Positions 1 to 58,081 of a stretch of 58,081 nt of DNA are shown piece by piece. The position numbers and the translations under genes are program-made. A model generated the notes under the pieces. It saw only the letters and a program-made list of their open reading frames with translations. It did not search any database and was not told the DNA's origin. The DNA lies in contig JADGEI010000024.1 of the NCBI GenBank assembly GCA_016744455.1, positions 1-58,081 on the forward strand, in the 5' to 3' direction. The stretch's first letter is position 1, and each line of letters starts with the position of its first letter. This DNA comes from Alcanivoracaceae bacterium. Its GTDB lineage: Bacteria; Pseudomonadota; Gammaproteobacteria; Xanthomonadales; Marinicellaceae.

Positions 1-73
1 ACTAAGTTGTTTCCAAGACATAATTTTTTATAAATATTGTGAATGAATCTATTTTAACATTTTTAGATAAATA

Positions 74-979
74 TTGTGTTTCGAGCAAAGATCTCTATTA
101 TCGTTTGCATTAAATACATGTAATGCAGAGAACCCTAATTGCCACGCTAGTAAACTTCAAGTCCAGATTTTAGGTTCAGGTGGGCCAGAGCTAACAATTA
201 ATAGAGCCTCATCAAGTTATCTGGTGTGGTTAAATGGCAAAGCTATTGTTCTAGTTGATGCAGGTGGAGGTTCATCATTTCGATATGGTCAATCAATGGC
301 AGAATGGAAAGATTTAAAAACAGTGTTATTTACGCATTTTCATGCTGATCACAGTGGAGACTTTGCTGCCATGATAAAGGCTTCCTGGTTTGGGGAAAGA
401 CAAGAAAACTTACCTGTATTTGGGCCTTATGGAAACAACTTTATGCCTTCTACTACTGAATTTATAACTGCCCTTTTTGGTCACAATTCGGGAGGATTTA
501 AATATTTATCAGACTTTTATGACCATAAAGATGAAATTGCAAGTTATAGACTTATCCCTCATGACATACAAAACAGCAAGCATACTCATGAAATATTCCA
601 GGATAATGATATTAATATATTTGCATTACAAGTTCAACATGGGCCAATTCCTGCTTTTGCTTATGTAATAAAATCGTGCAATAAAACACTTGTTTTTAGT
701 GGCGATACTAATGGTATAGGCTTTGAGAACTTAACTTTAGAGAAAACTGATCTATTCATTGCTCACAATGCTATCCCAGAAAATGCAGGCCCTATCGCCA
801 AGTCACTTCATATGACGCCAACTCAAATAGGAAAAATTGCACAACAACTAAAGGTGGAAAAACTTATTCTTTCACATAGGATGAACCGAACTTTAGGCAA
901 AGAATTCCAATCGACAGAAAATATCAAAAAGTATTTTCATGGTACAATTAAATTTGCTGATGATTTAGACAAATATTGA
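74..979 (+). CDS. MBL-fold metallo-hydrolase
   Basis: A metallo-beta-lactamase-fold hydrolase of about 300 residues. The zinc-binding motif THFHADH is seen near residues 87-93, preceded by the beta-strand pattern LVDAGGG and followed by later metal-ligand regions (FSGDT near 210, LSHR near 270). The LGSGGPEL and RASSSYL stretches match periplasmic MBL proteins related to RNase Z-like phosphodiesterases; the substrate is unknown. The reading frame is closed by a stop at 68-70, so the only start upstream of the fold is TTG at 74, with no clear ribosome-binding site. The first 25 residues are only weakly signal-peptide-like, so the 5' end may be altered. It lies 21 bases before the DUF1631 gene on the same strand. 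Confidence 0.85.
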   Translation: MCFEQRSLLSFALNTCNAENPNCHASKLQVQILGSGGPELTINRASSSYLVWLNGKAIVLVDAGGGSSFRYGQSMAEWKDLKTVLFTHFHADHSGDFAAMIKASWFGERQENLPVFGPYGNNFMPSTTEFITALFGHNSGGFKYLSDFYDHKDEIASYRLIPHDIQNSKHTHEIFQDNDINIFALQVQHGPIPAFAYVIKSCNKTLVFSGDTNGIGFENLTLEKTDLFIAHNAIPENAGPIAKSLHMTPTQIGKIAQQLKVEKLILSHRMNRTLGKEFQSTENIKKYFHGTIKFADDLDKY

Positions 980-1000
980 ATATTCGATTTGACATAACAT

Positions 1001-2995
1001 ATGAATACTAAAAACATTAATAAAGAAAATTCAAATTTATTTAAGGATGATAAGTCTTTAAAAAAAGTTTATGTGCCTTTTTTAAAAACGATGAGAGCAA
1101 ATCTCAGTTTATTCTTCAATGCATTTGACAAACGCTTATCTGAAACAGTTCATAACTCTGACAGCATACGTGAAGAAAAGAGGCTAAATGAACAGATTAA
1201 TTCAATTAGCATCCATAAACTAAATGTTATATCTTCCTGTTTATTATCAGTCAAACATGCTTTTGAGTTTTTTGAAAAAAAACACTTTAATTCATTTGCT
1301 CAAGAAATGACACAGCTATTGACTCCAAAAGAAATGTCAAATGGCTTATGCGACAAAAATGACATAGCCATAATGCATAAACAAAACAGTTTAATTCGTA
1401 AATACGAAAAAACTTACATTCACATTATTTTCAAGCTTAAACAAGTGTTTTCCTACCATACTTCTGAATCAATAGACTCTAAGATGATTCCTATTAGCCC
1501 TTATGTTGTTGTTTCTGCGTTTGCCAAAAGCATCCGAATGATGCACCTTGACCCACAAACGAATATGATTGCCTTAGAATTGTTTGAACAACATGTATTG
1601 AAAAACCTTGAAGAAATCTACCAAGAAACTAACAACTACCTAAGTAAAAACCCTCTAAAATCACCACCTGACAGATTTAAGAAAAAAACAACAAAAGAAA
1701 ACATAGAAAAAATCAAAACAATAGACAAAAAATCTTTAATTAAAGCCTTGAGTATCGTACAAAATAATATCTCACTAAAAACACCAATCGATGTTAAAAA
1801 AGCTTTCTCAAAGCAAATTGAGGCAATTGTTTCTAATGAAGAGTTACAATTAGCATCTGCAGATAAAGACAGTATCAATTTAACAACTTTGTTATTTCAA
1901 CAATTGTTCTTTGATGACTCTTTACACAAAAATATTCACAGTATTATTACAAAATTACAGGTACCATATTTAAAGATTGCTATTTTAGACAAGACTTTTC
2001 TTAGCAATAATCTACACGTTGCTAAACAATTAATAGAACTATTATCTCAATCATCCACAGGCTGGAACCAAAAAGATGACAAAAACAATGAATATATTAA
2101 CTTCTTAAAAAAACAGATTCAATTAATTCTAAACCAAGATAAATTAAACAATGATTTTTTTAATGAGCAGCTAGATAGTTTTAATGCGTACATAAAAAAA
2201 CATGGCATTAGTTTTTCTCAACAACAAAAACGGGAGACAGAAAAATCTCGAGGTCGCAATAAAATACAAACTGCAATGAAAACAGTAGATGCGTTATTAA
2301 CCTACAAAATGGAGGATAAAGACGTACCTCCCCTGGTTAAAAGCATCTTACAAGGGCCTTGGAAAAACTTACTAGTACTCTTATTAGTTAGGCACTCGAA
2401 TTCTTCTAATAAATACCTAAATATGATAAACTTTATTGATGATTTGTTTGTACTATTTGAACCCGAAGGTTATGAATTTATTCTAAAAACCAATATTGAA
2501 AAGATGTGCCACACATATATGGCAGGCCTAAGACTTATCGCCTACCAAGAAGATGAAGTAAAAGCCAAATCAAAAGAGCTAACTGTTTATTTAATAAACT
2601 ACCATAAATCTATTAGGGAGTATGCCAAAGAAAAGAGCAAATCACCTATTAAGGTCACTGATTATGTCAACACAAAGACACATGAGAAACCAGAACCTCT
2701 GACCAATACGAATTCACACAACAAACAACAAGCAATCAAAACTCCCGAAAAAATTAACGTTTACAAAGATTTAAACCATGAAGATAAACGCCTAATTAAA
2801 TCCATCGATTATGGAACATGGTTAGAATTCAAACACCACAGTGGAAAAAAAATACAAGCACAACTTTCATGGATTAACCCTAAAAATGGTAAATTTTTAT
2901 TTGTTAATGACCGTGGACTAAAAATAACGGACAGATCAGCTCAACAATTGGCTAAGGATTTAAGAGATAAGTCGATTGTACTTGTAGAAGAGTAG
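1001..2995 (+). CDS. DUF1631 family protein (full length)
   Basis: A 664-residue protein of the DUF1631 family, whose function I do not know. The diagnostic part is the C-terminal 60 residues, with GTWLEF, a Lys-rich turn, LSWINPKNGKFLFV and LKITDRS, a small beta-barrel-like module. The central region contains VPPLVKSILQGPWKNLLVLL, also typical. The N-terminal half is helical, Lys/Asn-rich, without signal peptide or membrane segment, so a cytoplasmic protein is likely. A shorter paralogue sits at 47936-49135 and aligns only with the second half of this one. Start is ATG; no strong Shine-Dalgarno is visible. Confidence 0.8.
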   Translation: MNTKNINKENSNLFKDDKSLKKVYVPFLKTMRANLSLFFNAFDKRLSETVHNSDSIREEKRLNEQINSISIHKLNVISSCLLSVKHAFEFFEKKHFNSFAQEMTQLLTPKEMSNGLCDKNDIAIMHKQNSLIRKYEKTYIHIIFKLKQVFSYHTSESIDSKMIPISPYVVVSAFAKSIRMMHLDPQTNMIALELFEQHVLKNLEEIYQETNNYLSKNPLKSPPDRFKKKTTKENIEKIKTIDKKSLIKALSIVQNNISLKTPIDVKKAFSKQIEAIVSNEELQLASADKDSINLTTLLFQQLFFDDSLHKNIHSIITKLQVPYLKIAILDKTFLSNNLHVAKQLIELLSQSSTGWNQKDDKNNEYINFLKKQIQLILNQDKLNNDFFNEQLDSFNAYIKKHGISFSQQQKRETEKSRGRNKIQTAMKTVDALLTYKMEDKDVPPLVKSILQGPWKNLLVLLLVRHSNSSNKYLNMINFIDDLFVLFEPEGYEFILKTNIEKMCHTYMAGLRLIAYQEDEVKAKSKELTVYLINYHKSIREYAKEKSKSPIKVTDYVNTKTHEKPEPLTNTNSHNKQQAIKTPEKINVYKDLNHEDKRLIKSIDYGTWLEFKHHSGKKIQAQLSWINPKNGKFLFVNDRGLKITDRSAQQLAKDLRDKSIVLVEE

Positions 2996-3082
2996 GAGAG
3001 TGTAGCTAGGGCTATTGATTTATAGTACGTTCATCATTATCTGCTACAATTATTTGTGAGGTAGCTTAAGATGTAGAAGTTC

Positions 3083-4987
3083 TCATATATCTGCGTTCAT
3101 CTTAATCACATTTTCTTTAACTGACTCACTCTCAATTTTCTTAATTAGTTCATTCGCCAATTTGATAATATCTTGTTTTTGTGTTTTTGTTTTAACTGAG
3201 CTAAATGGCAGTTGTGTGATCACTTGACATGATTTCCACCACTGTATGTCATCTAATTTAACTCTACCAAATGGGTTCTCTTTTTTAATTTTTTCGTATG
3301 CTTTCTTTTTCATAACTGACAAACTGTCATTAATTACTTTGCAACTGACCTCTGTTCCAAAATCACCAGATAACAAACATTGCTTTAAAGAACTTTGATA
3401 GTTATCTAGGTTTTTTTCTTTGCACGAAATCATTACATTGTGTAATTGAAAAGGTTGAGCATCTGTATAATACTCTGTACCTTGAGCAATGATAGATTTG
3501 GCTTTTCCTAGCTGATCTGTATGAATATACACTTCTGAAAGTAAAGTGAATACTTCTTGTGGGATGAATATGTTTAATTTCATTGCTTGCCCTTTGAAAT
3601 TGTTTCTATCGCAATTATTTGCCATTGGGAAATGCATTAAATATTGGCAAATATTTTGAGATGCATCCTTAAAACGTTTCTGAGCAATTCTTAGTTTTGA
3701 CCTTACAATCCATTGCATAATTGAGATAGGTTGATACAAATTTACATCTTTTTCCTTAATTGTTCTTGTGACTTCTTGTAATATTTTATTTGCTCTAGAG
3801 TAATATTGTGAACCTGCATCTATCATATAGTTTGCTAATTCAACTTGTTGAAATGAAGAGTAAACCTTTTGAGTAATTTCTTTTATATGCTCAAAATTGG
3901 AAGAAGGTGAAGGCCTCCCTTCTGCTAAATCAAAATCATCAATATACTTTGAAACTTTTGCATGCCGAACATTTGCTTTTAAGTGGGTCCTCCTTTTATC
4001 CTTAATCCAGTTACCAACCGAACTTGCAATCTTGTTAAAATTTTGTTGTATAACTTTAGCAAGAATTTGTTTCGTAATATTATCTCCTGCTAAACGGTTT
4101 AGTTCAGTATTCGTCCACTTTTGCATCGCTGGTTGTACTAAGTCTAAATATGATTCTCCAAGTTTAATTGTTTCGGTAGTTTTATCTTCATCACTTTTTA
4201 ATATTTCAAGCATAGTCACTTCAGACTCCACAGGATATCCTGCTTGATTGACCATATCTATTCCAAAAAAGTCTGCTTGATCCTCATTTTTACGTGAAAC
4301 CCTTGTGTTAATATAATGCAATTTAACATCATTCATCAGCATGCCCAGTTTTACGGCATTTTCAACTTCGGATTTTGAAGATTTTGTTTGTGTAGAAACT
4401 AATGTACCATTATTTGAATTAAAACGCATACCAGATAGGTAGGTGACCACCGTTGCCATTTCAGTAAACTTCTTGAGAGAATTTGTTTGAAGTTTCCTAT
4501 CTACATTGGTATCAGGGTGATTGAGTAAGATGTGAGCCAATTCATGTGCTAAAACACTCACTACCTCCCCATCATTTTTTGCATCAATTAGCCATTGTGA
4601 TGTAAGAACAATATTATTGCTTCTTGTTGAGTGTGCATTGAGTGTGCGGTCATAAACCACAAATACTTTTATTTTTTGTTTTATGTCATCGATTACTTCC
4701 TTAAATTCATCACCCTTAAAAGAATCAAGAAGTTTATTAACAGCTGTTTCAGCATATTTTTGAACTTCACCTCCCAGATAATATTCTCCAGCAAAGTCGA
4801 CAGACCGAAAATTTATGACCGCTTCAACATCTCCTTTGGTTTTTTTTATGTTTTTAATTCTAATATTTTTAAAGTCAGAAATCAATCTGGTCTTAGGTAT
4901 TTTAACTTTAGGAGGTTTATCTTTTTTAGCAAAAACGGCATATGGTAAACAAACAAGTAAAACCAAGATAAGTAAAAATATTTTCAT
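3083..4987 (-). CDS. Secreted M48-family metalloprotease with helical repeat tail
   Basis: A zinc metalloprotease of the M48 (Ste24/HtpX/BepA-like) family, predicted periplasmic. Residues 1-20 form a signal peptide ending in an AVFA cleavage site. The zinc-binding HELAH motif is at residues 148-152 and the third ligand is probably in EDQAD at 235-239, in the family's usual ExxAD form. Residues about 370-600 are helical and look like degenerate TPRs, as in BepA, which suggests outer-membrane protein quality control; that is inference. Its start codon overlaps the stop of the upstream 127-residue gene in a TAATG junction, and the CHASE2 gene precedes that one, so the three are probably co-translated. 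Confidence 0.85.
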   Translation of the reverse strand: MKIFLLILVLLVCLPYAVFAKKDKPPKVKIPKTRLISDFKNIRIKNIKKTKGDVEAVINFRSVDFAGEYYLGGEVQKYAETAVNKLLDSFKGDEFKEVIDDIKQKIKVFVVYDRTLNAHSTRSNNIVLTSQWLIDAKNDGEVVSVLAHELAHILLNHPDTNVDRKLQTNSLKKFTEMATVVTYLSGMRFNSNNGTLVSTQTKSSKSEVENAVKLGMLMNDVKLHYINTRVSRKNEDQADFFGIDMVNQAGYPVESEVTMLEILKSDEDKTTETIKLGESYLDLVQPAMQKWTNTELNRLAGDNITKQILAKVIQQNFNKIASSVGNWIKDKRRTHLKANVRHAKVSKYIDDFDLAEGRPSPSSNFEHIKEITQKVYSSFQQVELANYMIDAGSQYYSRANKILQEVTRTIKEKDVNLYQPISIMQWIVRSKLRIAQKRFKDASQNICQYLMHFPMANNCDRNNFKGQAMKLNIFIPQEVFTLLSEVYIHTDQLGKAKSIIAQGTEYYTDAQPFQLHNVMISCKEKNLDNYQSSLKQCLLSGDFGTEVSCKVINDSLSVMKKKAYEKIKKENPFGRVKLDDIQWWKSCQVITQLPFSSVKTKTQKQDIIKLANELIKKIESESVKENVIKMNADI

Positions 4988-5370
4988 TACTTGTTTTCAC
5001 AAATTGATGTAGTTTCTGCTGCATTTTCATTTTTGTTGAGGTTTGCTTTAGTACAGCTCATCGCGGTAGAATTTCTTTTATCAAAATCAGGAGAAAATAA
5101 GACTTTGCTTTTAGAAAAACTGTATTCTTTACCTTGATACGTAATAACAATGTGTTCATTTGATCCACCAGCAAACCGTATAAATTTTATTTTTCGAGGG
5201 TCTCCCAAATTCTTAACATCAATTTTTAATGATGTAGCTGCACCAGGATAGCTCCATAATTTAATTTTATCCTTTTTAAATTTCAATATAGGGTACTGAT
5301 CATTTTGTTGATTTTGTGCAAAAGCACTAAAACAATATATAAATAAAGTTGTTATTAATAGTATTCTCAT
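4987..5370 (-). CDS. Small secreted protein between CHASE2 and M48 genes
   Basis: A 127-residue protein that I do not recognise. It has a clear N-terminal signal peptide (about 18 residues, ending SAFA). The mature part is beta-rich (KLWSYPG, IKFIRFAGG, HIVITYQGKEYSF) and may be one compact periplasmic beta-domain. Its C-terminal region has two cysteines (CTKANL, SICENK), which could form a disulfide. Its stop overlaps the M48 start (TAATG), and its start lies one base after the CHASE2 stop, so it is translationally coupled on both sides. It may be a substrate, inhibitor or partner of the protease or of the CHASE2 sensor. Confidence 0.7.
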   Translation of the reverse strand: MRILLITTLFIYCFSAFAQNQQNDQYPILKFKKDKIKLWSYPGAATSLKIDVKNLGDPRKIKFIRFAGGSNEHIVITYQGKEYSFSKSKVLFSPDFDKRNSTAMSCTKANLNKNENAAETTSICENK

Positions 5371-5371
5371 A

Positions 5372-6616
5372 TTAATTCCTCTTTTTGATTTTCTTTGGTT
5401 TAGGTTTCTTTATTAATATGGCTAAAAGTAAAAAATAAACCAGTTCATAAATAAATAAATTGCTAGCCATAAGTCCAATAATATTTCCAGGGTCGTTACG
5501 TAAATACAGGTGTGAAACCATAACTCCTATCATCACTATTAAAATACAAATAAATGACCATTTAAATATTTTTTTTAAAACTTTGAGTGCTTTTTTGCTG
5601 TTTTTTACTTTTACTTTATCCACCCATTTTTGTACCCTATAAAACAGATAAAAGTTCATAAATAAGATAAATAATTCAATCAGACTACCTGAACCCAAAC
5701 CTATTATAATGGCTTTAGAATCATCTCTTTTATAATAATTTTCTTGATATTTGATCAGGTTATCTAACGCCATAGCATGAATGAAAACTCCAGGAACTCT
5801 ACCATAAATAGGGTTGTCAAAAAAATCTTTTGAAGCCTTTCTTTCGCTGCCAAAAAATACAATTCTTTTTGAAAAATATTTTTGTGCATTTTCGTTATTC
5901 ATGAAAATATCTTGTGCTTTAAACTTATCTAAATAAGGCGTTTCATCCGATGAACTTTTACACGTTACAATCAAACAAATAAAACCACTTGTTAGTTTAC
6001 CGAAAAAAGAAAGTTGTTCCTTGGGTGGTCTGCTTGGCCATTTGATAAACATCGGTACGGTAAAACTTTCATTAATAGGTTGATAGAAATCATTAAAAAT
6101 ACGTGTAGATGCCATTAAAATCCCATCATTACTTTTTATTGGATAATAACCTGCTTCCAAGTTTTTCCATCTTGTACCTACGGGGATTAAGGATTTGGCA
6201 ATATCTGTATCAGATTCTTTTGCATTAATGCCATATATTTTAATACCGTTGGCTTTAGCGTCTTCTATTATTTCTATGAAATCTTCTTTGTTTTTATCGT
6301 TTCTTCGTTTGATAAAATTTATATCAAAGACAACTGCTTTTGGATTAAAATCTGTAATAAATTCTAGCCACTTTGTATAATCAAGATAGGTTGGCGGCCA
6401 AATATCGACACTGTCTTTATCAGTATTGACGACTACAATGTCATCGGGTACTCTTGGATAATAGTATGAAAAGAAACGTGTACTCAAATCCCTACTCATG
6501 ACATTTGAATATTCTTCTACATTAAAAAAATCAAGAATCACAAAAACATACACCGCTAAAACAACGGTAATCGCTTTTGCCAAAAACTCTTTATCAAGTT
6601 TATTATGTTTTTTCAA
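5372..6616 (-). CDS. CHASE2 domain membrane protein without output domain
   Basis: A 414-residue CHASE2-domain protein. There is an N-terminal membrane segment (about residues 12-30), an extracytoplasmic CHASE2 sensor region (about 50-285, with DIVVVNTD, PKAVVFDINF, KRIVFFGSE and GVFIHAMALDNL), and then three predicted membrane helices (about 300-325, 350-370, 380-400) ending in a Lys-rich tail. CHASE2 normally feeds a cytoplasmic cyclase, kinase or GGDEF domain; none is present here, as the protein ends after the helices. It heads a tight operon with the small secreted protein and the M48 protease, which suggests a signal relayed to, or a complex with, the periplasmic protease (inference). 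Confidence 0.85.
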   Translation of the reverse strand: MKKHNKLDKEFLAKAITVVLAVYVFVILDFFNVEEYSNVMSRDLSTRFFSYYYPRVPDDIVVVNTDKDSVDIWPPTYLDYTKWLEFITDFNPKAVVFDINFIKRRNDKNKEDFIEIIEDAKANGIKIYGINAKESDTDIAKSLIPVGTRWKNLEAGYYPIKSNDGILMASTRIFNDFYQPINESFTVPMFIKWPSRPPKEQLSFFGKLTSGFICLIVTCKSSSDETPYLDKFKAQDIFMNNENAQKYFSKRIVFFGSERKASKDFFDNPIYGRVPGVFIHAMALDNLIKYQENYYKRDDSKAIIIGLGSGSLIELFILFMNFYLFYRVQKWVDKVKVKNSKKALKVLKKIFKWSFICILIVMIGVMVSHLYLRNDPGNIIGLMASNLFIYELVYFLLLAILIKKPKPKKIKKRN

Positions 6617-6718
6617 TTATTGTATTCTAAGTGGAACTAACTTATCCTAACATGTTAACGTTTATTTAACAAATAAAAGAATAATTGTATAAATCATTCA
6701 CGTACTAAAAATCTAATA

Positions 6719-6985
6719 TTATTTTTTTCTGATTTCTTGTAAAACTTCATTTATCTTGAATAAGACCATTATTAATTCGCTCCAAATTCGTGCTAAAATC
6801 GCCCCCATCGCAATGGCAAATAATCCAATCAAAAACGATTGAAATGTTAGCCCGCGATAGGTAGCAAACATTGAGCCGATTCCAGCAATCACTACGGCAG
6901 CAAGCATAATCTAATAAATAATTGTTATAAATTTTGGGGTAATTAATTTTTCAAAAAATAAAAAGTCTTTTAAAAATTCTTTCAT
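6719..6985 (-). pseudogene. DUF4282 membrane protein with internal amber codon
   Basis: A DUF4282 family gene of 88 codons interrupted by an in-frame TAG. The start ATG at 6985 has a strong ribosome-binding site, and the first 24 codons encode a normal family N-terminus (ITPKFITIIY). TAG at 6911-6913 follows, and the same frame continues with a membrane helix and the conserved ending WSELIMVLFKINEVLQEIRKK-like tail up to 6719. As I recall the family, the stop position usually holds Trp (TGG), so one base change would explain it. Reinitiation at the ATG of 6907 could give a 62-residue protein, but no ribosome-binding site is seen there. Function of the family is unknown. Confidence 0.75.
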
Positions 6986-6991
6986 GTATTT

Positions 6992-6998
6992 CTCCTTT
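6992..6998 (-). promoter_or_regulatory. Ribosome-binding site of the DUF4282 gene
   Basis: The minus strand reads AAAGGAG six bases before the ATG at 6985. This places the original start upstream of the amber codon rather than at the later ATG of 6907. Confidence 0.75.
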
Positions 6999-7092
6999 GT
7001 TAAAGTTTATTTTGCTTTTGATGTATCCGCAATAAATGCGCAGTACAGAAGTTTGTTTGAATGTAATTTTTCATATCTTCTCTCGTATTTGA

Positions 7093-7410
7093 TTAGTTTG
7101 CATTGCTTTTGATTTCTGTGTGGCAATATTTACAGATCTTTGCATTAGGTTGTATTTTTTCGGGACAATATGGACATTCAATCATGACTTTAATTTGCTT
7201 ACTTTTTTTAACCTCTTTATTTTCTAAATTTCTACCTGTCAAAATAACGATTATTTCAATAATGATAAAATCGGTGGCTTCATGGGGAGCGTATTTAAAG
7301 GTATTTGCTAATGTGTCAGATATGCTGATTCCTAGCCTAAGACTACCATAAAATGGATAAGCACAGATTCCGATGCCTAATAGCTGCATTAAAATATAAA
7401 TTCCTCTCAT
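7093..7410 (-). CDS. Small membrane protein with C-terminal zinc ribbon
   Basis: A 105-residue protein of unknown function. The first 60 residues contain two hydrophobic stretches (about 5-28 and 45-58), suggesting membrane insertion. The C-terminus carries a zinc-ribbon pattern, CPYCPEKI followed by CKYCHTEI, with CxxC pairs separated by ten residues, close to the zinc-ribbon motifs of many small bacterial proteins. AGGAG stands six bases before the ATG, supporting the start. It lies between the DUF4282 pseudogene and a lipoprotein gene on the same strand. Confidence 0.7.
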   Translation of the reverse strand: MRGIYILMQLLGIGICAYPFYGSLRLGISISDTLANTFKYAPHEATDFIIIEIIVILTGRNLENKEVKKSKQIKVMIECPYCPEKIQPNAKICKYCHTEIKSNAN

Positions 7411-7440
7411 GATGTTCTCCTAATTATTGTTTATGGTAAA

Positions 7441-7706
7441 TCATATCACCATAAAAAAGCTTCCATCTTCTTGAATTCTAAATATTTTATTGCCGTCTCG
7501 TAATATAATTTTTAGCTTGTCACCGTCGATTTCATAATCAACTTCTGTTTCGTATCCCATGACTGATACCAACACTTTCCCGTTGTAGTTAAATTCATAA
7601 GTGCTCATATTATTCCCATCAGCATACGTGCCTGATAGACGTGCTGAACCACAACTGCTAAGCACAAATGCGGCAACGAATACACTAATTTTTTTAATAA
7701 AGACAT
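7441..7706 (-). CDS. Small lipoprotein, frameshifted in an A7 tract after the start
   Basis: An 88-residue lipoprotein gene that is one base short. An AGGAGG site precedes ATG at 7706, but from that ATG the frame opens with five Leu/Lys-rich codons and then diverges after an A7 run (7689-7695). With eight A residues, the ATG reads directly into a type II signal peptide with lipobox LSSC (Cys at residue 19) and a mature domain of about 69 residues to the stop at 7441. The mature part (GTYADG, EVDYEIDGDKLKI) looks like a small beta-sheet lipoprotein domain. No other start with a good site leads into that frame. The coordinates give a length that is one base short of a whole number of codons. 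Confidence 0.7.
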
Positions 7707-7713
7707 GGTTTTT

Positions 7714-7719
7714 CCTCCT
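7714..7719 (-). promoter_or_regulatory. Ribosome-binding site of the frameshifted lipoprotein gene
   Basis: The minus strand reads AGGAGG seven bases before the ATG at 7706. This is an optimal site, and it fixes the start in the frame that needs one more base in the A7 tract. Confidence 0.75.
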
Positions 7720-7723
7720 TTTG

Positions 7724-9229
7724 CTATAATTTGTATTGTAATAGTGTTGTAAATAAAACAGGTTCATACCCATCCTTTTTGTATTTTTTACTGCTTTGCA
7801 TACGACCTTTTGAAGGATCAAGTAGTATTTCATTCATTTGAGCCATTTTGCTTTTTTCTGTTTTAATATGGAACACGTCTGTATAAACTCCTTTTTCGGA
7901 CTTGTTTCTTCCATCTATTTCTATTTCAATATCCATAAGAATAATGGGAACCAAATAACCAAAACTGCCGTCTAAACCAGAAAAGGTACCATTGCTATCA
8001 ATTTCAGTGATTTCTTTTGTTGCATCTTCAAATATTTCTTCTAGAGCATTAAGGCGATATTTATAAATGGCTTTTGTATAATTATTTTCAATGTCAGAAC
8101 TCGATGGTTTGATCTTTCTACCTTCGTTGATAATATCTGAATTTGATGACAGAAAACCGTATTTATCACTTCTTTTCTCTCCTTCAATCAAAGATGAAAA
8201 ACCTAATGACTGAATCATTTCCTCCAAATCAATCTCTTGGTTTGCTTTGTTTAAGTTTTTCAATTTTCTTTTTTCGTTATCAAATTCACGATTCAAGTGG
8301 TATATTTTTATATTTAGTTGATTTTCTGCAATAACCTTGGCGTCTTTTAACTCTTTTTTGGCTATGTTTAATTCTTTTTTTAAGGTTTTTTCATCCCAAT
8401 TTCTGGTTTTAATAAACTCATTGACAATGTATTCATCGTAGTTCGGTGTACGCACATCTTTGTGCGGTGGATTAATATAAACACAACGTCCGTGGCTTTT
8501 ACGCTCATCAATAACTATAAAACGTTTTGAATTATAATTTTTGTACCTGTTGTAATGATCTGATGAAGTGTTTTCACAATTAGCTGCATTTACAGAAACT
8601 GTTAATTCCTGACTGGACAAGTTTAGATATCGACCTGATAGTTTTTTTATGGGCAGTTTTTCCGCAATAATAACCTCATTTGTTTTGTTGACGATGTTAT
8701 CAATAATTTTATTGGTTTCGTCTTGAGATTTTTTTATATTGGAATTTATTAAATCAAGTTTATCTTGTGGACCTTGAGTATATTGCTTAATTGAGTCTTG
8801 CTTGAGTTGTAAGTTATCAACTATTTTTTTTTGCTTTTGGAAATTATCTAATCTTTGCTGCTTACCCTGCTCAATAAGGGTATTGACTTGATTGGCAAAT
8901 TCTTTTCGTTGACTAAAAAAAGCATCAATGGCATTGATTACTTCGACGTCACTTGAATAAAAATCTTTAAAGGAATCTGCAGTATAGGGCTTTCTGATTA
9001 CTTGTTTTAAATTGTAAAACTGATTTTCAAATTTTTCAATGCGTTCAAAAATATCTTCTTCAAATTCAAAAAGATACCCTTCTGTTTCAATGCGATTAAC
9101 CACAAACTCCTGTTTGGTTTTTTCTTCTAATGCCTCAAAACTAATTCTGCCACTGGTTGGATAATCCGAACAAGCTGACATTAATAGAGTTATGACTACT
9201 ATCACTGTTATATATTTAATATTTTTCAT
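7724..9229 (-). CDS. Large coiled-coil lipoprotein of unknown function
   Basis: A 501-residue lipoprotein that I do not recognise. Residues 1-20 form a lipoprotein signal with lipobox MSAC. Two regions are strongly charged and heptad-like, about residues 95-175 and 280-335 (KKELNIAKKELKDAK), predicted coiled coils. Between them is a Cys-containing segment (AANCENTSSD, GRCVYINPPH) that may be a small disulfide-bonded domain. The last 100 residues are beta-rich (SGLDGSFGYLVPIILMDIEIE). It is the first gene of the minus-strand block that continues with the small lipoprotein and the zinc-ribbon protein. Envelope localisation is well supported; function is not. Confidence 0.75.
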   Translation of the reverse strand: MKNIKYITVIVVITLLMSACSDYPTSGRISFEALEEKTKQEFVVNRIETEGYLFEFEEDIFERIEKFENQFYNLKQVIRKPYTADSFKDFYSSDVEVINAIDAFFSQRKEFANQVNTLIEQGKQQRLDNFQKQKKIVDNLQLKQDSIKQYTQGPQDKLDLINSNIKKSQDETNKIIDNIVNKTNEVIIAEKLPIKKLSGRYLNLSSQELTVSVNAANCENTSSDHYNRYKNYNSKRFIVIDERKSHGRCVYINPPHKDVRTPNYDEYIVNEFIKTRNWDEKTLKKELNIAKKELKDAKVIAENQLNIKIYHLNREFDNEKRKLKNLNKANQEIDLEEMIQSLGFSSLIEGEKRSDKYGFLSSNSDIINEGRKIKPSSSDIENNYTKAIYKYRLNALEEIFEDATKEITEIDSNGTFSGLDGSFGYLVPIILMDIEIEIDGRNKSEKGVYTDVFHIKTEKSKMAQMNEILLDPSKGRMQSSKKYKKDGYEPVLFTTLLQYKL

Positions 9230-9253
9230 TTTATTTTCTCGTGTAGTTTGGTT

Positions 9254-10921
9254 TTATTCAAAACTATTGGCAAAGACTCTCTCGAAATTTAAAAATTGAA
9301 TATTTGTGAGTAAGTCGCTATCACTGATGCCATCGGGTGGGGTGATGGTTGTGGTAATTAAAAGACTAGAGCCATTTATGCTAACCACTTGTGCAGTAAG
9401 GGTGAATTCCAAACTGGAATTTGTTGGTAAGTTTAATAACAAATCTATATTGTCCGTTCCATTTGCTGATGGACAAGTTGCAGCTCCTGATAGATTGATA
9501 CATGACCATAACCCACCACTTAAACCAGTGGGTAAATTGTGTCTAAAGCCTGTATTGTGTGCATCATCTGGACCATTGTTGCCAACTGTTATTTTGTATT
9601 CTATAAAACCACCAATAGTGGCTTGCTGTAGATTAGCAGAGGTTATGGTTGACCAAATCTCGGCAGAACCAGCCGTTAAATCGGTAGTATCCAAGACTTC
9701 ATCACTGGCATCACTAATTACTTTGTTTTGGTTTGATGAATGGGGGTTGGTAAATGTTATTAGTTTGAAATAATAATTTTGTCCTGCATTTAAATTGCCT
9801 TGGGTATGTGCTGTAACAGTTTTACTTATAGTTTCATTGATTTCGTTGAAAGGGCCTAATGCATCATCAGCCATTAAAACCTTATAACCCCCATGTTGTT
9901 GGTAAGTCACTTCATCCCAATTTAGGCTTATGCTGTTATCACTAGCAGTAATTATTTGCAGATTTTCTGCTGCTGTAGTTTGGGTTGATTGCCAATCGCA
10001 GTTGCAGATTGTGTCGAGGAATATATTAATATTAGGGTCATTTGAATGTAAAGCATTATAATCAAATGATAACTCTTGGTTAAAGTGGTTCAAGTTCAGT
10101 ATTTCGATAGGGATGGAGCCTGACAATTGATTTGAAGAGATATTCACTCTCCTCAAAAAGCTTATATTATTATTGCCTAACTCAGGTGGAATAGAACCTG
10201 TTAGACCGTTGTTGTTAAGCCATAATTCAGTAAGTCTGTTTAGATTTCCTAATTCAGGAGGAATGATTCCAGTAAGCTGGTTAAAGCTTAAGAAAGCCTG
10301 TGATAAGCTAGTGTTTAAATTGCCTAGCTCTGGCGGAATATCTCCTGATAATATATTGTATTGTAGTCCTAAGCTTACAAGCTTTGTTAGATTGCCTATC
10401 TCACTTGGGATAGAGCCAGTAAATTGATTAAATCCAAGAAGAATAGTTCTAAGGTTAATAAGATTCCCTATAGTATTTGGAATTGCTCCACTTAATTGGT
10501 TTTGTTCAAGGTATAATATATCTAAATTTACCAAGTTACCAATCTCATTTGGTAAAACTCCAGATAGATTATTGTAGTTGAAATCAAGTTTAGTTAAATT
10601 TGTTAAATTACCTAATTCAATTGGTAATGTTCCTGTAAGGTTATTACCAGCTGGCCAAGTACCCATCAAAATCATTATTATTTTACTGTCATTTGAGCAA
10701 ACAATTGCATGCCATGCATCATCACAAGGATCGCCAACTAACCAATTACTATTATCCGTCCAATTATCTCCACCAGTAGAATTATACAATACTACTAATG
10801 CATCGCGCTCCGCTTGGGGGACGATTGCATTTGCATTGAAACTGATGAGTGTCATTAATATGAGCCACATAAAAGTGGATTTTGAGATTATCTTACTTTT
10901 TTGTATATTCATGGTTTTCAC
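9254..10921 (-). CDS. Secreted leucine-rich repeat protein with Fn3-like and DUF11-like domains
   Basis: A 555-residue exported protein. A signal peptide ends in NANA near residue 32. Next comes an LRR N-cap (about 35-80, with GGDNW and paired Cys in CDDAWHAIVC), then about seven plant-type LRRs (about 85-300, pattern LxxLxLxxNxLxGxIPxELGNL). After this there is a fibronectin-III-like domain (about 315-415) and a DUF11-like domain (about 430-540, VGNNGPDDAHN). The last residues, FERVFANSFE, resemble short acidic-aromatic tails on secreted proteins of Xanthomonadales and relatives, possibly a sorting tag. The annotated start is GTG at 10921; ATG at 10912 is an equally good choice. A role in adhesion or ligand binding is inference. 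Confidence 0.85.
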   Translation of the reverse strand: MKTMNIQKSKIISKSTFMWLILMTLISFNANAIVPQAERDALVVLYNSTGGDNWTDNSNWLVGDPCDDAWHAIVCSNDSKIIMILMGTWPAGNNLTGTLPIELGNLTNLTKLDFNYNNLSGVLPNEIGNLVNLDILYLEQNQLSGAIPNTIGNLINLRTILLGFNQFTGSIPSEIGNLTKLVSLGLQYNILSGDIPPELGNLNTSLSQAFLSFNQLTGIIPPELGNLNRLTELWLNNNGLTGSIPPELGNNNISFLRRVNISSNQLSGSIPIEILNLNHFNQELSFDYNALHSNDPNINIFLDTICNCDWQSTQTTAAENLQIITASDNSISLNWDEVTYQQHGGYKVLMADDALGPFNEINETISKTVTAHTQGNLNAGQNYYFKLITFTNPHSSNQNKVISDASDEVLDTTDLTAGSAEIWSTITSANLQQATIGGFIEYKITVGNNGPDDAHNTGFRHNLPTGLSGGLWSCINLSGAATCPSANGTDNIDLLLNLPTNSSLEFTLTAQVVSINGSSLLITTTITPPDGISDSDLLTNIQFLNFERVFANSFE

Positions 10922-11217
10922 TTTATTTATTCATGATGGGCGAGGCCCATCTTACCGATTCAATTTAGTGTGATTGAATAAAGCAGAGGTACTATTACAA
11001 GTCAATTTGAGATAATTTTTCATCATTTATCCAATCACTACTTATAAAGTCGTAAGAGCTGTGAAAATCACCTCATTTATTTTGATGTTTTTTTAGAGTT
11101 GATATGTTTTCACATCGAAATTATCGTATGACATGTCCCTTGTGGGGTGCCCGTTTTTAAGATTGATCGGGCTTTATTTTAAGATGGGCGTCCATAAGGG
11201 TCGAACCCTACGGCGGA
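10922..11217. other. Intergenic region upstream of the LRR gene
   Basis: About 296 bases without a gene. It holds the likely promoter of the minus-strand LRR gene and the 3' end of the kinase transcript. A weak hairpin, GCCCG/CGGGC with a 14-base loop at about 11148-11171, is followed by a T-rich stretch on the plus strand, but no plus-strand gene ends here. A repeated GATGGGCG word occurs at about 10935 and 11183. Confidence 0.4.
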
Positions 11218-13851
11218 TTAGTTTTTGTTCAATATTTTGGTAATGATGACTGTTTCTTGTTTCCAAGGGGATTGGAGCACATTATCCAGATACGGGAAAT
11301 CATTTTCATTTGTGCCATTGAGTTTTTGTTGGCACACATCTTGCAAATAACGGTAAGCATTGGGTAATTGCCATGTTTTTGGATAGAATTTTTCAGCATA
11401 TTCTGTGGCTTTTTTTGCATTGTCATAGCAGCCTTGATAGTTTTTTTCTAATCCTAATAATTGTGCAGCTCTGAATTCTATTTCAATTGAAGTTTCATTT
11501 AATGCATTGCTAGTTTGATATTCTTTGGCTTTAAAAAGTGATTTCTGAGCATTGGTTAAATCTCCAGTCTCTATAAACAACCAAGCTAATATACTTTGAT
11601 ATTGCTCATTTACGGAATTGTTATTTGCCTTGACTAATGTCTCTTTACTGATTGAGTAAAAAATTGTTTTTGCAGTTTCTTTATTGTTATCTAGTAAATT
11701 TAATTTAACTAATTGAAGTTTACATTTTACAATATAAAAGCTCATTTTGAATACCTCCATTATTTCAACTACACTCTTTTGTAATTCAATGGCTTGTTTA
11801 AGTTGATTTTTCAGATAATAAGTTGTTGCCATCATACCAATAAATTCTGCAGTATTGGGATGGGTTTTTCCATATGTCTTATTTGATATTTCAATTACCT
11901 TTTGTTGTTCTTCAATATTATAATTTTCAGGATCTTGTAATGCTTCAGAGTGGTTTCTCATTGCTTGCATGCTTATTGCCATCCCCGAGTCTTTACCAAA
12001 TAACTCCGAAAACAGGGTCTCTGCCTTGGTAAAATAATGAACTGACTCATCAATTTCATAAAATACTAAATGTGCATTAGCAATTGAATAAGATGCATAG
12101 GCAATATTTAACCTTGTAGACTCTTTATCATTTATAACTTTAAGGGCAATTTCCATTGATTCTGTATATTTCCCTATGGCAGAATAACACAGTGAAAGTT
12201 GAACTAAATTCCCCTGTTTTTGAGTGTTTTTTTTGGGGTGATTTTTGCTTATAATGAGGGCTTCATCAAGAGAATCAATACACTTTAAGTATTTCGTTTG
12301 ATTGTAATAAATGACTGCAGTTTGGCCTAACATTGTTGCTATATGTCCAGGGCTTTTAGATTTTCTAGCATATCCAAGACCTATATTCAAAACATCTAAG
12401 CTATTTTCTAAATTCCCCCAGCTATTGTATATTTTTGATAAAACATGTGCGTGATAGGATAATTGTTTTGGAGATACTTTAGTTTCATTTTTAAATAATT
12501 TTACAGCTCTTTCCATAAATTTGTCCATTGTGATATCTGCACTGCCTCCTTCATAGACATTCATACCCGCAAGAGTGGTTTCTAAAAATTTTGAATAATT
12601 AAACATATCATCGCTAGTTTCTATTGCTTTAACTTTCTGATTCACAGCTTCATTCCATTGCCAAGCCCCAAACCCTGTGGCTATTATAGTTGATAATAAA
12701 GCGATGCTAAATATAGTTGTGGCGATGCGGTTTCGAGCGATGAATTTTCTAAATTTATACCACTTACTGGGTGCGCGTGCTTTTATGGGTCTAACTTCTA
12801 AAATGGCTTGTAGATCTTGTTTAAACTCTAGTGTATTGTGATAGCGTTGATTTTGATCGTATGATAATGCTTTGCTGATGACTAGTGTTAAATCTTTGAG
12901 TTTTTGCTTGTTGATTGATAGCCATATATTGGATTTCTGTGATTGTGAATATTTAGTTTGTAATATTTTCTCTATATTTGGGTAGGCTGTTTGAATTTCC
13001 TTATTTGCGTTGAATTGTTTCTCTGTAAGTAAATTAAATAACACAGCACCTAGTGAATAAATATCACTGCGAATACTCAGTGCATCACCACACAGTTGTT
13101 CAGGACTGGCAAATGAAGGAGTATGAGCTGCACCTTGAGTTTGTTGATGAAGTCCACTTTCAGACTCCATTAATCTGGCAATTCCAAAATCTAGTAATAC
13201 TGGTACTCCTGAGTCATCTACCAATATATTATCTGGTTTTAAATCACGATGGATCACCAGATTACTATGTGCATAATCTACTGCTTCAATCACTTCTATG
13301 AATAATTTAACTCTATTAGGTATTGATAATCTATGCTTTCTACAATAGTCATCAATGGACAACCCATCTACATATTCAATCGCTACATAATGTCCTTGAT
13401 TACCAAATGTTCCCCAATCCACCACGGATGCAATGTTTGGGTGATGTAATGATGCCAATATTTTGGCCTCGTGAGTGATGGCTTGTGCCCTTGTTCCTAG
13501 TGGAAGTATTGAATTTGAAACTTTAACAGCGACTAATTGATTAATGTCTTCTCTCTTACCTAAATAGACAATACCCATACCGCCTGCGCCAAGAATACTT
13601 AAGATTTTGAATTGCCCAATTGTATCCGGTATTTCTTGTCCTTTGGTTTGGTGCTGAAACTTGTGTAGTTCACTTGTTGTTGAATTCAATCCTAACTCGG
13701 ATGGATTAACGGAAAACATTCGCACTAATTCGTCAGCTTTTTCTGAAGAAAATATGCGTACTTTTGCAACAAGGGCGCTTTTTTCTTGGGCATTTAATTC
13801 AATGCCAATCGCAAATAGCTCAGATAGCTTTTTCTTTTGTAATTTATTCAT
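11218..13851 (-). CDS. Transmembrane Ser/Thr protein kinase with TPR tail
   Basis: A Hanks-type Ser/Thr kinase. The kinase domain (about residues 80-360) shows the glycine loop GAGGMGIVYLG, the ATP-binding Lys in VAVKV, catalytic HRDLKPDN near 202 and DFG near 221, all intact. One membrane helix follows (about 375-400), then a region with several TPR-like units to the C-terminus, which would be periplasmic. The start is ATG at 13851 because AAGGAG lies six bases upstream; the two preceding codons are TTG. The sigma factor at 13905 is transcribed divergently from the same gap, a pairing common in Xanthomonadales-like bacteria, so the kinase probably acts with that sigma factor. That link is inference. 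Confidence 0.92.
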   Translation of the reverse strand: MNKLQKKKLSELFAIGIELNAQEKSALVAKVRIFSSEKADELVRMFSVNPSELGLNSTTSELHKFQHQTKGQEIPDTIGQFKILSILGAGGMGIVYLGKREDINQLVAVKVSNSILPLGTRAQAITHEAKILASLHHPNIASVVDWGTFGNQGHYVAIEYVDGLSIDDYCRKHRLSIPNRVKLFIEVIEAVDYAHSNLVIHRDLKPDNILVDDSGVPVLLDFGIARLMESESGLHQQTQGAAHTPSFASPEQLCGDALSIRSDIYSLGAVLFNLLTEKQFNANKEIQTAYPNIEKILQTKYSQSQKSNIWLSINKQKLKDLTLVISKALSYDQNQRYHNTLEFKQDLQAILEVRPIKARAPSKWYKFRKFIARNRIATTIFSIALLSTIIATGFGAWQWNEAVNQKVKAIETSDDMFNYSKFLETTLAGMNVYEGGSADITMDKFMERAVKLFKNETKVSPKQLSYHAHVLSKIYNSWGNLENSLDVLNIGLGYARKSKSPGHIATMLGQTAVIYYNQTKYLKCIDSLDEALIISKNHPKKNTQKQGNLVQLSLCYSAIGKYTESMEIALKVINDKESTRLNIAYASYSIANAHLVFYEIDESVHYFTKAETLFSELFGKDSGMAISMQAMRNHSEALQDPENYNIEEQQKVIEISNKTYGKTHPNTAEFIGMMATTYYLKNQLKQAIELQKSVVEIMEVFKMSFYIVKCKLQLVKLNLLDNNKETAKTIFYSISKETLVKANNNSVNEQYQSILAWLFIETGDLTNAQKSLFKAKEYQTSNALNETSIEIEFRAAQLLGLEKNYQGCYDNAKKATEYAEKFYPKTWQLPNAYRYLQDVCQQKLNGTNENDFPYLDNVLQSPWKQETVIITKILNKN

Positions 13852-13895
13852 CAACAACTCCTTTTTGATTTATACTGTCAGCATACAAAAATTAG

Positions 13896-13901
13896 TATAA
13901 T
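13896..13901 (+). promoter_or_regulatory. Possible -10 element before the sigma factor gene
   Basis: TATAAT stands directly before the TTG start at 13905. If used, transcription would begin within a few bases of the first codon, giving an almost leaderless message, or the true start is slightly downstream. No convincing -35 is seen. Confidence 0.35.
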
Positions 13902-13904
13902 CCA

Positions 13905-14459
13905 TTGCAAGAAAATTTAAAAGGGCAAATTACTCAAGATTTAGAAAGTTGGCTTGAGGGCAACCAGGCTGCGGGTATGCGTGTATTTGAAAACACCTAT
14001 GCCAGTTTAGTAAAGATAGCCAGTGCCAATAGGAATAGAGTGGGAAATATCACTATAACTCCTAATGAAGTGGTTCATGAGGCCTATTCCCGATTGATTG
14101 ATGCAACAATAAATTCTAAACCACAAAACTCTTTGGAATTTTATCGATTGTCTGCTCATGTTTTTAGATTAACATGTATAGATTATTTACGAACAAAGTT
14201 GGCCAAAAAACGTAATATTAATGCTGCGGCTTTAGAGTTACCAACCTATATTGAAGATGATAGGAATGTGTTACAATTATTTATGTTGTTAGATGAGTTT
14301 GAATCCAAATTTGAAAAACAAGCCACAGCTTTTGAGCTCAATAAAATCATTGGTTTTTCATTGGCTGAAACCTCTGAAATTGTCAAGCAATCCAAAGCGA
14401 CTGTTTCCAGAGATATTAAATTTGCTAGGCATTGGTTGGCTTCAAGGCTTGTTGATTAA
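13905..14459 (+). CDS. ECF-type RNA polymerase sigma factor
   Basis: A 184-residue sigma-70-like factor of the ECF group that accompanies Ser/Thr kinases (TIGR02999-like). Region 2 is about residues 25-90 (NEVVHEAYSRLI, DYLRTKLAKKRN) and region 4 about 125-180 (a helix-turn-helix at SLAETSEIVKQSKATVSRDIKFA). The start is TTG at 13905; there is no ATG before region 2 and no clear ribosome-binding site, so the exact first codon is uncertain. It is divergent from the kinase gene. Its last codons overlap the convergent OsmC gene by four bases. Confidence 0.85.
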   Translation: MQENLKGQITQDLESWLEGNQAAGMRVFENTYASLVKIASANRNRVGNITITPNEVVHEAYSRLIDATINSKPQNSLEFYRLSAHVFRLTCIDYLRTKLAKKRNINAAALELPTYIEDDRNVLQLFMLLDEFESKFEKQATAFELNKIIGFSLAETSEIVKQSKATVSRDIKFARHWLASRLVD

Positions 14460-14863
14460 TTCGGGTAAATAAACTCAACAATTTGCTTTATCTCTGAATG
14501 CAAACTCTTAGCTACCGGACATGCTAAAGCAGCGGCTTCTAATAAGTGACGTGTCCTATCATCAAATTTTTTATTCATAGTTATCGCCACTACAATTTCA
14601 CTAATTCGCCTTGGTGTGACACTCATATGTTTTTGCACTGTTGCACTAGTGCCAGTAATATCAACTTTTAAATCATCAGCTTTAATTCCCATGATTGTTA
14701 TCATACAACTAGCAAGTGCAGTTGCCACCAAATCTGTTGGTGAAAATGCTTCGCCTTTGCCGTGATTATCAACAGGGGCATCTGTAATCACTTGCTTGTT
14801 TGATTGTAAATGTAACATTAGGGTTCTTAACTCGCCCTGATATTTAACAGTTGCAGTTGTCAT
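14456..14863 (-). CDS. OsmC/Ohr-family peroxidase-like protein
   Basis: A 135-residue OsmC-family protein, cytoplasmic. The two redox cysteines expected for thiol-dependent hydroperoxide reduction are present: Cys53 in ALASCM and Cys115 in LACPVAKSL. The general form follows the short OsmC-like branch (YhfA or SMc type) rather than classical Ohr. Its ATG overlaps the stop codon of the Lon-like gene in a TAATG junction, so the two are translationally coupled. Substrate is not known; protection from organic hydroperoxides is inferred from the family. Confidence 0.88.
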   Translation of the reverse strand: MTTATVKYQGELRTLMLHLQSNKQVITDAPVDNHGKGEAFSPTDLVATALASCMITIMGIKADDLKVDITGTSATVQKHMSVTPRRISEIVVAITMNKKFDDRTRHLLEAAALACPVAKSLHSEIKQIVEFIYPN

Positions 14864-17232
14864 TAGTTAGCTCCATTGGTGTTTTGCCAAAATAGGTTTG
14901 ATTTTTCCATGGCTTTAAATAATAAACTATCCACAGGATATTCACCATCTATTAAAACGCCAGCAGGTTTTTTACAAAGTATTTCTAAAGCTTGTGTGAC
15001 GTGGCTAACCGCATGAATAGCAAACGTACCTTGCTTAACCGCTTGTTGTACATCATCACGTAACATTAAATCACCAGCATTTGAATGTGGAATTATCACA
15101 CCTTGATTGCCAGTAAACTCTTGAGATTTACAGGTATCGTAAAACCCTTCAATTTTTTCATTGACACCCCCAATGGCTTGTAATCGACCATGTTGATCAA
15201 TGGCACCGGTCATGGCATATTCTTGACTAATTGGCACATTAGTTATGGCCGAAATTAAACAACAGAATTCCGCCCCTGATGCCGAATCACCATCAATACC
15301 ACCATAACTCTGTTCAAAAGCAATAGAAGCGCTAAATGTAAGTGGGTGCACAGTTGGCAACAAATGCCTAAGCAAACCACCAAGAATATAAAAACCCTTG
15401 GTATGTATAGATCCTGACATATCCGCTTGGCCTTCAATATTGATAACTCCTGCTCTACCTGGCCCTACAGTACTGGTAATTCGAGAAGGAAACCCATAAA
15501 CAACTGGACCAGCGTGAATAACGGCCAACCCATTAATCTCTCCAACAATTTCACCACTTGTAAAAACATTGATTGTGCCATTACTAAGCATTTGCTGAAA
15601 TTTTTTGGATGGTAAGCCTCCCCTTAACTTGGTACGCTTAATTGCAGTATTCACATGTTGAGCTGTGATTAATTTAGCTTTTTCTTTATTCGCAAGAAAA
15701 TGACCCTCTCTAGCCAAATCTGCAATGCGTGGAAAGTTGGTTGTAAGTTTGTTTTTTCTAGCACAAATCCTTGCGCCATGTTCAATTAATGCTGCTACTC
15801 CGGATTGATCAAAATGCAGTAAATTTTCCTCCTTCACTAGACGCGCTATAACAGATGCATAATTATGGTAATTATCTTTATTTCGATCAATTTCTGTATC
15901 AAAATCAACCAATACCTTAAATAATTCCGGGAAATCAGGGTCATGATTATCCAACATATAATAAGTATTCGCATCGCCAAGAATAATAACCCTAACATTA
16001 ATAGGTATTGGCTCTGGTTTCAAAGTAGGTTGAGAAAATGGCCAAGCCATTTCAGCTGGAACTATTTCTAATAATTGATTTTTTATGGTTCGAGTTAATA
16101 TTTTCCAGGCACCAGCTTCTGACAACAGTTCTCTTGCATCAACAATCAAAAAACCACCATCTGCACGCAATAGTGTCCCTGCAGTAATGCTCATATGGTC
16201 AGAAAGTTCTGGCCCTTTTTCACCCCATTTTGATTCAATGGTACCTAATAATTTTGACAAGGAAGGAACACGTTCAACAATAATTGGACACTTACTTTTT
16301 TTATCGTGTGCTAGCAAAATATTTACACTGTAACGTTTATGAGGGTAAAATTGTTCTTTTTGAGAATAGAAAAATTGTTCAATAATATCTTCTGTTACAT
16401 CATTCAAGTAATTTTCAACCTCGTTTACCTTAAATTTTTCAGCTATTATCGATAATTCCATTTTTATAATATTACGAGTTTCATCTTCTATTAATTCCTG
16501 AATTTCTTCTCCACTTGTGTATTTAATGTGATTGATGCTTTTCATCATCTCTTGTAATTTTATGTTGTATTCTTGAATATCGTGTTGAATTTGCTCCTGC
16601 TGTTTTTGACTTACTTTGTTTTCTTTAATTAGTTCCTGCCATTGTTTTGGATCGACAGGTTGACCATCATACAATGGCGAAATTATGGACTGATAACCTT
16701 TGTCCGTTTTAAAATTAACTAGTTTTAAATCATGTTTTGCTAATTCTTTTTCAAATGGATCAGAAACCTTTTTTACAGCTATTTGGGCCTTATTTTCAAT
16801 TTTTTCTTTTGCAATTTTAATGGTATCACTATCTAAGTAGCTATTAAGTTCACGGGTAACAAAATCTGCAAATTTTTTCATCAAACGCTTAAAAATCTTG
16901 GCTTCACCTGCTGCTAAGGTAATTAGCTTTGGTCGATCTGGCTGAACAAAATTTGCAACATAACACTGATCATGTTTAACATGCATTGCAGGCACACAGT
17001 TTTGTAAAAACTCACTAATCATGCATAGTCGCCCTGTTCCATGTAGTCCTCTCACATAGGCATTTTGCCCAAATGCTCGTGATTCGATGGCATATTTCAA
17101 CGCATCTAAGGCTTCTTTTTGACCAATAATGTTCGAAACTGGATCGACATCTTTAGTCGAATTAAAATCTAAATATGAAGGGTTGCAGTTCCATCTCACG
17201 TTCTGCCACTGTAGTTTGGTGTTATTTGTCAT
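14863..17232 (-). CDS. Lon-like ATP-dependent protease (AAA_32 / S16 family)
   Basis: A 789-residue Lon-like protease of the LonB/YcbZ type, lacking the Lon N-terminal domain. The N-terminal AAA-type region has a P-loop-like GLHGTGR near residue 62, with Arg where canonical Walker A has Lys. A coiled insert occupies about 130-270. The C-terminal S16 protease domain carries the catalytic Ser in GDSASGAE (about residue 650) and the catalytic Lys in GGVNEKIEG (about 693), so peptidase activity is likely. It is followed in a TAATG overlap by OsmC. Role in protein quality control is by family. Confidence 0.88.
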   Translation of the reverse strand: MTNNTKLQWQNVRWNCNPSYLDFNSTKDVDPVSNIIGQKEALDALKYAIESRAFGQNAYVRGLHGTGRLCMISEFLQNCVPAMHVKHDQCYVANFVQPDRPKLITLAAGEAKIFKRLMKKFADFVTRELNSYLDSDTIKIAKEKIENKAQIAVKKVSDPFEKELAKHDLKLVNFKTDKGYQSIISPLYDGQPVDPKQWQELIKENKVSQKQQEQIQHDIQEYNIKLQEMMKSINHIKYTSGEEIQELIEDETRNIIKMELSIIAEKFKVNEVENYLNDVTEDIIEQFFYSQKEQFYPHKRYSVNILLAHDKKSKCPIIVERVPSLSKLLGTIESKWGEKGPELSDHMSITAGTLLRADGGFLIVDARELLSEAGAWKILTRTIKNQLLEIVPAEMAWPFSQPTLKPEPIPINVRVIILGDANTYYMLDNHDPDFPELFKVLVDFDTEIDRNKDNYHNYASVIARLVKEENLLHFDQSGVAALIEHGARICARKNKLTTNFPRIADLAREGHFLANKEKAKLITAQHVNTAIKRTKLRGGLPSKKFQQMLSNGTINVFTSGEIVGEINGLAVIHAGPVVYGFPSRITSTVGPGRAGVINIEGQADMSGSIHTKGFYILGGLLRHLLPTVHPLTFSASIAFEQSYGGIDGDSASGAEFCCLISAITNVPISQEYAMTGAIDQHGRLQAIGGVNEKIEGFYDTCKSQEFTGNQGVIIPHSNAGDLMLRDDVQQAVKQGTFAIHAVSHVTQALEILCKKPAGVLIDGEYPVDSLLFKAMEKSNLFWQNTNGAN

Positions 17233-17304
17233 AAAATATTTATATTCCTTGCATTAATTATAGGGTAATTATACATTCAAAATTTATATTTTTCGAATAT
17301 TTTA

Positions 17305-19836
17305 ATGAGTAACAATACTCCAATTGTCGTTTTAAAATTTGGTGGCACAAGTGTTTCTAACTTACTCCGATGGAAAAATATCCTAGCAGTTGTAAATTCA
17401 CGAATCCAACAAGGTTACACAGTTGCCATTGTTCATTCTGCCAAATCTGGAGTTACAAATTTATTAGAAAAATTTACTAATACTCAAGAATTAAGCTTAT
17501 TAACAGAAATTTCAGAGTCTATCAAGCTACTAGCCAATGAACTAAATGTTACTCTTGATCATCAAGAACATATTAATGAATTGGTTAATTATAGCCAACA
17601 AAAAAATTTAAATGCGTATGACATAGCTAGAATATTAAGTTTTGGTGAGTTATTAACTCATCAAGTTGCCATTAAGTATTTATCACAGCATTTAACTATA
17701 GAACAGCTCAATCCAAAGGATATTTTTATCTCTCAAGCCGATGATAATCGCTCATTAACGACACGAGTCTTATCAGCAAAATGTAGTATTAAGCCAATAG
17801 AACTTACAAACAATTGTGCTATCATGCCAGGTTTTATTGCTGCTGATAGCGATGGAAACACTGTAGTATTAGGACGAGGGGGATCAGATACTTCTGCTTG
17901 TTCCTTAGCTGTTGCTCTGAATGCAGACCGTGTAGAAATATGGACAGATGTGCATGGAATATTTTCTGCAAACCCCCATGTGGTTCCATCAGCTCGATTG
18001 ATTGAAAAAATTGGTTATGAAGAAGCAAGAGAGATTGCTGCCAGCGGTGGTAAAGTACTGCATCCTCGCTGTATACTGCCAGCAGAACAAAACAACATCC
18101 CGATACACATCTATAACACTCAAGATCGAGAGTCAAATGGCACAATAATTAAAAAAGGCTATGAATCCACAAGTCCACGGGTACGCGCCATAAATGTACG
18201 TCATAAAATAACCTTAATATCAATGGACTCTATGAACATGTGGCACCAAGCAGGTTTTATGGGGAAAATTTTTACCGTTTTCGAAAAGTTAGGTTTATCC
18301 ATAGATATTGTTGTAACGGCCCAAACCAATGTTACAGTTTCTCTAGATACCGCGGATAACATTCTCAGTGATGACATAATAGAAGAGTTGCAGCAAGAAT
18401 TATCAGCATTATGTGATGTAGCTGTTTTCAAAAACTGCTCTGCTGTAACCTTAGTTGGATATAGAATGCGAGCGTTATTAGGTGTTATTGCTCCAATTAT
18501 ATCCAACTTTTCTGAGCAACGTATTTATCTCACTTCTCAATCTTCCAATGATTTAAATACCAGTGTAGTTGTTGATGAAGACCAAGCAGATAAATTACTC
18601 ATAGCCTTACATGATAGCTTAATAGCTGAAAATGCTAATCAATATGGATTTGGGGCGACTTGGGAGCAATTAATTTCCAAACAACTAAGCAAAGTTATTA
18701 TACCTCCATGTTGGTGGCAAACTGATAAGCATAAGTTACTGACTATAGCCGAAGAATTTTCACCCTGTTATGTGTACGATCAGAACACCATAATCCAGCA
18801 AATTAATAATTTAAAGAAATTATCCAGCGTTGATAAAATCTTTTTTGCTATGAAAGCCAACCCAAACCCTGATATCTTGAAATCTATTTATTCACAAGGT
18901 GTTGGTATTGAAATAGTTTCACCTGGCGAGTTAAAAAGAACCACAAACACATTGCCAAATATTAAAAAATCCGACATGCTATTTACCGCTAATTTTGCTC
19001 CAATAGAAGACTATATTGAAGCCTATGATAGTGGCTGCCATGTGACGATTGACAATAAATTTATACTTGAACAAAATCCAGAAGTTTTTGCAAATCGTAA
19101 CGTACTTTTACGCCTAGACCCAGGACATGGCGATGGTCATCACCGTTATGTTAGAACAGCTGGGGAACAGTCCAAGTTTGGTATACATCATTCTGAACTT
19201 GTTGAAATAAAACATTTGTGCGACAAACATAATATAATGGTCAAGGGTTTGCATACTCATTCAGGCAGTGGGATTTTAGACCATAAAAACTGGCATCGAG
19301 TGATGAAGTATTTAACCGATAAAATTAACCTATTTACCGATGTTGAGATTATTAACATCGGTGGTGGCTATGGTATAACTGAGAACCCTCACGACAAAGG
19401 GCTGGATATGCAATTATTAGATGATAGCATTACCTCATTTAAGAAAAAATTCCCACAATTACAATTTTGGATAGAGCCAGGGCGGTACTTAGTTGCCAAT
19501 GCTGGCGTACTTTTAGCTAAAGTAACGCAAACAAAAGTTAAAGGTAGAAGTGGTTATATTGGTTTAGAAACAGGGATGAATTCATTAATCCGTCCTGCTC
19601 TTTATGGCTCTTGGCACAATATAGTCAATCTCACTCGTCTTGACGCTCTACCCGAAATCAATGCAACCATTGTTGGGCCTATTTGTGAAACTGGAGATAT
19701 ATTAGGTGTTGATAGAAAAATTCCAACTTCAAAAGCTGGCGATATATTCTTAATTGCAAACTGTGGTGCTTACGGATATTCAATGGCATCTCGATACAAT
19801 TTACGTGAACCCGCAAAAGAAATATTTATAACATAG
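17305..19836 (+). CDS. lysAC: Bifunctional aspartate kinase / diaminopimelate decarboxylase
   Basis: A natural fusion of the first and last enzymes of the diaminopimelate route to lysine. Residues 1-460 are aspartokinase: KFGGTS at 11-16, the kinase core with GRGGSDTSA near 190, and two ACT-like regulatory regions (about 305-450), which imply feedback control. Residues 470-843 are a PLP-dependent DAP decarboxylase: the PLP Lys is Lys517 in FFAMKANPN, followed by HTHSGSG, IGGGYG, EPGRYLV and GPICETGD. The fusion is known in Xanthomonadales and related gammaproteobacteria. It stands alone in its transcript, with a 72-base gap from the divergent Lon-like gene. Confidence 0.95.
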   Translation: MSNNTPIVVLKFGGTSVSNLLRWKNILAVVNSRIQQGYTVAIVHSAKSGVTNLLEKFTNTQELSLLTEISESIKLLANELNVTLDHQEHINELVNYSQQKNLNAYDIARILSFGELLTHQVAIKYLSQHLTIEQLNPKDIFISQADDNRSLTTRVLSAKCSIKPIELTNNCAIMPGFIAADSDGNTVVLGRGGSDTSACSLAVALNADRVEIWTDVHGIFSANPHVVPSARLIEKIGYEEAREIAASGGKVLHPRCILPAEQNNIPIHIYNTQDRESNGTIIKKGYESTSPRVRAINVRHKITLISMDSMNMWHQAGFMGKIFTVFEKLGLSIDIVVTAQTNVTVSLDTADNILSDDIIEELQQELSALCDVAVFKNCSAVTLVGYRMRALLGVIAPIISNFSEQRIYLTSQSSNDLNTSVVVDEDQADKLLIALHDSLIAENANQYGFGATWEQLISKQLSKVIIPPCWWQTDKHKLLTIAEEFSPCYVYDQNTIIQQINNLKKLSSVDKIFFAMKANPNPDILKSIYSQGVGIEIVSPGELKRTTNTLPNIKKSDMLFTANFAPIEDYIEAYDSGCHVTIDNKFILEQNPEVFANRNVLLRLDPGHGDGHHRYVRTAGEQSKFGIHHSELVEIKHLCDKHNIMVKGLHTHSGSGILDHKNWHRVMKYLTDKINLFTDVEIINIGGGYGITENPHDKGLDMQLLDDSITSFKKKFPQLQFWIEPGRYLVANAGVLLAKVTQTKVKGRSGYIGLETGMNSLIRPALYGSWHNIVNLTRLDALPEINATIVGPICETGDILGVDRKIPTSKAGDIFLIANCGAYGYSMASRYNLREPAKEIFIT

Positions 19837-19940
19837 GTTTTAAATATTTCCTAACCATTGTTATATTCTTGATAACAATCAATGTACATTAGTTCAACCT
19901 AATATATAATGAGTTCTTATTAAATTAAATAGGTGAAATT

Positions 19941-20081
19941 ATGGGGCTTTTTGGTAGGATTTTTGATAGCTATATAGGTATTTTAAGTTTATTTGTTATT
20001 GCCTTTATTTTAGGAATGGGTGTTTGGTTTTATCGATTTTTTATGAAAAAGATTGAAGAAGAAGAAAGAACAAAAAAATAA
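19941..20081 (+). CDS. DUF3149 small membrane protein
   Basis: A 46-residue protein matching DUF3149: a short N-terminal segment, one membrane helix (about residues 12-30, SLFVIAFILGMGVWFY) and a basic-acidic tail (RFFMKKIEEEE). A GTGAAATT stretch precedes the ATG; the ribosome-binding site is weak. Function is unknown. It is independent of lysAC (104-base gap) and convergent with the tlpA-type gene. Confidence 0.75.
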   Translation: MGLFGRIFDSYIGILSLFVIAFILGMGVWFYRFFMKKIEEEERTKK

Positions 20082-20156
20082 ATAATGTTACAATGTTGAA
20101 CTACCTCACTACTAATGTGGGGGCTATTTTAATTATTCTTAATCCCTAATTCATCA

Positions 20157-20693
20157 CTACTTAGTCGGTTTAAATCCAATAATTTCGACTAAATCTTTAA
20201 AATGTATAGGGCCAACTCTTTTATTGACCTGCTCTCCTTGAGGGTTAAATATTATAGTCGTTGGTAACCCCATTGTATTTTTTCTTGAGAATTCACTAGG
20301 GTTATAAACATCTGCACGAACAACAGGATAATTGATTTCGTATTCAAAAACAAAATCTTGAATTTTATCAGTTTCAGCATCCTCATTGTTAATTCCTAAT
20401 ATCTCGACTTGATCAGCGTATTGGTTTTTAAATTTAATGAAATCAGGAATTTCTTTGCGGCATGGTGGGCACCAAGTCGCCCAAAAATTTGCAATCACCC
20501 ACTTACCTCGATAATCTGACAACTTAACTTCTTTTCCTGCTAAGTCGGGATAACTAAATTCCATAGCATTCTCTGACTCTAACGCTACTGGAATCTCTTT
20601 TTCTATTTTTTTAGTTGTTGCAGAATCAAGCTCCGTGTTGTCACAAGCCACTAGTGTAACTAGTAAAACTAGTACTAAAATTTTATTTATCAT
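20157..20693 (-). CDS. TlpA-type thioredoxin-like lipoprotein
   Basis: A 178-residue envelope-anchored thiol-disulfide protein. The N-terminus is a lipoprotein signal with lipobox LVAC (Cys17). The TlpA/ResA-like thioredoxin fold begins near residue 45, with the redox motif WCPPC in FWATWCPPCRKE near residue 75 and the cis-Pro region GLPTTIIF near 143. It is the last gene of the minus-strand operon trpD-trpC-yihY-tlpA; its ATG overlaps the yihY stop by four bases. It probably reduces disulfides in the periplasm, for example during cytochrome c maturation (family knowledge). Confidence 0.9.
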   Translation of the reverse strand: MINKILVLVLLVTLVACDNTELDSATTKKIEKEIPVALESENAMEFSYPDLAGKEVKLSDYRGKWVIANFWATWCPPCRKEIPDFIKFKNQYADQVEILGINNEDAETDKIQDFVFEYEINYPVVRADVYNPSEFSRKNTMGLPTTIIFNPQGEQVNKRVGPIHFKDLVEIIGFKPTK

Positions 20694-21895
20694 CTGTTCT
20701 TCTCTATTTTTTTAAAAACGGATTTAACCGTCAGTTTCATGTCTGGAAATATCTTAGACCAGATATTTTTAATAAATGGTTCATATTTTTCAAAATTCTT
20801 TGCTGTTCTTAATGGCAGACTAAATCGACCCATTGTGTAAAGTTTACCAATACTAATGCTATCAAGGTCACGTAACAAAACATAATCTCCTTCTTGGTTG
20901 ATTTGAATAATGCTATTCTCCTCCAACCAATCGAGTTGTTCATGCAATTCATCATCAGGCACACTATCTAATTGATTAAAAATTTCTGTTAATGTGATGG
21001 TTTTGCCCTTCTTACTGGCGTTCCATAACTGATATAAAATATCGATGATAACCAAAAATCGATGATTACCCTTATAATCCTGCACATGACCACGCCAACG
21101 AGAGGTTTCTAATGTTGAAGCTATTGTTCCACCAAGTAATACGATATTCCAAGATAGATAAACCCAGAATAAAAAGATAGGTACAGCAGCTAAGGCTCCG
21201 TAAACTCTTTGATAACTTGGAAAAGTCGTCACATACCATGCAAACCCTCTTTTTGCCATCTCAAATAAAATCGCTGCCACCAATGCCCCGACTATGGCTG
21301 ATTTCCAACTAACTTTACGATTAGGGACAATTAAATAGATAAGAAAAAAACCAAAAGTAGATGCCAGTATTGGCAAGGCTTTCAATAAATATATCTTGAT
21401 ACCAGCCAATTTGGAAAAACTCAACATATAAGATGTAAGTGCCAAGCCTCCACCAACTAACAATAAACCCAGTGTAATAACTGTCCAGTATGTCATGATT
21501 TTTTTTATCACGCTACCAGAAGGCTTGGCATCCCATATTCTATTTAAAGCCTTATCAACGGTATACATCATTAAAATTGAAGTTACGATAACAAATAACG
21601 ACATACTTAATTTTAGATTTCTAGATTTATCAACAAAACCATTAATATACTCTTGAACAACCTCACCTGAAGCAGGCACAAAGTTAGAAAAGATAAAATC
21701 CTGTAATTGATCAGAGATATTTCCAAACATTGGGAAAGCAGCAAATGTTGTAACCAATAAAGTCATTAAAGGTACCAAAGACAACAATGTCGTATAGGCC
21801 AATGATGATGCAGATAACGAAGTCTCATTTTCCACAAACTGGCGACCTACTTCTTTAATGAATCGCCTAAAAGTATCTATTTTCTGTTTTAGCAC
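20690..21895 (-). CDS. YihY/BrkB-family inner membrane protein
   Basis: A 401-residue YihY/UPF0761 family protein (once mis-assigned as RNase BN). Six membrane helices are predicted between residues 30 and 270, with the family signature SLSASSLAYTTLLSLVPLM at about 27-45. After residue 290 a cytoplasmic winged-helix-like extension is seen (about 295-400), longer than in E. coli YihY. Its start overlaps the end of trpC by seven bases, and its end overlaps the thioredoxin gene. Transport substrate unknown. Confidence 0.88.
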   Translation of the reverse strand: MLKQKIDTFRRFIKEVGRQFVENETSLSASSLAYTTLLSLVPLMTLLVTTFAAFPMFGNISDQLQDFIFSNFVPASGEVVQEYINGFVDKSRNLKLSMSLFVIVTSILMMYTVDKALNRIWDAKPSGSVIKKIMTYWTVITLGLLLVGGGLALTSYMLSFSKLAGIKIYLLKALPILASTFGFFLIYLIVPNRKVSWKSAIVGALVAAILFEMAKRGFAWYVTTFPSYQRVYGALAAVPIFLFWVYLSWNIVLLGGTIASTLETSRWRGHVQDYKGNHRFLVIIDILYQLWNASKKGKTITLTEIFNQLDSVPDDELHEQLDWLEENSIIQINQEGDYVLLRDLDSISIGKLYTMGRFSLPLRTAKNFEKYEPFIKNIWSKIFPDMKLTVKSVFKKIEKNR

Positions 21896-22680
21896 ATTAA
21901 AAACCTGCTGAGTTCTGCGCCTGGATCATCTTTACGCATAAAAGCTTCGCCAATTAAAAATGTATTAATTCCTTGTTTTTGTAACATCTGAATGTTTTCA
22001 ATGCTATGTATTCCACTTTCGCTAATAACGATTCTATCATCTGGTATACGTTGTGATAATACCGCAGATGTATCCAAATTAGTTACAAATGTTTTTAAGT
22101 TGCGATTATTGATACCAATTAACCTTGCTGGCGTGTTTAGTGCTCTGATTAATTCAGTTTCATCATGCACTTCCATTAAAACCTCCATTCCTAATTCCTT
22201 TGCCAATAAAGTTAATTCATACAATTGTGGGTCTGCTAGCGCAGCAACAATTAAAAGGATGCAATCTGCTCCTAATAAACGTGATTGATATACTTGCCAT
22301 GCATCAATAATAAAATCTTTTCGTAACACAGGGATACTCACAGCAGAACGAGCCTGTTTTAGGTATTCATTATGCCCCTGGAAATATTGTTCATCTGTTA
22401 GGACAGACAAACAGGCAGCTCCTGCTCTTTCATAAGAAATTGCAGCATACTCTGGATTGAAATTTTCAGCTATTATTCCTTTAGATGGAGAGGCTTTTTT
22501 AACTTCTGCAATAATTGCAGGAATATTATTGTCAATTTTATCCTTAATTGCTTGATAAAAATCACGGCAATTAGGTAAATTTTTTGTCAGTTGAATCAAT
22601 TCATCCAAACTCATGACATCATTGCCAGATTGAATTTCTTCAAGTTTTGTATTAAGTATTTTCGTTAAAATATCAGACAT
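21889..22680 (-). CDS. trpC: Indole-3-glycerol phosphate synthase
   Basis: A 263-residue (beta/alpha)8 enzyme that closes carboxyphenylamino-deoxyribulose phosphate to indole-3-glycerol phosphate in tryptophan synthesis. Diagnostic motifs are IIAEVKKASPSKG near residue 55, VLRKDFIID near 115, LMEVHDE near 165, IGINNRNLKTF near 188 and ISESGI near 218. It is the monofunctional form without a TrpF domain. It overlaps trpD by eight bases upstream and yihY downstream. The other trp genes (trpE, G, B, A, F) are not in the window. Confidence 0.96.
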   Translation of the reverse strand: MSDILTKILNTKLEEIQSGNDVMSLDELIQLTKNLPNCRDFYQAIKDKIDNNIPAIIAEVKKASPSKGIIAENFNPEYAAISYERAGAACLSVLTDEQYFQGHNEYLKQARSAVSIPVLRKDFIIDAWQVYQSRLLGADCILLIVAALADPQLYELTLLAKELGMEVLMEVHDETELIRALNTPARLIGINNRNLKTFVTNLDTSAVLSQRIPDDRIVISESGIHSIENIQMLQKQGINTFLIGEAFMRKDDPGAELSRFLMC

Positions 22681-23692
22681 GGTTAGTAAACTCGATCAAT
22701 TGTGAAAATTTTGCCTTGGCAGCTCCTGATTTTAATACATCTTGTGCCAGTTTAACACCTTCTTGCATGCTATTAACTTTACCTGAAACATAAATAGCAG
22801 CACCTGTATTTAGGGCCAAAATGTCAGCGGCCACACCCGCCCCATTATCAAAAGCCTGATTTATCAATGCCAAACTTTCAGCGGCACTGTTCACAATCAA
22901 TGGCGAGCAATCTTGTGTTTTCAGGTCAAAATCTTCAGGTTGAATTGAATACTCTGTGATTTTCCCTTGATTTAATTCAACAACATAAGTTGGTGCAGAA
23001 ATGGATATTTCATCCATACCATCCTCAGAAAATACCACCATCACATGACGAGAGCCTAATTGATTAAGAACTTCTGCTGTTTTCCTCATCCAGTTTTTAG
23101 CAAACACACCCATGACTTGATTAGGTGCATCTGCTGGGTTTGTTAAAGGGCCTAATAAATTAAAGAAAGTACGTAACCCTATCTCCTTTCGAGGTGCCAC
23201 AGCATATCGAGTTGCGGCATGATGAGCTGGTGCAAATAAAAATCCTATGCCGCATTCATTTATACACTCTTCTACCTGTTTTGCTGTTAAATTAAGATTA
23301 ACACCTGCAACTTCAAGGACATCAGCAGAACCTGTGGTGCTAGATACTGAACGGTTACCGTGCTTCGCAACAGTGCACCCTGCTGCTGCTGATATTATGG
23401 CAGCAGCAGTAGACACATTAAATAAACCCACACCATCACCACCTGTACCACAAGTATCAACAATAAAACTAGAATTAACATTAACCTTAGTTGCTCTATC
23501 GCGCATTACTTTTGCGGCTTCTGATATTGTTTGTACCGTATCTCCATTTATTTTTGATGCCATTAACAAGGCTCCAATCTGGGCAGGGGTTGCCTCTCCA
23601 TCCATTATTTGGTTCATTACTTGGCTAATTAAACCAGTTGGTGGTGGTTTATTATCTCCCAATAACTGTAATGCTTTTTGAATTGCTGTCAT
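22673..23692 (-). CDS. trpD: Anthranilate phosphoribosyltransferase
   Basis: A 339-residue enzyme that transfers phosphoribose from PRPP to anthranilate in tryptophan synthesis. The PRPP-binding glycine loop DTCGTGGDG is near residue 82, followed by KHGNRSVSS near 110 and the RTFFNLLGPLTNPA stretch near 168. Full length. It is the first gene of the trpD-trpC-yihY-tlpA operon, and the junction with trpC overlaps by eight bases, which implies tight coupling. The start is ATG at 23692. Confidence 0.96.
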   Translation of the reverse strand: MTAIQKALQLLGDNKPPPTGLISQVMNQIMDGEATPAQIGALLMASKINGDTVQTISEAAKVMRDRATKVNVNSSFIVDTCGTGGDGVGLFNVSTAAAIISAAAGCTVAKHGNRSVSSTTGSADVLEVAGVNLNLTAKQVEECINECGIGFLFAPAHHAATRYAVAPRKEIGLRTFFNLLGPLTNPADAPNQVMGVFAKNWMRKTAEVLNQLGSRHVMVVFSEDGMDEISISAPTYVVELNQGKITEYSIQPEDFDLKTQDCSPLIVNSAAESLALINQAFDNGAGVAADILALNTGAAIYVSGKVNSMQEGVKLAQDVLKSGAAKAKFSQLIEFTNHV

Positions 23693-23947
23693 GTGTTTCT
23701 AGTTTCATAGTGATATAAATGCCATTATTTTAGTCGCTCTTATCAACATTCCTATCATTATTAAGAAATAAAGTTGTAATATTATGTATCTGAACAGGTC
23801 TTTAGGTAGTAAGTAAGTAACCTACTTGTTTTTTGATTTGAATGTTTTGTGAATATTTTTAACAAAAATTTAACAAGCTCTGTGTCATTATGCTCAGTAG
23901 TTACAAGACTAACAACTTTAAATTTAAACTTAAATAGAGGAAAACTC

Positions 23948-24388
23948 ATGAATAAATCAAAACTATCAATTATTACATTATCATTAGTGTTATTTGCTTT
24001 TATAGGCTTTACAACGATGTCAAGTGCATCAAATAGCCCTTTTGCCCAAAATGATTCTTTTAGTTCAAAAATTACAAAAGGTGATGGCGAAAAAAAATGC
24101 GGTGAAGGCAAATGCGGTGACAAGAAAGCTGAAAAAAAATGCGGTGAAGGTAAATGTGGCGACAAAAAAGCTGAAAAAAAATGTGGCGAAGGCAAATGTG
24201 GCGACAAAAAAGCTGAAAAAAAATGTGGCGAAGGCAAATGTGGTGACAAAAAAGCTGAAAAAAAATGTGGCGAAGGCAAATGTGGTGACAAAAAAGCTGA
24301 AAAAAAATGTGGCGAAGGTAAATGTGGCGACAAAAAAGCCGAAGCAAAAAGCGACAAGAAAAAATGCGGCGAAGGTAAATGTGGCTAA
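23948..24388 (+). CDS. HvfA-like Cys-rich repeat protein, secreted form
   Basis: A 146-residue precursor-like protein. Residues 1-28 form a signal peptide. After a 20-residue spacer the rest is seven tandem 14-residue units of the form KKCGEGKCGDKKAE (the last diverged to SDKKKCGEGKCG), giving 14 cysteines, almost all in EGKCG or KKCG. The EGKCG word repeated after a signal peptide is what I know from HvfA-type precursors, which DUF692 (MNIO) enzymes convert to copper-binding oxazolone or thiooxazole groups. No such enzyme is in the window. The start is ATG at 23948, with AGAGGAAA upstream; the longer upstream frame is not needed. A strong terminator follows at once. Confidence 0.8.
   Translation: MNKSKLSIITLSLVLFAFIGFTTMSSASNSPFAQNDSFSSKITKGDGEKKCGEGKCGDKKAEKKCGEGKCGDKKAEKKCGEGKCGDKKAEKKCGEGKCGDKKAEKKCGEGKCGDKKAEKKCGEGKCGDKKAEAKSDKKKCGEGKCG
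24089..24385 (+). repeat. 42-bp tandem repeat, seven units
   Basis: Seven in-frame units of 42 bases encode the 14-residue Cys repeats of the first EGKCG protein. Units differ only by synonymous third-position changes, except the last, which is diverged. The antisense strand stays open through the array because of codon structure, not because it codes. Confidence 0.9.
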
Positions 24389-24412
24389 ATCATTAACTTA
24401 GTTCAAATAAAG

Positions 24413-24441
24413 AAAACGGCATATTTCATGCCGTTTTTTTT
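24413..24441 (+). terminator. Rho-independent terminator of the first EGKCG gene
   Basis: A 10-bp stem AAAACGGCAT/ATGCCGTTTT with a five-base loop, followed by a T run, stands 25 bases after the stop. It is a strong intrinsic terminator, so the second EGKCG gene probably has its own promoter. Confidence 0.9.
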
Positions 24442-24564
24442 GAATTCCTAGAAAATGTATTATTGTTTAAAAAAAATAAAGATTTTTTTTTAACAATATG
24501 CAATGATAGATTAGTATTTAGTTAAATAATACCAAACCAATTTTAATAAAAGAGGAGAGAAATA

Positions 24565-25041
24565 ATGAAGAGCCAAGCAAAAACAATCAAACTATTAATA
24601 ATGTCATTAGTGCTAATTTTTTCCGTATCACTGACGAGCTGCAGTAACAATAAAGCATCTCAAGGAAATGCGAACCAAAAAGCCAATGCACCTACTGCCA
24701 GTCAAGCTGAAGGCAAATGCGGCGACAAGAAAAAATGTGGTGAAGGCAAGTGTGGCGACAAGAAAAAATGTGGCGAAGGCAAATGCGGCGACAAGAAAAA
24801 ATGTGGCGAAGGCAAATGCGGCGACAAGAAAAAATGTGGTAAAGGCAAATGCGGCGACAAGAAAAAATGTGGTGAAGGCAAGTGTGGCGACAAGAAAAAA
24901 TGTGGCGAAGGCAAATGCGGCGACAAGAAAAAATGTGGTAAAGGCAAATGCGGCGACAAGAAAAAATGTGGCGAAGGCAAATGCGGCGACAAGAAAAAAT
25001 GTGGCGAAGGCAAGTGTGGCGATAAGAAAAAATGTGGCTAA
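24565..25041 (+). CDS. HvfA-like Cys-rich repeat lipoprotein
   Basis: A 158-residue paralogue of the preceding protein with a different anchor and repeat. Residues 1-25 are a lipoprotein signal with lipobox LTSC, so Cys26 would be lipidated. A Ser/Asn/Ala-rich linker runs to residue 48, then exactly ten 11-residue units EGKCGDKKKCG to the C-terminus, giving 20 further cysteines. In units 5 and 8 the Glu is Lys. GAGGAG stands eight bases before the ATG. Lipid anchoring of such a repeat protein is unusual to my knowledge and suggests a membrane-held metal buffer (inference). The DoxX-type gene follows after a terminator. Confidence 0.8.
   Translation: MKSQAKTIKLLIMSLVLIFSVSLTSCSNNKASQGNANQKANAPTASQAEGKCGDKKKCGEGKCGDKKKCGEGKCGDKKKCGEGKCGDKKKCGKGKCGDKKKCGEGKCGDKKKCGEGKCGDKKKCGKGKCGDKKKCGEGKCGDKKKCGEGKCGDKKKCG
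24709..25038 (+). repeat. 33-bp tandem repeat, ten units
   Basis: Ten in-frame units of 33 bases. Base variants (GGCAAGTGT against GGCAAATGC, GAA against AAA) recur in order, so that units 6-8 copy the pattern of units 2, 4 and 5. This indicates a 99-base block duplication on top of the single-unit repeat. Confidence 0.9.
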
Positions 25042-25068
25042 TACCAGTTTTTTTATTTAATTTCTATC

Positions 25069-25103
25069 AAAACGGTGTTTCTTTCTTGAACACCGTTTTT
25101 TTT
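25069..25103 (+). terminator. Rho-independent terminator of the second EGKCG gene
   Basis: An 11-bp stem AAAACGGTGTT/AACACCGTTTT with a nine-base loop and a T run, 28 bases after the stop. Its outer stem AAAACGG is shared with the terminator of the first EGKCG gene, which suggests the whole gene unit was duplicated. Confidence 0.9.
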
Positions 25104-25178
25104 GACCATAAAAATGTAAGCAAACCTGATAACCTTAGGTCTTAAAGATAATACTAATTATTAACGAGAGAGAAAAAT

Positions 25179-25853
25179 ATGAGTTTAATGAAAACGAGTA
25201 AAGATTTATGGAGCGCTCTTACATCAAGATTGAATGCTGCAGGAACTTTTATACCACACTTATTTCTTAGATTAATCATCTTTTGGGAGTTCTGGGAAGC
25301 TGGTAAGATGAAATTAGAAGGCGGCGCTGAAGGCAATTGGTTTGCATCCATTCATGACGCTTTTCCTTTTCCATTTAATTCAATTGACCCCTCCAAAAGT
25401 TGGACAATGGCAACATGGGGTGAAGTATTAGGCTCTATTTTAATTTTATTAGGCTTATTTACTCGATTTGCAGCCATATCCTTAATCATGATTACCGTCG
25501 TTGCAACTGCTGCTGTTCATTGGTCTACCGAATGGAATAGTCTTAGTCAGTTATGGGACGGTTATACTATTACCAATAAGGGAGCCGGAAACTTTAAATT
25601 ACCATTATTGTATATCATAATGTTGTTTCCGTTGTTATTTAATGGTGCAGGAAAATTCAGTTTTGATCATATTCTATCAAAACTAATGACAGGTACAGAT
25701 GGACTACAAAAGACCTCAGATTTAGCTATGTGGGGCTTAGCTGTTATGGCAATTGGATTTCCATTGATGTTTTTAATGCCCGTTTTTGGTGGCGTTTTAA
25801 CAGGTATTGGGCTTGTCGCACTAATTGCCAATAGAATTCTAACTCCACAGTAG
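25179..25853 (+). CDS. DoxX-family membrane protein
   Basis: A 224-residue DoxX-family inner membrane protein. Four or five hydrophobic helices are seen: about 25-40, 75-95 (EVLGSILILLGLFTRFAA), 96-115, 140-160 and 180-218. The FLRLIIFWEFWEAGKMKL start and the GLFTRFAA segment are typical of the family. DoxX-type genes regularly accompany MNIO-type EGKCG precursors in other bacteria, so location next to two such genes is a meaningful link. Its biochemical role there is not established; oxidation or respiratory coupling is a guess. GAGAGAGAAA precedes the ATG. Confidence 0.85.
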   Translation: MSLMKTSKDLWSALTSRLNAAGTFIPHLFLRLIIFWEFWEAGKMKLEGGAEGNWFASIHDAFPFPFNSIDPSKSWTMATWGEVLGSILILLGLFTRFAAISLIMITVVATAAVHWSTEWNSLSQLWDGYTITNKGAGNFKLPLLYIIMLFPLLFNGAGKFSFDHILSKLMTGTDGLQKTSDLAMWGLAVMAIGFPLMFLMPVFGGVLTGIGLVALIANRILTPQ

Positions 25854-25879
25854 AAGATTTTAACCCTGCGGCATAATAT

Positions 25880-25925
25880 AACCAGTATTAAGGCACAAAA
25901 CATTTACTTGATACTGGTTTTTATT
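25880..25925 (+). terminator. Probable terminator of the DoxX-family gene
   Basis: A 9-bp stem AACCAGTAT/ATACTGGTT with a 22-base loop runs into TTTATT, 26 bases after the stop. It is weaker than the two terminators before it. Confidence 0.6.
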
Positions 25926-26024
25926 GTCTCTTGAAAGGCTACAAAACCAAAAATTTCCTTCTAGATTTATTGAATTTGTTACATATTATGTTATTGTAAT
26001 AAAATACCGATGGAAAGTAGAAAA

Positions 26025-27077
26025 ATGATAACACTAGACAAATTAAAAAATTACTATCCTTTCAATAAAATGGAGGGAAAGTTCTTACCTTTATTATTGG
26101 AACAATTTACCCTTTATGATTTTGAAAGAGGTGAAAATATTTTTAAGCATGACGATAATAAACTTTATGCAAAGTATATCATTGATGGGTCTGTCGAAAT
26201 AAAATACCCAACAGGCAGGGAGAAAGTTGTTAAATCGACTTCAATGCAGTCTTATTATCCCATTGGAGACGTAAATTCTAGCAAAAAATTAACATCAACA
26301 ATTAAATCCAAATCAGCTCAAGTTTTAATGATAAACAATATCTTTCTTGACCATTTTACTGTCTGGAATAATTTATTTAAAGAATCAGATAAAAATAGCC
26401 CCTTGCGTGGGCACAAATCTTACCGATGGGTGGTGGGTTTGTTAACTTCAAAAGCTGTACAAATGTTACCACGTGGGCACGTTGATCAAATATTTAAAAA
26501 CCTAGAACCCATTCACACTAAAGCTGGTGCAGAAATAATTACTGAAGGCGATGCAGGTGATTATTGCTATATCATTAGCAAGGGTGAAGTAGATGTCTTT
26601 AAATGCGTGTCAGAAGGAGAAAAACAAATTGCCACCTTATATGAAGGGGCATTATTTGGAGAACAAGCCCTGGTTAGTAAAGAACCTCGAACTGCAACAG
26701 TTCGTATGAAAACTGATGGTATTCTCATGCGCATGATTGGAACAAAATTTTCTTCGCTATTAAAAAGTCACGTAGTTAGGTGGTTAACGGTTGATGCCAC
26801 TTATGAAATGGTTTTAGACGATGCCATTCTCTTGGATGTAAGAGAAAAAGAAGAATTAGAAAACCTCAGTTTTCAAGGCAGTACACATATACCCATGGAT
26901 AAATTACGTGAGCAATGTGAAACTAAACTGAATAAAGAGACAGCTATTATTACCTGTTCAAATACAGGATTACGCTGCGCATCAGCTGCATTCTTATTAG
27001 CTACTCTTGGCTACGATGTTTACAGTATGCAAGGTGGTGTAATGGGTTTACTGAAACTGGTTGAAAACAGGGAATAG
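26025..27077 (+). CDS. Cyclic-nucleotide-binding and rhodanese domain protein
   Basis: A cytoplasmic protein of about 350 residues with three modules. Residues about 15-105 resemble a degenerate cNMP-binding domain; about 150-250 is a clearer one (ITEGDAGDYCYIISKGEVDVF, LFGEQALVSKEPRTATV, with the phosphate-binding Gly-Glu and Arg). The last 90 residues are a rhodanese domain (LLDVREKEE) whose active loop CSNTGLRC contains the expected Cys and Arg. No DNA-binding domain is visible. I prefer ATG at 26025 because GGAAAG stands seven bases upstream; an ATG at 26010 is the alternative. It follows the EGKCG/DoxX genes on the same strand, and a sulfur-handling role would fit that context (inference). 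Confidence 0.85.
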   Translation: MITLDKLKNYYPFNKMEGKFLPLLLEQFTLYDFERGENIFKHDDNKLYAKYIIDGSVEIKYPTGREKVVKSTSMQSYYPIGDVNSSKKLTSTIKSKSAQVLMINNIFLDHFTVWNNLFKESDKNSPLRGHKSYRWVVGLLTSKAVQMLPRGHVDQIFKNLEPIHTKAGAEIITEGDAGDYCYIISKGEVDVFKCVSEGEKQIATLYEGALFGEQALVSKEPRTATVRMKTDGILMRMIGTKFSSLLKSHVVRWLTVDATYEMVLDDAILLDVREKEELENLSFQGSTHIPMDKLREQCETKLNKETAIITCSNTGLRCASAAFLLATLGYDVYSMQGGVMGLLKLVENRE

Positions 27078-27091
27078 AACAAAAAACACAT

Positions 27092-27128
27092 TTGAGAGAT
27101 TTTGATAGTATAAATCAAAACCTCTCAA
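27092..27128. terminator. Hairpin between convergent genes, likely bidirectional terminator
   Basis: Two 15-base arms (27092-27106 and 27114-27128) pair at 14 of 15 positions around a seven-base loop. It sits between the convergent rhodanese and nhaB genes. The minus strand runs into ATGTGTTTTTT, which makes it more convincing for nhaB. Confidence 0.7.
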
Positions 27129-27152
27129 TTCAATTAATTCATTGATGAATAA

Positions 27153-28640
27153 CTATTGAGCCAAATACCCAACAATCGTTAGTACAATGGTATAGGGTAA
27201 TGCCATGATAACCATGCGCATATATCCCAACCTTATCACTGGTGCCAGTGCTGAAGTCAATAAAAATAAGAATGCTGCCTGACCGTTAGGCGTTGCAACT
27301 GATGGTAAATTTGTACCTGTATTAATGGCCACAGCTAGTGTTTCAAAATGTTCGCGAGTGATTTGACCCGAATCAAAAGCCGCCTTGACTTCGTTGATAT
27401 AAACAGTTGCAACAAACACATTATCACTAATAGCAGATAAAATACCATTGGCTAAGAAAAATGCCTGCGGTTGTTGTTCTATTGGCATTGATAAAACGTA
27501 CTGAATTATAGGCTTAAATAGTTCCAAATCTGAAATCATTGCAACAACAATAAAGAAAATAACTAGCAAAGAAACAAATGGTAATGATTCTTCGAATGCT
27601 CTGCCAATTTGATGCTCTTCGGTTATCCCGGTAAAAGCTGTAACAAGCACCAGTAAACTTAACCCAATTAATCCAACAGGCATAACATGCAAAGCTAATC
27701 CAACTATTAACAATAGACCACTTATAGCTTGAATAATAAGGGCGTAGTTATCTTTGGGTCTTCTTTTTTTATCTTCTTCGTGCATAAAATTCTTCAATAT
27801 TTTACGTACACCAGGATCTAGTTTTGCACCAAAACCAAATGTTTTAGTTACCTCAACTGCGATAACTGTCAACATTCCTGCAAGAAATACAGGGACTGTG
27901 ACATGTGCCATTCTGGTTGCAAATTCAATAAACTCCCATCCCATTTTAGTGCTTATCAACAAATTTTGAGGCTCTCCAACCGTAGTACAAACACCACCTA
28001 AAGCTGTACCTACAGCTCCATGCATCACCAATGACCGTATAAAAGCACGGAATTCTGCTAGTGTATCACCACCCATTTGTTTTCGATCAAGTGTCCCATC
28101 TTCATCGTAGTCTATCCCTATAGTCGAATGAACTTTTTCATAAACACCATACAAGGCAACAAATACGGTAATTAATACAGCGGTTACTGTTAGTGCATCT
28201 AAAAAGGCAGATAAAAAAGCAGAAGCAAAAGAGAATATTAATGAAATAACAATCTTATTTTTAACTTTTAATAATATCTTCCCAAAGATGAATATCAAGA
28301 GTGGTTTCATAAAGTAGATAAAACTCACCATAAACACGAGAAGCAATATGACTTCTAAATTTTGTACAATTTCATGCCAAACTGTATGATAGTTTGTTAA
28401 TCCTAAGGCCAATATTGCCAACCCTAAAATACCTCCAGATTGTAATGGGTAACATTTAAGTGCCAATGCCAAAGTCATAATAAACATAGCAATAAACGCC
28501 CAACCCATAACAATATCGCCAAATAAAAGCTTAGCTGGGTAACTTATTACTAAAAAACCAAGAATAGCAACTTTAAACCATTTAGGACTATTACCAAGAA
28601 ATTGCTTAAATACAATATCCACTACATCTCCAAAATTCAA
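27153..28640 (-). CDS. nhaB: Na+/H+ antiporter NhaB
   Basis: A 495-residue NhaB-type sodium/proton antiporter of the inner membrane with about twelve helices. It aligns by eye with E. coli NhaB throughout: [10 protein letters not shown] near residue 14, [14 protein letters not shown] near 57, the [16 protein letters not shown] segment near 100, [14 protein letters not shown] near 143, and the [21 protein letters not shown] region near 195. It has no domain loss. The start is TTG at 28640 without a clear ribosome-binding site, so the first few residues are uncertain. It would export Na+ in a marine cell. Confidence 0.95.
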
Positions 28641-28696
28641 AAGAATATATTTTACACTAGTTTAATTCAAAATATAACAAATACCGTACTCGCTAT

Positions 28697-28705
28697 TGCT
28701 ATAAT
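28697..28705 (+). promoter_or_regulatory. Extended -10 promoter immediately before the acyltransferase gene
   Basis: TGCTATAAT, a consensus extended -10, ends six bases before the ATG at 28712. Transcription would be expected to start at or next to that ATG, giving a leaderless message; no Shine-Dalgarno is seen in the gap. Confidence 0.5.
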
Positions 28706-28711
28706 TGGCTG

Positions 28712-29614
28712 ATGAAAAAACCTTCTATATTTAAATATGCGCCAAGTTGGACCTTGTATGCCTTTATCTGGATATTGGCACAACTTCCCTATCAAGTTAT
28801 CATTATTAGTGGGTCATGGCTTGGGCGATTAGTGAAGTTATTAGCAAAATCTCGCCATAAAGTCATAGCAACCAACTTGACTATTTGTTATCCAAAATTA
28901 AGCACCATAAATAAAAGAAAACTAGTAAACCAACATTTTAGTGAACTGGGTATCATGCTTACCCAAACAATTAAAGCTTTTCTTGGTTCAACAAAAAAAC
29001 TTGAAGAAAAATCCATCATCAAAGGTGGCGAACACATCGAGGCATGTTTAGAAAACAATCAAGGAATATTATTGGTAGCAGGCCACTTTACCGCTCTAGA
29101 TATGGGTGGCAAGATATTTGGTAAAAAATACCCAATTGCAGGAATGTATCGCCCACACAAACACCCTTTGACAGAGTATATCGTAACTAAGTCACGTTTG
29201 AAGTACACAACTAACATGTTCAAACGCGATGAATTGCGTCCTATCGTAAAACATTTGAAAACTGGTGGAGTTCTTTGGTATGCGCCTGATCAAGACTATC
29301 GTCGTGGACAATCTGTATTTGCTCCATTTTTTAATCACCCCGCTTCAACTATAACAGCCACACATCAACTGGCCAGGTTGTCAAAATGTAAAGTGATGTA
29401 CTTTCATGTACAAAGAAATAAAAAAACACCCTTTTATACAGTAATCATTTCTCCACCATTGAAAAATTTTCCAAGTAAAGATCCTATAGCAGATACAACT
29501 CGCATTAACCAAGGCATTGAAGAAATGGTCAAACGAAACCCAGCTGAATATTTATGGGTACATAAACGATTTAAAACCACACCAAAAGGCATTAAAAACC
29601 CCTATAAATCTTAA
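28712..29614 (+). CDS. Lipid A acyltransferase (LpxL/LpxM family)
   Basis: A 300-residue HtrB/MsbB-family acyltransferase that adds a secondary acyl chain to Kdo2-lipid IVA at the inner membrane. The catalytic HX4D motif is HFTALD near residue 124. Other family signatures are GMYRPHKHP near 150, LYNRDE-like region FKRDELRP near 170 and WYAPDQDYRRGQSVFAPFF near 190. An N-terminal membrane anchor covers about residues 12-35. I cannot tell LpxL from LpxM or LpxP by eye. Convergent with the RND permease gene. Confidence 0.9.
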   Translation: MKKPSIFKYAPSWTLYAFIWILAQLPYQVIIISGSWLGRLVKLLAKSRHKVIATNLTICYPKLSTINKRKLVNQHFSELGIMLTQTIKAFLGSTKKLEEKSIIKGGEHIEACLENNQGILLVAGHFTALDMGGKIFGKKYPIAGMYRPHKHPLTEYIVTKSRLKYTTNMFKRDELRPIVKHLKTGGVLWYAPDQDYRRGQSVFAPFFNHPASTITATHQLARLSKCKVMYFHVQRNKKTPFYTVIISPPLKNFPSKDPIADTTRINQGIEEMVKRNPAEYLWVHKRFKTTPKGIKNPYKS

Positions 29615-29713
29615 CACTTCCTCAATAGGGGTTCATTTATATCCACTAGCATTTAAACATGACCTAACTAATAAGCTGGCCGCACAATATGAGAACGATC
29701 AAAACAAGAATAA

Positions 29714-32700
29714 TTATTGGTTTTCTTGATTTTCTAAGATTGATTTTATTCTAGAATGATCCGTAATTCCCTTATCATTATCACCTACAATTTTTGATGC
29801 TTCAGGAATATGAATATTTTCTGGTTTCTTAAACTTATCCAAAATCACATACCAAACTGGAATTAATATCAAGGTTATAACTGTAGCAAACAAAATGCCA
29901 AATGCTAAAGAAATAGCCATTGGAATAATCACTTGAGCTTGTAAAGATTTTTCCATCAACATCGGCACTAACCCAAAAAATGTCGTTAAAGAGGTCAACA
30001 GTATGGCACGAAACCTACGTGTTCCTGCTGCCAATGCTGCCTCTAAAGTTGTATGGCCTGAGAGTTTATATTTGTTAATGAAATCAACCATGACGAGTGA
30101 ATCATTAACGACCACACCACCTAAGGCTATTACCCCAAATAATGAAATCATGCTCATGGTGTAACCAGTAATCCAATGGCCAATGATTGCGCCCGTAATA
30201 CCAAAGGGAATAACCATCATAATAATTAAAGGCTGGGTATAGGATTTCAATGGTATTGCCATTAACATGTATATAAACAACATGGCCACTAAAAAGCCTT
30301 TTGCCATAGAAACACCTAATTCTCCCATTTCTTTTGCCACACCATCTGAGGCTGTTTTGACAGATGGGTATTTTTGAATTAAGTTTTTAATAAAGCCATC
30401 AACACCTTTTAGCTCTGACATTATAGCGTTGGGGTCTGCCACTTTTAAATCTGCATCGCCACTAATAGTACTAGAACGTTTCCGATCTATACGAATAACC
30501 ACATCACTGGCTTTACCAATAGAAATATTAGCTACACTGGTAATAGGGATAGCTGTGCCGTCTTTTAAACGGATTCGCATATTATTTAAAGTAGCCATTG
30601 TTTCTCGTTCTTCCAACGGGTACTTGAGCATAACCTTAACTTCATCTATGTCTCTTTGTAACCGCTGAATTTCCTCTCCATAAAAGGCTTGACGTACTTG
30701 GTTAGCCAAGTCACGTTGACTTAAACCAAGGTTTCGCCCACGTGGTTTTAAACTTAATTGTACTTCATCCTTGCCTTCTTTCATCGAGTTACGTATATCA
30801 GAAACTCCATTAAAGCTACTAATTTTCTCAGCTAATTCAGCCGACGCCTGCCTCAATTCATCAACATTATCTGATGTTAGCTTAAACGCAATTTCCGGCC
30901 CATCACCTGGACCTACTAAGGAGCCAAATGCCAAAACTTCTGTGCCAATCAATTCACCGGTTCGTTCCGACCACATTTTGAGAACCTCATCGCCATTAAG
31001 AAGCTTATCATCATCTTTAATCAACTCTAATGTGATTCTACCATCTAACTGATTTTGTTTTGAAACCAACATGTGCTCCACAACTTGGCCACTTTCAAAA
31101 CCGCGTTTTTGCGAGTATTCCTTATCAATATCTACAATGACTTTTTCTAAATGGGCCAATGCAGCTTCTGTAGCTGTGTCTGATGTGCCTTCGGTCATTT
31201 TGACTTGGGCAAAAACAAAGTCAGCAGTAAAAGATGGATTCATAACAAATCGAACCACTCCATTCGACAACATACCAATAGATAAGGCAAAAATACAAAC
31301 AAAAACCAAAGTTGACAAATACGGGCGCCTTACCGCATTATGTAGAAATGGTTGATACCGTTTTTCAATAAACTGATCAAGAAAATCATTAACCTTTCTT
31401 TGAATTCGTAGAAAAACACTTGGTTTTTTGGTGCCAATATCATCTAGTTTCATGTGTGCCAAGTGAGCCGGCAAAATAAACTTTGATTCCACTAGTGAAA
31501 ATAAAAGGTTAAGGATTACTACCCAACCAATGGCTTCAAAAAAACTACCAAACATCGTTCCAACAAATAACAAGGGGACAAATGCAGCTATGGTAGTCAA
31601 CACTCCAAAGGTAGCTGGCAAAGCAACTTTCTGTGCACCTTTGACTACATTTTCTACATTATGACCTTTATCTTGAATCTCTTGATATGCGCTCTCTCCG
31701 ATGACAATAGCATCATCAACGACAATACCAAGGACCAATATAAATCCAAAGAGGCTTAACATATTAATCGTTACGCCTACATAACCCATGACTAAAAATG
31801 TACCTAGAAATGCCACCGGTAATCCAACCATAACCCAAAATGCCACTTTTAAACGAAGGAACAAGGATAAAATAACCAACACCAACAACCCACCTAGCAT
31901 TAAGTTTTTAGTCATTAAATCAATACGACCATTCACATAATGAGAAATATCTGACCAATGTGACATGTTAATTTTATCAGGTAAATCTGCCTGTTTAGAT
32001 TTAACAAAAGCTTTAACTTTAGCCGTTACGTCTAAGATGTCATCGTCTCCAATGGCATCAATCCGAATTGAGATGGCATCTGACCCATCAAATGTCGCAA
32101 ATCGAGATGATTCAACAAAACCATCAGTAATTGTGGCTATGTCTTTTAATTTAAGGTTATTGCCATTTGCAAAACTTCGAACTACAATATTTCCGAACTC
32201 TTTCTTTGTATCGGCTTGCCCCAAAGCTCGAACCAGTACATCTCCTTTTTTAGATTTAATTGATCCTGCAGGCAAATCCAATGATGAAGAACGAATCGAC
32301 TGAGCTATTTCATCAAAGGTTAATTGGTATTTTCTGAGAGTTTGTTCGCTGACTTCTATACTCACTTCCAAATCATTTGCACCAACTACTGTAGCCGACG
32401 AAATACCTGGGATATCAATGATTTCGTCACGCACATCAAAAGCATATGAACGTAATTGCTTTTCTGGAACATCTCCTGAAAGCGATACAAAAATAGCCTG
32501 CATGGTGATATCGATCTGACTAATAATGGGTTTTTCTACCTGAACAGGGAAAGAAATAATGCCATCAATTTTATTTTTAACATCATTCGTAACTTCACTC
32601 AAATCAAATGCGTCATCAACTTCTATAATAGTTCTACCCATATTTTCAGCTGCAGTACAAGTGATTTTATCAATACCATTAATTGCGGTTAAAGCTTGTT

Positions 32701-32926
32701 CCACTTTTAAGCAAACACCTTCTTCCACTTCGACAGGTGCAGCCCCTGGAAAGGCGATGGAAACTGAAATCATATTAATTTCGGTGGTTGGAAACATTTC
32801 CTTACGTATGGATGACACTGAAAATAGGCCAACCAAAACAATTATGACCATGAGCAAATTGGCTGCAACGGGATTAACTGCAAACCAATAAATCAGCCCC
32901 TTACGCCAGTTTTTATTTTCTAACAT
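29714..32926 (-). CDS. RND efflux permease
   Basis: A resistance-nodulation-division inner membrane permease of about 1070 residues, AcrB-like in layout: helix 1 (about residues 15-35), a first periplasmic loop to about 330, helices 2-6 (about 335-480), helix 7 near 540, a second periplasmic loop, and helices 8-12 (about 870-1030). Proton-relay Asp residues are seen in GIVVDDAIVIGE near 400. The start is ATG at 32926, nine bases after AGGAG; the TTG two codons earlier is not needed. It follows the adaptor gene directly. No outer membrane partner is present in the window, and the substrate is unknown. Confidence 0.93.
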   Translation of the reverse strand: MLENKNWRKGLIYWFAVNPVAANLLMVIIVLVGLFSVSSIRKEMFPTTEINMISVSIAFPGAAPVEVEEGVCLKVEQALTAINGIDKITCTAAENMGRTIIEVDDAFDLSEVTNDVKNKIDGIISFPVQVEKPIISQIDITMQAIFVSLSGDVPEKQLRSYAFDVRDEIIDIPGISSATVVGANDLEVSIEVSEQTLRKYQLTFDEIAQSIRSSSLDLPAGSIKSKKGDVLVRALGQADTKKEFGNIVVRSFANGNNLKLKDIATITDGFVESSRFATFDGSDAISIRIDAIGDDDILDVTAKVKAFVKSKQADLPDKINMSHWSDISHYVNGRIDLMTKNLMLGGLLVLVILSLFLRLKVAFWVMVGLPVAFLGTFLVMGYVGVTINMLSLFGFILVLGIVVDDAIVIGESAYQEIQDKGHNVENVVKGAQKVALPATFGVLTTIAAFVPLLFVGTMFGSFFEAIGWVVILNLLFSLVESKFILPAHLAHMKLDDIGTKKPSVFLRIQRKVNDFLDQFIEKRYQPFLHNAVRRPYLSTLVFVCIFALSIGMLSNGVVRFVMNPSFTADFVFAQVKMTEGTSDTATEAALAHLEKVIVDIDKEYSQKRGFESGQVVEHMLVSKQNQLDGRITLELIKDDDKLLNGDEVLKMWSERTGELIGTEVLAFGSLVGPGDGPEIAFKLTSDNVDELRQASAELAEKISSFNGVSDIRNSMKEGKDEVQLSLKPRGRNLGLSQRDLANQVRQAFYGEEIQRLQRDIDEVKVMLKYPLEERETMATLNNMRIRLKDGTAIPITSVANISIGKASDVVIRIDRKRSSTISGDADLKVADPNAIMSELKGVDGFIKNLIQKYPSVKTASDGVAKEMGELGVSMAKGFLVAMLFIYMLMAIPLKSYTQPLIIMMVIPFGITGAIIGHWITGYTMSMISLFGVIALGGVVVNDSLVMVDFINKYKLSGHTTLEAALAAGTRRFRAILLTSLTTFFGLVPMLMEKSLQAQVIIPMAISLAFGILFATVITLILIPVWYVILDKFKKPENIHIPEASKIVGDNDKGITDHSRIKSILENQENQ

Positions 32927-32932
32927 AGACAA

Positions 32933-34111
32933 TTACTCCTTAACAGTAAGTTTTAATTGGCTTCCAGGTTTTATACTGGGTAATTGGGTAGTGATCACTT
33001 TATCCTTTTTATCTAAACCTTGTGACAGGTAAAAATAATCATCATCGGAGTAGGCAATATCAACCGATTTAATAGACAGTTTCGAGTCAGAATCTAATAC
33101 TTTAATTCTATTATTCAATAACATATATTCACGATTTAAGGGATAAATACCTTTTAAAGTCATGCCTGGAAATTCAACAGCAACAAAAGTATTAAAACGT
33201 AAAGCCATTTGTTGTTGCATAAAAGGGTCTTCTACTTCTATCACCACATAATTCATTAATGTACGAGCATCACGCTGTGCTTCAATTTGTTTAACCAAAC
33301 CTTGCCAATGAACATTTTGAGTTTCTTCACTGCTGATACTAACATGTACATTATCGAGTGAGTCATTTAACCCACTCTGAACTAACTGGTCATCAGATAA
33401 CGCCACCCGAATCTCCGCAACTTCAGTTGAGGCTATTGTAGCAAGTGCCATTCCAGTACTGACAAACTGGCCAACATCGGCCATTTTATTAAATATCACC
33501 CCATCAAATGGAGCAACAACCTTTGTTTTATCGAGGTTTCTTTGTGCTAATTTTAGGTCAGCATTGGCACCATCCAATGCCGCATGAGCACTGGCAACCT
33601 GTGGTAGATTTAAGTTTAACGCAGAAGGCTTGCCTTTTTTTCCATATTTAACCCAATCTTTTCGGGCTAAATCTGATTTAGCTTGCTCTAAATCTAGGCT
33701 AGCTTTAGCATTAGCCACATTAGCTTGTGCTCTTGTAATGGCTAATTGATAATCATTGTCGTCAATTTCCACCAACACTTCACCTTTGCTGAACTGTCCA
33801 CCATTACTAAAATCATCAGCAACATTTACAATTTTACCTGCTATTTCTGCTGAAAAACTAATGCTTGTTTGAGGTAATACCATACCTTCGGTTTGAATTG
33901 GAATAGTATAATCAACCGGTTGTATTGAAATTACTTCAACAGTTGTTACAACTACATCTTCATCTTTTTTTTGCTCTTGTGGCTTTAATGTTTTCATTAG
34001 CATTAATAATGCAACAGTAATGGCGATAACAACTACTATGGGTAGAATATAGCTTTTCTTTTTTTTATGTTCTTCGCCCATTGGAGGCAAGGTATGAGTT
34101 TGTTTTGACAT
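32933..34111 (-). CDS. RND efflux periplasmic adaptor subunit
   Basis: A 392-residue membrane-fusion protein. An N-terminal membrane helix lies at about 20-40. A lipoyl/barrel-sandwich region (about 65-110 and 200-230) flanks an alpha-helical hairpin (about 115-190, Ala-rich with repeated QANVANAKASLDLEQAK-like heptads), followed by a beta-barrel domain with VVIEVEDPFM near 285. It is the first gene of a two-gene operon with the RND permease, six bases apart. It would bridge the permease to an outer membrane channel encoded elsewhere. Confidence 0.9.
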   Translation of the reverse strand: MSKQTHTLPPMGEEHKKKKSYILPIVVVIAITVALLMLMKTLKPQEQKKDEDVVVTTVEVISIQPVDYTIPIQTEGMVLPQTSISFSAEIAGKIVNVADDFSNGGQFSKGEVLVEIDDNDYQLAITRAQANVANAKASLDLEQAKSDLARKDWVKYGKKGKPSALNLNLPQVASAHAALDGANADLKLAQRNLDKTKVVAPFDGVIFNKMADVGQFVSTGMALATIASTEVAEIRVALSDDQLVQSGLNDSLDNVHVSISSEETQNVHWQGLVKQIEAQRDARTLMNYVVIEVEDPFMQQQMALRFNTFVAVEFPGMTLKGIYPLNREYMLLNNRIKVLDSDSKLSIKSVDIAYSDDDYFYLSQGLDKKDKVITTQLPSIKPGSQLKLTVKE

Positions 34112-34174
34112 GGTTATTATTTCACTGTTTTAGCACAAATTGTGCAGATTATTTTAAAGGTTTGACCAATTGAT

Positions 34175-34996
34175 TTAAATATCCCAAAAGTCACTAATTT
34201 GTTGGTTTAATTCTTTACAAGCTTGTTGGGCTTTGGCAGCAAAATCATCTTGATATTTTCCTGCATAAATAATTCCTCTTGAGCTAGAAATTATCAAACC
34301 TGATTTTTTAGAGTCATAATTTAACCCCGCTTTTAATGTGGCTTCTAAATCACCACCTTGGGCACCAATACCAGGAATCAACAATGGCATGTTACCGACG
34401 ACTTGGCGAATTTCAGCCAGTTCTTGTACATAAGTTGCGCCAACAACCAGCAAAACATTTTTGTTCTTGTTCCAATTGTTTGCTGCATTTGTAGCGATTT
34501 GTTTAAATACGGTGTTGCCATTTTCTAATTTTAAATTCTGAAATTCATTCGATCCAGCGTTTGAAGTTTTACACAACGCAATAACGCCTTTATCAGCATA
34601 GTCTAAAAAAGGTTGCAATGAATCTTGACCTAAATAGGGATTAACAGTCACTGCATCAGCTTGGTAACGCACAAAAGCTTCCGCGGCATATTTCTCCGCT
34701 GTTGAACCAATGTCTCCACGTTTTGCATCAAGTATAACGGGAGTGTTAGGATAGTTATCATGAATGTACTCGATAATTTCTTGCAAGTAGTTTTCAGCGG
34801 ATATAGCAGCAAAATGGGCAATCTGTGGTTTAAATGCACAAACATAAGGAGCCACCGCATCAACAATTTCATGTAACCACTTTTTTAAATCTATTCCAAG
34901 TGCGTTTATTTTTTCCATATTAGGATCCAAACCAACACAAACTAAAGAGTTATTTTGTTCTTGGCAGCAATAGAGTTTTTTGATAAAATTATTCAT
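34175..34996 (-). CDS. pyrF: Orotidine 5'-phosphate decarboxylase
   Basis: A 273-residue OMP decarboxylase making UMP, of the longer type (PyrF type 2) with active-site DAKRGDIGSTAEKY near residue 90 in place of the short-form DxKxxD. Other motifs are VGLDPNM near 21, FKPQIAHFAA near 56, VNPYLG near 118 and the phosphate-binding PGIGAQGGD near 200. Single gene with its own promoter region, divergent from the degQ-type gene (54-base gap). Confidence 0.94.
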   Translation of the reverse strand: MNNFIKKLYCCQEQNNSLVCVGLDPNMEKINALGIDLKKWLHEIVDAVAPYVCAFKPQIAHFAAISAENYLQEIIEYIHDNYPNTPVILDAKRGDIGSTAEKYAAEAFVRYQADAVTVNPYLGQDSLQPFLDYADKGVIALCKTSNAGSNEFQNLKLENGNTVFKQIATNAANNWNKNKNVLLVVGATYVQELAEIRQVVGNMPLLIPGIGAQGGDLEATLKAGLNYDSKKSGLIISSSRGIIYAGKYQDDFAAKAQQACKELNQQISDFWDI

Positions 34997-35050
34997 ACTT
35001 GATCTTTATGTAAACCATTCCTATTTTAACTGAACTTGGAAGAATTTTGT

Positions 35051-36403
35051 ATGTCCATTAGTGCTATGAAACGTTTAATTTTAATTTACACCCTTTTTTA
35101 CTCAATTACTTGTTGGGCAGGCTTACCAACAGAAGTGAATGGCACACCGTTACCGTCTTTGGCGCCAATTTTAGAAAAAGTTACTCCAGCTGTCGTCAAC
35201 ATTCATTCAACCACTCACTATAAAACAAACAATCGAAATCAATCTTTTTACAATTGGTTTTATGGTCTGCCCAATGTACCACAGGAACGTGTCAGTCAAT
35301 CATTGGGTTCTGGCGTAATTGTTGATGCAACAAAGGGTTATATATTAACTAACAACCATGTAATTGAAGATGCAGATGATATCCAAGTTTCCCTTCAGGA
35401 CGGCCGAAACCTCAATGCAGTTTTAATAGGTAGCGATGAAGGCACTGATGTTGCTGTAATACAAATTGATGCGAAAAACCTAAATGAATTAAATCTAGTT
35501 AGTTCAGAAAACATGCGTGTTGGTGATTTCGTTGTGGCAGTCGGAAACCCTTTTGGGTTAGGACAAACAGTCACATCTGGGATTGTTTCAGCACTTGGAA
35601 GAACCAATTTACAAGGTTTAGGTTATCAAAACTTTATTCAGACGGATGCATCAATCAACCCAGGGAACTCTGGTGGTGCATTGATAAATTTACGTGGTGA
35701 TTTAGTAGGTATAAATACGGCTATTTATTCACCAAGTGGAGGTAATGTTGGTATCGGTTTTGCCATTCCATCTTCTTTAGCCATGAGAATCATGAACCAA
35801 CTCATAAAATATGGCCAAGTCAGGCGCGGATCTATCGGTGTAGAAGTTCAAGACATTACTGCGAATCTTGCCAAAGCCTTTAACTTAAATAAAAACTCTG
35901 GAGTCATTGTAACTGATATTGAATCCGACTCTCCTGCATCCTCAGCGGGATTAAAATCAGGCGACATTATTACCAAACTTAATGAACAACCCATTCGAAA
36001 CCAACACGATTTTGACAACCAAGAAGGTTTATTTGAATTAAATACTCAAATTGAAATCACCTATATTAGAAATGATAGGGAGAAAACAACAAGGACTCAG
36101 ATTAACGCCTATGATAGAAAAGAGATAAAAGGAGCAGAATTGCATAATTTATTATCAGGCGCGCATTTTATAAATTTACCTTCACGTTTAAAAGAGGCAT
36201 ATCAAGGTGTTTTGATTGATGAAATAAAACGTGGTAGCAAAGCATGGAACCAAGGTTTACGTAGTGGCGATTTAATTACCACTGCCAATAAAAAAGAAGT
36301 GAACAACCTTAAACAACTTAAAATCATCCTTGACAATTCCCAAAAAAAACCAGTTTTGAATGTTTATAGAAATTACAGAAATTATCTTTTAATACTAGAA
36401 TAA
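35051..36403 (+). CDS. degQ: Periplasmic serine protease/chaperone, DegQ type
   Basis: An HtrA-family protease of about 450 residues. A signal peptide covers the first 27 residues. The catalytic triad is visible: His in TNNHVIED near 101, Asp in TDVAVIQID near 131, and Ser in NPGNSGGAL near 207. Two PDZ domains follow (about 250-340 and 370-450). The LA loop between residues 50 and 75 is short, which fits DegQ rather than DegP. I start at ATG 35051, eight bases after GGAAG; a TTG at 35036 is less likely. It acts in periplasmic protein quality control. Confidence 0.92.
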   Translation: MSISAMKRLILIYTLFYSITCWAGLPTEVNGTPLPSLAPILEKVTPAVVNIHSTTHYKTNNRNQSFYNWFYGLPNVPQERVSQSLGSGVIVDATKGYILTNNHVIEDADDIQVSLQDGRNLNAVLIGSDEGTDVAVIQIDAKNLNELNLVSSENMRVGDFVVAVGNPFGLGQTVTSGIVSALGRTNLQGLGYQNFIQTDASINPGNSGGALINLRGDLVGINTAIYSPSGGNVGIGFAIPSSLAMRIMNQLIKYGQVRRGSIGVEVQDITANLAKAFNLNKNSGVIVTDIESDSPASSAGLKSGDIITKLNEQPIRNQHDFDNQEGLFELNTQIEITYIRNDREKTTRTQINAYDRKEIKGAELHNLLSGAHFINLPSRLKEAYQGVLIDEIKRGSKAWNQGLRSGDLITTANKKEVNNLKQLKIILDNSQKKPVLNVYRNYRNYLLILE

Positions 36404-36410
36404 TAGACTT

Positions 36411-36454
36411 TGAGTTGATAAATATTTATCATGGTTGTTGGTTTTATCAACTCA
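36411..36454. repeat. Inverted repeat between degQ and the ankyrin gene
   Basis: Perfect 12-bp arms TGAGTTGATAAA (36411-36422) and TTTATCAACTCA (36443-36454) enclose a 20-base loop. There is no T run after it, so it is a weak terminator at best; it lies ten bases before the next gene's GTG start and could act there. Confidence 0.55.
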
Positions 36455-36463
36455 TAAGTATAA

Positions 36464-38143
36464 GTGGCAATTTCTGCATACCAACAATTATTCGATTATT
36501 GTAAACAAGGCAAAACCCAATTACTACTGGATGCTTTAACAGAAATCGAAGAATATAACATTATTGATACACGTAACAATACACTCTTGTCATGTGCCTT
36601 AAAGAATAGCCAATGGAACCTTGCCACCAAGCTGATTGAAGGTGAATTTATCAACTCTGAGGAACCATTAGCATTGATAGCAGCATGTCAATGTAAAGGT
36701 GATAAAACCCAAGGCATATCTCTGGCTCTAGGTGTAAACCCAAAAATTGATACCACCAACAATCAAAAACGTACCGCCTTAATGACAGCTTGCCTCATTG
36801 GTCATTTTCAAAAAGCACAAGAATTAATCAATCTTTCTGCTAACTGTAACCATCAAGATCATTATGGGAATACCGTTTTGATGGAATCAATACAATCAGG
36901 CAATACAAAACTGGTTGACTTAATTTTAAGCAAAAGCACCGGTATCAATCACGCCAATAACGAGCAAAATACCGCTATGCTTATTGCGATAAAACAGAAA
37001 AACCCAGTGGAAGCCATTATTATATCTTTACTTAAAGCTGGTGCTGACCCCGAAATTTTAGATAACAATAAAAAATCAACATGGTTAATTGCCAAACAGA
37101 AGCACCCAAAACTTTCGCGCTTGATCGAAAAACACCTCAACAACATCAACCAAATAGAATTACCAATTTTTACCAATGACTACACGTTGAAAACTGAAGA
37201 AAAGACAAACCACTCTTTAATTGCCTCAGAAAAAAAAGAAAAAAAAGCCAGTGTCAACGAACAAATCAAACCTATAACAAAGAACAACCAAACCATCGAC
37301 TCAAACGAAAAAATTGAGACAACGAAACTAAACCAATCAACAAATAATTCAAAAACCACTGTTAGTCCATTTAGTTTTAATCAAAAGACACCAAGAAAAT
37401 CGAACAAACAAGAATGGTTTCATGCCGCTAAAATCGGTAATTTAGGCGGGTTGAATCGCATGATATTAGAAGGCATTGATATCAATTGTGTTGATGGAAA
37501 AGGCTGTTCCGCCCTTATTCGTGCCTGCGGGCATTCGCGAAGAGCTGTGGTTTCCTTCCTACTACAACAAAATGCTGATATAGAATTACGTTCACACAAT
37601 GGCAGTACTGCATTATCATCTAGCATTATTGGTAATTGCCGTCGTGTTGCAGGACTTTTATTGGACAAGGGTGCTAACCCCAACGGTCTAGGCCCAGCCA
37701 ATTATTCTTATGCTACAATTGCTGCAGCGCAATGGAATGATGCCATGCTAAGTATTTTATACCGCAATAAAGCAGATATTTTCATCGTTAATAAAAAGCA
37801 ACAAAATTTGTTGCATATTGTTGCTCTAGCAGCTGAATACTACAACAACATTAATACAGCAAAAAACTGCTTACAATTTTTAACCGACCATGGCATGAAC
37901 ATAAATGACCAAGATACAGAGGGTAATACACCATTAATGCTTTTGTGTGGCACTCATAGCAATAAATTTCCCGTTGACGATCGCAATATTGCATCAATTG
38001 TCCATTACACACTTAAACTTGGTGCTGCACCTGCTATTACTAACAAATTAAGAAAATCTGCAATAGATGCAACTAGGCTTCACAAGTTACAACAAACTAA
38101 AGGTGTGTTAATGAACGCCTTATCATGGAACGATGCTGAATAA
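36464..38143 (+). CDS. Ankyrin-repeat protein
   Basis: A 559-residue cytoplasmic protein made of ankyrin repeats in two blocks: about residues 30-220 and 320-540. The block motifs include NNTLLSCALKNSQWNLATKLI, DHYGNTVLMESIQSGNTKLVDLIL and GCSALIRACGHSRRAVVSFLL. They are separated by a Lys/Asn/Ser-rich, charged linker of about 90 residues. No signal peptide or membrane segment. The start is GTG at 36464 with no strong ribosome-binding site. It overlaps the sigma factor gene by 11 bases, so it is probably a protein-protein partner of that regulator (inference). Confidence 0.88.
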   Translation: MAISAYQQLFDYCKQGKTQLLLDALTEIEEYNIIDTRNNTLLSCALKNSQWNLATKLIEGEFINSEEPLALIAACQCKGDKTQGISLALGVNPKIDTTNNQKRTALMTACLIGHFQKAQELINLSANCNHQDHYGNTVLMESIQSGNTKLVDLILSKSTGINHANNEQNTAMLIAIKQKNPVEAIIISLLKAGADPEILDNNKKSTWLIAKQKHPKLSRLIEKHLNNINQIELPIFTNDYTLKTEEKTNHSLIASEKKEKKASVNEQIKPITKNNQTIDSNEKIETTKLNQSTNNSKTTVSPFSFNQKTPRKSNKQEWFHAAKIGNLGGLNRMILEGIDINCVDGKGCSALIRACGHSRRAVVSFLLQQNADIELRSHNGSTALSSSIIGNCRRVAGLLLDKGANPNGLGPANYSYATIAAAQWNDAMLSILYRNKADIFIVNKKQQNLLHIVALAAEYYNNINTAKNCLQFLTDHGMNINDQDTEGNTPLMLLCGTHSNKFPVDDRNIASIVHYTLKLGAAPAITNKLRKSAIDATRLHKLQQTKGVLMNALSWNDAE

Positions 38144-38690
38144 AAACAAAATACAAAAAGCCTTTGCTTCTAACCACCATTTAATAATTAAAGCTGTATC
38201 CAGCCAAAGACCAGAAGTCAAAGGGCTTACTGCTGATGATATTGAACAAGAAGTCGCTATTAAGTTATTAAATCTGATAAAAAGTGACCCGGAAAATGAA
38301 AAAGTTTCGTCTTACAGTTATATATACAGAATTACAGCAAATGTCATTATTGATTTGGCACGAAAAAATCAGAAGAATAAAGGTGAAATTACTCTAGCTT
38401 CTGATGAAAATGATGAGGGATTTTATAGTCCTGACTTAGTCTCTGAATCCTTAGAACCAGAGAAAGAGAAAGCCAATGATGATTTACTCAAGAGTGCATT
38501 AGCTGTAATAGAAACCCTTGCTGAAAACCGCAGAGTTGCAGTTAAATTACAATTACAAGGTTTCTCGATTAATGAAATCGCTGATATGACAGGCTGGTCT
38601 TTTCATAAAGCAGGCAACCTCACCAAAAGAGGAATGTCTGATTTGAAGGGAAAGTTAAAACAATTAGGTATTGAATATGAAATTAACTGA
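38133..38690 (+). CDS. Sigma-70 family RNA polymerase sigma factor
   Basis: A 185-residue ECF-type sigma factor. Region 2 is about residues 10-90 (ADDIEQEVAIKLL, SSYSYIYRITANVIIDLARK) and region 4 about 120-175, with a helix-turn-helix in FSINEIADMTGWSFHKAGNLTKRG. It begins inside the last codons of the ankyrin gene and its 3' end overlaps the next gene by 20 bases. It is a different group from the kinase-linked sigma factor at 13905. A target promoter cannot be seen. Confidence 0.88.
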   Translation: MLNKNKIQKAFASNHHLIIKAVSSQRPEVKGLTADDIEQEVAIKLLNLIKSDPENEKVSSYSYIYRITANVIIDLARKNQKNKGEITLASDENDEGFYSPDLVSESLEPEKEKANDDLLKSALAVIETLAENRRVAVKLQLQGFSINEIADMTGWSFHKAGNLTKRGMSDLKGKLKQLGIEYEIN

Positions 38691-39153
38691 AAAACAATTA
38701 GCACAACTTTTTATACAAAGTAAAGACACCATAATAGATCATCCTACTGATGCTTTAAACATGGGTTCCGACGCTTCTGATACACGCATCAAATCAGTTG
38801 AAAAAATTGCAAATAACAGTACGCTAAGTGCTAGTTATCATATCATTAATCAATTGCCAGAATGGTCAAACAACCTAAGTAAAGGGTTCAAACCAACTGA
38901 AACCCAAGATTACTTTTCATTAATCATGAATTGGTTTAAACCAGCATTAGCTACTGCAGCTATGGTAACAGCCGTCTATTTCATCACACCACAAATGAAC
39001 AACAAGGTTCATACACTTAATGTCCCAAAAGTAGCCAGTACTACAACTCCATTATTTAACGGTAATTTTGAAAAGAACGTCAATCAACCCGCTCCTCAAA
39101 TTAGATCTAAGGCATCAGATTCCGATGTCATTTATTCTGGCGGTTTTGGTTGA
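38671..39153 (+). CDS. Putative anti-sigma-like membrane protein
   Basis: A 160-residue protein I cannot assign by sequence. It has an N-terminal soluble part (about 1-85), one membrane helix at about residues 90-107 (FKPALATAAMVTAVYFITP) and a short extracytoplasmic tail of about 50 residues. That layout and its position directly after, and overlapping, the sigma gene are typical of single-pass anti-sigma factors, but there is no zinc-finger motif, so this is inference from context. Its stop overlaps the prmC start. Confidence 0.65.
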   Translation: MNMKLTEKQLAQLFIQSKDTIIDHPTDALNMGSDASDTRIKSVEKIANNSTLSASYHIINQLPEWSNNLSKGFKPTETQDYFSLIMNWFKPALATAAMVTAVYFITPQMNNKVHTLNVPKVASTTTPLFNGNFEKNVNQPAPQIRSKASDSDVIYSGGFG

Positions 39154-39947
39154 AGCAAAACTTTTATCGTGACTCAAGCCTAGATAAACGCGAAATTGAT
39201 TTAGTTATTTGTCATGTATTAGGCATAAATACTGCTGGGTTAATGATTTATCAGAAACCATTAGCTCGTAATCAAGAACTACAAATAACCAAATTACTGC
39301 AACAACGAGAAAATGGTAAACCCCTTGCCTACATCATTGGCGAAAAAGACTTCTGGAATTTATCTCTTAAAGTCAACCAACACACACTTATCCCAAGACC
39401 TGAAACAGAGCAAATTGTCGAACTTATACTTGAAATGACTACTAAAGATTTTTGCGGCAATATTTTAGACCTTGGGACAGGAACGGGTGCCATCGCTTTA
39501 AGTATAGCAAATGAACGGCCAAATGCACAAGTTGCTGCCTTAGACTTTTCTATTGAGTGCATAAAAATTGCTGAAGAAAATAAACTCAGAAATTCCATTA
39601 ACAATGTAACGCTCATACAAAGTAATTGGTTTGAAGAAGTTCAAGGGAATTTTGATTTTATCGTTTCTAACCCTCCTTATATTAGAGAGGGTGACGAACA
39701 TTTATCTGAATTAAAGTATGAACCCATTTCAGCACTAACAGCAAAAAACAACGGGCTTGCTGACATTGAAACTATTGTTATTCAAGCCCCAAAATACTTA
39801 AATACAGGAGGCGTATTAATGATGGAACATGGATATGATCAAGGCGAAACAGTTCGTGCCCTTTTACAAAAAAAAAACTACCACAGGATAAATACTATAC
39901 ATGATCTAGCTGATATCCCAAGAATAACTTTGGGTTATTTATGTTAA
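39150..39947 (+). CDS. prmC: Release factor glutamine methyltransferase
   Basis: A 265-residue SAM-dependent N5-glutamine methyltransferase that modifies the GGQ motif of release factors RF1 and RF2. The SAM-binding motif is LDLGTGTGAIALS near residue 108, and the catalytic NPPY is in FIVSNPPYIREG near 175; IPRPETEQIVE near 80 is also diagnostic. The start is TTG at 39150, overlapping the preceding stop (TTGA). The N-terminal helical domain is some 15-20 residues shorter than usual, but no upstream in-frame start exists beyond the overlap. Confidence 0.93.
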   Translation: MKQNFYRDSSLDKREIDLVICHVLGINTAGLMIYQKPLARNQELQITKLLQQRENGKPLAYIIGEKDFWNLSLKVNQHTLIPRPETEQIVELILEMTTKDFCGNILDLGTGTGAIALSIANERPNAQVAALDFSIECIKIAEENKLRNSINNVTLIQSNWFEEVQGNFDFIVSNPPYIREGDEHLSELKYEPISALTAKNNGLADIETIVIQAPKYLNTGGVLMMEHGYDQGETVRALLQKKNYHRINTIHDLADIPRITLGYLC

Positions 39948-39976
39948 AAAAAACCCCGTTTACAACGGGGTTTTTT
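39948..39976. terminator. Bidirectional Rho-independent terminator
   Basis: A 13-base arm (A run plus CCCCGTT) and its complement ending in a T6 run enclose the loop TAC. A and T runs flank the GC core on both sides, so it can terminate both prmC and the convergent TonB-receptor gene. Confidence 0.93.
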
Positions 39977-40001
39977 CAAGGAAAAACAATAAGTGGACTA
40001 A

Positions 40002-42422
40002 TTAAAACTTCTTAGTAAACTGAACACCTACAGAACGCCCTGGGGCTACAAAGTTATACTTAGCAATTGCTCCAAATGTTGAACCTGATAAAGGTGCATC
40101 TCCACCGAAAAGAATAATATCTTCATCCGTTAAGTTTTCGCCTAATAGTGCAATATCCCAACCATTGATTGGATTAGATAATCCTATTCTAAAATTTACA
40201 GTCGCATAAGCATCCTGAATCAATGCAGGGTCCAAACTAGCAGATGCATGATACTCATCAGTGAAGAAAATATTCAAATTAGTATTCAACTCCATACCAC
40301 CTGACAACTCTATTGAATGATGCGCACCGAATGTACCTTGGTAATCTGAAGCTAGCTGATTGGTCTCACCTGTGTAATCACAAAAGCCATCTGAAGCTTG
40401 AGGGCCATTAGGCGCCTGGCCAAAATAACATTGTCCATTGGTATAATCATCAAATTCAAAATCAGTAAAAGCTAACGAACCTGTTAACATTAAGTTATCA
40501 GTTGCCTGCCATCTGCCATCAACTTCTAGACCTTTAACTTCTGCCTTAGCCGCATTACCCACATTAAACCCTAATGTACCATCGAAAATTGAGACTTGCA
40601 AATCGTCATACTTAGTGATGTATGCAGCAAAATTTAATTCTGCAGCACCATCAAGTAAACTCATTTTTCCACCAATTTCAAAGCTTGTGGCTTCCTCACT
40701 TTCAAACTCAAAGGCCTCTTCAAGAGTCGCTGATGAAGCTTTATTATTACCCCTAAAATCAAACCCACCTGATTTACTTCCCTGTACTATACTAGCATAA
40801 AGCATAGTATCGTCAGAAACATCCCAATACAATTTAACATCCGGTGTAAAGGTTGTATCAGAAATATGTCCTGAAACTGGATGAGAGCCTAATCTTGCAC
40901 TTAATGTAGGATCTAGCGCATTAAGCAGATTGCCTGAAGCTAAATCAAATAAAAGACCGTAAACATCCGCAGCAGCAGCTTGAGCAGCTGGTAAAGGGCT
41001 ACCATCTAACGCAGCTGTTGTCAGGGATTTAAACCCATCTTTTGTTTCATGAGTAATTCTACCACCTAATTGTAAAGTTATTGTGTCACTAATATCCCAA
41101 TCTACTTGGCCAAAAGCTGAAAACAAGTCACTATCTACTGTGGCAAAACGTGGCACTGAAGTGTTTGCCACCAAACTACCAGCACCTGGAATAGCACCAT
41201 TTAATAATGGTACCAGTATGGAATCAGCGGAAACTTTCAAAGCATCTCTAAACTGATGGTCACTTGTTTGATAAAAACCACCAACTATATAATTTACAGA
41301 ACCACTATTATCTGAAGTTAAACGAATTTCTTGTGAAAATTGATCATATTCTTCTTCTAATGGTAATGTAAATACATTCCCACCTGTAAAATCACAATCA
41401 CAATTATCATTGTATTCAAAGTTCGAAATCCCAGTAACTGTTCGCAAGGTATGGTTTTCTAAATCCCAGTCAAAAGTCAAAACCGCTTCAAACTGATCAT
41501 TGTTACTAAAATCGCCATTGGCATGTCTTCGGCCATCAATTGTATTGTTTAAAACAGATAGGTCTTGACCAAATACACCTGCTAAAATTTCAGAATAAGT
41601 TAAAGTCTGAAAAGGTCCGCCAGCTGCAGGTACTTCACCATTTATCTCAATATTTCTACCAACCACATCAAATTTTGAAGACTCTAACTTTAATGTTGCC
41701 ATCACGGTATCTGTCAAATCAAATTCAAACGTAGTCCTTAATGTATAGTCTTCTTGTTGTGGTTCATCACGGTCTAATGTTAAATTTTCAATATAACCAT
41801 CTAATTCATGGTACCTACCTGCGATACGGTAGCGAAATCGATCCGAAACAGGGCCAGATAAGACTAAAGAACCTTCTGTTTCACCAAAAGTAAAACCATG
41901 AGACAATGAAATCTCACCTTCAAATTCATTAGTTGGTCTAGCGGTTGTCATGTTTAATGCTCCAGCCACTGAGTTTTTACCAAATAAAATAGATTGTGGC
42001 CCACGTAGCACCTCTACACGTTGCAGGTCAAAGAAAGGCGCACGTGCTTGTTGAGCCCGTCCATGATGAATACCATCCACATACACACCAACTGACTGTT
42101 CAAAACCTTGATTATTACCAGAGCCAATACCACGAATAAAAACATTGGTACCGATACCACTTTCTGCCATGGTGAAATTAGGTACAGAAAATTGTAAATC
42201 CGCCATTTTTTCAATGTCTTGCTCTTTCAGAAAATCACCATCAATCACAGCCACTGAAATAGGTACATCGGCCAAAGATTGTTCGCGTTGTTGTGCGGTT
42301 ACAATGATTTCTTCTAAAATTGGTGAGTCACTTTCTTGTGCCATTATTGCACTAGGTGCAATAATGGTCGCAGCAAGTGCTGATTTGATTACGGCTGATA
42401 ATACCGATTTTTTAAATTTCAT
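40002..42422 (-). CDS. TonB-dependent outer membrane receptor
   Basis: An 806-residue TonB-dependent receptor. A signal peptide covers about 28 residues. The TonB box is likely EEIIVTAQQRE near residue 36, followed by the plug domain (about 50-160, with GVYVDGIHHGRAQQAR and RVEVLRGPQSILFGKN) and a 22-strand beta-barrel ending in the aromatic C-terminus FTKKF. The ligand is not evident. It lies downstream of the decayed FAH and MBL genes on the same strand, so it may once have imported the substrate of that pathway (inference). Confidence 0.93.
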   Translation of the reverse strand: MKFKKSVLSAVIKSALAATIIAPSAIMAQESDSPILEEIIVTAQQREQSLADVPISVAVIDGDFLKEQDIEKMADLQFSVPNFTMAESGIGTNVFIRGIGSGNNQGFEQSVGVYVDGIHHGRAQQARAPFFDLQRVEVLRGPQSILFGKNSVAGALNMTTARPTNEFEGEISLSHGFTFGETEGSLVLSGPVSDRFRYRIAGRYHELDGYIENLTLDRDEPQQEDYTLRTTFEFDLTDTVMATLKLESSKFDVVGRNIEINGEVPAAGGPFQTLTYSEILAGVFGQDLSVLNNTIDGRRHANGDFSNNDQFEAVLTFDWDLENHTLRTVTGISNFEYNDNCDCDFTGGNVFTLPLEEEYDQFSQEIRLTSDNSGSVNYIVGGFYQTSDHQFRDALKVSADSILVPLLNGAIPGAGSLVANTSVPRFATVDSDLFSAFGQVDWDISDTITLQLGGRITHETKDGFKSLTTAALDGSPLPAAQAAAADVYGLLFDLASGNLLNALDPTLSARLGSHPVSGHISDTTFTPDVKLYWDVSDDTMLYASIVQGSKSGGFDFRGNNKASSATLEEAFEFESEEATSFEIGGKMSLLDGAAELNFAAYITKYDDLQVSIFDGTLGFNVGNAAKAEVKGLEVDGRWQATDNLMLTGSLAFTDFEFDDYTNGQCYFGQAPNGPQASDGFCDYTGETNQLASDYQGTFGAHHSIELSGGMELNTNLNIFFTDEYHASASLDPALIQDAYATVNFRIGLSNPINGWDIALLGENLTDEDIILFGGDAPLSGSTFGAIAKYNFVAPGRSVGVQFTKKF

Positions 42423-42542
42423 AAATTTCTCTCTCTATTAATTAAATGGTTGGAATTCGCAATTTAAGAAATAGAAATGTCCCCTTAAATTATATCCAAT
42501 CAACAAATATTAACACAAACTTAACAAATCCCAAAAAGGTTT

Positions 42543-42872
42543 TTAATGATTATGCTTGGGATTGTTACAACCTTCGGCTTTGTAGTTACATTGAACTGAA
42601 TTATCTTTTTTATAACGTTGCATTAATGCTAACAATTCTACAATTTCTGGCGCCTTATTACTTTCATTGAATTCGTTGTATTGAGAAAACACATTTATGA
42701 CAATCCTTTCAGTGTCTGTCCATTTCCCATATTCACCTAATGCAATATCATTAGCTGCATCATAAAATGACAACCCTGCATTACTCCAACCCCAAGATCC
42801 ATCTGGTTGTAAATAGGCATATACTCCATTACCTAAATCTTGTAGTCCTTTTTTATATTGCCATTTATTCAT
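42543..42872 (-). pseudogene. Remnant of an MBL-fold hydrolase with internal deletion
   Basis: A 109-residue open frame that reads like the two ends of an MBL-fold hydrolase joined together. Residues 1-33 (LGNGVYAYLQPDGSWGWSNAGL) match the first strands of such proteins, while residues 34-88 (YDAANDIALGEYGKWTDTERIVINV) match the usual C-terminal helices. The metal-binding HxHxDH core, about 200 residues in the middle, is absent. The C-terminus is an unusual short Cys/His-rich tail. It keeps a good ribosome-binding site (GGGAG) and lies 27 bases after the FAH gene. I judge it non-functional; family matching is from memory. Confidence 0.6.
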
Positions 42873-42899
42873 TAATCACTCCCACTAGTTTACTCAAGT

Positions 42900-43874
42900 T
42901 CAAATAACCTTATTGCTAATTGTGCCAATTTTTTCTATTGTTAGCTCAACCACATCCCCAGATTTTAAAAGCATAAATGGCTCTAGTCCACAACCTGTAC
43001 CTACTGTTCCCGAACCCAGTACTTCACCAGCATGTATAGTTTCAGATTGACTAATGTAACTAATAATATCAGCAAATTTATGGTGCATGGTTTTGGTGTT
43101 TCCTTGTGACCAAATTTCTCCATTAACTTTGGCTATCAGTTCTAAATCATACGGATTCTTAAATTCATCTGCTGTAACAATACAAGGCCCAAATACATTG
43201 GAGTTATCAAAATCCTTACCTTTACCTGGTCCAAGCTTCGCACCAACCACTCGCAGCTGTTCATCACGGGCACTAAAATCATTAAATACTGTGTACCCAA
43301 AAATATAATCACTTGCATTGTCTTTATGAATGTTTTTACCCTTTTTACCTATGATAGCAGCCCATTCCAATTCATAGTCCCAAATTTTCGAATACTTTGG
43401 CCATTCAATTTCAGTACCCGTTCCACAACAGTCCATTCGACTTGAGTTGTAATAAACTGGCGAATCATACCAAACCTGAGGAATATCAAACATACCGCTT
43501 TTATCCAAAGTCTTTTTTGTTTCATCTGGATTCTCTGACTTTGCAATTTCCACTTATTTAGCACTATTAAATGAGTTGATTAAATGTTGTTCAAAACAAA
43601 GAAAATCTCGAATGTGCACCGGTCTAAGAGGTAAAAGGATTTCAACACTTGCTGTTGTTATTATGACACTTTGTGGTGCAGAAATAATTAATTATCGTGC
43701 TAATGTCCATGCATCTGATCCTGCATTAATCAAGCATTGCATCGATTCGAAATCTTCTTTGTTGACCTTAATCTTTAGATCTGCCGCCGCAAACACATCA
43801 ACAATGTCTTTGTCATCATTGATCCATGCACCAAGCTTTACATCATTTTTATTTCTGTAGGTTATTAATCGCAT
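42900..43874 (-). pseudogene. Fumarylacetoacetate hydrolase family gene with two in-frame stops
   Basis: A 324-codon FAH-family gene broken by two TAA codons in the same frame, at 43692-43694 and 43554-43556. Codons 1-60 give a normal N-terminal domain; the middle part between the stops still reads RPVHIRDFLCFEQHL, and the rest continues with YNSSRMDCCGTGTEIEWPKYSK and a complete catalytic domain (DYELEWAAIIG, FGYTVFNDFSARDEQ, GSGTVGTGCGLE). FAH-family enzymes cleave C-C bonds of acylpyruvates in aromatic catabolism. AAGGAT lies four bases before the ATG at 43874. The frame is intact at both stops, so these are point changes rather than indels. Confidence 0.85.
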
Positions 43875-43927
43875 AACTATCCTTAAATAAATACAGAACA
43901 GATTTTAACAAAATACAGTAATATAAA

Positions 43928-45376
43928 CTAGGCCATAATGGATGAGTCTATATTTTTATCCAGTTCCAAATCCTTGTTATATTCTCTTTCACGTAATATT
44001 TTTTCCTGTTTATATTTCATTTCTGCAATCTCTAGCAAGCCTTTTTCTTCCAATAATGCAACATGCATTTTCCTGTACATGCGTAATGAATAAAAACTGA
44101 AAGGGCTAAAAAACAACTTAATAATAACTGGCATTAACTCGATGGCAATGAAAAATATTTTCAGCATGTAACTAAATAAAGTTGCCACTGCACCAAATTC
44201 AGAATCAGAATGAATTTTTTGCAAGGCTATGTAACGTGTTAGTACACCAGTTTTTCTTTCATAAAACAAGCCTTCATTTTGCAAGGTGATACGGAATTCA
44301 TCTAATTTTGATTGTTTATTCTCAATTTGTGCATCAAGTAAGACTTGTGTATCTATTAGGTTCTTATTCAATTTTGCCAACAAGTCTTGATTTGCAATGA
44401 AATTAGCTTCTTTGTTTTCTAGCTTATTCTTAATTTGTTGAAATTCATTAAGGTTGTTAGTCGCTTCTATTATCTCTTTTTCTGTTATTGATAAACGCAA
44501 TTTAATACTCTCAATATCTGATGCAATGATAGGTATCAAAAGCTTTAATTCTTCATACGTTTTCACAGCACGTAGATATTTTGGTCCTTCAGTTGGAACC
44601 CTACCATCTTTCCCTGTTCTTTCTAAAATTGATTCATTAAACCAATACTGATAATCCTTTCTTGCATTGGACAGGTTTTCATTGGCAGTGCTAAGTTCAT
44701 TAATAATGACTTTTTGTGAAGTTTGCAGCTCTTCTAAGCTTACCAAATGATGATCAATACTATTATTTATAGTCTCACTATCATACGATTTTTCTGCTTC
44801 GATAAACTCAATTTGTTCAGTTTTTGTAGTAGATATTTGTTGTTGAAAATCCAACAGCTGATTTTCTGTCACGTTAACCCCTGAATCCAACTCCAATTCA
44901 TAAACCCCAATACGGTTAAAATATTCCTGATTATTTTCAATAACATCCTTTTGAATTTGCTCATCTATTGCATTTGCTTGTAAACTAATTTCAGCTAATG
45001 TTGCCAAGCCAATAGCAATTATTAACGAATAAAAAACACGAGGGATCAAGCCAATCATCTTTCTTAATGGTAAACCGCCTTTAAAAGGGTTTTTAAGTGC
45101 CCAATCTGACCCAATAATTGCTTGGTCCAAAAAAAACAAAGTAAGTGCAAATACAAACCCAGAAATCCAAGCAGCTGCTGTGTCGAGAAAAAGAGAGACG
45201 CCATAGGTAAACAATAAAAAGGTAAAAGCAAATGTAACCATTTGTCTAAATACCATAGCATAAGCTAACATACGGTCGTAACGCCCGCTTTTTTGCAAAA
45301 CATCCGTATCGGTTAATGATAAGAAAGCAATTATTTTAAAAAAAACAGATTCTTTTTGATGTGATTTTTGATTCAT
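43928..45376 (-). CDS. DUF4407 membrane protein
   Basis: A 482-residue DUF4407 protein of unknown function. Two or three membrane helices occur in the N-terminal part (about residues 45-100 and 120-140: LFLDTAAAWISGFVFALTLFFLDQAI). A long coiled coil (about 150-360) follows, then another membrane helix pair near 395-425 (FGAVATLFSYMLKIFFIAIELMPVI) and a charged tail. The GSDWALKNPF and RVFYSLIIAIGLATLAEISL segments are typical of the family. It probably anchors a cytoplasmic or periplasmic coiled-coil rod. Single gene; start ATG at 45376. Confidence 0.85.
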   Translation of the reverse strand: MNQKSHQKESVFFKIIAFLSLTDTDVLQKSGRYDRMLAYAMVFRQMVTFAFTFLLFTYGVSLFLDTAAAWISGFVFALTLFFLDQAIIGSDWALKNPFKGGLPLRKMIGLIPRVFYSLIIAIGLATLAEISLQANAIDEQIQKDVIENNQEYFNRIGVYELELDSGVNVTENQLLDFQQQISTTKTEQIEFIEAEKSYDSETINNSIDHHLVSLEELQTSQKVIINELSTANENLSNARKDYQYWFNESILERTGKDGRVPTEGPKYLRAVKTYEELKLLIPIIASDIESIKLRLSITEKEIIEATNNLNEFQQIKNKLENKEANFIANQDLLAKLNKNLIDTQVLLDAQIENKQSKLDEFRITLQNEGLFYERKTGVLTRYIALQKIHSDSEFGAVATLFSYMLKIFFIAIELMPVIIKLFFSPFSFYSLRMYRKMHVALLEEKGLLEIAEMKYKQEKILREREYNKDLELDKNIDSSIMA

Positions 45377-45507
45377 TTCGTCCTCACGTTAAATAGTAGC
45401 CCTTAACTCTATTGCGACCACATTAATAGAGAATAGTTCTACGTTAATTAAGTATTAACGAATAAAAATGAGGGATGTTATGAAATTTAATGTATTTTTA
45501 TTGGAAA

Positions 45508-47346
45508 TTAGATATAGATATCCTGTTCTTTACCATTAGCTTTGGCTTCATACATGGCCTTATCAACCTCTGATAATATTCTTTCATAAGTGTCATGCTG
45601 GCCAGTATAAGTAATAACTCCGCTACTAAATGAAAGCTCGCAACCATCAAGGATAGGTAGATTAATAGTATTTTTGTATGTTTCGCGAATTTTTTCAAGA
45701 ACCTTATGAATTTGTTCAGGACTTAATTTTGGAAAGAGAATCAACCATTCCTCACCCCCAATTCGGCCAATTTCTCCATTTTCAGCGATAATTTCACTAA
45801 CAGTTTTAGCAAAGTAAACTAAAACATCATTACCAACATCATGACCATATTTATCATTTATTTGTTTGAAATCATCTAAATCAATCATAACAAGGCTGTA
45901 CTTATGATCCTCTTCGAGGCAATATTGGTGTAGTTTTTTCAATTGTCGAATAATATATCTTCTATTGGCTACCTGAGTAAGGTGATCAGTAATTGATAGT
46001 TTAAACAAATGTTTTTTAACTTTTTTTTGGCCTCTATAAGCCATATAAGTAATACCAAAAAGAATTGCACCGAGCACAACTAAACCCCATAAATATTTTT
46101 GTTTTACTTTTTCACTATCTAACGAATTTTGTTGCAATAAACTCTGCTTTTTCAATAACTGGTATTTTTCTTGATCAAATTTAGCATTGAATTTTACTTT
46201 AAGCTCGTCCATTGATTTTTCCTTATCTTTTATAAACGACTCTTCCCTTAATTCTCCTATTTTTTTCTCGATTGTAAATGCATCTTGCCATTGTTCTAAT
46301 TCTTCAAAATAATAACTCTTGTATTGTAAGTAAAGTATCTGGGTCGAAGGTGTACTTAATTCAGAAACAATGACCTTGGCATCATCTAAATATTTCAGTG
46401 CTTTAGGAAACTGTTTATTAATGGTCTTAATCTCAGCCATAACTAGTAACGCATTAAAGAGCATCACCTCATCATTTAGCTTATCCAATATATCAATAAC
46501 AGGTTGTAAAATAGTTTCAGCTTCATCAACTTTATCTTGTAGCACTAGTAACTCTGACATTCCAACTGAAACATAAGCTAGGGAATAATCATCGCCTGAT
46601 GACTCTGATATTTTTTTTGATTTTTGATAATATGCGAGGGCATTTTCATATTCTTCCATAGCAACATAAACGGAAGCCAAATTAAAGTATTGCGACGCTT
46701 GATTATAGGGCGATTTTAATTCATCAAAAGCTTCTGATTCTTTGTAGTATTTTATGGCATTTTCATAATCAGACAAACTATCATAGATTATCGCCAATAA
46801 ATTATAAGACAGGCTAATATTTATCTTATCTGAATTCTGGCTGTAAAAACCAAGTGCTATTTCAATACTTTTGATTGCCTCACCATAATCATCGATGGAT
46901 AATTGCACGTAAGATTGTAAATAGTAATTATCTGCAATCAAGCGGTCATCGCCTACTTCTCTTGCAAATTCCATTGCTTGATTTGCTATACTAATAGCCT
47001 CTTTAAACTTACCTTTTCTATCATATTGATAAGCAATGCTTCCCAAAAACATACTTCTAAATTTAATATTATGGTTCTCTTCTGCTAATAATAACCCTTG
47101 TTTATTGTGCTTTTCAACTTCATCAAAATTGGCCAAAATTTCATGTGCTTCAGTTAGATAATAAATAATACTAAGTTGTTTCTCAATGTCATCTGTAATA
47201 TTTACTTGTGACAAGTCACTGTTCAGCTGCACTAGCGCTTCTTCAGGATTGGTTACAATCAATTGCAGCAATTCCTTATCAAATTCTTCAGAATAATACG
47301 AATAAGATAGACTAGAAAGCAGCAATAAAAAGCCACCAAGCATCAC
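45508..47346 (-). CDS. TPR-containing membrane diguanylate cyclase (GGDEF)
   Basis: A 612-residue protein. A signal peptide or N-terminal anchor spans about residues 1-16. A periplasmic region of TPR-like repeats covers about 35-360 (repeated YDRKGKFKEAISIANQAM-like units), then a coiled segment, a membrane helix at about 418-440, and a cytoplasmic GGDEF domain to the end. The active-site motif reads RIGGEEW, an acceptable GG(D/E)E(F/W) variant, and LTQVANRR and DLDDFKQINDKYGHDVGND are in place. It should make c-di-GMP. The TPR sensor is expected to respond to a periplasmic signal. A long inverted repeat lies upstream at 47420-47473. Confidence 0.9.
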   Translation of the reverse strand: MMLGGFLLLLSSLSYSYYSEEFDKELLQLIVTNPEEALVQLNSDLSQVNITDDIEKQLSIIYYLTEAHEILANFDEVEKHNKQGLLLAEENHNIKFRSMFLGSIAYQYDRKGKFKEAISIANQAMEFAREVGDDRLIADNYYLQSYVQLSIDDYGEAIKSIEIALGFYSQNSDKINISLSYNLLAIIYDSLSDYENAIKYYKESEAFDELKSPYNQASQYFNLASVYVAMEEYENALAYYQKSKKISESSGDDYSLAYVSVGMSELLVLQDKVDEAETILQPVIDILDKLNDEVMLFNALLVMAEIKTINKQFPKALKYLDDAKVIVSELSTPSTQILYLQYKSYYFEELEQWQDAFTIEKKIGELREESFIKDKEKSMDELKVKFNAKFDQEKYQLLKKQSLLQQNSLDSEKVKQKYLWGLVVLGAILFGITYMAYRGQKKVKKHLFKLSITDHLTQVANRRYIIRQLKKLHQYCLEEDHKYSLVMIDLDDFKQINDKYGHDVGNDVLVYFAKTVSEIIAENGEIGRIGGEEWLILFPKLSPEQIHKVLEKIRETYKNTINLPILDGCELSFSSGVITYTGQHDTYERILSEVDKAMYEAKANGKEQDIYI

Positions 47347-47419
47347 GGTAATACAATTGCCAGTTTTATAATTTAAAAAATATTTATTAATAAGTAATCT
47401 CTTCAGTTTTACTATAGAA

Positions 47420-47473
47420 TACTAACGCATCAGCATTATGTACATTATTTTACATATTGCTGATGTGTTAGTA
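47420..47473. repeat. Long inverted repeat upstream of the GGDEF gene
   Basis: Two 24-base arms (47420-47443 and 47450-47473) pair at 22 of 24 positions around a six-base loop. It lies 74 bases upstream of the minus-strand GGDEF gene start and is not followed by a T run in either direction. Nature unknown: operator, RNA structure or small mobile repeat. Confidence 0.75.
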
Positions 47474-47611
47474 TAACAAAATTGGTCAATTTATCTGTGT
47501 TTTAATATATATTAGTCTCAATTTTTATGGCAATGAGAATATTTAGCAAATCTTCAGAAATAAACGTTTTTGAGATACCCTACGGCTTATTGAATATTGA
47601 TATACAATCCA

Positions 47612-47803
47612 TTACGCATTAATCTGGTACAACCCTACAAAAATTAAAAACAATGTGAAAATTACAGCATCACGCCAGTTTAAACCTAAACCTTTGTGCT
47701 TTATTCTCAATTTTTTTAAAGGAATTTCACTTTTATACTTTTGTTGGTGTAACAATTCTAATTGTTGGCGTATATGAGGAGTCGAAGTAATTTTATCTTT
47801 CAT
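47612..47803 (-). CDS. Small single-pass membrane protein
   Basis: A 63-residue protein I do not recognise. The first 44 residues are basic and polar (IRQQLELLHQQKYKSEIPLKK), followed by one hydrophobic helix at about residues 46-61 (AVIFTLFLIFVGLYQI) that ends the protein, so it is probably tail-anchored with the basic part in the cytoplasm. AGGAAAA precedes the ATG at about eight bases, supporting translation. It lies alone between the GGDEF and second DUF1631 genes. Confidence 0.55.
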   Translation of the reverse strand: MKDKITSTPHIRQQLELLHQQKYKSEIPLKKLRIKHKGLGLNWRDAVIFTLFLIFVGLYQINA

Positions 47804-47935
47804 ATGTTTTTTCCTGTTATAAACTACATTGTCACTAGTTAAACAGTAAAAAATGTCTCGTTAAGGTTTGTGTTATGATTAATAATGACGAATTATGGCA
47901 TACTTATGCTATTTGAATTATTAGGAGAAACGGGT

Positions 47936-49135
47936 TTAGGGTTTCTTATTAACTATTCTTATAGTTCTTTTCTCAAGCTCATCTATTAACTCTTGATTCG
48001 TTCTGTCTGTTAATTTCACTCCTTGAGCATCTACAAATAGAAACTTTCCTGTAATAGGACTTATCCAAGAGAGTTTAGCTTTAATAACCTTATTATTAAT
48101 TTGTTTAAATTCCACCCAAGTTCCTATTTTCATTTGACTTACAATTTCTAAAAAATTGATTTTTTTCTTTTTTTCAATAGGAATTCTTTTAACTTGTGCC
48201 TTGACCGGCGTTTTTGCTTGAGTTGATTTTGGCGTATGAACAAAGACTATTGGCTTTATTTTATCTTGCTTAATAGCCGCTTTTTGTACTGGTTTCTTGG
48301 CAATTTTCACCTCTTTAGGTTTTATTACTTGTTTTGCCTTTGATTGAGTTTGATTGAGTTTAATTAAAAACTGCAATAATTGTTTCTGCTTAACCTCTAT
48401 TTCTTGTTGATGAAAGGCAACAAGTTGTAGACCTTTCTTATAGCCTGCAGAAAGTGATTTCAATTTAGTATTGGTGAGTTTCTTATCTTTTCCAAGTTGT
48501 AATGCATCAATCAAAGATTTAATAAAATTCAAATGCAGCTGAAATTCTGTTGACTCTTCAGAATGCCTTATATGCATAAGAACTAATACATTGGACCACT
48601 CATTTTTAATGATTTTATCAATAAATGCAGGGAGTTTTTTTTTATTCCCCAGAGAAGATAATAGTTGAGTTGTTATCTTATTTGCTTGTTTGATTTTCTC
48701 TTCGCCTTGTAGTTTTTCTTGAAGACGCTTTTTTTTGATACTCGCTCTTTTCTTTATCCTTACCAGTGACTTTTCGAGTTCTTTTGAAAATTTGATGAAT
48801 ATTTTACTGTCATAAGTTTCTAAATCATTAATTTTTTCAATAATCGATTTGACATTTTTGTGATACGAGTTATTTGCATCCTCTTCTTGGTTCCAATCAA
48901 TAGAGGTTTGAATGGCTGTTTGCAAGAAAATTCGTGCTTGGTGATTTTCAAAAACAAATAAATTTGGAGTATCTAAAGCAATTGCCATAAAACGATCTGA
49001 AAGCTTATACAACAACTTTCGAATTACCTCAGGTACATCCTGATTATCATTAACGTCTTGAAACAAAGCGTTAACCAATGCCTCAGTTTCTTTAATCTTA
49101 CGGTCTTTATCTATTTCTTTATCGTTTGTGGGCAT
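47936..49135 (-). CDS. DUF1631 family protein (N-terminally short paralogue)
   Basis: A 399-residue DUF1631 protein that lacks the N-terminal half. Its residues 1-75 align by eye with residues around 290-365 of the 664-residue paralogue at 1001-2995, and its C-terminus has the same module: GTWVEFKQ, KLSWISPITGKFLFVDAQGVKLTDRT. A Lys/Gln-rich linker (about 275-320) precedes the C-terminal module. Start ATG at 49135. It is soluble, with no signal peptide. The truncation looks like the gene's normal form, as it has its own intact start and no upstream remnant. Confidence 0.8.
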   Translation of the reverse strand: MPTNDKEIDKDRKIKETEALVNALFQDVNDNQDVPEVIRKLLYKLSDRFMAIALDTPNLFVFENHQARIFLQTAIQTSIDWNQEEDANNSYHKNVKSIIEKINDLETYDSKIFIKFSKELEKSLVRIKKRASIKKKRLQEKLQGEEKIKQANKITTQLLSSLGNKKKLPAFIDKIIKNEWSNVLVLMHIRHSEESTEFQLHLNFIKSLIDALQLGKDKKLTNTKLKSLSAGYKKGLQLVAFHQQEIEVKQKQLLQFLIKLNQTQSKAKQVIKPKEVKIAKKPVQKAAIKQDKIKPIVFVHTPKSTQAKTPVKAQVKRIPIEKKKKINFLEIVSQMKIGTWVEFKQINNKVIKAKLSWISPITGKFLFVDAQGVKLTDRTNQELIDELEKRTIRIVNKKP

Positions 49136-49264
49136 CGCTATTATTTATCGTTTTTTATTTTAGCTATACCATTCAGCATAACCTTATTATTTATTATAAC
49201 ATTTTGCCTTATTAAATATTAGACATTTATCATCTAATTATTGATTAAGAATTTTGCAAGTCTA

Positions 49265-49627
49265 TTATTTACTAGATTTATATTTTTTCTTACTGCTTAC
49301 CATTAAAATACGAATGACGACATAGAGGGCAAAACCAGTCATTACCAAATAAATTCCCCAGTGGTTTGTAATACTTGCATTAAACCCATAATCTATTGCT
49401 TGAGCGTAAGCCCACAACATAGGTACAAGTCCAGCCACTGCTATAGCAATGGCAGTATAGGTTAGCATTTTAAAACGGTACATTTTATCTCGATACTTGC
49501 GGTAATTAATGACCTTAACTCGATCAAGTTCTTCTTTGGTTTGGTTAAAAGAATAATCACAGTGAGGGCACATAATTACTTTATCTGAAATTTGCTTTTG
49601 ACACGATGGACACTTAATTAAGGACAT
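49265..49627 (-). CDS. Zinc-ribbon membrane protein
   Basis: A 120-residue protein with an N-terminal zinc ribbon (CPSCQKQI ... CPHCDYSF, CxxC pairs separated by ten residues) followed by a Lys/Arg-rich stretch and two membrane helices (about 50-72 and 90-110). Domain order is the reverse of the 7093-7410 protein, which has its ribbon at the end. Function unknown. Start ATG at 49627, weak ribosome-binding site. Confidence 0.7.
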   Translation of the reverse strand: MSLIKCPSCQKQISDKVIMCPHCDYSFNQTKEELDRVKVINYRKYRDKMYRFKMLTYTAIAIAVAGLVPMLWAYAQAIDYGFNASITNHWGIYLVMTGFALYVVIRILMVSSKKKYKSSK

Positions 49628-49777
49628 AATTTTTTAATAAATAAGAGTTAACAAGCATTATTTTAACAATGCAAAGAGCATTAAACAATCAGTTATTATC
49701 ATTCAAATGCATCTAGTCAAGTAGAGAAATTAACCCGCTAATATTTACAACCAGATCAGTTTTAGCCATTTACATTT

Positions 49778-50071
49778 TTATTTTTTATTTGATTGCTGTT
49801 TTACTTTTTTAAATTTATCCAATTTTTCGTCGCTTACAGGAGTTTGGTATTTATTTTTCCAGCTGGCATATGGCTCTTTATAAACATATTCACGGGCTTG
49901 GTCTTTACTTAATACCTGACCTACTTCATCACCAGCATCAACCATCCAATTGGACAAGCAATTTCTACAAAAATTGGCGAGTATCATTAAATCGATGTTT
50001 TGTACATCTTTACGGTTATCTAGGTGATTGATTAACCTGTCAAAGGCTTTAGCTTTTATTTCATTATTCAT
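49778..50071 (-). CDS. DUF1244 protein
   Basis: A 97-residue DUF1244 (SMc04008-like) protein. The family core is clear: AFDRLINHLDNRKDVQNIDLMILANFCRNCLSNW at residues 9-42, including the FCRNC pair of cysteines. The C-terminal 25 residues are Lys-rich and extra. Function unknown. It is divergent from folD with a 41-base gap and starts at ATG 50071. Confidence 0.82.
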   Translation of the reverse strand: MNNEIKAKAFDRLINHLDNRKDVQNIDLMILANFCRNCLSNWMVDAGDEVGQVLSKDQAREYVYKEPYASWKNKYQTPVSDEKLDKFKKVKQQSNKK

Positions 50072-50112
50072 AAATAGTAAATTAGTGTAAAATAGGAGGC
50101 CATTATACTTGC

Positions 50113-50979
50113 ATGATTAATCACATGACAGCAGAAATTCTAAATGGCAAACTTGTTGCCGATAAATTAATCGATGATATTGCCAAAAAAGTGGCAAAGC
50201 GTGTAGCAAAAGGGCACCAATCTCCTGGAATCGCGGTGGTATTAGTCGGAGACAACCCCGCTTCACAAGTTTATGTCAGAAATAAAGTCAAAGCCTGTGA
50301 ACATTCAGGAATTAGATCGTTTTCACATATGTTGCCACGCAACACTTCTGCCGCTGAACTCTATCATTTGATTGACGAACTAAATGAAGATAACGAGGTT
50401 GATGGTATTTTGGTACAATTACCGTTACCTCAACATATTAATGAAACAGAAGTTACCAATAGAATTATCCCCAATAAAGACGTTGATGGTTTTCATGCTG
50501 AAAATGTTGGTCGTCTAGCATTACGTCAACCTGGATTACGGCCTTGCACACCCCGAGGTGTTATGACATTGCTACACCATTATAACATTGTTCCACGTGG
50601 CAAATATTGTGTAATAGTTGGCGCATCCAATATTGTTGGTCGACCATTAATGTTGGAAATGCTGTACCAAGGTGCAACAGTTACTGTTTGCCATCGATTC
50701 ACCGAGAACCTAGAGAAACATATTGCCGGTGCTGATATATTATGCCTTGCCATTGGCAAGCGCAATATTGTAAAAGCAGAATGGGTCCCAGATGGCTGCA
50801 TTGTCGTAGACATAGCAATAAATCGAAACGAAGAAGGCAAACTATGTGGTGATATTGATTTTGACATAGCAAAAGAAAAGGCTGCTTGGATATCCCCAGT
50901 TCCAGGCGGAATCGGCCCGATGACTGTTGCAACCTTAATGCAAAACACCTATGAAGCATCGTTATTGAATACTAAATAA
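50113..50979 (+). CDS. folD: Methylenetetrahydrofolate dehydrogenase/cyclohydrolase
   Basis: A 288-residue bifunctional one-carbon enzyme, cytosolic. Motifs are VLVGDNPASQVYVRNKVKACE near 47 (the catalytic Lys is in KVKA), DGILVQLPLPQHI near 101, KDVDGFH near 124, and the NADP-binding CVIVGASNIVGRP near 168, then PGGIGPMTVATLM near 265. GGAGG lies about 13 bases before the first ATG; a second ATG, four codons later, is also possible. Full length. Confidence 0.95.
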   Translation: MINHMTAEILNGKLVADKLIDDIAKKVAKRVAKGHQSPGIAVVLVGDNPASQVYVRNKVKACEHSGIRSFSHMLPRNTSAAELYHLIDELNEDNEVDGILVQLPLPQHINETEVTNRIIPNKDVDGFHAENVGRLALRQPGLRPCTPRGVMTLLHHYNIVPRGKYCVIVGASNIVGRPLMLEMLYQGATVTVCHRFTENLEKHIAGADILCLAIGKRNIVKAEWVPDGCIVVDIAINRNEEGKLCGDIDFDIAKEKAAWISPVPGGIGPMTVATLMQNTYEASLLNTK

Positions 50980-51310
50980 CAGTTGGTTATATAAGCAAGT
51001 TCTTATTAGTCTTTTATATTTAGATTTGCTATAATAGCCAAGCTGGCCTGAATATCACGTATTGCCGGTACAAATATGCTTTATTTTGCATATAAATCAT
51101 ATAGTTAATCTTTTATCTACTTGACTACAACTTGTACTAAAATGGTTTTATGAAAAAATAATTTTATGGCTTTTAAGTGATTACGAACAGCCTTAGAAAG
51201 GCCAAGGTCTGAAGCATAATTATAAACAATCAATTTTTTATTTCATTCATGCGTTCTATTCTTAGATGAAATAATCAGGCTAAATTCTTAGCTAACAACT
51301 AGGTTAATCT
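50980..51310. other. 331-base gap upstream of prpB
   Basis: No open frame of note. An extended -10 (TGCTATAAT, 51027-51035) on the plus strand would give a leader of about 270 bases before prpB. A short AT-rich hairpin, ATATGC/GCATAT, lies at about 51073-51092. No terminator or known riboswitch fold is recognised, and no prpR gene is present. Confidence 0.4.
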
Positions 51311-52195
51311 ATGACAAAAAAAATACAATCAGCAGGTGCATTATTCAGAGCAGTTGTACAAAACAACAAACCCCTATCTGTTGTAGGAACAATTACCGCA
51401 TTATCTGCATTAATGGCTGAAAAAGTGGGGCATAAAGCCATCTATTTATCTGGAGGTGGAGTCGCTGCAAACTCATTAGGCATGCCTGACCTAGGAATTT
51501 CATCATTGGAAGACGTGTTAATCGATACACGCAGAATCACGGATGTTTGTAAGTTGCCATTATTGATTGATGTGGATACTTGCTGGGGTGGCGCTTTTAA
51601 TATCGCCCGTACAACCCGCAGTGTTATCAAAGCTGGCGCTGGTGCGATGCATATGGAAGACCAAGTGGCCGAAAAACGTTGTGGTCATAGACCGAATAAG
51701 GAAGTGGTTACAAAACAAGAAATGGTTGATAGAATTAAGGCAGCAGTTGATGCACGCACAGATGATGAGTTTGTGATTATGGCACGTACCGATGCACTGG
51801 CAATTGAAGGCATTGATTCAGCCATCGCACGCATGGTGGCTTATGTTGAGGCAGGTGCTGATATGATTTTCCCAGAGGCTGTTCAATCATTAGAACAATA
51901 CCAACAAATAAAAGCAGCCGTTAACGTGCCGATACTAGCAAACATTACTGAATTTGGTAAAACAGAATTGTACTCGCAGCAAGAACTTGGTGACCACAAT
52001 GTCGATATCGTACTGTATTGTTGTGGTGCTTATCGCGCCATGAATAAAGGTGCACAAAATGTTTATGAAGCACTGCTTAATGATGGTCATCAGCGCAATG
52101 TGATTGATATCATGCAACCCAGAGAAGACATGTACGAGTTTTTGGGTTATCACAAATACGAACAAAAACTCGATGAGTTGTTTTCAAAAAAATAA
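51311..52195 (+). CDS. prpB: 2-methylisocitrate lyase
   Basis: A 294-residue enzyme that splits 2-methylisocitrate to succinate and pyruvate, the last step of the methylcitrate cycle for propionate. The catalytic KRCGHRPNK loop is near residue 120, with VDTCWGG near 85 and ARTDALA near 158. Start ATG at 51311 after a weak site. It is followed by prpC after 171 bases, probably one transcript despite the gap. Confidence 0.95.
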
Positions 52196-52210
52196 GTAAA
52201 AGTTCAATTT

Positions 52211-52328
52211 ATCATGAAGTACATGAAGCATAAGAAACAGGGTTAAATTTTAGATAGATACTGTAATACATAGATAACGTTTAGAAATCTGAGAAATAAA
52301 CCTTCATTGCCTTCAAGTGCTTCATGGT
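52211..52328. repeat. Inverted ATGAAG-rich repeats between prpB and prpC
   Basis: A 20-base arm at 52211-52230 (ATCATGAAGTACATGAAG core) is repeated in inverted form at 52309-52328, with about 16 of 20 matches. Each arm holds near-tandem ATGAAG words. It resembles small intergenic repeat elements; it might form a large hairpin in the prpB-prpC message. Confidence 0.5.
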
Positions 52329-52366
52329 CGAATTGTTTTAAATATAAATAGATTAAGAGAATTATT

Positions 52367-53500
52367 ATGGCAGAAGGAAAAAAGAAAGTAGGCGGAGCTG
52401 GGCTTCGTGGTCAATCCGCAGGTGAAACAAAATTATGTACAGTTGGTATTACCGGTTCAGGTTTAACTTACAATGGTTACGATGTAGCTGATTTAGCAGA
52501 AAACACCACGTTTTATGAAACGGCCTATTTGATTTTTCATGGTGAGTTACCCAACCAAACACAGTTGGATGAATATTCTGCAAAAATCATGGCAAACCGT
52601 GATTTACCAGAAGCCTTGAAAGCCACCTTGGAAATGATACCTAGAGACACACACCCCATGGATGTAATGCGAACAGGTGCATCAATGCTTGGAAACTTAG
52701 AACCTGAGGCTGATTTTTCCCAACAACAAGATGCTGCTGACAGGTTGCTTGGCGCTTTCCCATCTATTATTTGTTATTGGTACAAGTTTTCACACGAAGG
52801 CGTAAAAATCGAAACAGCATTGGATGATGGTTCAATTGGTGGGCATTTCTTACACATGTTACGCGGTGAAAAACCCAATGAATTACACGCCAGAGTGATG
52901 GATGTCTCCTTAATTTTATACGCAGAACATGAGTTCAATGCTTCAACATTCACAGGTAGAGTCGTAGCATCAACCTTGTCTGATATGTATTCCTGTGTCA
53001 CCGCAGCTGTTGGTGCATTGCGAGGGCCATTACACGGTGGTGCCAACGAAGCAGCCATGACGATGTTGTCACAATGGAAGTCTGTTGAAGAAGCCACAGC
53101 GGGCATTGATAACATGTTAGCCACTAAACAGTTGATCATGGGTTTTGGCCACGCAGTTTATACTGAAAGTGATCCACGCAATGCACTTATCAAACGTTGG
53201 TCAAAGGAATTATCTGAAGATGTAGGTGACGAGTGTTTGTATGATGTTTCGTGCGCGGTAGAGAAGAAATTATGGGATGAAAAACACATTTTCCCTAATG
53301 CTGATTTTTTCCATGCATCCGCCTATCATTTCATGGACATTCCAACAAAATTATTCACACCAATATTCGTGTGTTCAAGAATAACCGGTTGGGCAGCACA
53401 TGTAATGGAACAACGCGACAACAACAGAATCATCCGTCCAAATGCTGATTATGTTGGCGTTGGCCCAAGAGTAGTGAACGATATAAAAGATAGGACTTAA
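52367..53500 (+). CDS. prpC: 2-methylcitrate synthase
   Basis: A 377-residue citrate-synthase-family enzyme joining propionyl-CoA and oxaloacetate in the methylcitrate cycle. The active-site His/Asp motifs are visible: HEFNAST near 188, GPLHGGANEAAM near 225, and GFGHAVYTESDPR near 261. The short form, together with prpB upstream, supports methylcitrate rather than TCA citrate synthase. Start ATG at 52367; AAGAGAATT precedes it. Confidence 0.93.
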   Translation: MAEGKKKVGGAGLRGQSAGETKLCTVGITGSGLTYNGYDVADLAENTTFYETAYLIFHGELPNQTQLDEYSAKIMANRDLPEALKATLEMIPRDTHPMDVMRTGASMLGNLEPEADFSQQQDAADRLLGAFPSIICYWYKFSHEGVKIETALDDGSIGGHFLHMLRGEKPNELHARVMDVSLILYAEHEFNASTFTGRVVASTLSDMYSCVTAAVGALRGPLHGGANEAAMTMLSQWKSVEEATAGIDNMLATKQLIMGFGHAVYTESDPRNALIKRWSKELSEDVGDECLYDVSCAVEKKLWDEKHIFPNADFFHASAYHFMDIPTKLFTPIFVCSRITGWAAHVMEQRDNNRIIRPNADYVGVGPRVVNDIKDRT

Positions 53501-53615
53501 GAAATAACACGAAAAACGAATGTAGTGACGTTCCTTGTGGGCGCCTTTTTGTTATAACGTTATTCAAAATCTGAAAAGGTTTCTTATTTGTATGTCCAAT
53601 GTTTTTATTTAAGAG

Positions 53616-53768
53616 TAGGTTGGTGCAGAGCGAAGCGAAGCCCAACATTTCGATTTTTGGATTAAGAATATACAAAAATGGAGGTGGTTTTGGTTTATCT
53701 TTTAGTTGTTCTTGTCTATGAGTTAGCGGATAGTCTGTTGTTGGGCTTCGTGCCTCAGCGCCAACCTA
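53616..53768. repeat. Inverted pair of GTTGG/CGAAGCCCAAC repeats
   Basis: In the 327-base gap after prpC, a 32-base arm (53616-53647, TAGGTTGGTGCAGAGCGAAG core ending CCCAACA) faces an inverted, imperfect 30-base copy (53739-53768) across about 91 bases. The arm type is common as an intergenic repeat in proteobacteria. The rest of the gap shows no gene. The pair lies at the junction with the HNH/Fic genes. Confidence 0.7.
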
Positions 53769-53827
53769 CAGAGATATTAACATAGAGATTCACGGAGCAA
53801 GCACTAAGGAACATAGTGGCTTCTGTT

Positions 53828-54748
53828 TTAAAGTACGTTACTTTTTCCTAAATTGCAGTCCTGACAAAGCGTCTCTAAATTATCAATTACAGTTTCACCG
53901 CCTTTACTCCAAGGAATAATGTGATCAACATGCAATACTACTTTGGGATTTTTTGCAGGTGAACAACCACATTTTTTACATGAAAAATTATCTCTTTTTA
54001 AAATGGTAAATCGGAGTCTTAAATTTATATTCCTTGGCGTTCTTTTTGCTTTGAGGGTTTTCTTTGGATTTCGCTTTTTTGAATTTAAATTATTAATTGG
54101 CACTAATTCAGGCTTTCTATCTTCTTCAACAGTTACATCATCTTCATTGTTAATGTATTCAATAAATGCCTCTAATGCTTTTTTCCATGTTCCAAATTTA
54201 TTTTCATATGAACTTATATGAAGATTAGAAAATGGTTTAACAACCTCTGCATATTTTGGTTGTCGTCCGTAGTGAGTCCATAAAGCGAGTACATTTCTCA
54301 TATAATCCTCAACTGTAGTATTATAATTTCTTCCAACCTCAAGGTTCGCCAGTAGTTTGGCTTTATTCCACCTTCCAAATCTTTTAGTAATTGTTACAAC
54401 CCCAAACTTTCCATGTTTTTCATATTCGGTTATTGTCAATTTTGGATTATTTACTTTTTTAGATACTGATATCATATCTTTAATTAACAGCTCTTCTTTT
54501 ATTGATGATTCTCCAAACTCAACTCCATGAATACTTTTTTCTGTTGCTAGTTTTGCTTTTTGTAACACCATTTTCCAATTACCAAAACGTTTCTTTGCGG
54601 TTTGATAATTATATTTAGCTCCATTAGCTTTACAGTAATCTCTCATTTTCAATGATTGCTTAGCTAAATTATTTGCAACCGTTCTCAAATCATTGATAAT
54701 TTCAATATCAGAGATTTGTTTTCTAGTATCGGTTAGTTTAAATTTCAT
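53828..54748 (-). CDS. HNH endonuclease with homing-endonuclease-type repeats
   Basis: A 306-residue protein. Three helical repeats in the N-terminal part (ending KKRFGNWKMVLQKA, KRFGRWNKAKLLA and NKFGTWKKALEAF) match the HNH_repeat units of homing-type and phage endonucleases. The C-terminal HNH domain shows CKKCG, HVDHIIPWSKGG and DNLETLCQDCN, with zinc-binding cysteine pairs. This is a predicted DNA nicking or cutting enzyme. No intron or phage genes adjoin it. With the Fic gene it separates prpC from prpF, suggesting an inserted segment (inference). Confidence 0.85.
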   Translation of the reverse strand: MKFKLTDTRKQISDIEIINDLRTVANNLAKQSLKMRDYCKANGAKYNYQTAKKRFGNWKMVLQKAKLATEKSIHGVEFGESSIKEELLIKDMISVSKKVNNPKLTITEYEKHGKFGVVTITKRFGRWNKAKLLANLEVGRNYNTTVEDYMRNVLALWTHYGRQPKYAEVVKPFSNLHISSYENKFGTWKKALEAFIEYINNEDDVTVEEDRKPELVPINNLNSKKRNPKKTLKAKRTPRNINLRLRFTILKRDNFSCKKCGCSPAKNPKVVLHVDHIIPWSKGGETVIDNLETLCQDCNLGKSNVL

Positions 54749-54788
54749 ACATTTACTTCATCTTCAATTTTTTTAGTTACCTTTTTCA

Positions 54789-55940
54789 CTAAAATATCCC
54801 GATATACTCTTCAAAGGCATAAATACGGTTTCTTTTATAACCTGTTAATTCTTTCAAAATATCTAATTTTTCAAAATCTTTAATTAAACGATTTGCGGTG
54901 GCAATGTGTACATTCAAAGCCTTTGCAATTGCTTTGGCGTCCATAACTGGGTTTTTGTAAAGAGCGTCTATTAATTTTTTCCCGTCTTTTTGTTTTCTGC
55001 CAAGTTTTATCAATGAATTAAGTTCAATTTTTTCTCTTAGAGCAAGAATGTCATTAAATGATTGTATGCTTTTTTTTGCCGTTTCTATAACTCCATCTAG
55101 AAAAAAAAGTAACCATTTTTCTAAATCGTTTTTTTCTCTAACTAACATTAAGTTGTCATAATAATCACGTCGATTGCGTTCAAAATAATCAGATAAGTAG
55201 AGTGTAGGCCTTTTTAAAAGATTTTTATCAATTAGATACAATGTAATAAGCAACCTCCCAATACGACCATTGCCATCTAAAAAAGGGTGTATTGTTTCAA
55301 ATTGATAATGAACGAGTGCTATTTTTATTAAATGTGGAACAGCTATTGGAATTTCCAAAACTTCAGCATTGATAAACTGCTCTAAATCTTGCATTAAATT
55401 TGGTATCTCTTGATGTGTTGGCGGAATATATATTGCCTTTTTTAAACTTTTACCAATCCAATTTTGGCTGCTGCGATATTCTCCAGGTAATTTATGTTTA
55501 CCTCTTACTCCTTGTAAAAGAATATGGTGCACTTTCTTTATTAATCGGTTGGATATCGGTAATTTATCAAGATTTTTTATGGCTTGGTTAAGCGCTGAAA
55601 TATAGTTTTGCACCTCTTGCCAATCATCTCTTTTTTTAGGATGAATGTCTTCTTCTTTAATCAGGGCTTCTTCGAAAGAGGTCTGGGTACCTTCTATCTT
55701 ACTACTCACACTCGCTTCTTTTGTCACATGCATAAATATAAAAAAATCAATGTCAGGAATTAATTCTGAAAACGAGTCCAGCCTACCTAAATATCGATCA
55801 GCTTCACCTAACTTGCTTAATAATTGAGGACTGTTTATTATCCATTGTAAGGATATTTTGTTTGGTAAAAAGCTTTTGTATTTATACTGTTGTGTTAAAT
55901 TTCCTGCTTTAAAGTCTTTTATATCTTCAGTTTGTATCAT
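54789..55940 (-). CDS. Fic-family AMP transferase-like protein
   Basis: A Fic protein of about 383 residues. The N-terminal Fic_N region carries the inhibitory motif SSKIEG, followed by the catalytic HPFLDGNGRIGR, with all key residues (His, Asn, both Arg). The last 90 residues form a winged-helix-like segment (AKALNVHIATANRLIKDFEKL), which may bind DNA. This layout fits self-inhibited (class II) Fic proteins. I use ATG at 55940 rather than the TTG at 55988. Two inverted repeats overlie and precede the start, suggesting that the protein represses its own gene (inference). Target protein unknown. Confidence 0.88.
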   Translation of the reverse strand: MIQTEDIKDFKAGNLTQQYKYKSFLPNKISLQWIINSPQLLSKLGEADRYLGRLDSFSELIPDIDFFIFMHVTKEASVSSKIEGTQTSFEEALIKEEDIHPKKRDDWQEVQNYISALNQAIKNLDKLPISNRLIKKVHHILLQGVRGKHKLPGEYRSSQNWIGKSLKKAIYIPPTHQEIPNLMQDLEQFINAEVLEIPIAVPHLIKIALVHYQFETIHPFLDGNGRIGRLLITLYLIDKNLLKRPTLYLSDYFERNRRDYYDNLMLVREKNDLEKWLLFFLDGVIETAKKSIQSFNDILALREKIELNSLIKLGRKQKDGKKLIDALYKNPVMDAKAIAKALNVHIATANRLIKDFEKLDILKELTGYKRNRIYAFEEYIGIF

Positions 55941-56013
55941 AAGTGCACACAAGTGTCTCCATATGTGCACTATACCACTTAAGTGCAACTATGGAAACTT
56001 ATAATTGCACTTA
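55940..56013. promoter_or_regulatory. Two tandem inverted-repeat operators before the Fic gene
   Basis: Site A is TAAGTGCAC (55940-55948) facing GTGCACTAT (55965-55973). Site B is TAAGTGCAA (55980-55988) facing TTGCACTTA (56005-56013). In both, 16 bases separate the arms, and the sites are offset by 40 bases. Site A starts on the first base of the Fic ATG, so binding should block initiation. Confidence 0.75.
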
Positions 56014-56038
56014 TAGCAATTTTTGAAAATAAAAGCTA

Positions 56039-57208
56039 TTAAATATCTGGTACACAAACTTTCCCTTCCATCAAAACTCTGGCACTACGGCTCATGATCA
56101 CTTTCTGGGCATTCCATTCGCCTTTGATTTTACTGACTTCTGCGCCTACTTTTAATGTACCGGATGGATGACCAAAACACAAAGAATTTCGTTCGCCACC
56201 GCCTGCAGCCAAATTGACTAGTGTTCCAGGAATTGCTGCGGCTGTTGCAATCGCTACCGCCGCAGTTCCCATCATGGCGTGGTGCAGTAATCCCATAGAT
56301 AGGGCACGGACATTAATGTCGATATCTTCTGAGTCTATCTTTTTACCACTAGACGAAGTATAAGATTCTGGTGGTGCTATAAAAGCGACTTTTGGTGTGT
56401 GTTGGCGGATTTTTGCTTCTTCGATAGTGTTAATCAAACCCATTTTAATCGCACCATAAGCACGTATAGTTTCAAACATTTCTAGTGCTTTACTGTTAGA
56501 ATTAACATCGCCTTGTAGTTCTGTACCTTTATAGCCAATATCTGTGGCATTTAAAAATATGGTGGGTATTCCTGCAGTAATCATGGTCGCTTGGAATGTT
56601 CCCACTCCTGGCACTTCCAATTCGTCTATTAAATTTCCAGTAGGGAACAAGGCCTTATCACCCACTGGTTTGACAAATTCAACTTTGACTTCAGCAGCAG
56701 GAAAAGTAACACCATCTAATTCAAAGTCGCCAGTTTCTTGCACTTGTCCATTGGTGATTGGCACATGGGCAATAATAGTTTTTTTGATATTGGCTTGCCA
56801 AATTCTTACCACCGCTATACCGTTTTCTGGAATACGTGATGAATCAACCAAACCATTAGTGATGGCAAAAGATCCCACAGCTGCGGTAAGGTTTCCGCAA
56901 TTCCCACTAAAATCAACAAAAGGTTTATCAATGGCTACTTGACCAAACAAATAATCAACATCATGATCGGATTCTGAGCTTTTAGATAATATGACAGATT
57001 TACTGGTACTTGAAGTTGCGCCACCCATACCATCGGTTTGTTTTCCGTAAGGATCCGGACTTCCAATGACACGTAATAACATTTTGTCTCGTGCTTTACC
57101 TGCCACTTGGGCAGCTTCAGGCAATGAAGTAAGGTTGAAGAAAACACCTTTTGATGTGCCGCCACGCATATAAGTGGCTGGAATTTTTATTTGTGGTTTG
57201 TATTTCAT
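56039..57208 (-). CDS. prpF: 2-methylaconitate isomerase PrpF
   Basis: A 389-residue PrpF protein that isomerises 2-methylaconitate in the AcnD-dependent methylcitrate cycle. Motifs are YMRGGTSKGVFF near residue 13, IGSPDPYGKQTDGMGGATS near 50, VDFSGNCGNL near 98 (catalytic-type Cys in GNCGN) and AAGGGERNSLCFGHPSG near 330. PrpF usually follows acnD in an operon with prpB and prpC; here it is on the opposite strand, beyond the HNH and Fic genes, with no acnD in view. Start ATG at 57208. Confidence 0.92.
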   Translation of the reverse strand: MKYKPQIKIPATYMRGGTSKGVFFNLTSLPEAAQVAGKARDKMLLRVIGSPDPYGKQTDGMGGATSSTSKSVILSKSSESDHDVDYLFGQVAIDKPFVDFSGNCGNLTAAVGSFAITNGLVDSSRIPENGIAVVRIWQANIKKTIIAHVPITNGQVQETGDFELDGVTFPAAEVKVEFVKPVGDKALFPTGNLIDELEVPGVGTFQATMITAGIPTIFLNATDIGYKGTELQGDVNSNSKALEMFETIRAYGAIKMGLINTIEEAKIRQHTPKVAFIAPPESYTSSSGKKIDSEDIDINVRALSMGLLHHAMMGTAAVAIATAAAIPGTLVNLAAGGGERNSLCFGHPSGTLKVGAEVSKIKGEWNAQKVIMSRSARVLMEGKVCVPDI

Positions 57209-57288
57209 TTATGAATACTCTTTGGTTCTGTTTCAGTTTTATACAAGACTTATTAATGACTAGAATTATAATCTCTTTATCAAAATAT

Positions 57289-57897
57289 TCACCTAATAAT
57301 TGTTGTTGATAGAGGTATATGCTTAGATTGCCTTCTATTTATGTCGTCCATGTATTGAATTTTAAGCATAACCCTCCCCCTTTTTTCGGTTAATTTTGCT
57401 GCAAAAACTCTCTTATAAGTACAATTTAATAATTTTTGATAATCCAGTGGTATGTTATGCATTGTTTTCCCTGTTTTAATATGAAGTTGAATTAAATCAA
57501 TATCCACATCATTTGAAAAATCATAAAACTTGTTTTCTGATTTTAAAAACCACAACCTATTATTATCAAGTATAATGTCAAAATTATCTTTACTTGAAAA
57601 CTTATTTAAAACATCGCCCTTTAGGTTCATTAGTTGAATTTCATGTTCAATATGACCGCCTTTTGAATGTTCATTTATTTGAATAACCAAGAAACACTGC
57701 CCAGGAAGGTCTATTAAATAGTTATCCCTCAATAGGGCATAACTCCCATAAATACTTAAAACTTCCTGAGTCCATTTATATTTTCTGGTCCGGCCAACAC
57801 ATTCGATCATACAGGTATTGGAATATTCCTCATCTTTAAGAATAGAGATTTGACCTTTACCCTTTCTAATTCGAGAGGTTTTCTCTAATTGAATCAT
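57289..57897 (-). CDS. Uncharacterised soluble protein
   Basis: A 202-residue protein I do not recognise. It has no signal peptide or membrane segment. It is beta-rich and charged, with short strands such as CFLVIQIN, IQLMNLKGDVL, LWFLKSENKFYDF and VMLKIQYMD, perhaps a beta-propeller-like or PilZ-like fold, though I see no decisive motif. AAAAGGGG before the ATG supports the start at 57897. It is separated from prpF by 80 bases. Beyond it, to the end of the window, no further gene is visible. Confidence 0.6.
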   Translation of the reverse strand: MIQLEKTSRIRKGKGQISILKDEEYSNTCMIECVGRTRKYKWTQEVLSIYGSYALLRDNYLIDLPGQCFLVIQINEHSKGGHIEHEIQLMNLKGDVLNKFSSKDNFDIILDNNRLWFLKSENKFYDFSNDVDIDLIQLHIKTGKTMHNIPLDYQKLLNCTYKRVFAAKLTEKRGRVMLKIQYMDDINRRQSKHIPLSTTIIR

Positions 57898-58081
57898 AGC
57901 CCCTTTTGAATAAAATATAATAACCGATCTTGAATTTTGTAAGTATCATGAGAATATTGAAAGTAATCCATAAATGTATTATACAAGAGCCATATTCATA
58001 ACTAATTTTTAACTCGATTGTGATTTTGACATTTTCAGCCATTAGTGATTTTTTTTCAATAATCCAGCTTTAAAAATCGTC

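Follow-up and report, generated by a model that had tools for sequence, protein, structure and literature searches.

An EGKCG-repeat locus that retains HvfX in a Marinicellaceae genome without a detectable MNIO enzyme: a probable remnant of an hvf/oxazolin-type RiPP system

Results

The EGKCG-repeat genes and their neighbours

We analysed a window of 58,081 nucleotides (the whole stretch of DNA under study) from a genome that is 99.96% complete and assembled in 47 contigs; the locus sits in the middle of its contig with no MNIO or DUF2063 enzyme adjoining, and the features given with coordinates below are on the forward (+) strand. The first gene, pep1 (23948..24388), encodes an exported KKCGEGKCG-repeat protein of 146 aa with 14 Cys and, judged by eye, an ordinary signal peptide; its repeat region (24089..24340) comprises six units of 42 bases, EKKCGEGKCGDKKA apiece. 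It is followed by a terminator-like hairpin with a T-run (24413..24442; the stem came from the scan, which placed it on the opposite strand, and the T-run was read by eye on the + strand), and a similar sequence lies 5' of pep2 in four other members of the genus. The second gene, pep2 (24565..25041), encodes a predicted lipoprotein of 158 aa built of KKCGEGKCGD repeats, with 21 Cys, one of which sits in a lipobox, LTSC (pattern match only). A second terminator-like hairpin with a T-run (25069..25104) was recognised by eye, its loop of 10 exceeding the limit of 8 in the scan, which did not list it. Next come an HvfX-family DoxX membrane protein of 224 aa (25179..25853) and a protein with two cNMP_binding stretches and one Rhodanese domain in Pfam (26010..27077), a neighbour that we judge to lie outside the system. 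On the trp side, separated from pep1 by three genes, an AhpC-TSA (thioredoxin-like) protein is encoded in the window and in all five genus loci that cover this flank.

The sequence-only reading of this DNA had described two neighbouring EGKCG/KKCG-repeat genes followed by a DoxX-family and a cNMP-binding/rhodanese gene, and profile searches bear out all four: both peptides pass the cut-off (19.5 bits) of the NCBIfam KCGExKCG family NF050137 (pep1 66 bits, pep2 41.3 bits), and the DoxX protein matches PF07681 and scores 138.3 bits against HvfX (NF050144, cut-off 80). Against the HvfA equivalog NF050188, which was run on the window peptides only, pep1 reaches 49.8 bits, under the cut-off of 95, and pep2 is not listed among the matches. 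Neither peptide matched the DUF2282 (Buf1) bufferin domain PF10048, nor did either match a metallothionein family in Pfam or NCBIfam (E<=1). The AF2 model of HvfX is helical (mean pLDDT 87.9) and found no PDB match at E<=0.001; gamma-glutamyl carboxylase (E 3.0) and NACHO/TMEM35A (E 1.5, probability 0.85) were among the best, an uninformative outcome. Two short blocks, around GGTCTTT and TTGTGAAnATTT, are shared by five genus members in the DNA upstream of the locus, which is nearly identical in two of them, and no metal-response box was recognised in these blocks; a promoter scan gave 8 sites versus 8.3 in shuffles.

Absence of the modifying enzymes

EGKCG precursors are associated with an MNIO enzyme and a DUF2063 partner (HvfB and HvfC in the hvf operon), and that neither is encoded in the window had been stated before; this holds and extends to the whole genome, in which PF05114 (MNIO) had no match, nor had PF09836 (DUF2063/PME1 partner) or an HvfB profile built mostly from the family's own HvfB, both at E<=10. 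An enzyme acting from a distant locus, one of the two alternatives offered by the sequence-only reading, is thereby ruled out, and the evidence favours its other alternative, a distinct system that uses unmodified cysteines. Across the genus, EGKCG proteins occur in 8 of 11 genomes (no match in G001, G004 and G008) and PF05114 is missing from 10 of 11, including genomes of 99.96, 100, 99 and 98% completeness. The only MNIO of the genus (G007) belongs to a separate DUF2282, DUF2063 and sigma bufferin cluster; within the genus, the HvfB profile found only this gene and two weak matches. The genomes of the genus are not independent, therefore the loss of the enzymes was probably one event.

Outside the genus but within the order, MNIO was present in all 115 EGKCG-bearing genomes tested (35 + 80; the order survey yielded 97 new genomes, of which 17 from repeated genera were left out). 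A survey of the class beyond the order likewise yielded 97 EGKCG-bearing genomes, of which 80 were tested and 17 from repeated genera left out, and here three lacked MNIO: G434, G648 and G544 (95% complete, 6% contamination). In G434, which belongs to another family, PF05114 was absent and two EGKCG proteins were found, both without GY (see below); an HvfX scoring 222 bits lies downstream of one of these, with an FMN/glutamate-synthase-like gene between that EGKCG gene and HvfX. G653, from the same family, has MNIO and yet its EGKCG protein lacks GY, therefore decoupling may precede enzyme loss in that family. We do not read a wider enzyme loss from HvfX loci without an adjacent MNIO, because 12 of 13 such genomes carry MNIO elsewhere; the exception, G325 (L115), had no EGKCG ORF at the locus.

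Leader, core motif and repeats

On the peptides of enzyme-linked relatives we defined a leader motif L..GY ([LMI]xx(x)GY), which is not a published criterion. Of the 53 full-length peptides from enzyme-bearing relatives, 52 carried it (51 of 52 enzyme-adjacent ones; 8 of the 61 peptides were excluded because their N-terminus was cut), against none of ten peptides of the genus. In a further set of 33 peptides counted as enzyme-adjacent, GY was missing from one, that of G401, which has an odd N-terminus and adjoins a contig end; the genomes of this set were tested for MNIO except those of G491 and G475, for which adjacency was read from the survey listing. In published passages on recognition, this role is assigned to the signal peptide or N-terminal leader and the L..GY motif is not named. 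In pep1, NSPFAQ follows the signal peptide; SPFAQ also occurs at this place in pep1 from four further genus members and resembles the NPF-Q of enzyme-linked relatives, suggesting that the old leader is not wholly gone.

Lys-Cys is found in 133 of 133 motifs of the genus. The set of relatives' peptides (n=61) was picked by at least three KCG, a choice that biases it towards Lys at the position before Cys. Glu at -3 of Cys dropped from 547/571 in enzyme-bearing relatives to 63/133 in the genus, and Gly at -2 from 558/571 to 61/133; KC(D/N)DPKCK repeats occur in G006 and G003. A few enzyme-linked precursors, however, also depart from Glu-Gly (G614 0/8, G653 3/8, G659 5/12), so that drift of the core motif alone is weak evidence and was demoted from the main argument. 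The six 14-aa units of pep1 are identical in protein and vary in DNA at seven synonymous and no non-synonymous sites, and are therefore not a product of chance; the variable sites of the pep2 repeats are four synonymous and one non-synonymous. The lipobox pattern was matched in all five pep2 (window, G003, G009, G006 and G005). On the other hand, pep1 has 6 Cys in G003, is frameshifted in G009 and in G006 looks like a remnant with 2 Cys, 5' of pep2; some members of the genus may thus be losing pep1.

Synteny and selection on HvfX

In the sister genus Marinicella the gene order is EGKCG-MNIO-DUF2063-HvfX, and in five loci an LTD/Endonuclease I gene comes next. Within the genus studied here, the order EGKCG-HvfX-nuclease is complete in one genome and partial in others: a nuclease of the Marinicella type follows HvfX in five of five named loci, and just before HvfX there is an EGKCG gene in G010 and an EGKCG fragment in G007. 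The comparison suggests loss of the two enzyme genes from a locus whose adjoining genes stayed in place. HvfX of the genus forms one clade adjoining the MNIO-cluster HvfX of the same family (SH-aLRT 94, 89), and within the genus pN is 0.13-0.28 versus a pS of 0.61-0.80 that is near saturation. HvfX is missing from five of 11 genus genomes, including the EGKCG-bearing G006, G009 and G003, and in G001 both HvfX and the nuclease are present with no EGKCG match, therefore the gene set is not fixed. The cNMP-binding/rhodanese gene, through which a link to sulfur had been proposed, was found in none of 11 genus loci fetched (five of which reach past HvfX) and in none of 80 named HvfX loci (some on short contigs); this lack of conservation rules it out as a functional partner and leaves the proposed link without support.

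Discussion

We consider it probable, from comparison of the genomes, that the locus is a remnant of an hvf/oxazolin-type RiPP system which lost HvfBC and whose peptides, with unmodified Cys, buffer metal in the envelope together with HvfX. No known modifying enzyme is present in the genome, therefore the repeat proteins probably work with plain cysteines. HvfB (MNIO) and HvfC (DUF2063 partner) would have been lost in the ancestor of the genus; we infer that the two precursor descendants are still expressed and exported, with pep2 anchored as a lipoprotein and pep1 soluble in the periplasm, and that their cysteines, left unmodified in the cell, probably act as metal-thiolate (metallothionein-like) buffers of the envelope, the bound metal most likely being Cu(I) or another thiophilic metal. 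HvfX may serve the peptides in the membrane without the enzyme, e.g., by keeping thiols usable or handling bound metal.

Several other explanations have to be weighed. The peptides and HvfX could be functionless leftovers that decay at unequal speeds, which would agree with the gaps in HvfX, the reduced or broken pep1 of three members and the three genomes without an EGKCG match; non-function is also among the options named for MNIO-less cases in PMC12452194, where modification-free activities or a loss of expression or function are proposed. We regard this as unlikely, given that all variable sites but one in the repeats of the window are synonymous, that Lys-Cys and the lipobox are kept throughout and that HvfX is under purifying selection. 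Unlikely, too, is that the proteins buffer envelope thiols/disulfides or reactive sulfur instead of metal: a DoxX homologue elsewhere guards against oxidative or sulfur stress (PMC12452194) and the AhpC-TSA gene recurs on the trp side in the window and five genus loci, but this thioredoxin gene lies on the opposite strand with no evident link, and modified relatives generally bind copper, according to the portions of PMC13097082 and PMC13419390 that bear on this.

Alternatively, an unrelated enzyme that reads a different leader might have taken over from HvfBC and modify the cysteines, with SPFAQ as a possible recognition element; the retention of HvfX, which NCBIfam names a RiPP maturation protein, and the FMN/glutamate-synthase-like gene of G434 would fit. 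This is improbable: the FMN gene is absent from the window and from all genus loci fetched, and the only recurrent neighbours of the peptides in those loci are HvfX, the nuclease (shared with enzyme-bearing Marinicella) and trp-side genes. Moreover, the related enzyme pair FonBC is described in PMC13097082 as refusing Pro and as tolerating, where Gly follows Cys, no substitute but Ala, limits at odds with the KC(D/N)DPKCK repeats. That hvfBC exist and are simply missing from the drafts is very improbable; the 47 contigs of the genome and the breaks of several relatives' contigs within or beside repeats speak for it, and against it stand the absence of the enzyme from nearly all genomes, highly complete ones included, the mid-contig position of the locus and the disappearance of the leader motif as well.

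If the preferred reading, a remnant with plain cysteines, is carried over to G434, EGKCG proteins would have passed at least twice in Gammaproteobacteria from RiPP precursors to unmodified metal-thiolate proteins, with loss of the MNIO pair and of L..GY, the leader motif apparently required by that pair, and with Cys arrays and HvfX kept under selection, a proposal that we hold at about even odds. As Cys arrays and HvfX would then persist without MNIO, HvfX would have a job independent of modification. The genus could serve as a natural knock-out in which the modifying enzyme of a RiPP is gone and its substrate survives, and its comparison with Marinicella might test what 5-thiooxazole adds to a Cys array, whether HvfX works in its absence and whether L..GY belongs to the site by which the MNIO/partner pair recognises its substrate. 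Annotation as an oxazolone/thioamide-modified RiPP metallophore is unsafe where MNIO is missing.

Bacterial metallothioneins are short and Cys-dense and presumably bind metal through thiolates. pep1 and pep2 share the density of Cys and the presumed thiolate binding; unlike metallothioneins, they are exported, consist of KCG repeats and have RiPP precursors as relatives. With the hvf operon/oxazolin of Haemophilus influenzae (HvfA-HvfB-HvfC-HvfX) and the captophorin EGKCG clusters, the locus has in common exported EGKCG-repeat proteins accompanied by an HvfX-family DoxX protein, and its HvfX grouped in the tree with that of the MNIO clusters of Marinicellaceae. It differs from hvf/oxazolin in that HvfB, HvfC and the leader motif are gone, about half of the motifs of the genus lack Glu-Gly before Cys and pep1 falls under the HvfA equivalog cut-off. 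pep2 resembles NedA of Neisseria dentiae, a lipidated oxazolin, in carrying EGKCG repeats on a (predicted) lipoprotein, although NedA is accompanied by NedC and the MNIO NedB, and its three motifs together give -12 Da (PMC12636315). The same pattern of presence and absence is found in the MNIO-less EGKCG genomes of PMC12452194 (67 of 2583 in its Table 3), which already raised the possibility of modification-free EGKCG proteins; to this we add analyses of lineage, synteny, leader motif and selection, of which its section on these genomes gives none.

Locus organization and absence of the modifying enzymes

Two adjacent exported repeat-protein genes followed by a DoxX gene and a cNMP/rhodanese gene, as described in the sequence-only reading, were borne out by coordinates and NCBIfam scores. 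The two EGKCG proteins, relatives of HvfA-type RiPP precursors, are encoded head to tail: pep1 (23948-24388; KKCGEGKCG units, signal peptide judged by eye) and pep2 (24565-25041; KKCGEGKCGD units, lipobox pattern LTSC), both exported Cys-repeat proteins. A gene that we take to be trpD-like is divergent from the pair, and terminator-like hairpins lie 3' of pep1 and, by eye only, 3' of pep2. Two short conserved blocks, around GGTCTTT and TTGTGAAnATTT, were seen 5' of pep1 when window positions 23693-23947 were compared with matching stretches of four genus members. Both proteins matched the KCGExKCG domain family of NCBIfam (pep1, 66 bits; pep2, 41.3 bits; cut-off 19.5); for the HvfA equivalog, pep1 scored 49.8 bits, below the cut-off of 95, and pep2 was not among the matches listed for that model. 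The DoxX gene (25179-25853), downstream of pep2 and upstream of the cNMP/rhodanese gene (26010-27077), encodes HvfX (NCBIfam, 138.3 bits; cut-off 80), a membrane protein termed uncharacterised in PMC13419390; its AF2 model (mean pLDDT 87.9) had no informative PDB match.

The same reading had found neither MNIO nor its DUF2063 partner in the window and had proposed a whole-genome search, which was also empty: neither PF05114 (MNIO, the family of HvfB) nor PF09836 (DUF2063, the family of HvfC) had a match in the window's own genome (99.96% complete, 47 contigs). Among the 11 genomes of the genus, EGKCG repeats are present in eight and PF05114 in one, G007, whose MNIO lies in a bufferin-1 type cluster alongside DUF2282, DUF2063 and a sigma factor. 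A profile search of the 11 genomes, built on MNIOs from EGKCG clusters (nine sequences, of which seven are from the Marinicellaceae), found no HvfB-form MNIO; it returned the G007 MNIO and two weak matches (G010 and G009; E 0.02-0.04), that of G010 presumably being TsaD.

This combination is rare. In the order, surveyed through genomes at least 95% complete, 136 of 298 carry EGKCG repeats; four of these belong to the genus, all without MNIO, whereas MNIO was present in every one of the 115 genomes (35 + 80) tested among the remaining 132. In the class, 102 of 377 genomes carry the repeats; outside the order there are 97 EGKCG-positive genomes, and MNIO was present in 77 of the 80 tested, the three without it being G434, G648 and G544.

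Synteny and origin

In the sister genus Marinicella the gene order is EGKCG, MNIO, DUF2063, HvfX. An LTD (Lamin-tail-domain)/Endonuclease I gene lies directly 3' of HvfX in 5 of 11 loci of the Marinicella HvfX clade (L093, L094, L095, L100 and L117) and about 7 kb away in two more (L098 and L106); in the five named loci of the genus (L081, L079, L080, L082 and L086) HvfX is directly followed by the same nuclease, without MNIO. The nuclease looks exported in loci of both genera. G010 has EGKCG immediately before HvfX, and G007 has a fragment of it there, where the contig begins; in G002 and G005 the contig opens with HvfX, G001 has no EGKCG at its HvfX locus, G006 has EGKCG and nuclease with HvfX missing, and in the window's genome the nuclease is on a different contig from pep1, pep2 and HvfX. 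In the HvfX tree the genus forms a single clade (SH-aLRT 94) adjoining HvfX of MNIO clusters from the same family (SH-aLRT 89). From synteny and this tree together, we infer that the enzyme pair was lost while the neighbouring genes were retained. The block may also have relocated, because the upstream flanks differ (presumably trp-like genes in the genus versus a dihydrolipoamide acyltransferase-like gene in Marinicella). Marinicella genomes also carry additional HvfX copies that are not near an MNIO (L084, L087 and L089); for L087 and L089, the genome encodes MNIO at another locus.

Leader motif and repeat core

In enzyme-bearing relatives, 60 of 61 EGKCG proteins have an MNIO gene no more than 1 kb away. 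A GY motif precedes the repeats in 51 of 52 such MNIO-near peptides with a full N-terminus, and 52 of 53 full-N-terminus peptides overall have it in the form L/M/I-xx(x)-GY. In the class, GY was present in 32 of the 33 peptides taken as enzyme-adjacent (31 of the 33 from genomes tested for MNIO) and in 5 of 7 non-adjacent ones; in the genus the motif was found in none of 10 peptides. Part of the ancestral N-terminus persists in pep1, which retains SPFAQ at the position of the relatives' NPF-Q.

The core differs as well: of 571 Cys in relatives, 547 have Glu at -3 and 558 have Gly at -2, whereas for the 133 Cys of the genus (10 proteins, 6 genomes) the counts are 63 and 61, and all 133 have Lys at -1. 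KC(D/N)DPKCK repeats occur in G006 and G003, a new type within pep2 (L069:7643-8281 and L070:7881-8288, respectively) that preserves the Cys-x4-Cys spacing. The enzyme pair FonBC is described in PMC13097082 as rejecting Pro and accepting only Ala for the Gly after Cys. Core drift by itself is not diagnostic: in G614, none of the 8 Cys of a peptide encoded beside an MNIO is preceded by Glu-Gly. The peptides changed along with the enzyme loss, in leader and in core.

Outside the order, G434, from another family, has no MNIO (PF05114) and two EGKCG proteins, both without GY; one is encoded upstream of HvfX (222 bits), from which an FMN/glutamate-synthase-like gene separates it. In the same family, G653 has a matching EGKCG gene without GY, adjoining what we take to be an endonuclease III-like gene, and its MNIO-linked precursor carries GY, which again links motif and enzyme but also shows that in this family an uncoupled peptide can coexist with MNIO in one genome. 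The peptide of G593 (genus of G434) likewise lacks GY. The FMN/glutamate-synthase-like gene adjoins HvfX in three fetched loci (L181:6684-8165, L135:5934-7304 and L146:8593-10032), in L181 and L135 without MNIO alongside. A lipoprotein-like EGKCG gene of G686 (L224:5595-5933), without GY and on a contig carrying neither of its genome's MNIOs, is a possible enzyme-free paralogue.

Selection versus decay

Peptides left without their enzymes might be decaying. Among the repeat units, all 7 variable sites of pep1 are synonymous (Fisher p 4e-8), as are 4 of the 5 in pep2 (p 0.002); within the genus, HvfX has pN of 0.13-0.28 versus pS of 0.61-0.80, the latter near saturation. Cys arrays are kept in 8 and HvfX in 6 of the 11 genomes. 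Counted against maintenance are the missing HvfX in the other 5 and the state of pep1, which is short in two genomes (G003 and G006) and in a third, G009 (L068), has a midway frameshift that could reflect either an assembly error or real decay. The peptides are not simply rotting, and selection on the KKCG units probably came later than the core drift, since these units are characteristic of the genus.

Proposed mechanism and relation to known systems

In the proposed mechanism, the peptides would be expressed and exported unmodified, pep1 as a soluble and pep2 as an anchored protein, and a thiophilic metal, copper or perhaps another, would be bound through Cys pairs five positions apart, the commonest spacing in the genus (57 of 123 Cys-to-Cys steps). 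Among modified relatives, copper binding is presented as general in PMC13097082 and PMC13419390, and PMC12636315 describes NedA, which is lipidated and modified. In the passages of open-licence PMC papers examined, no description was found of a lineage losing HvfBC yet keeping EGKCG and HvfX. As a RiPP cluster the locus is not a member of the hvf/oxazolin kind, since the window's genome lacks MNIO and DUF2063; it is nonetheless a genuine, rather surprising variant of that kind, with which it shares the EGKCG-type repeat proteins and HvfX.
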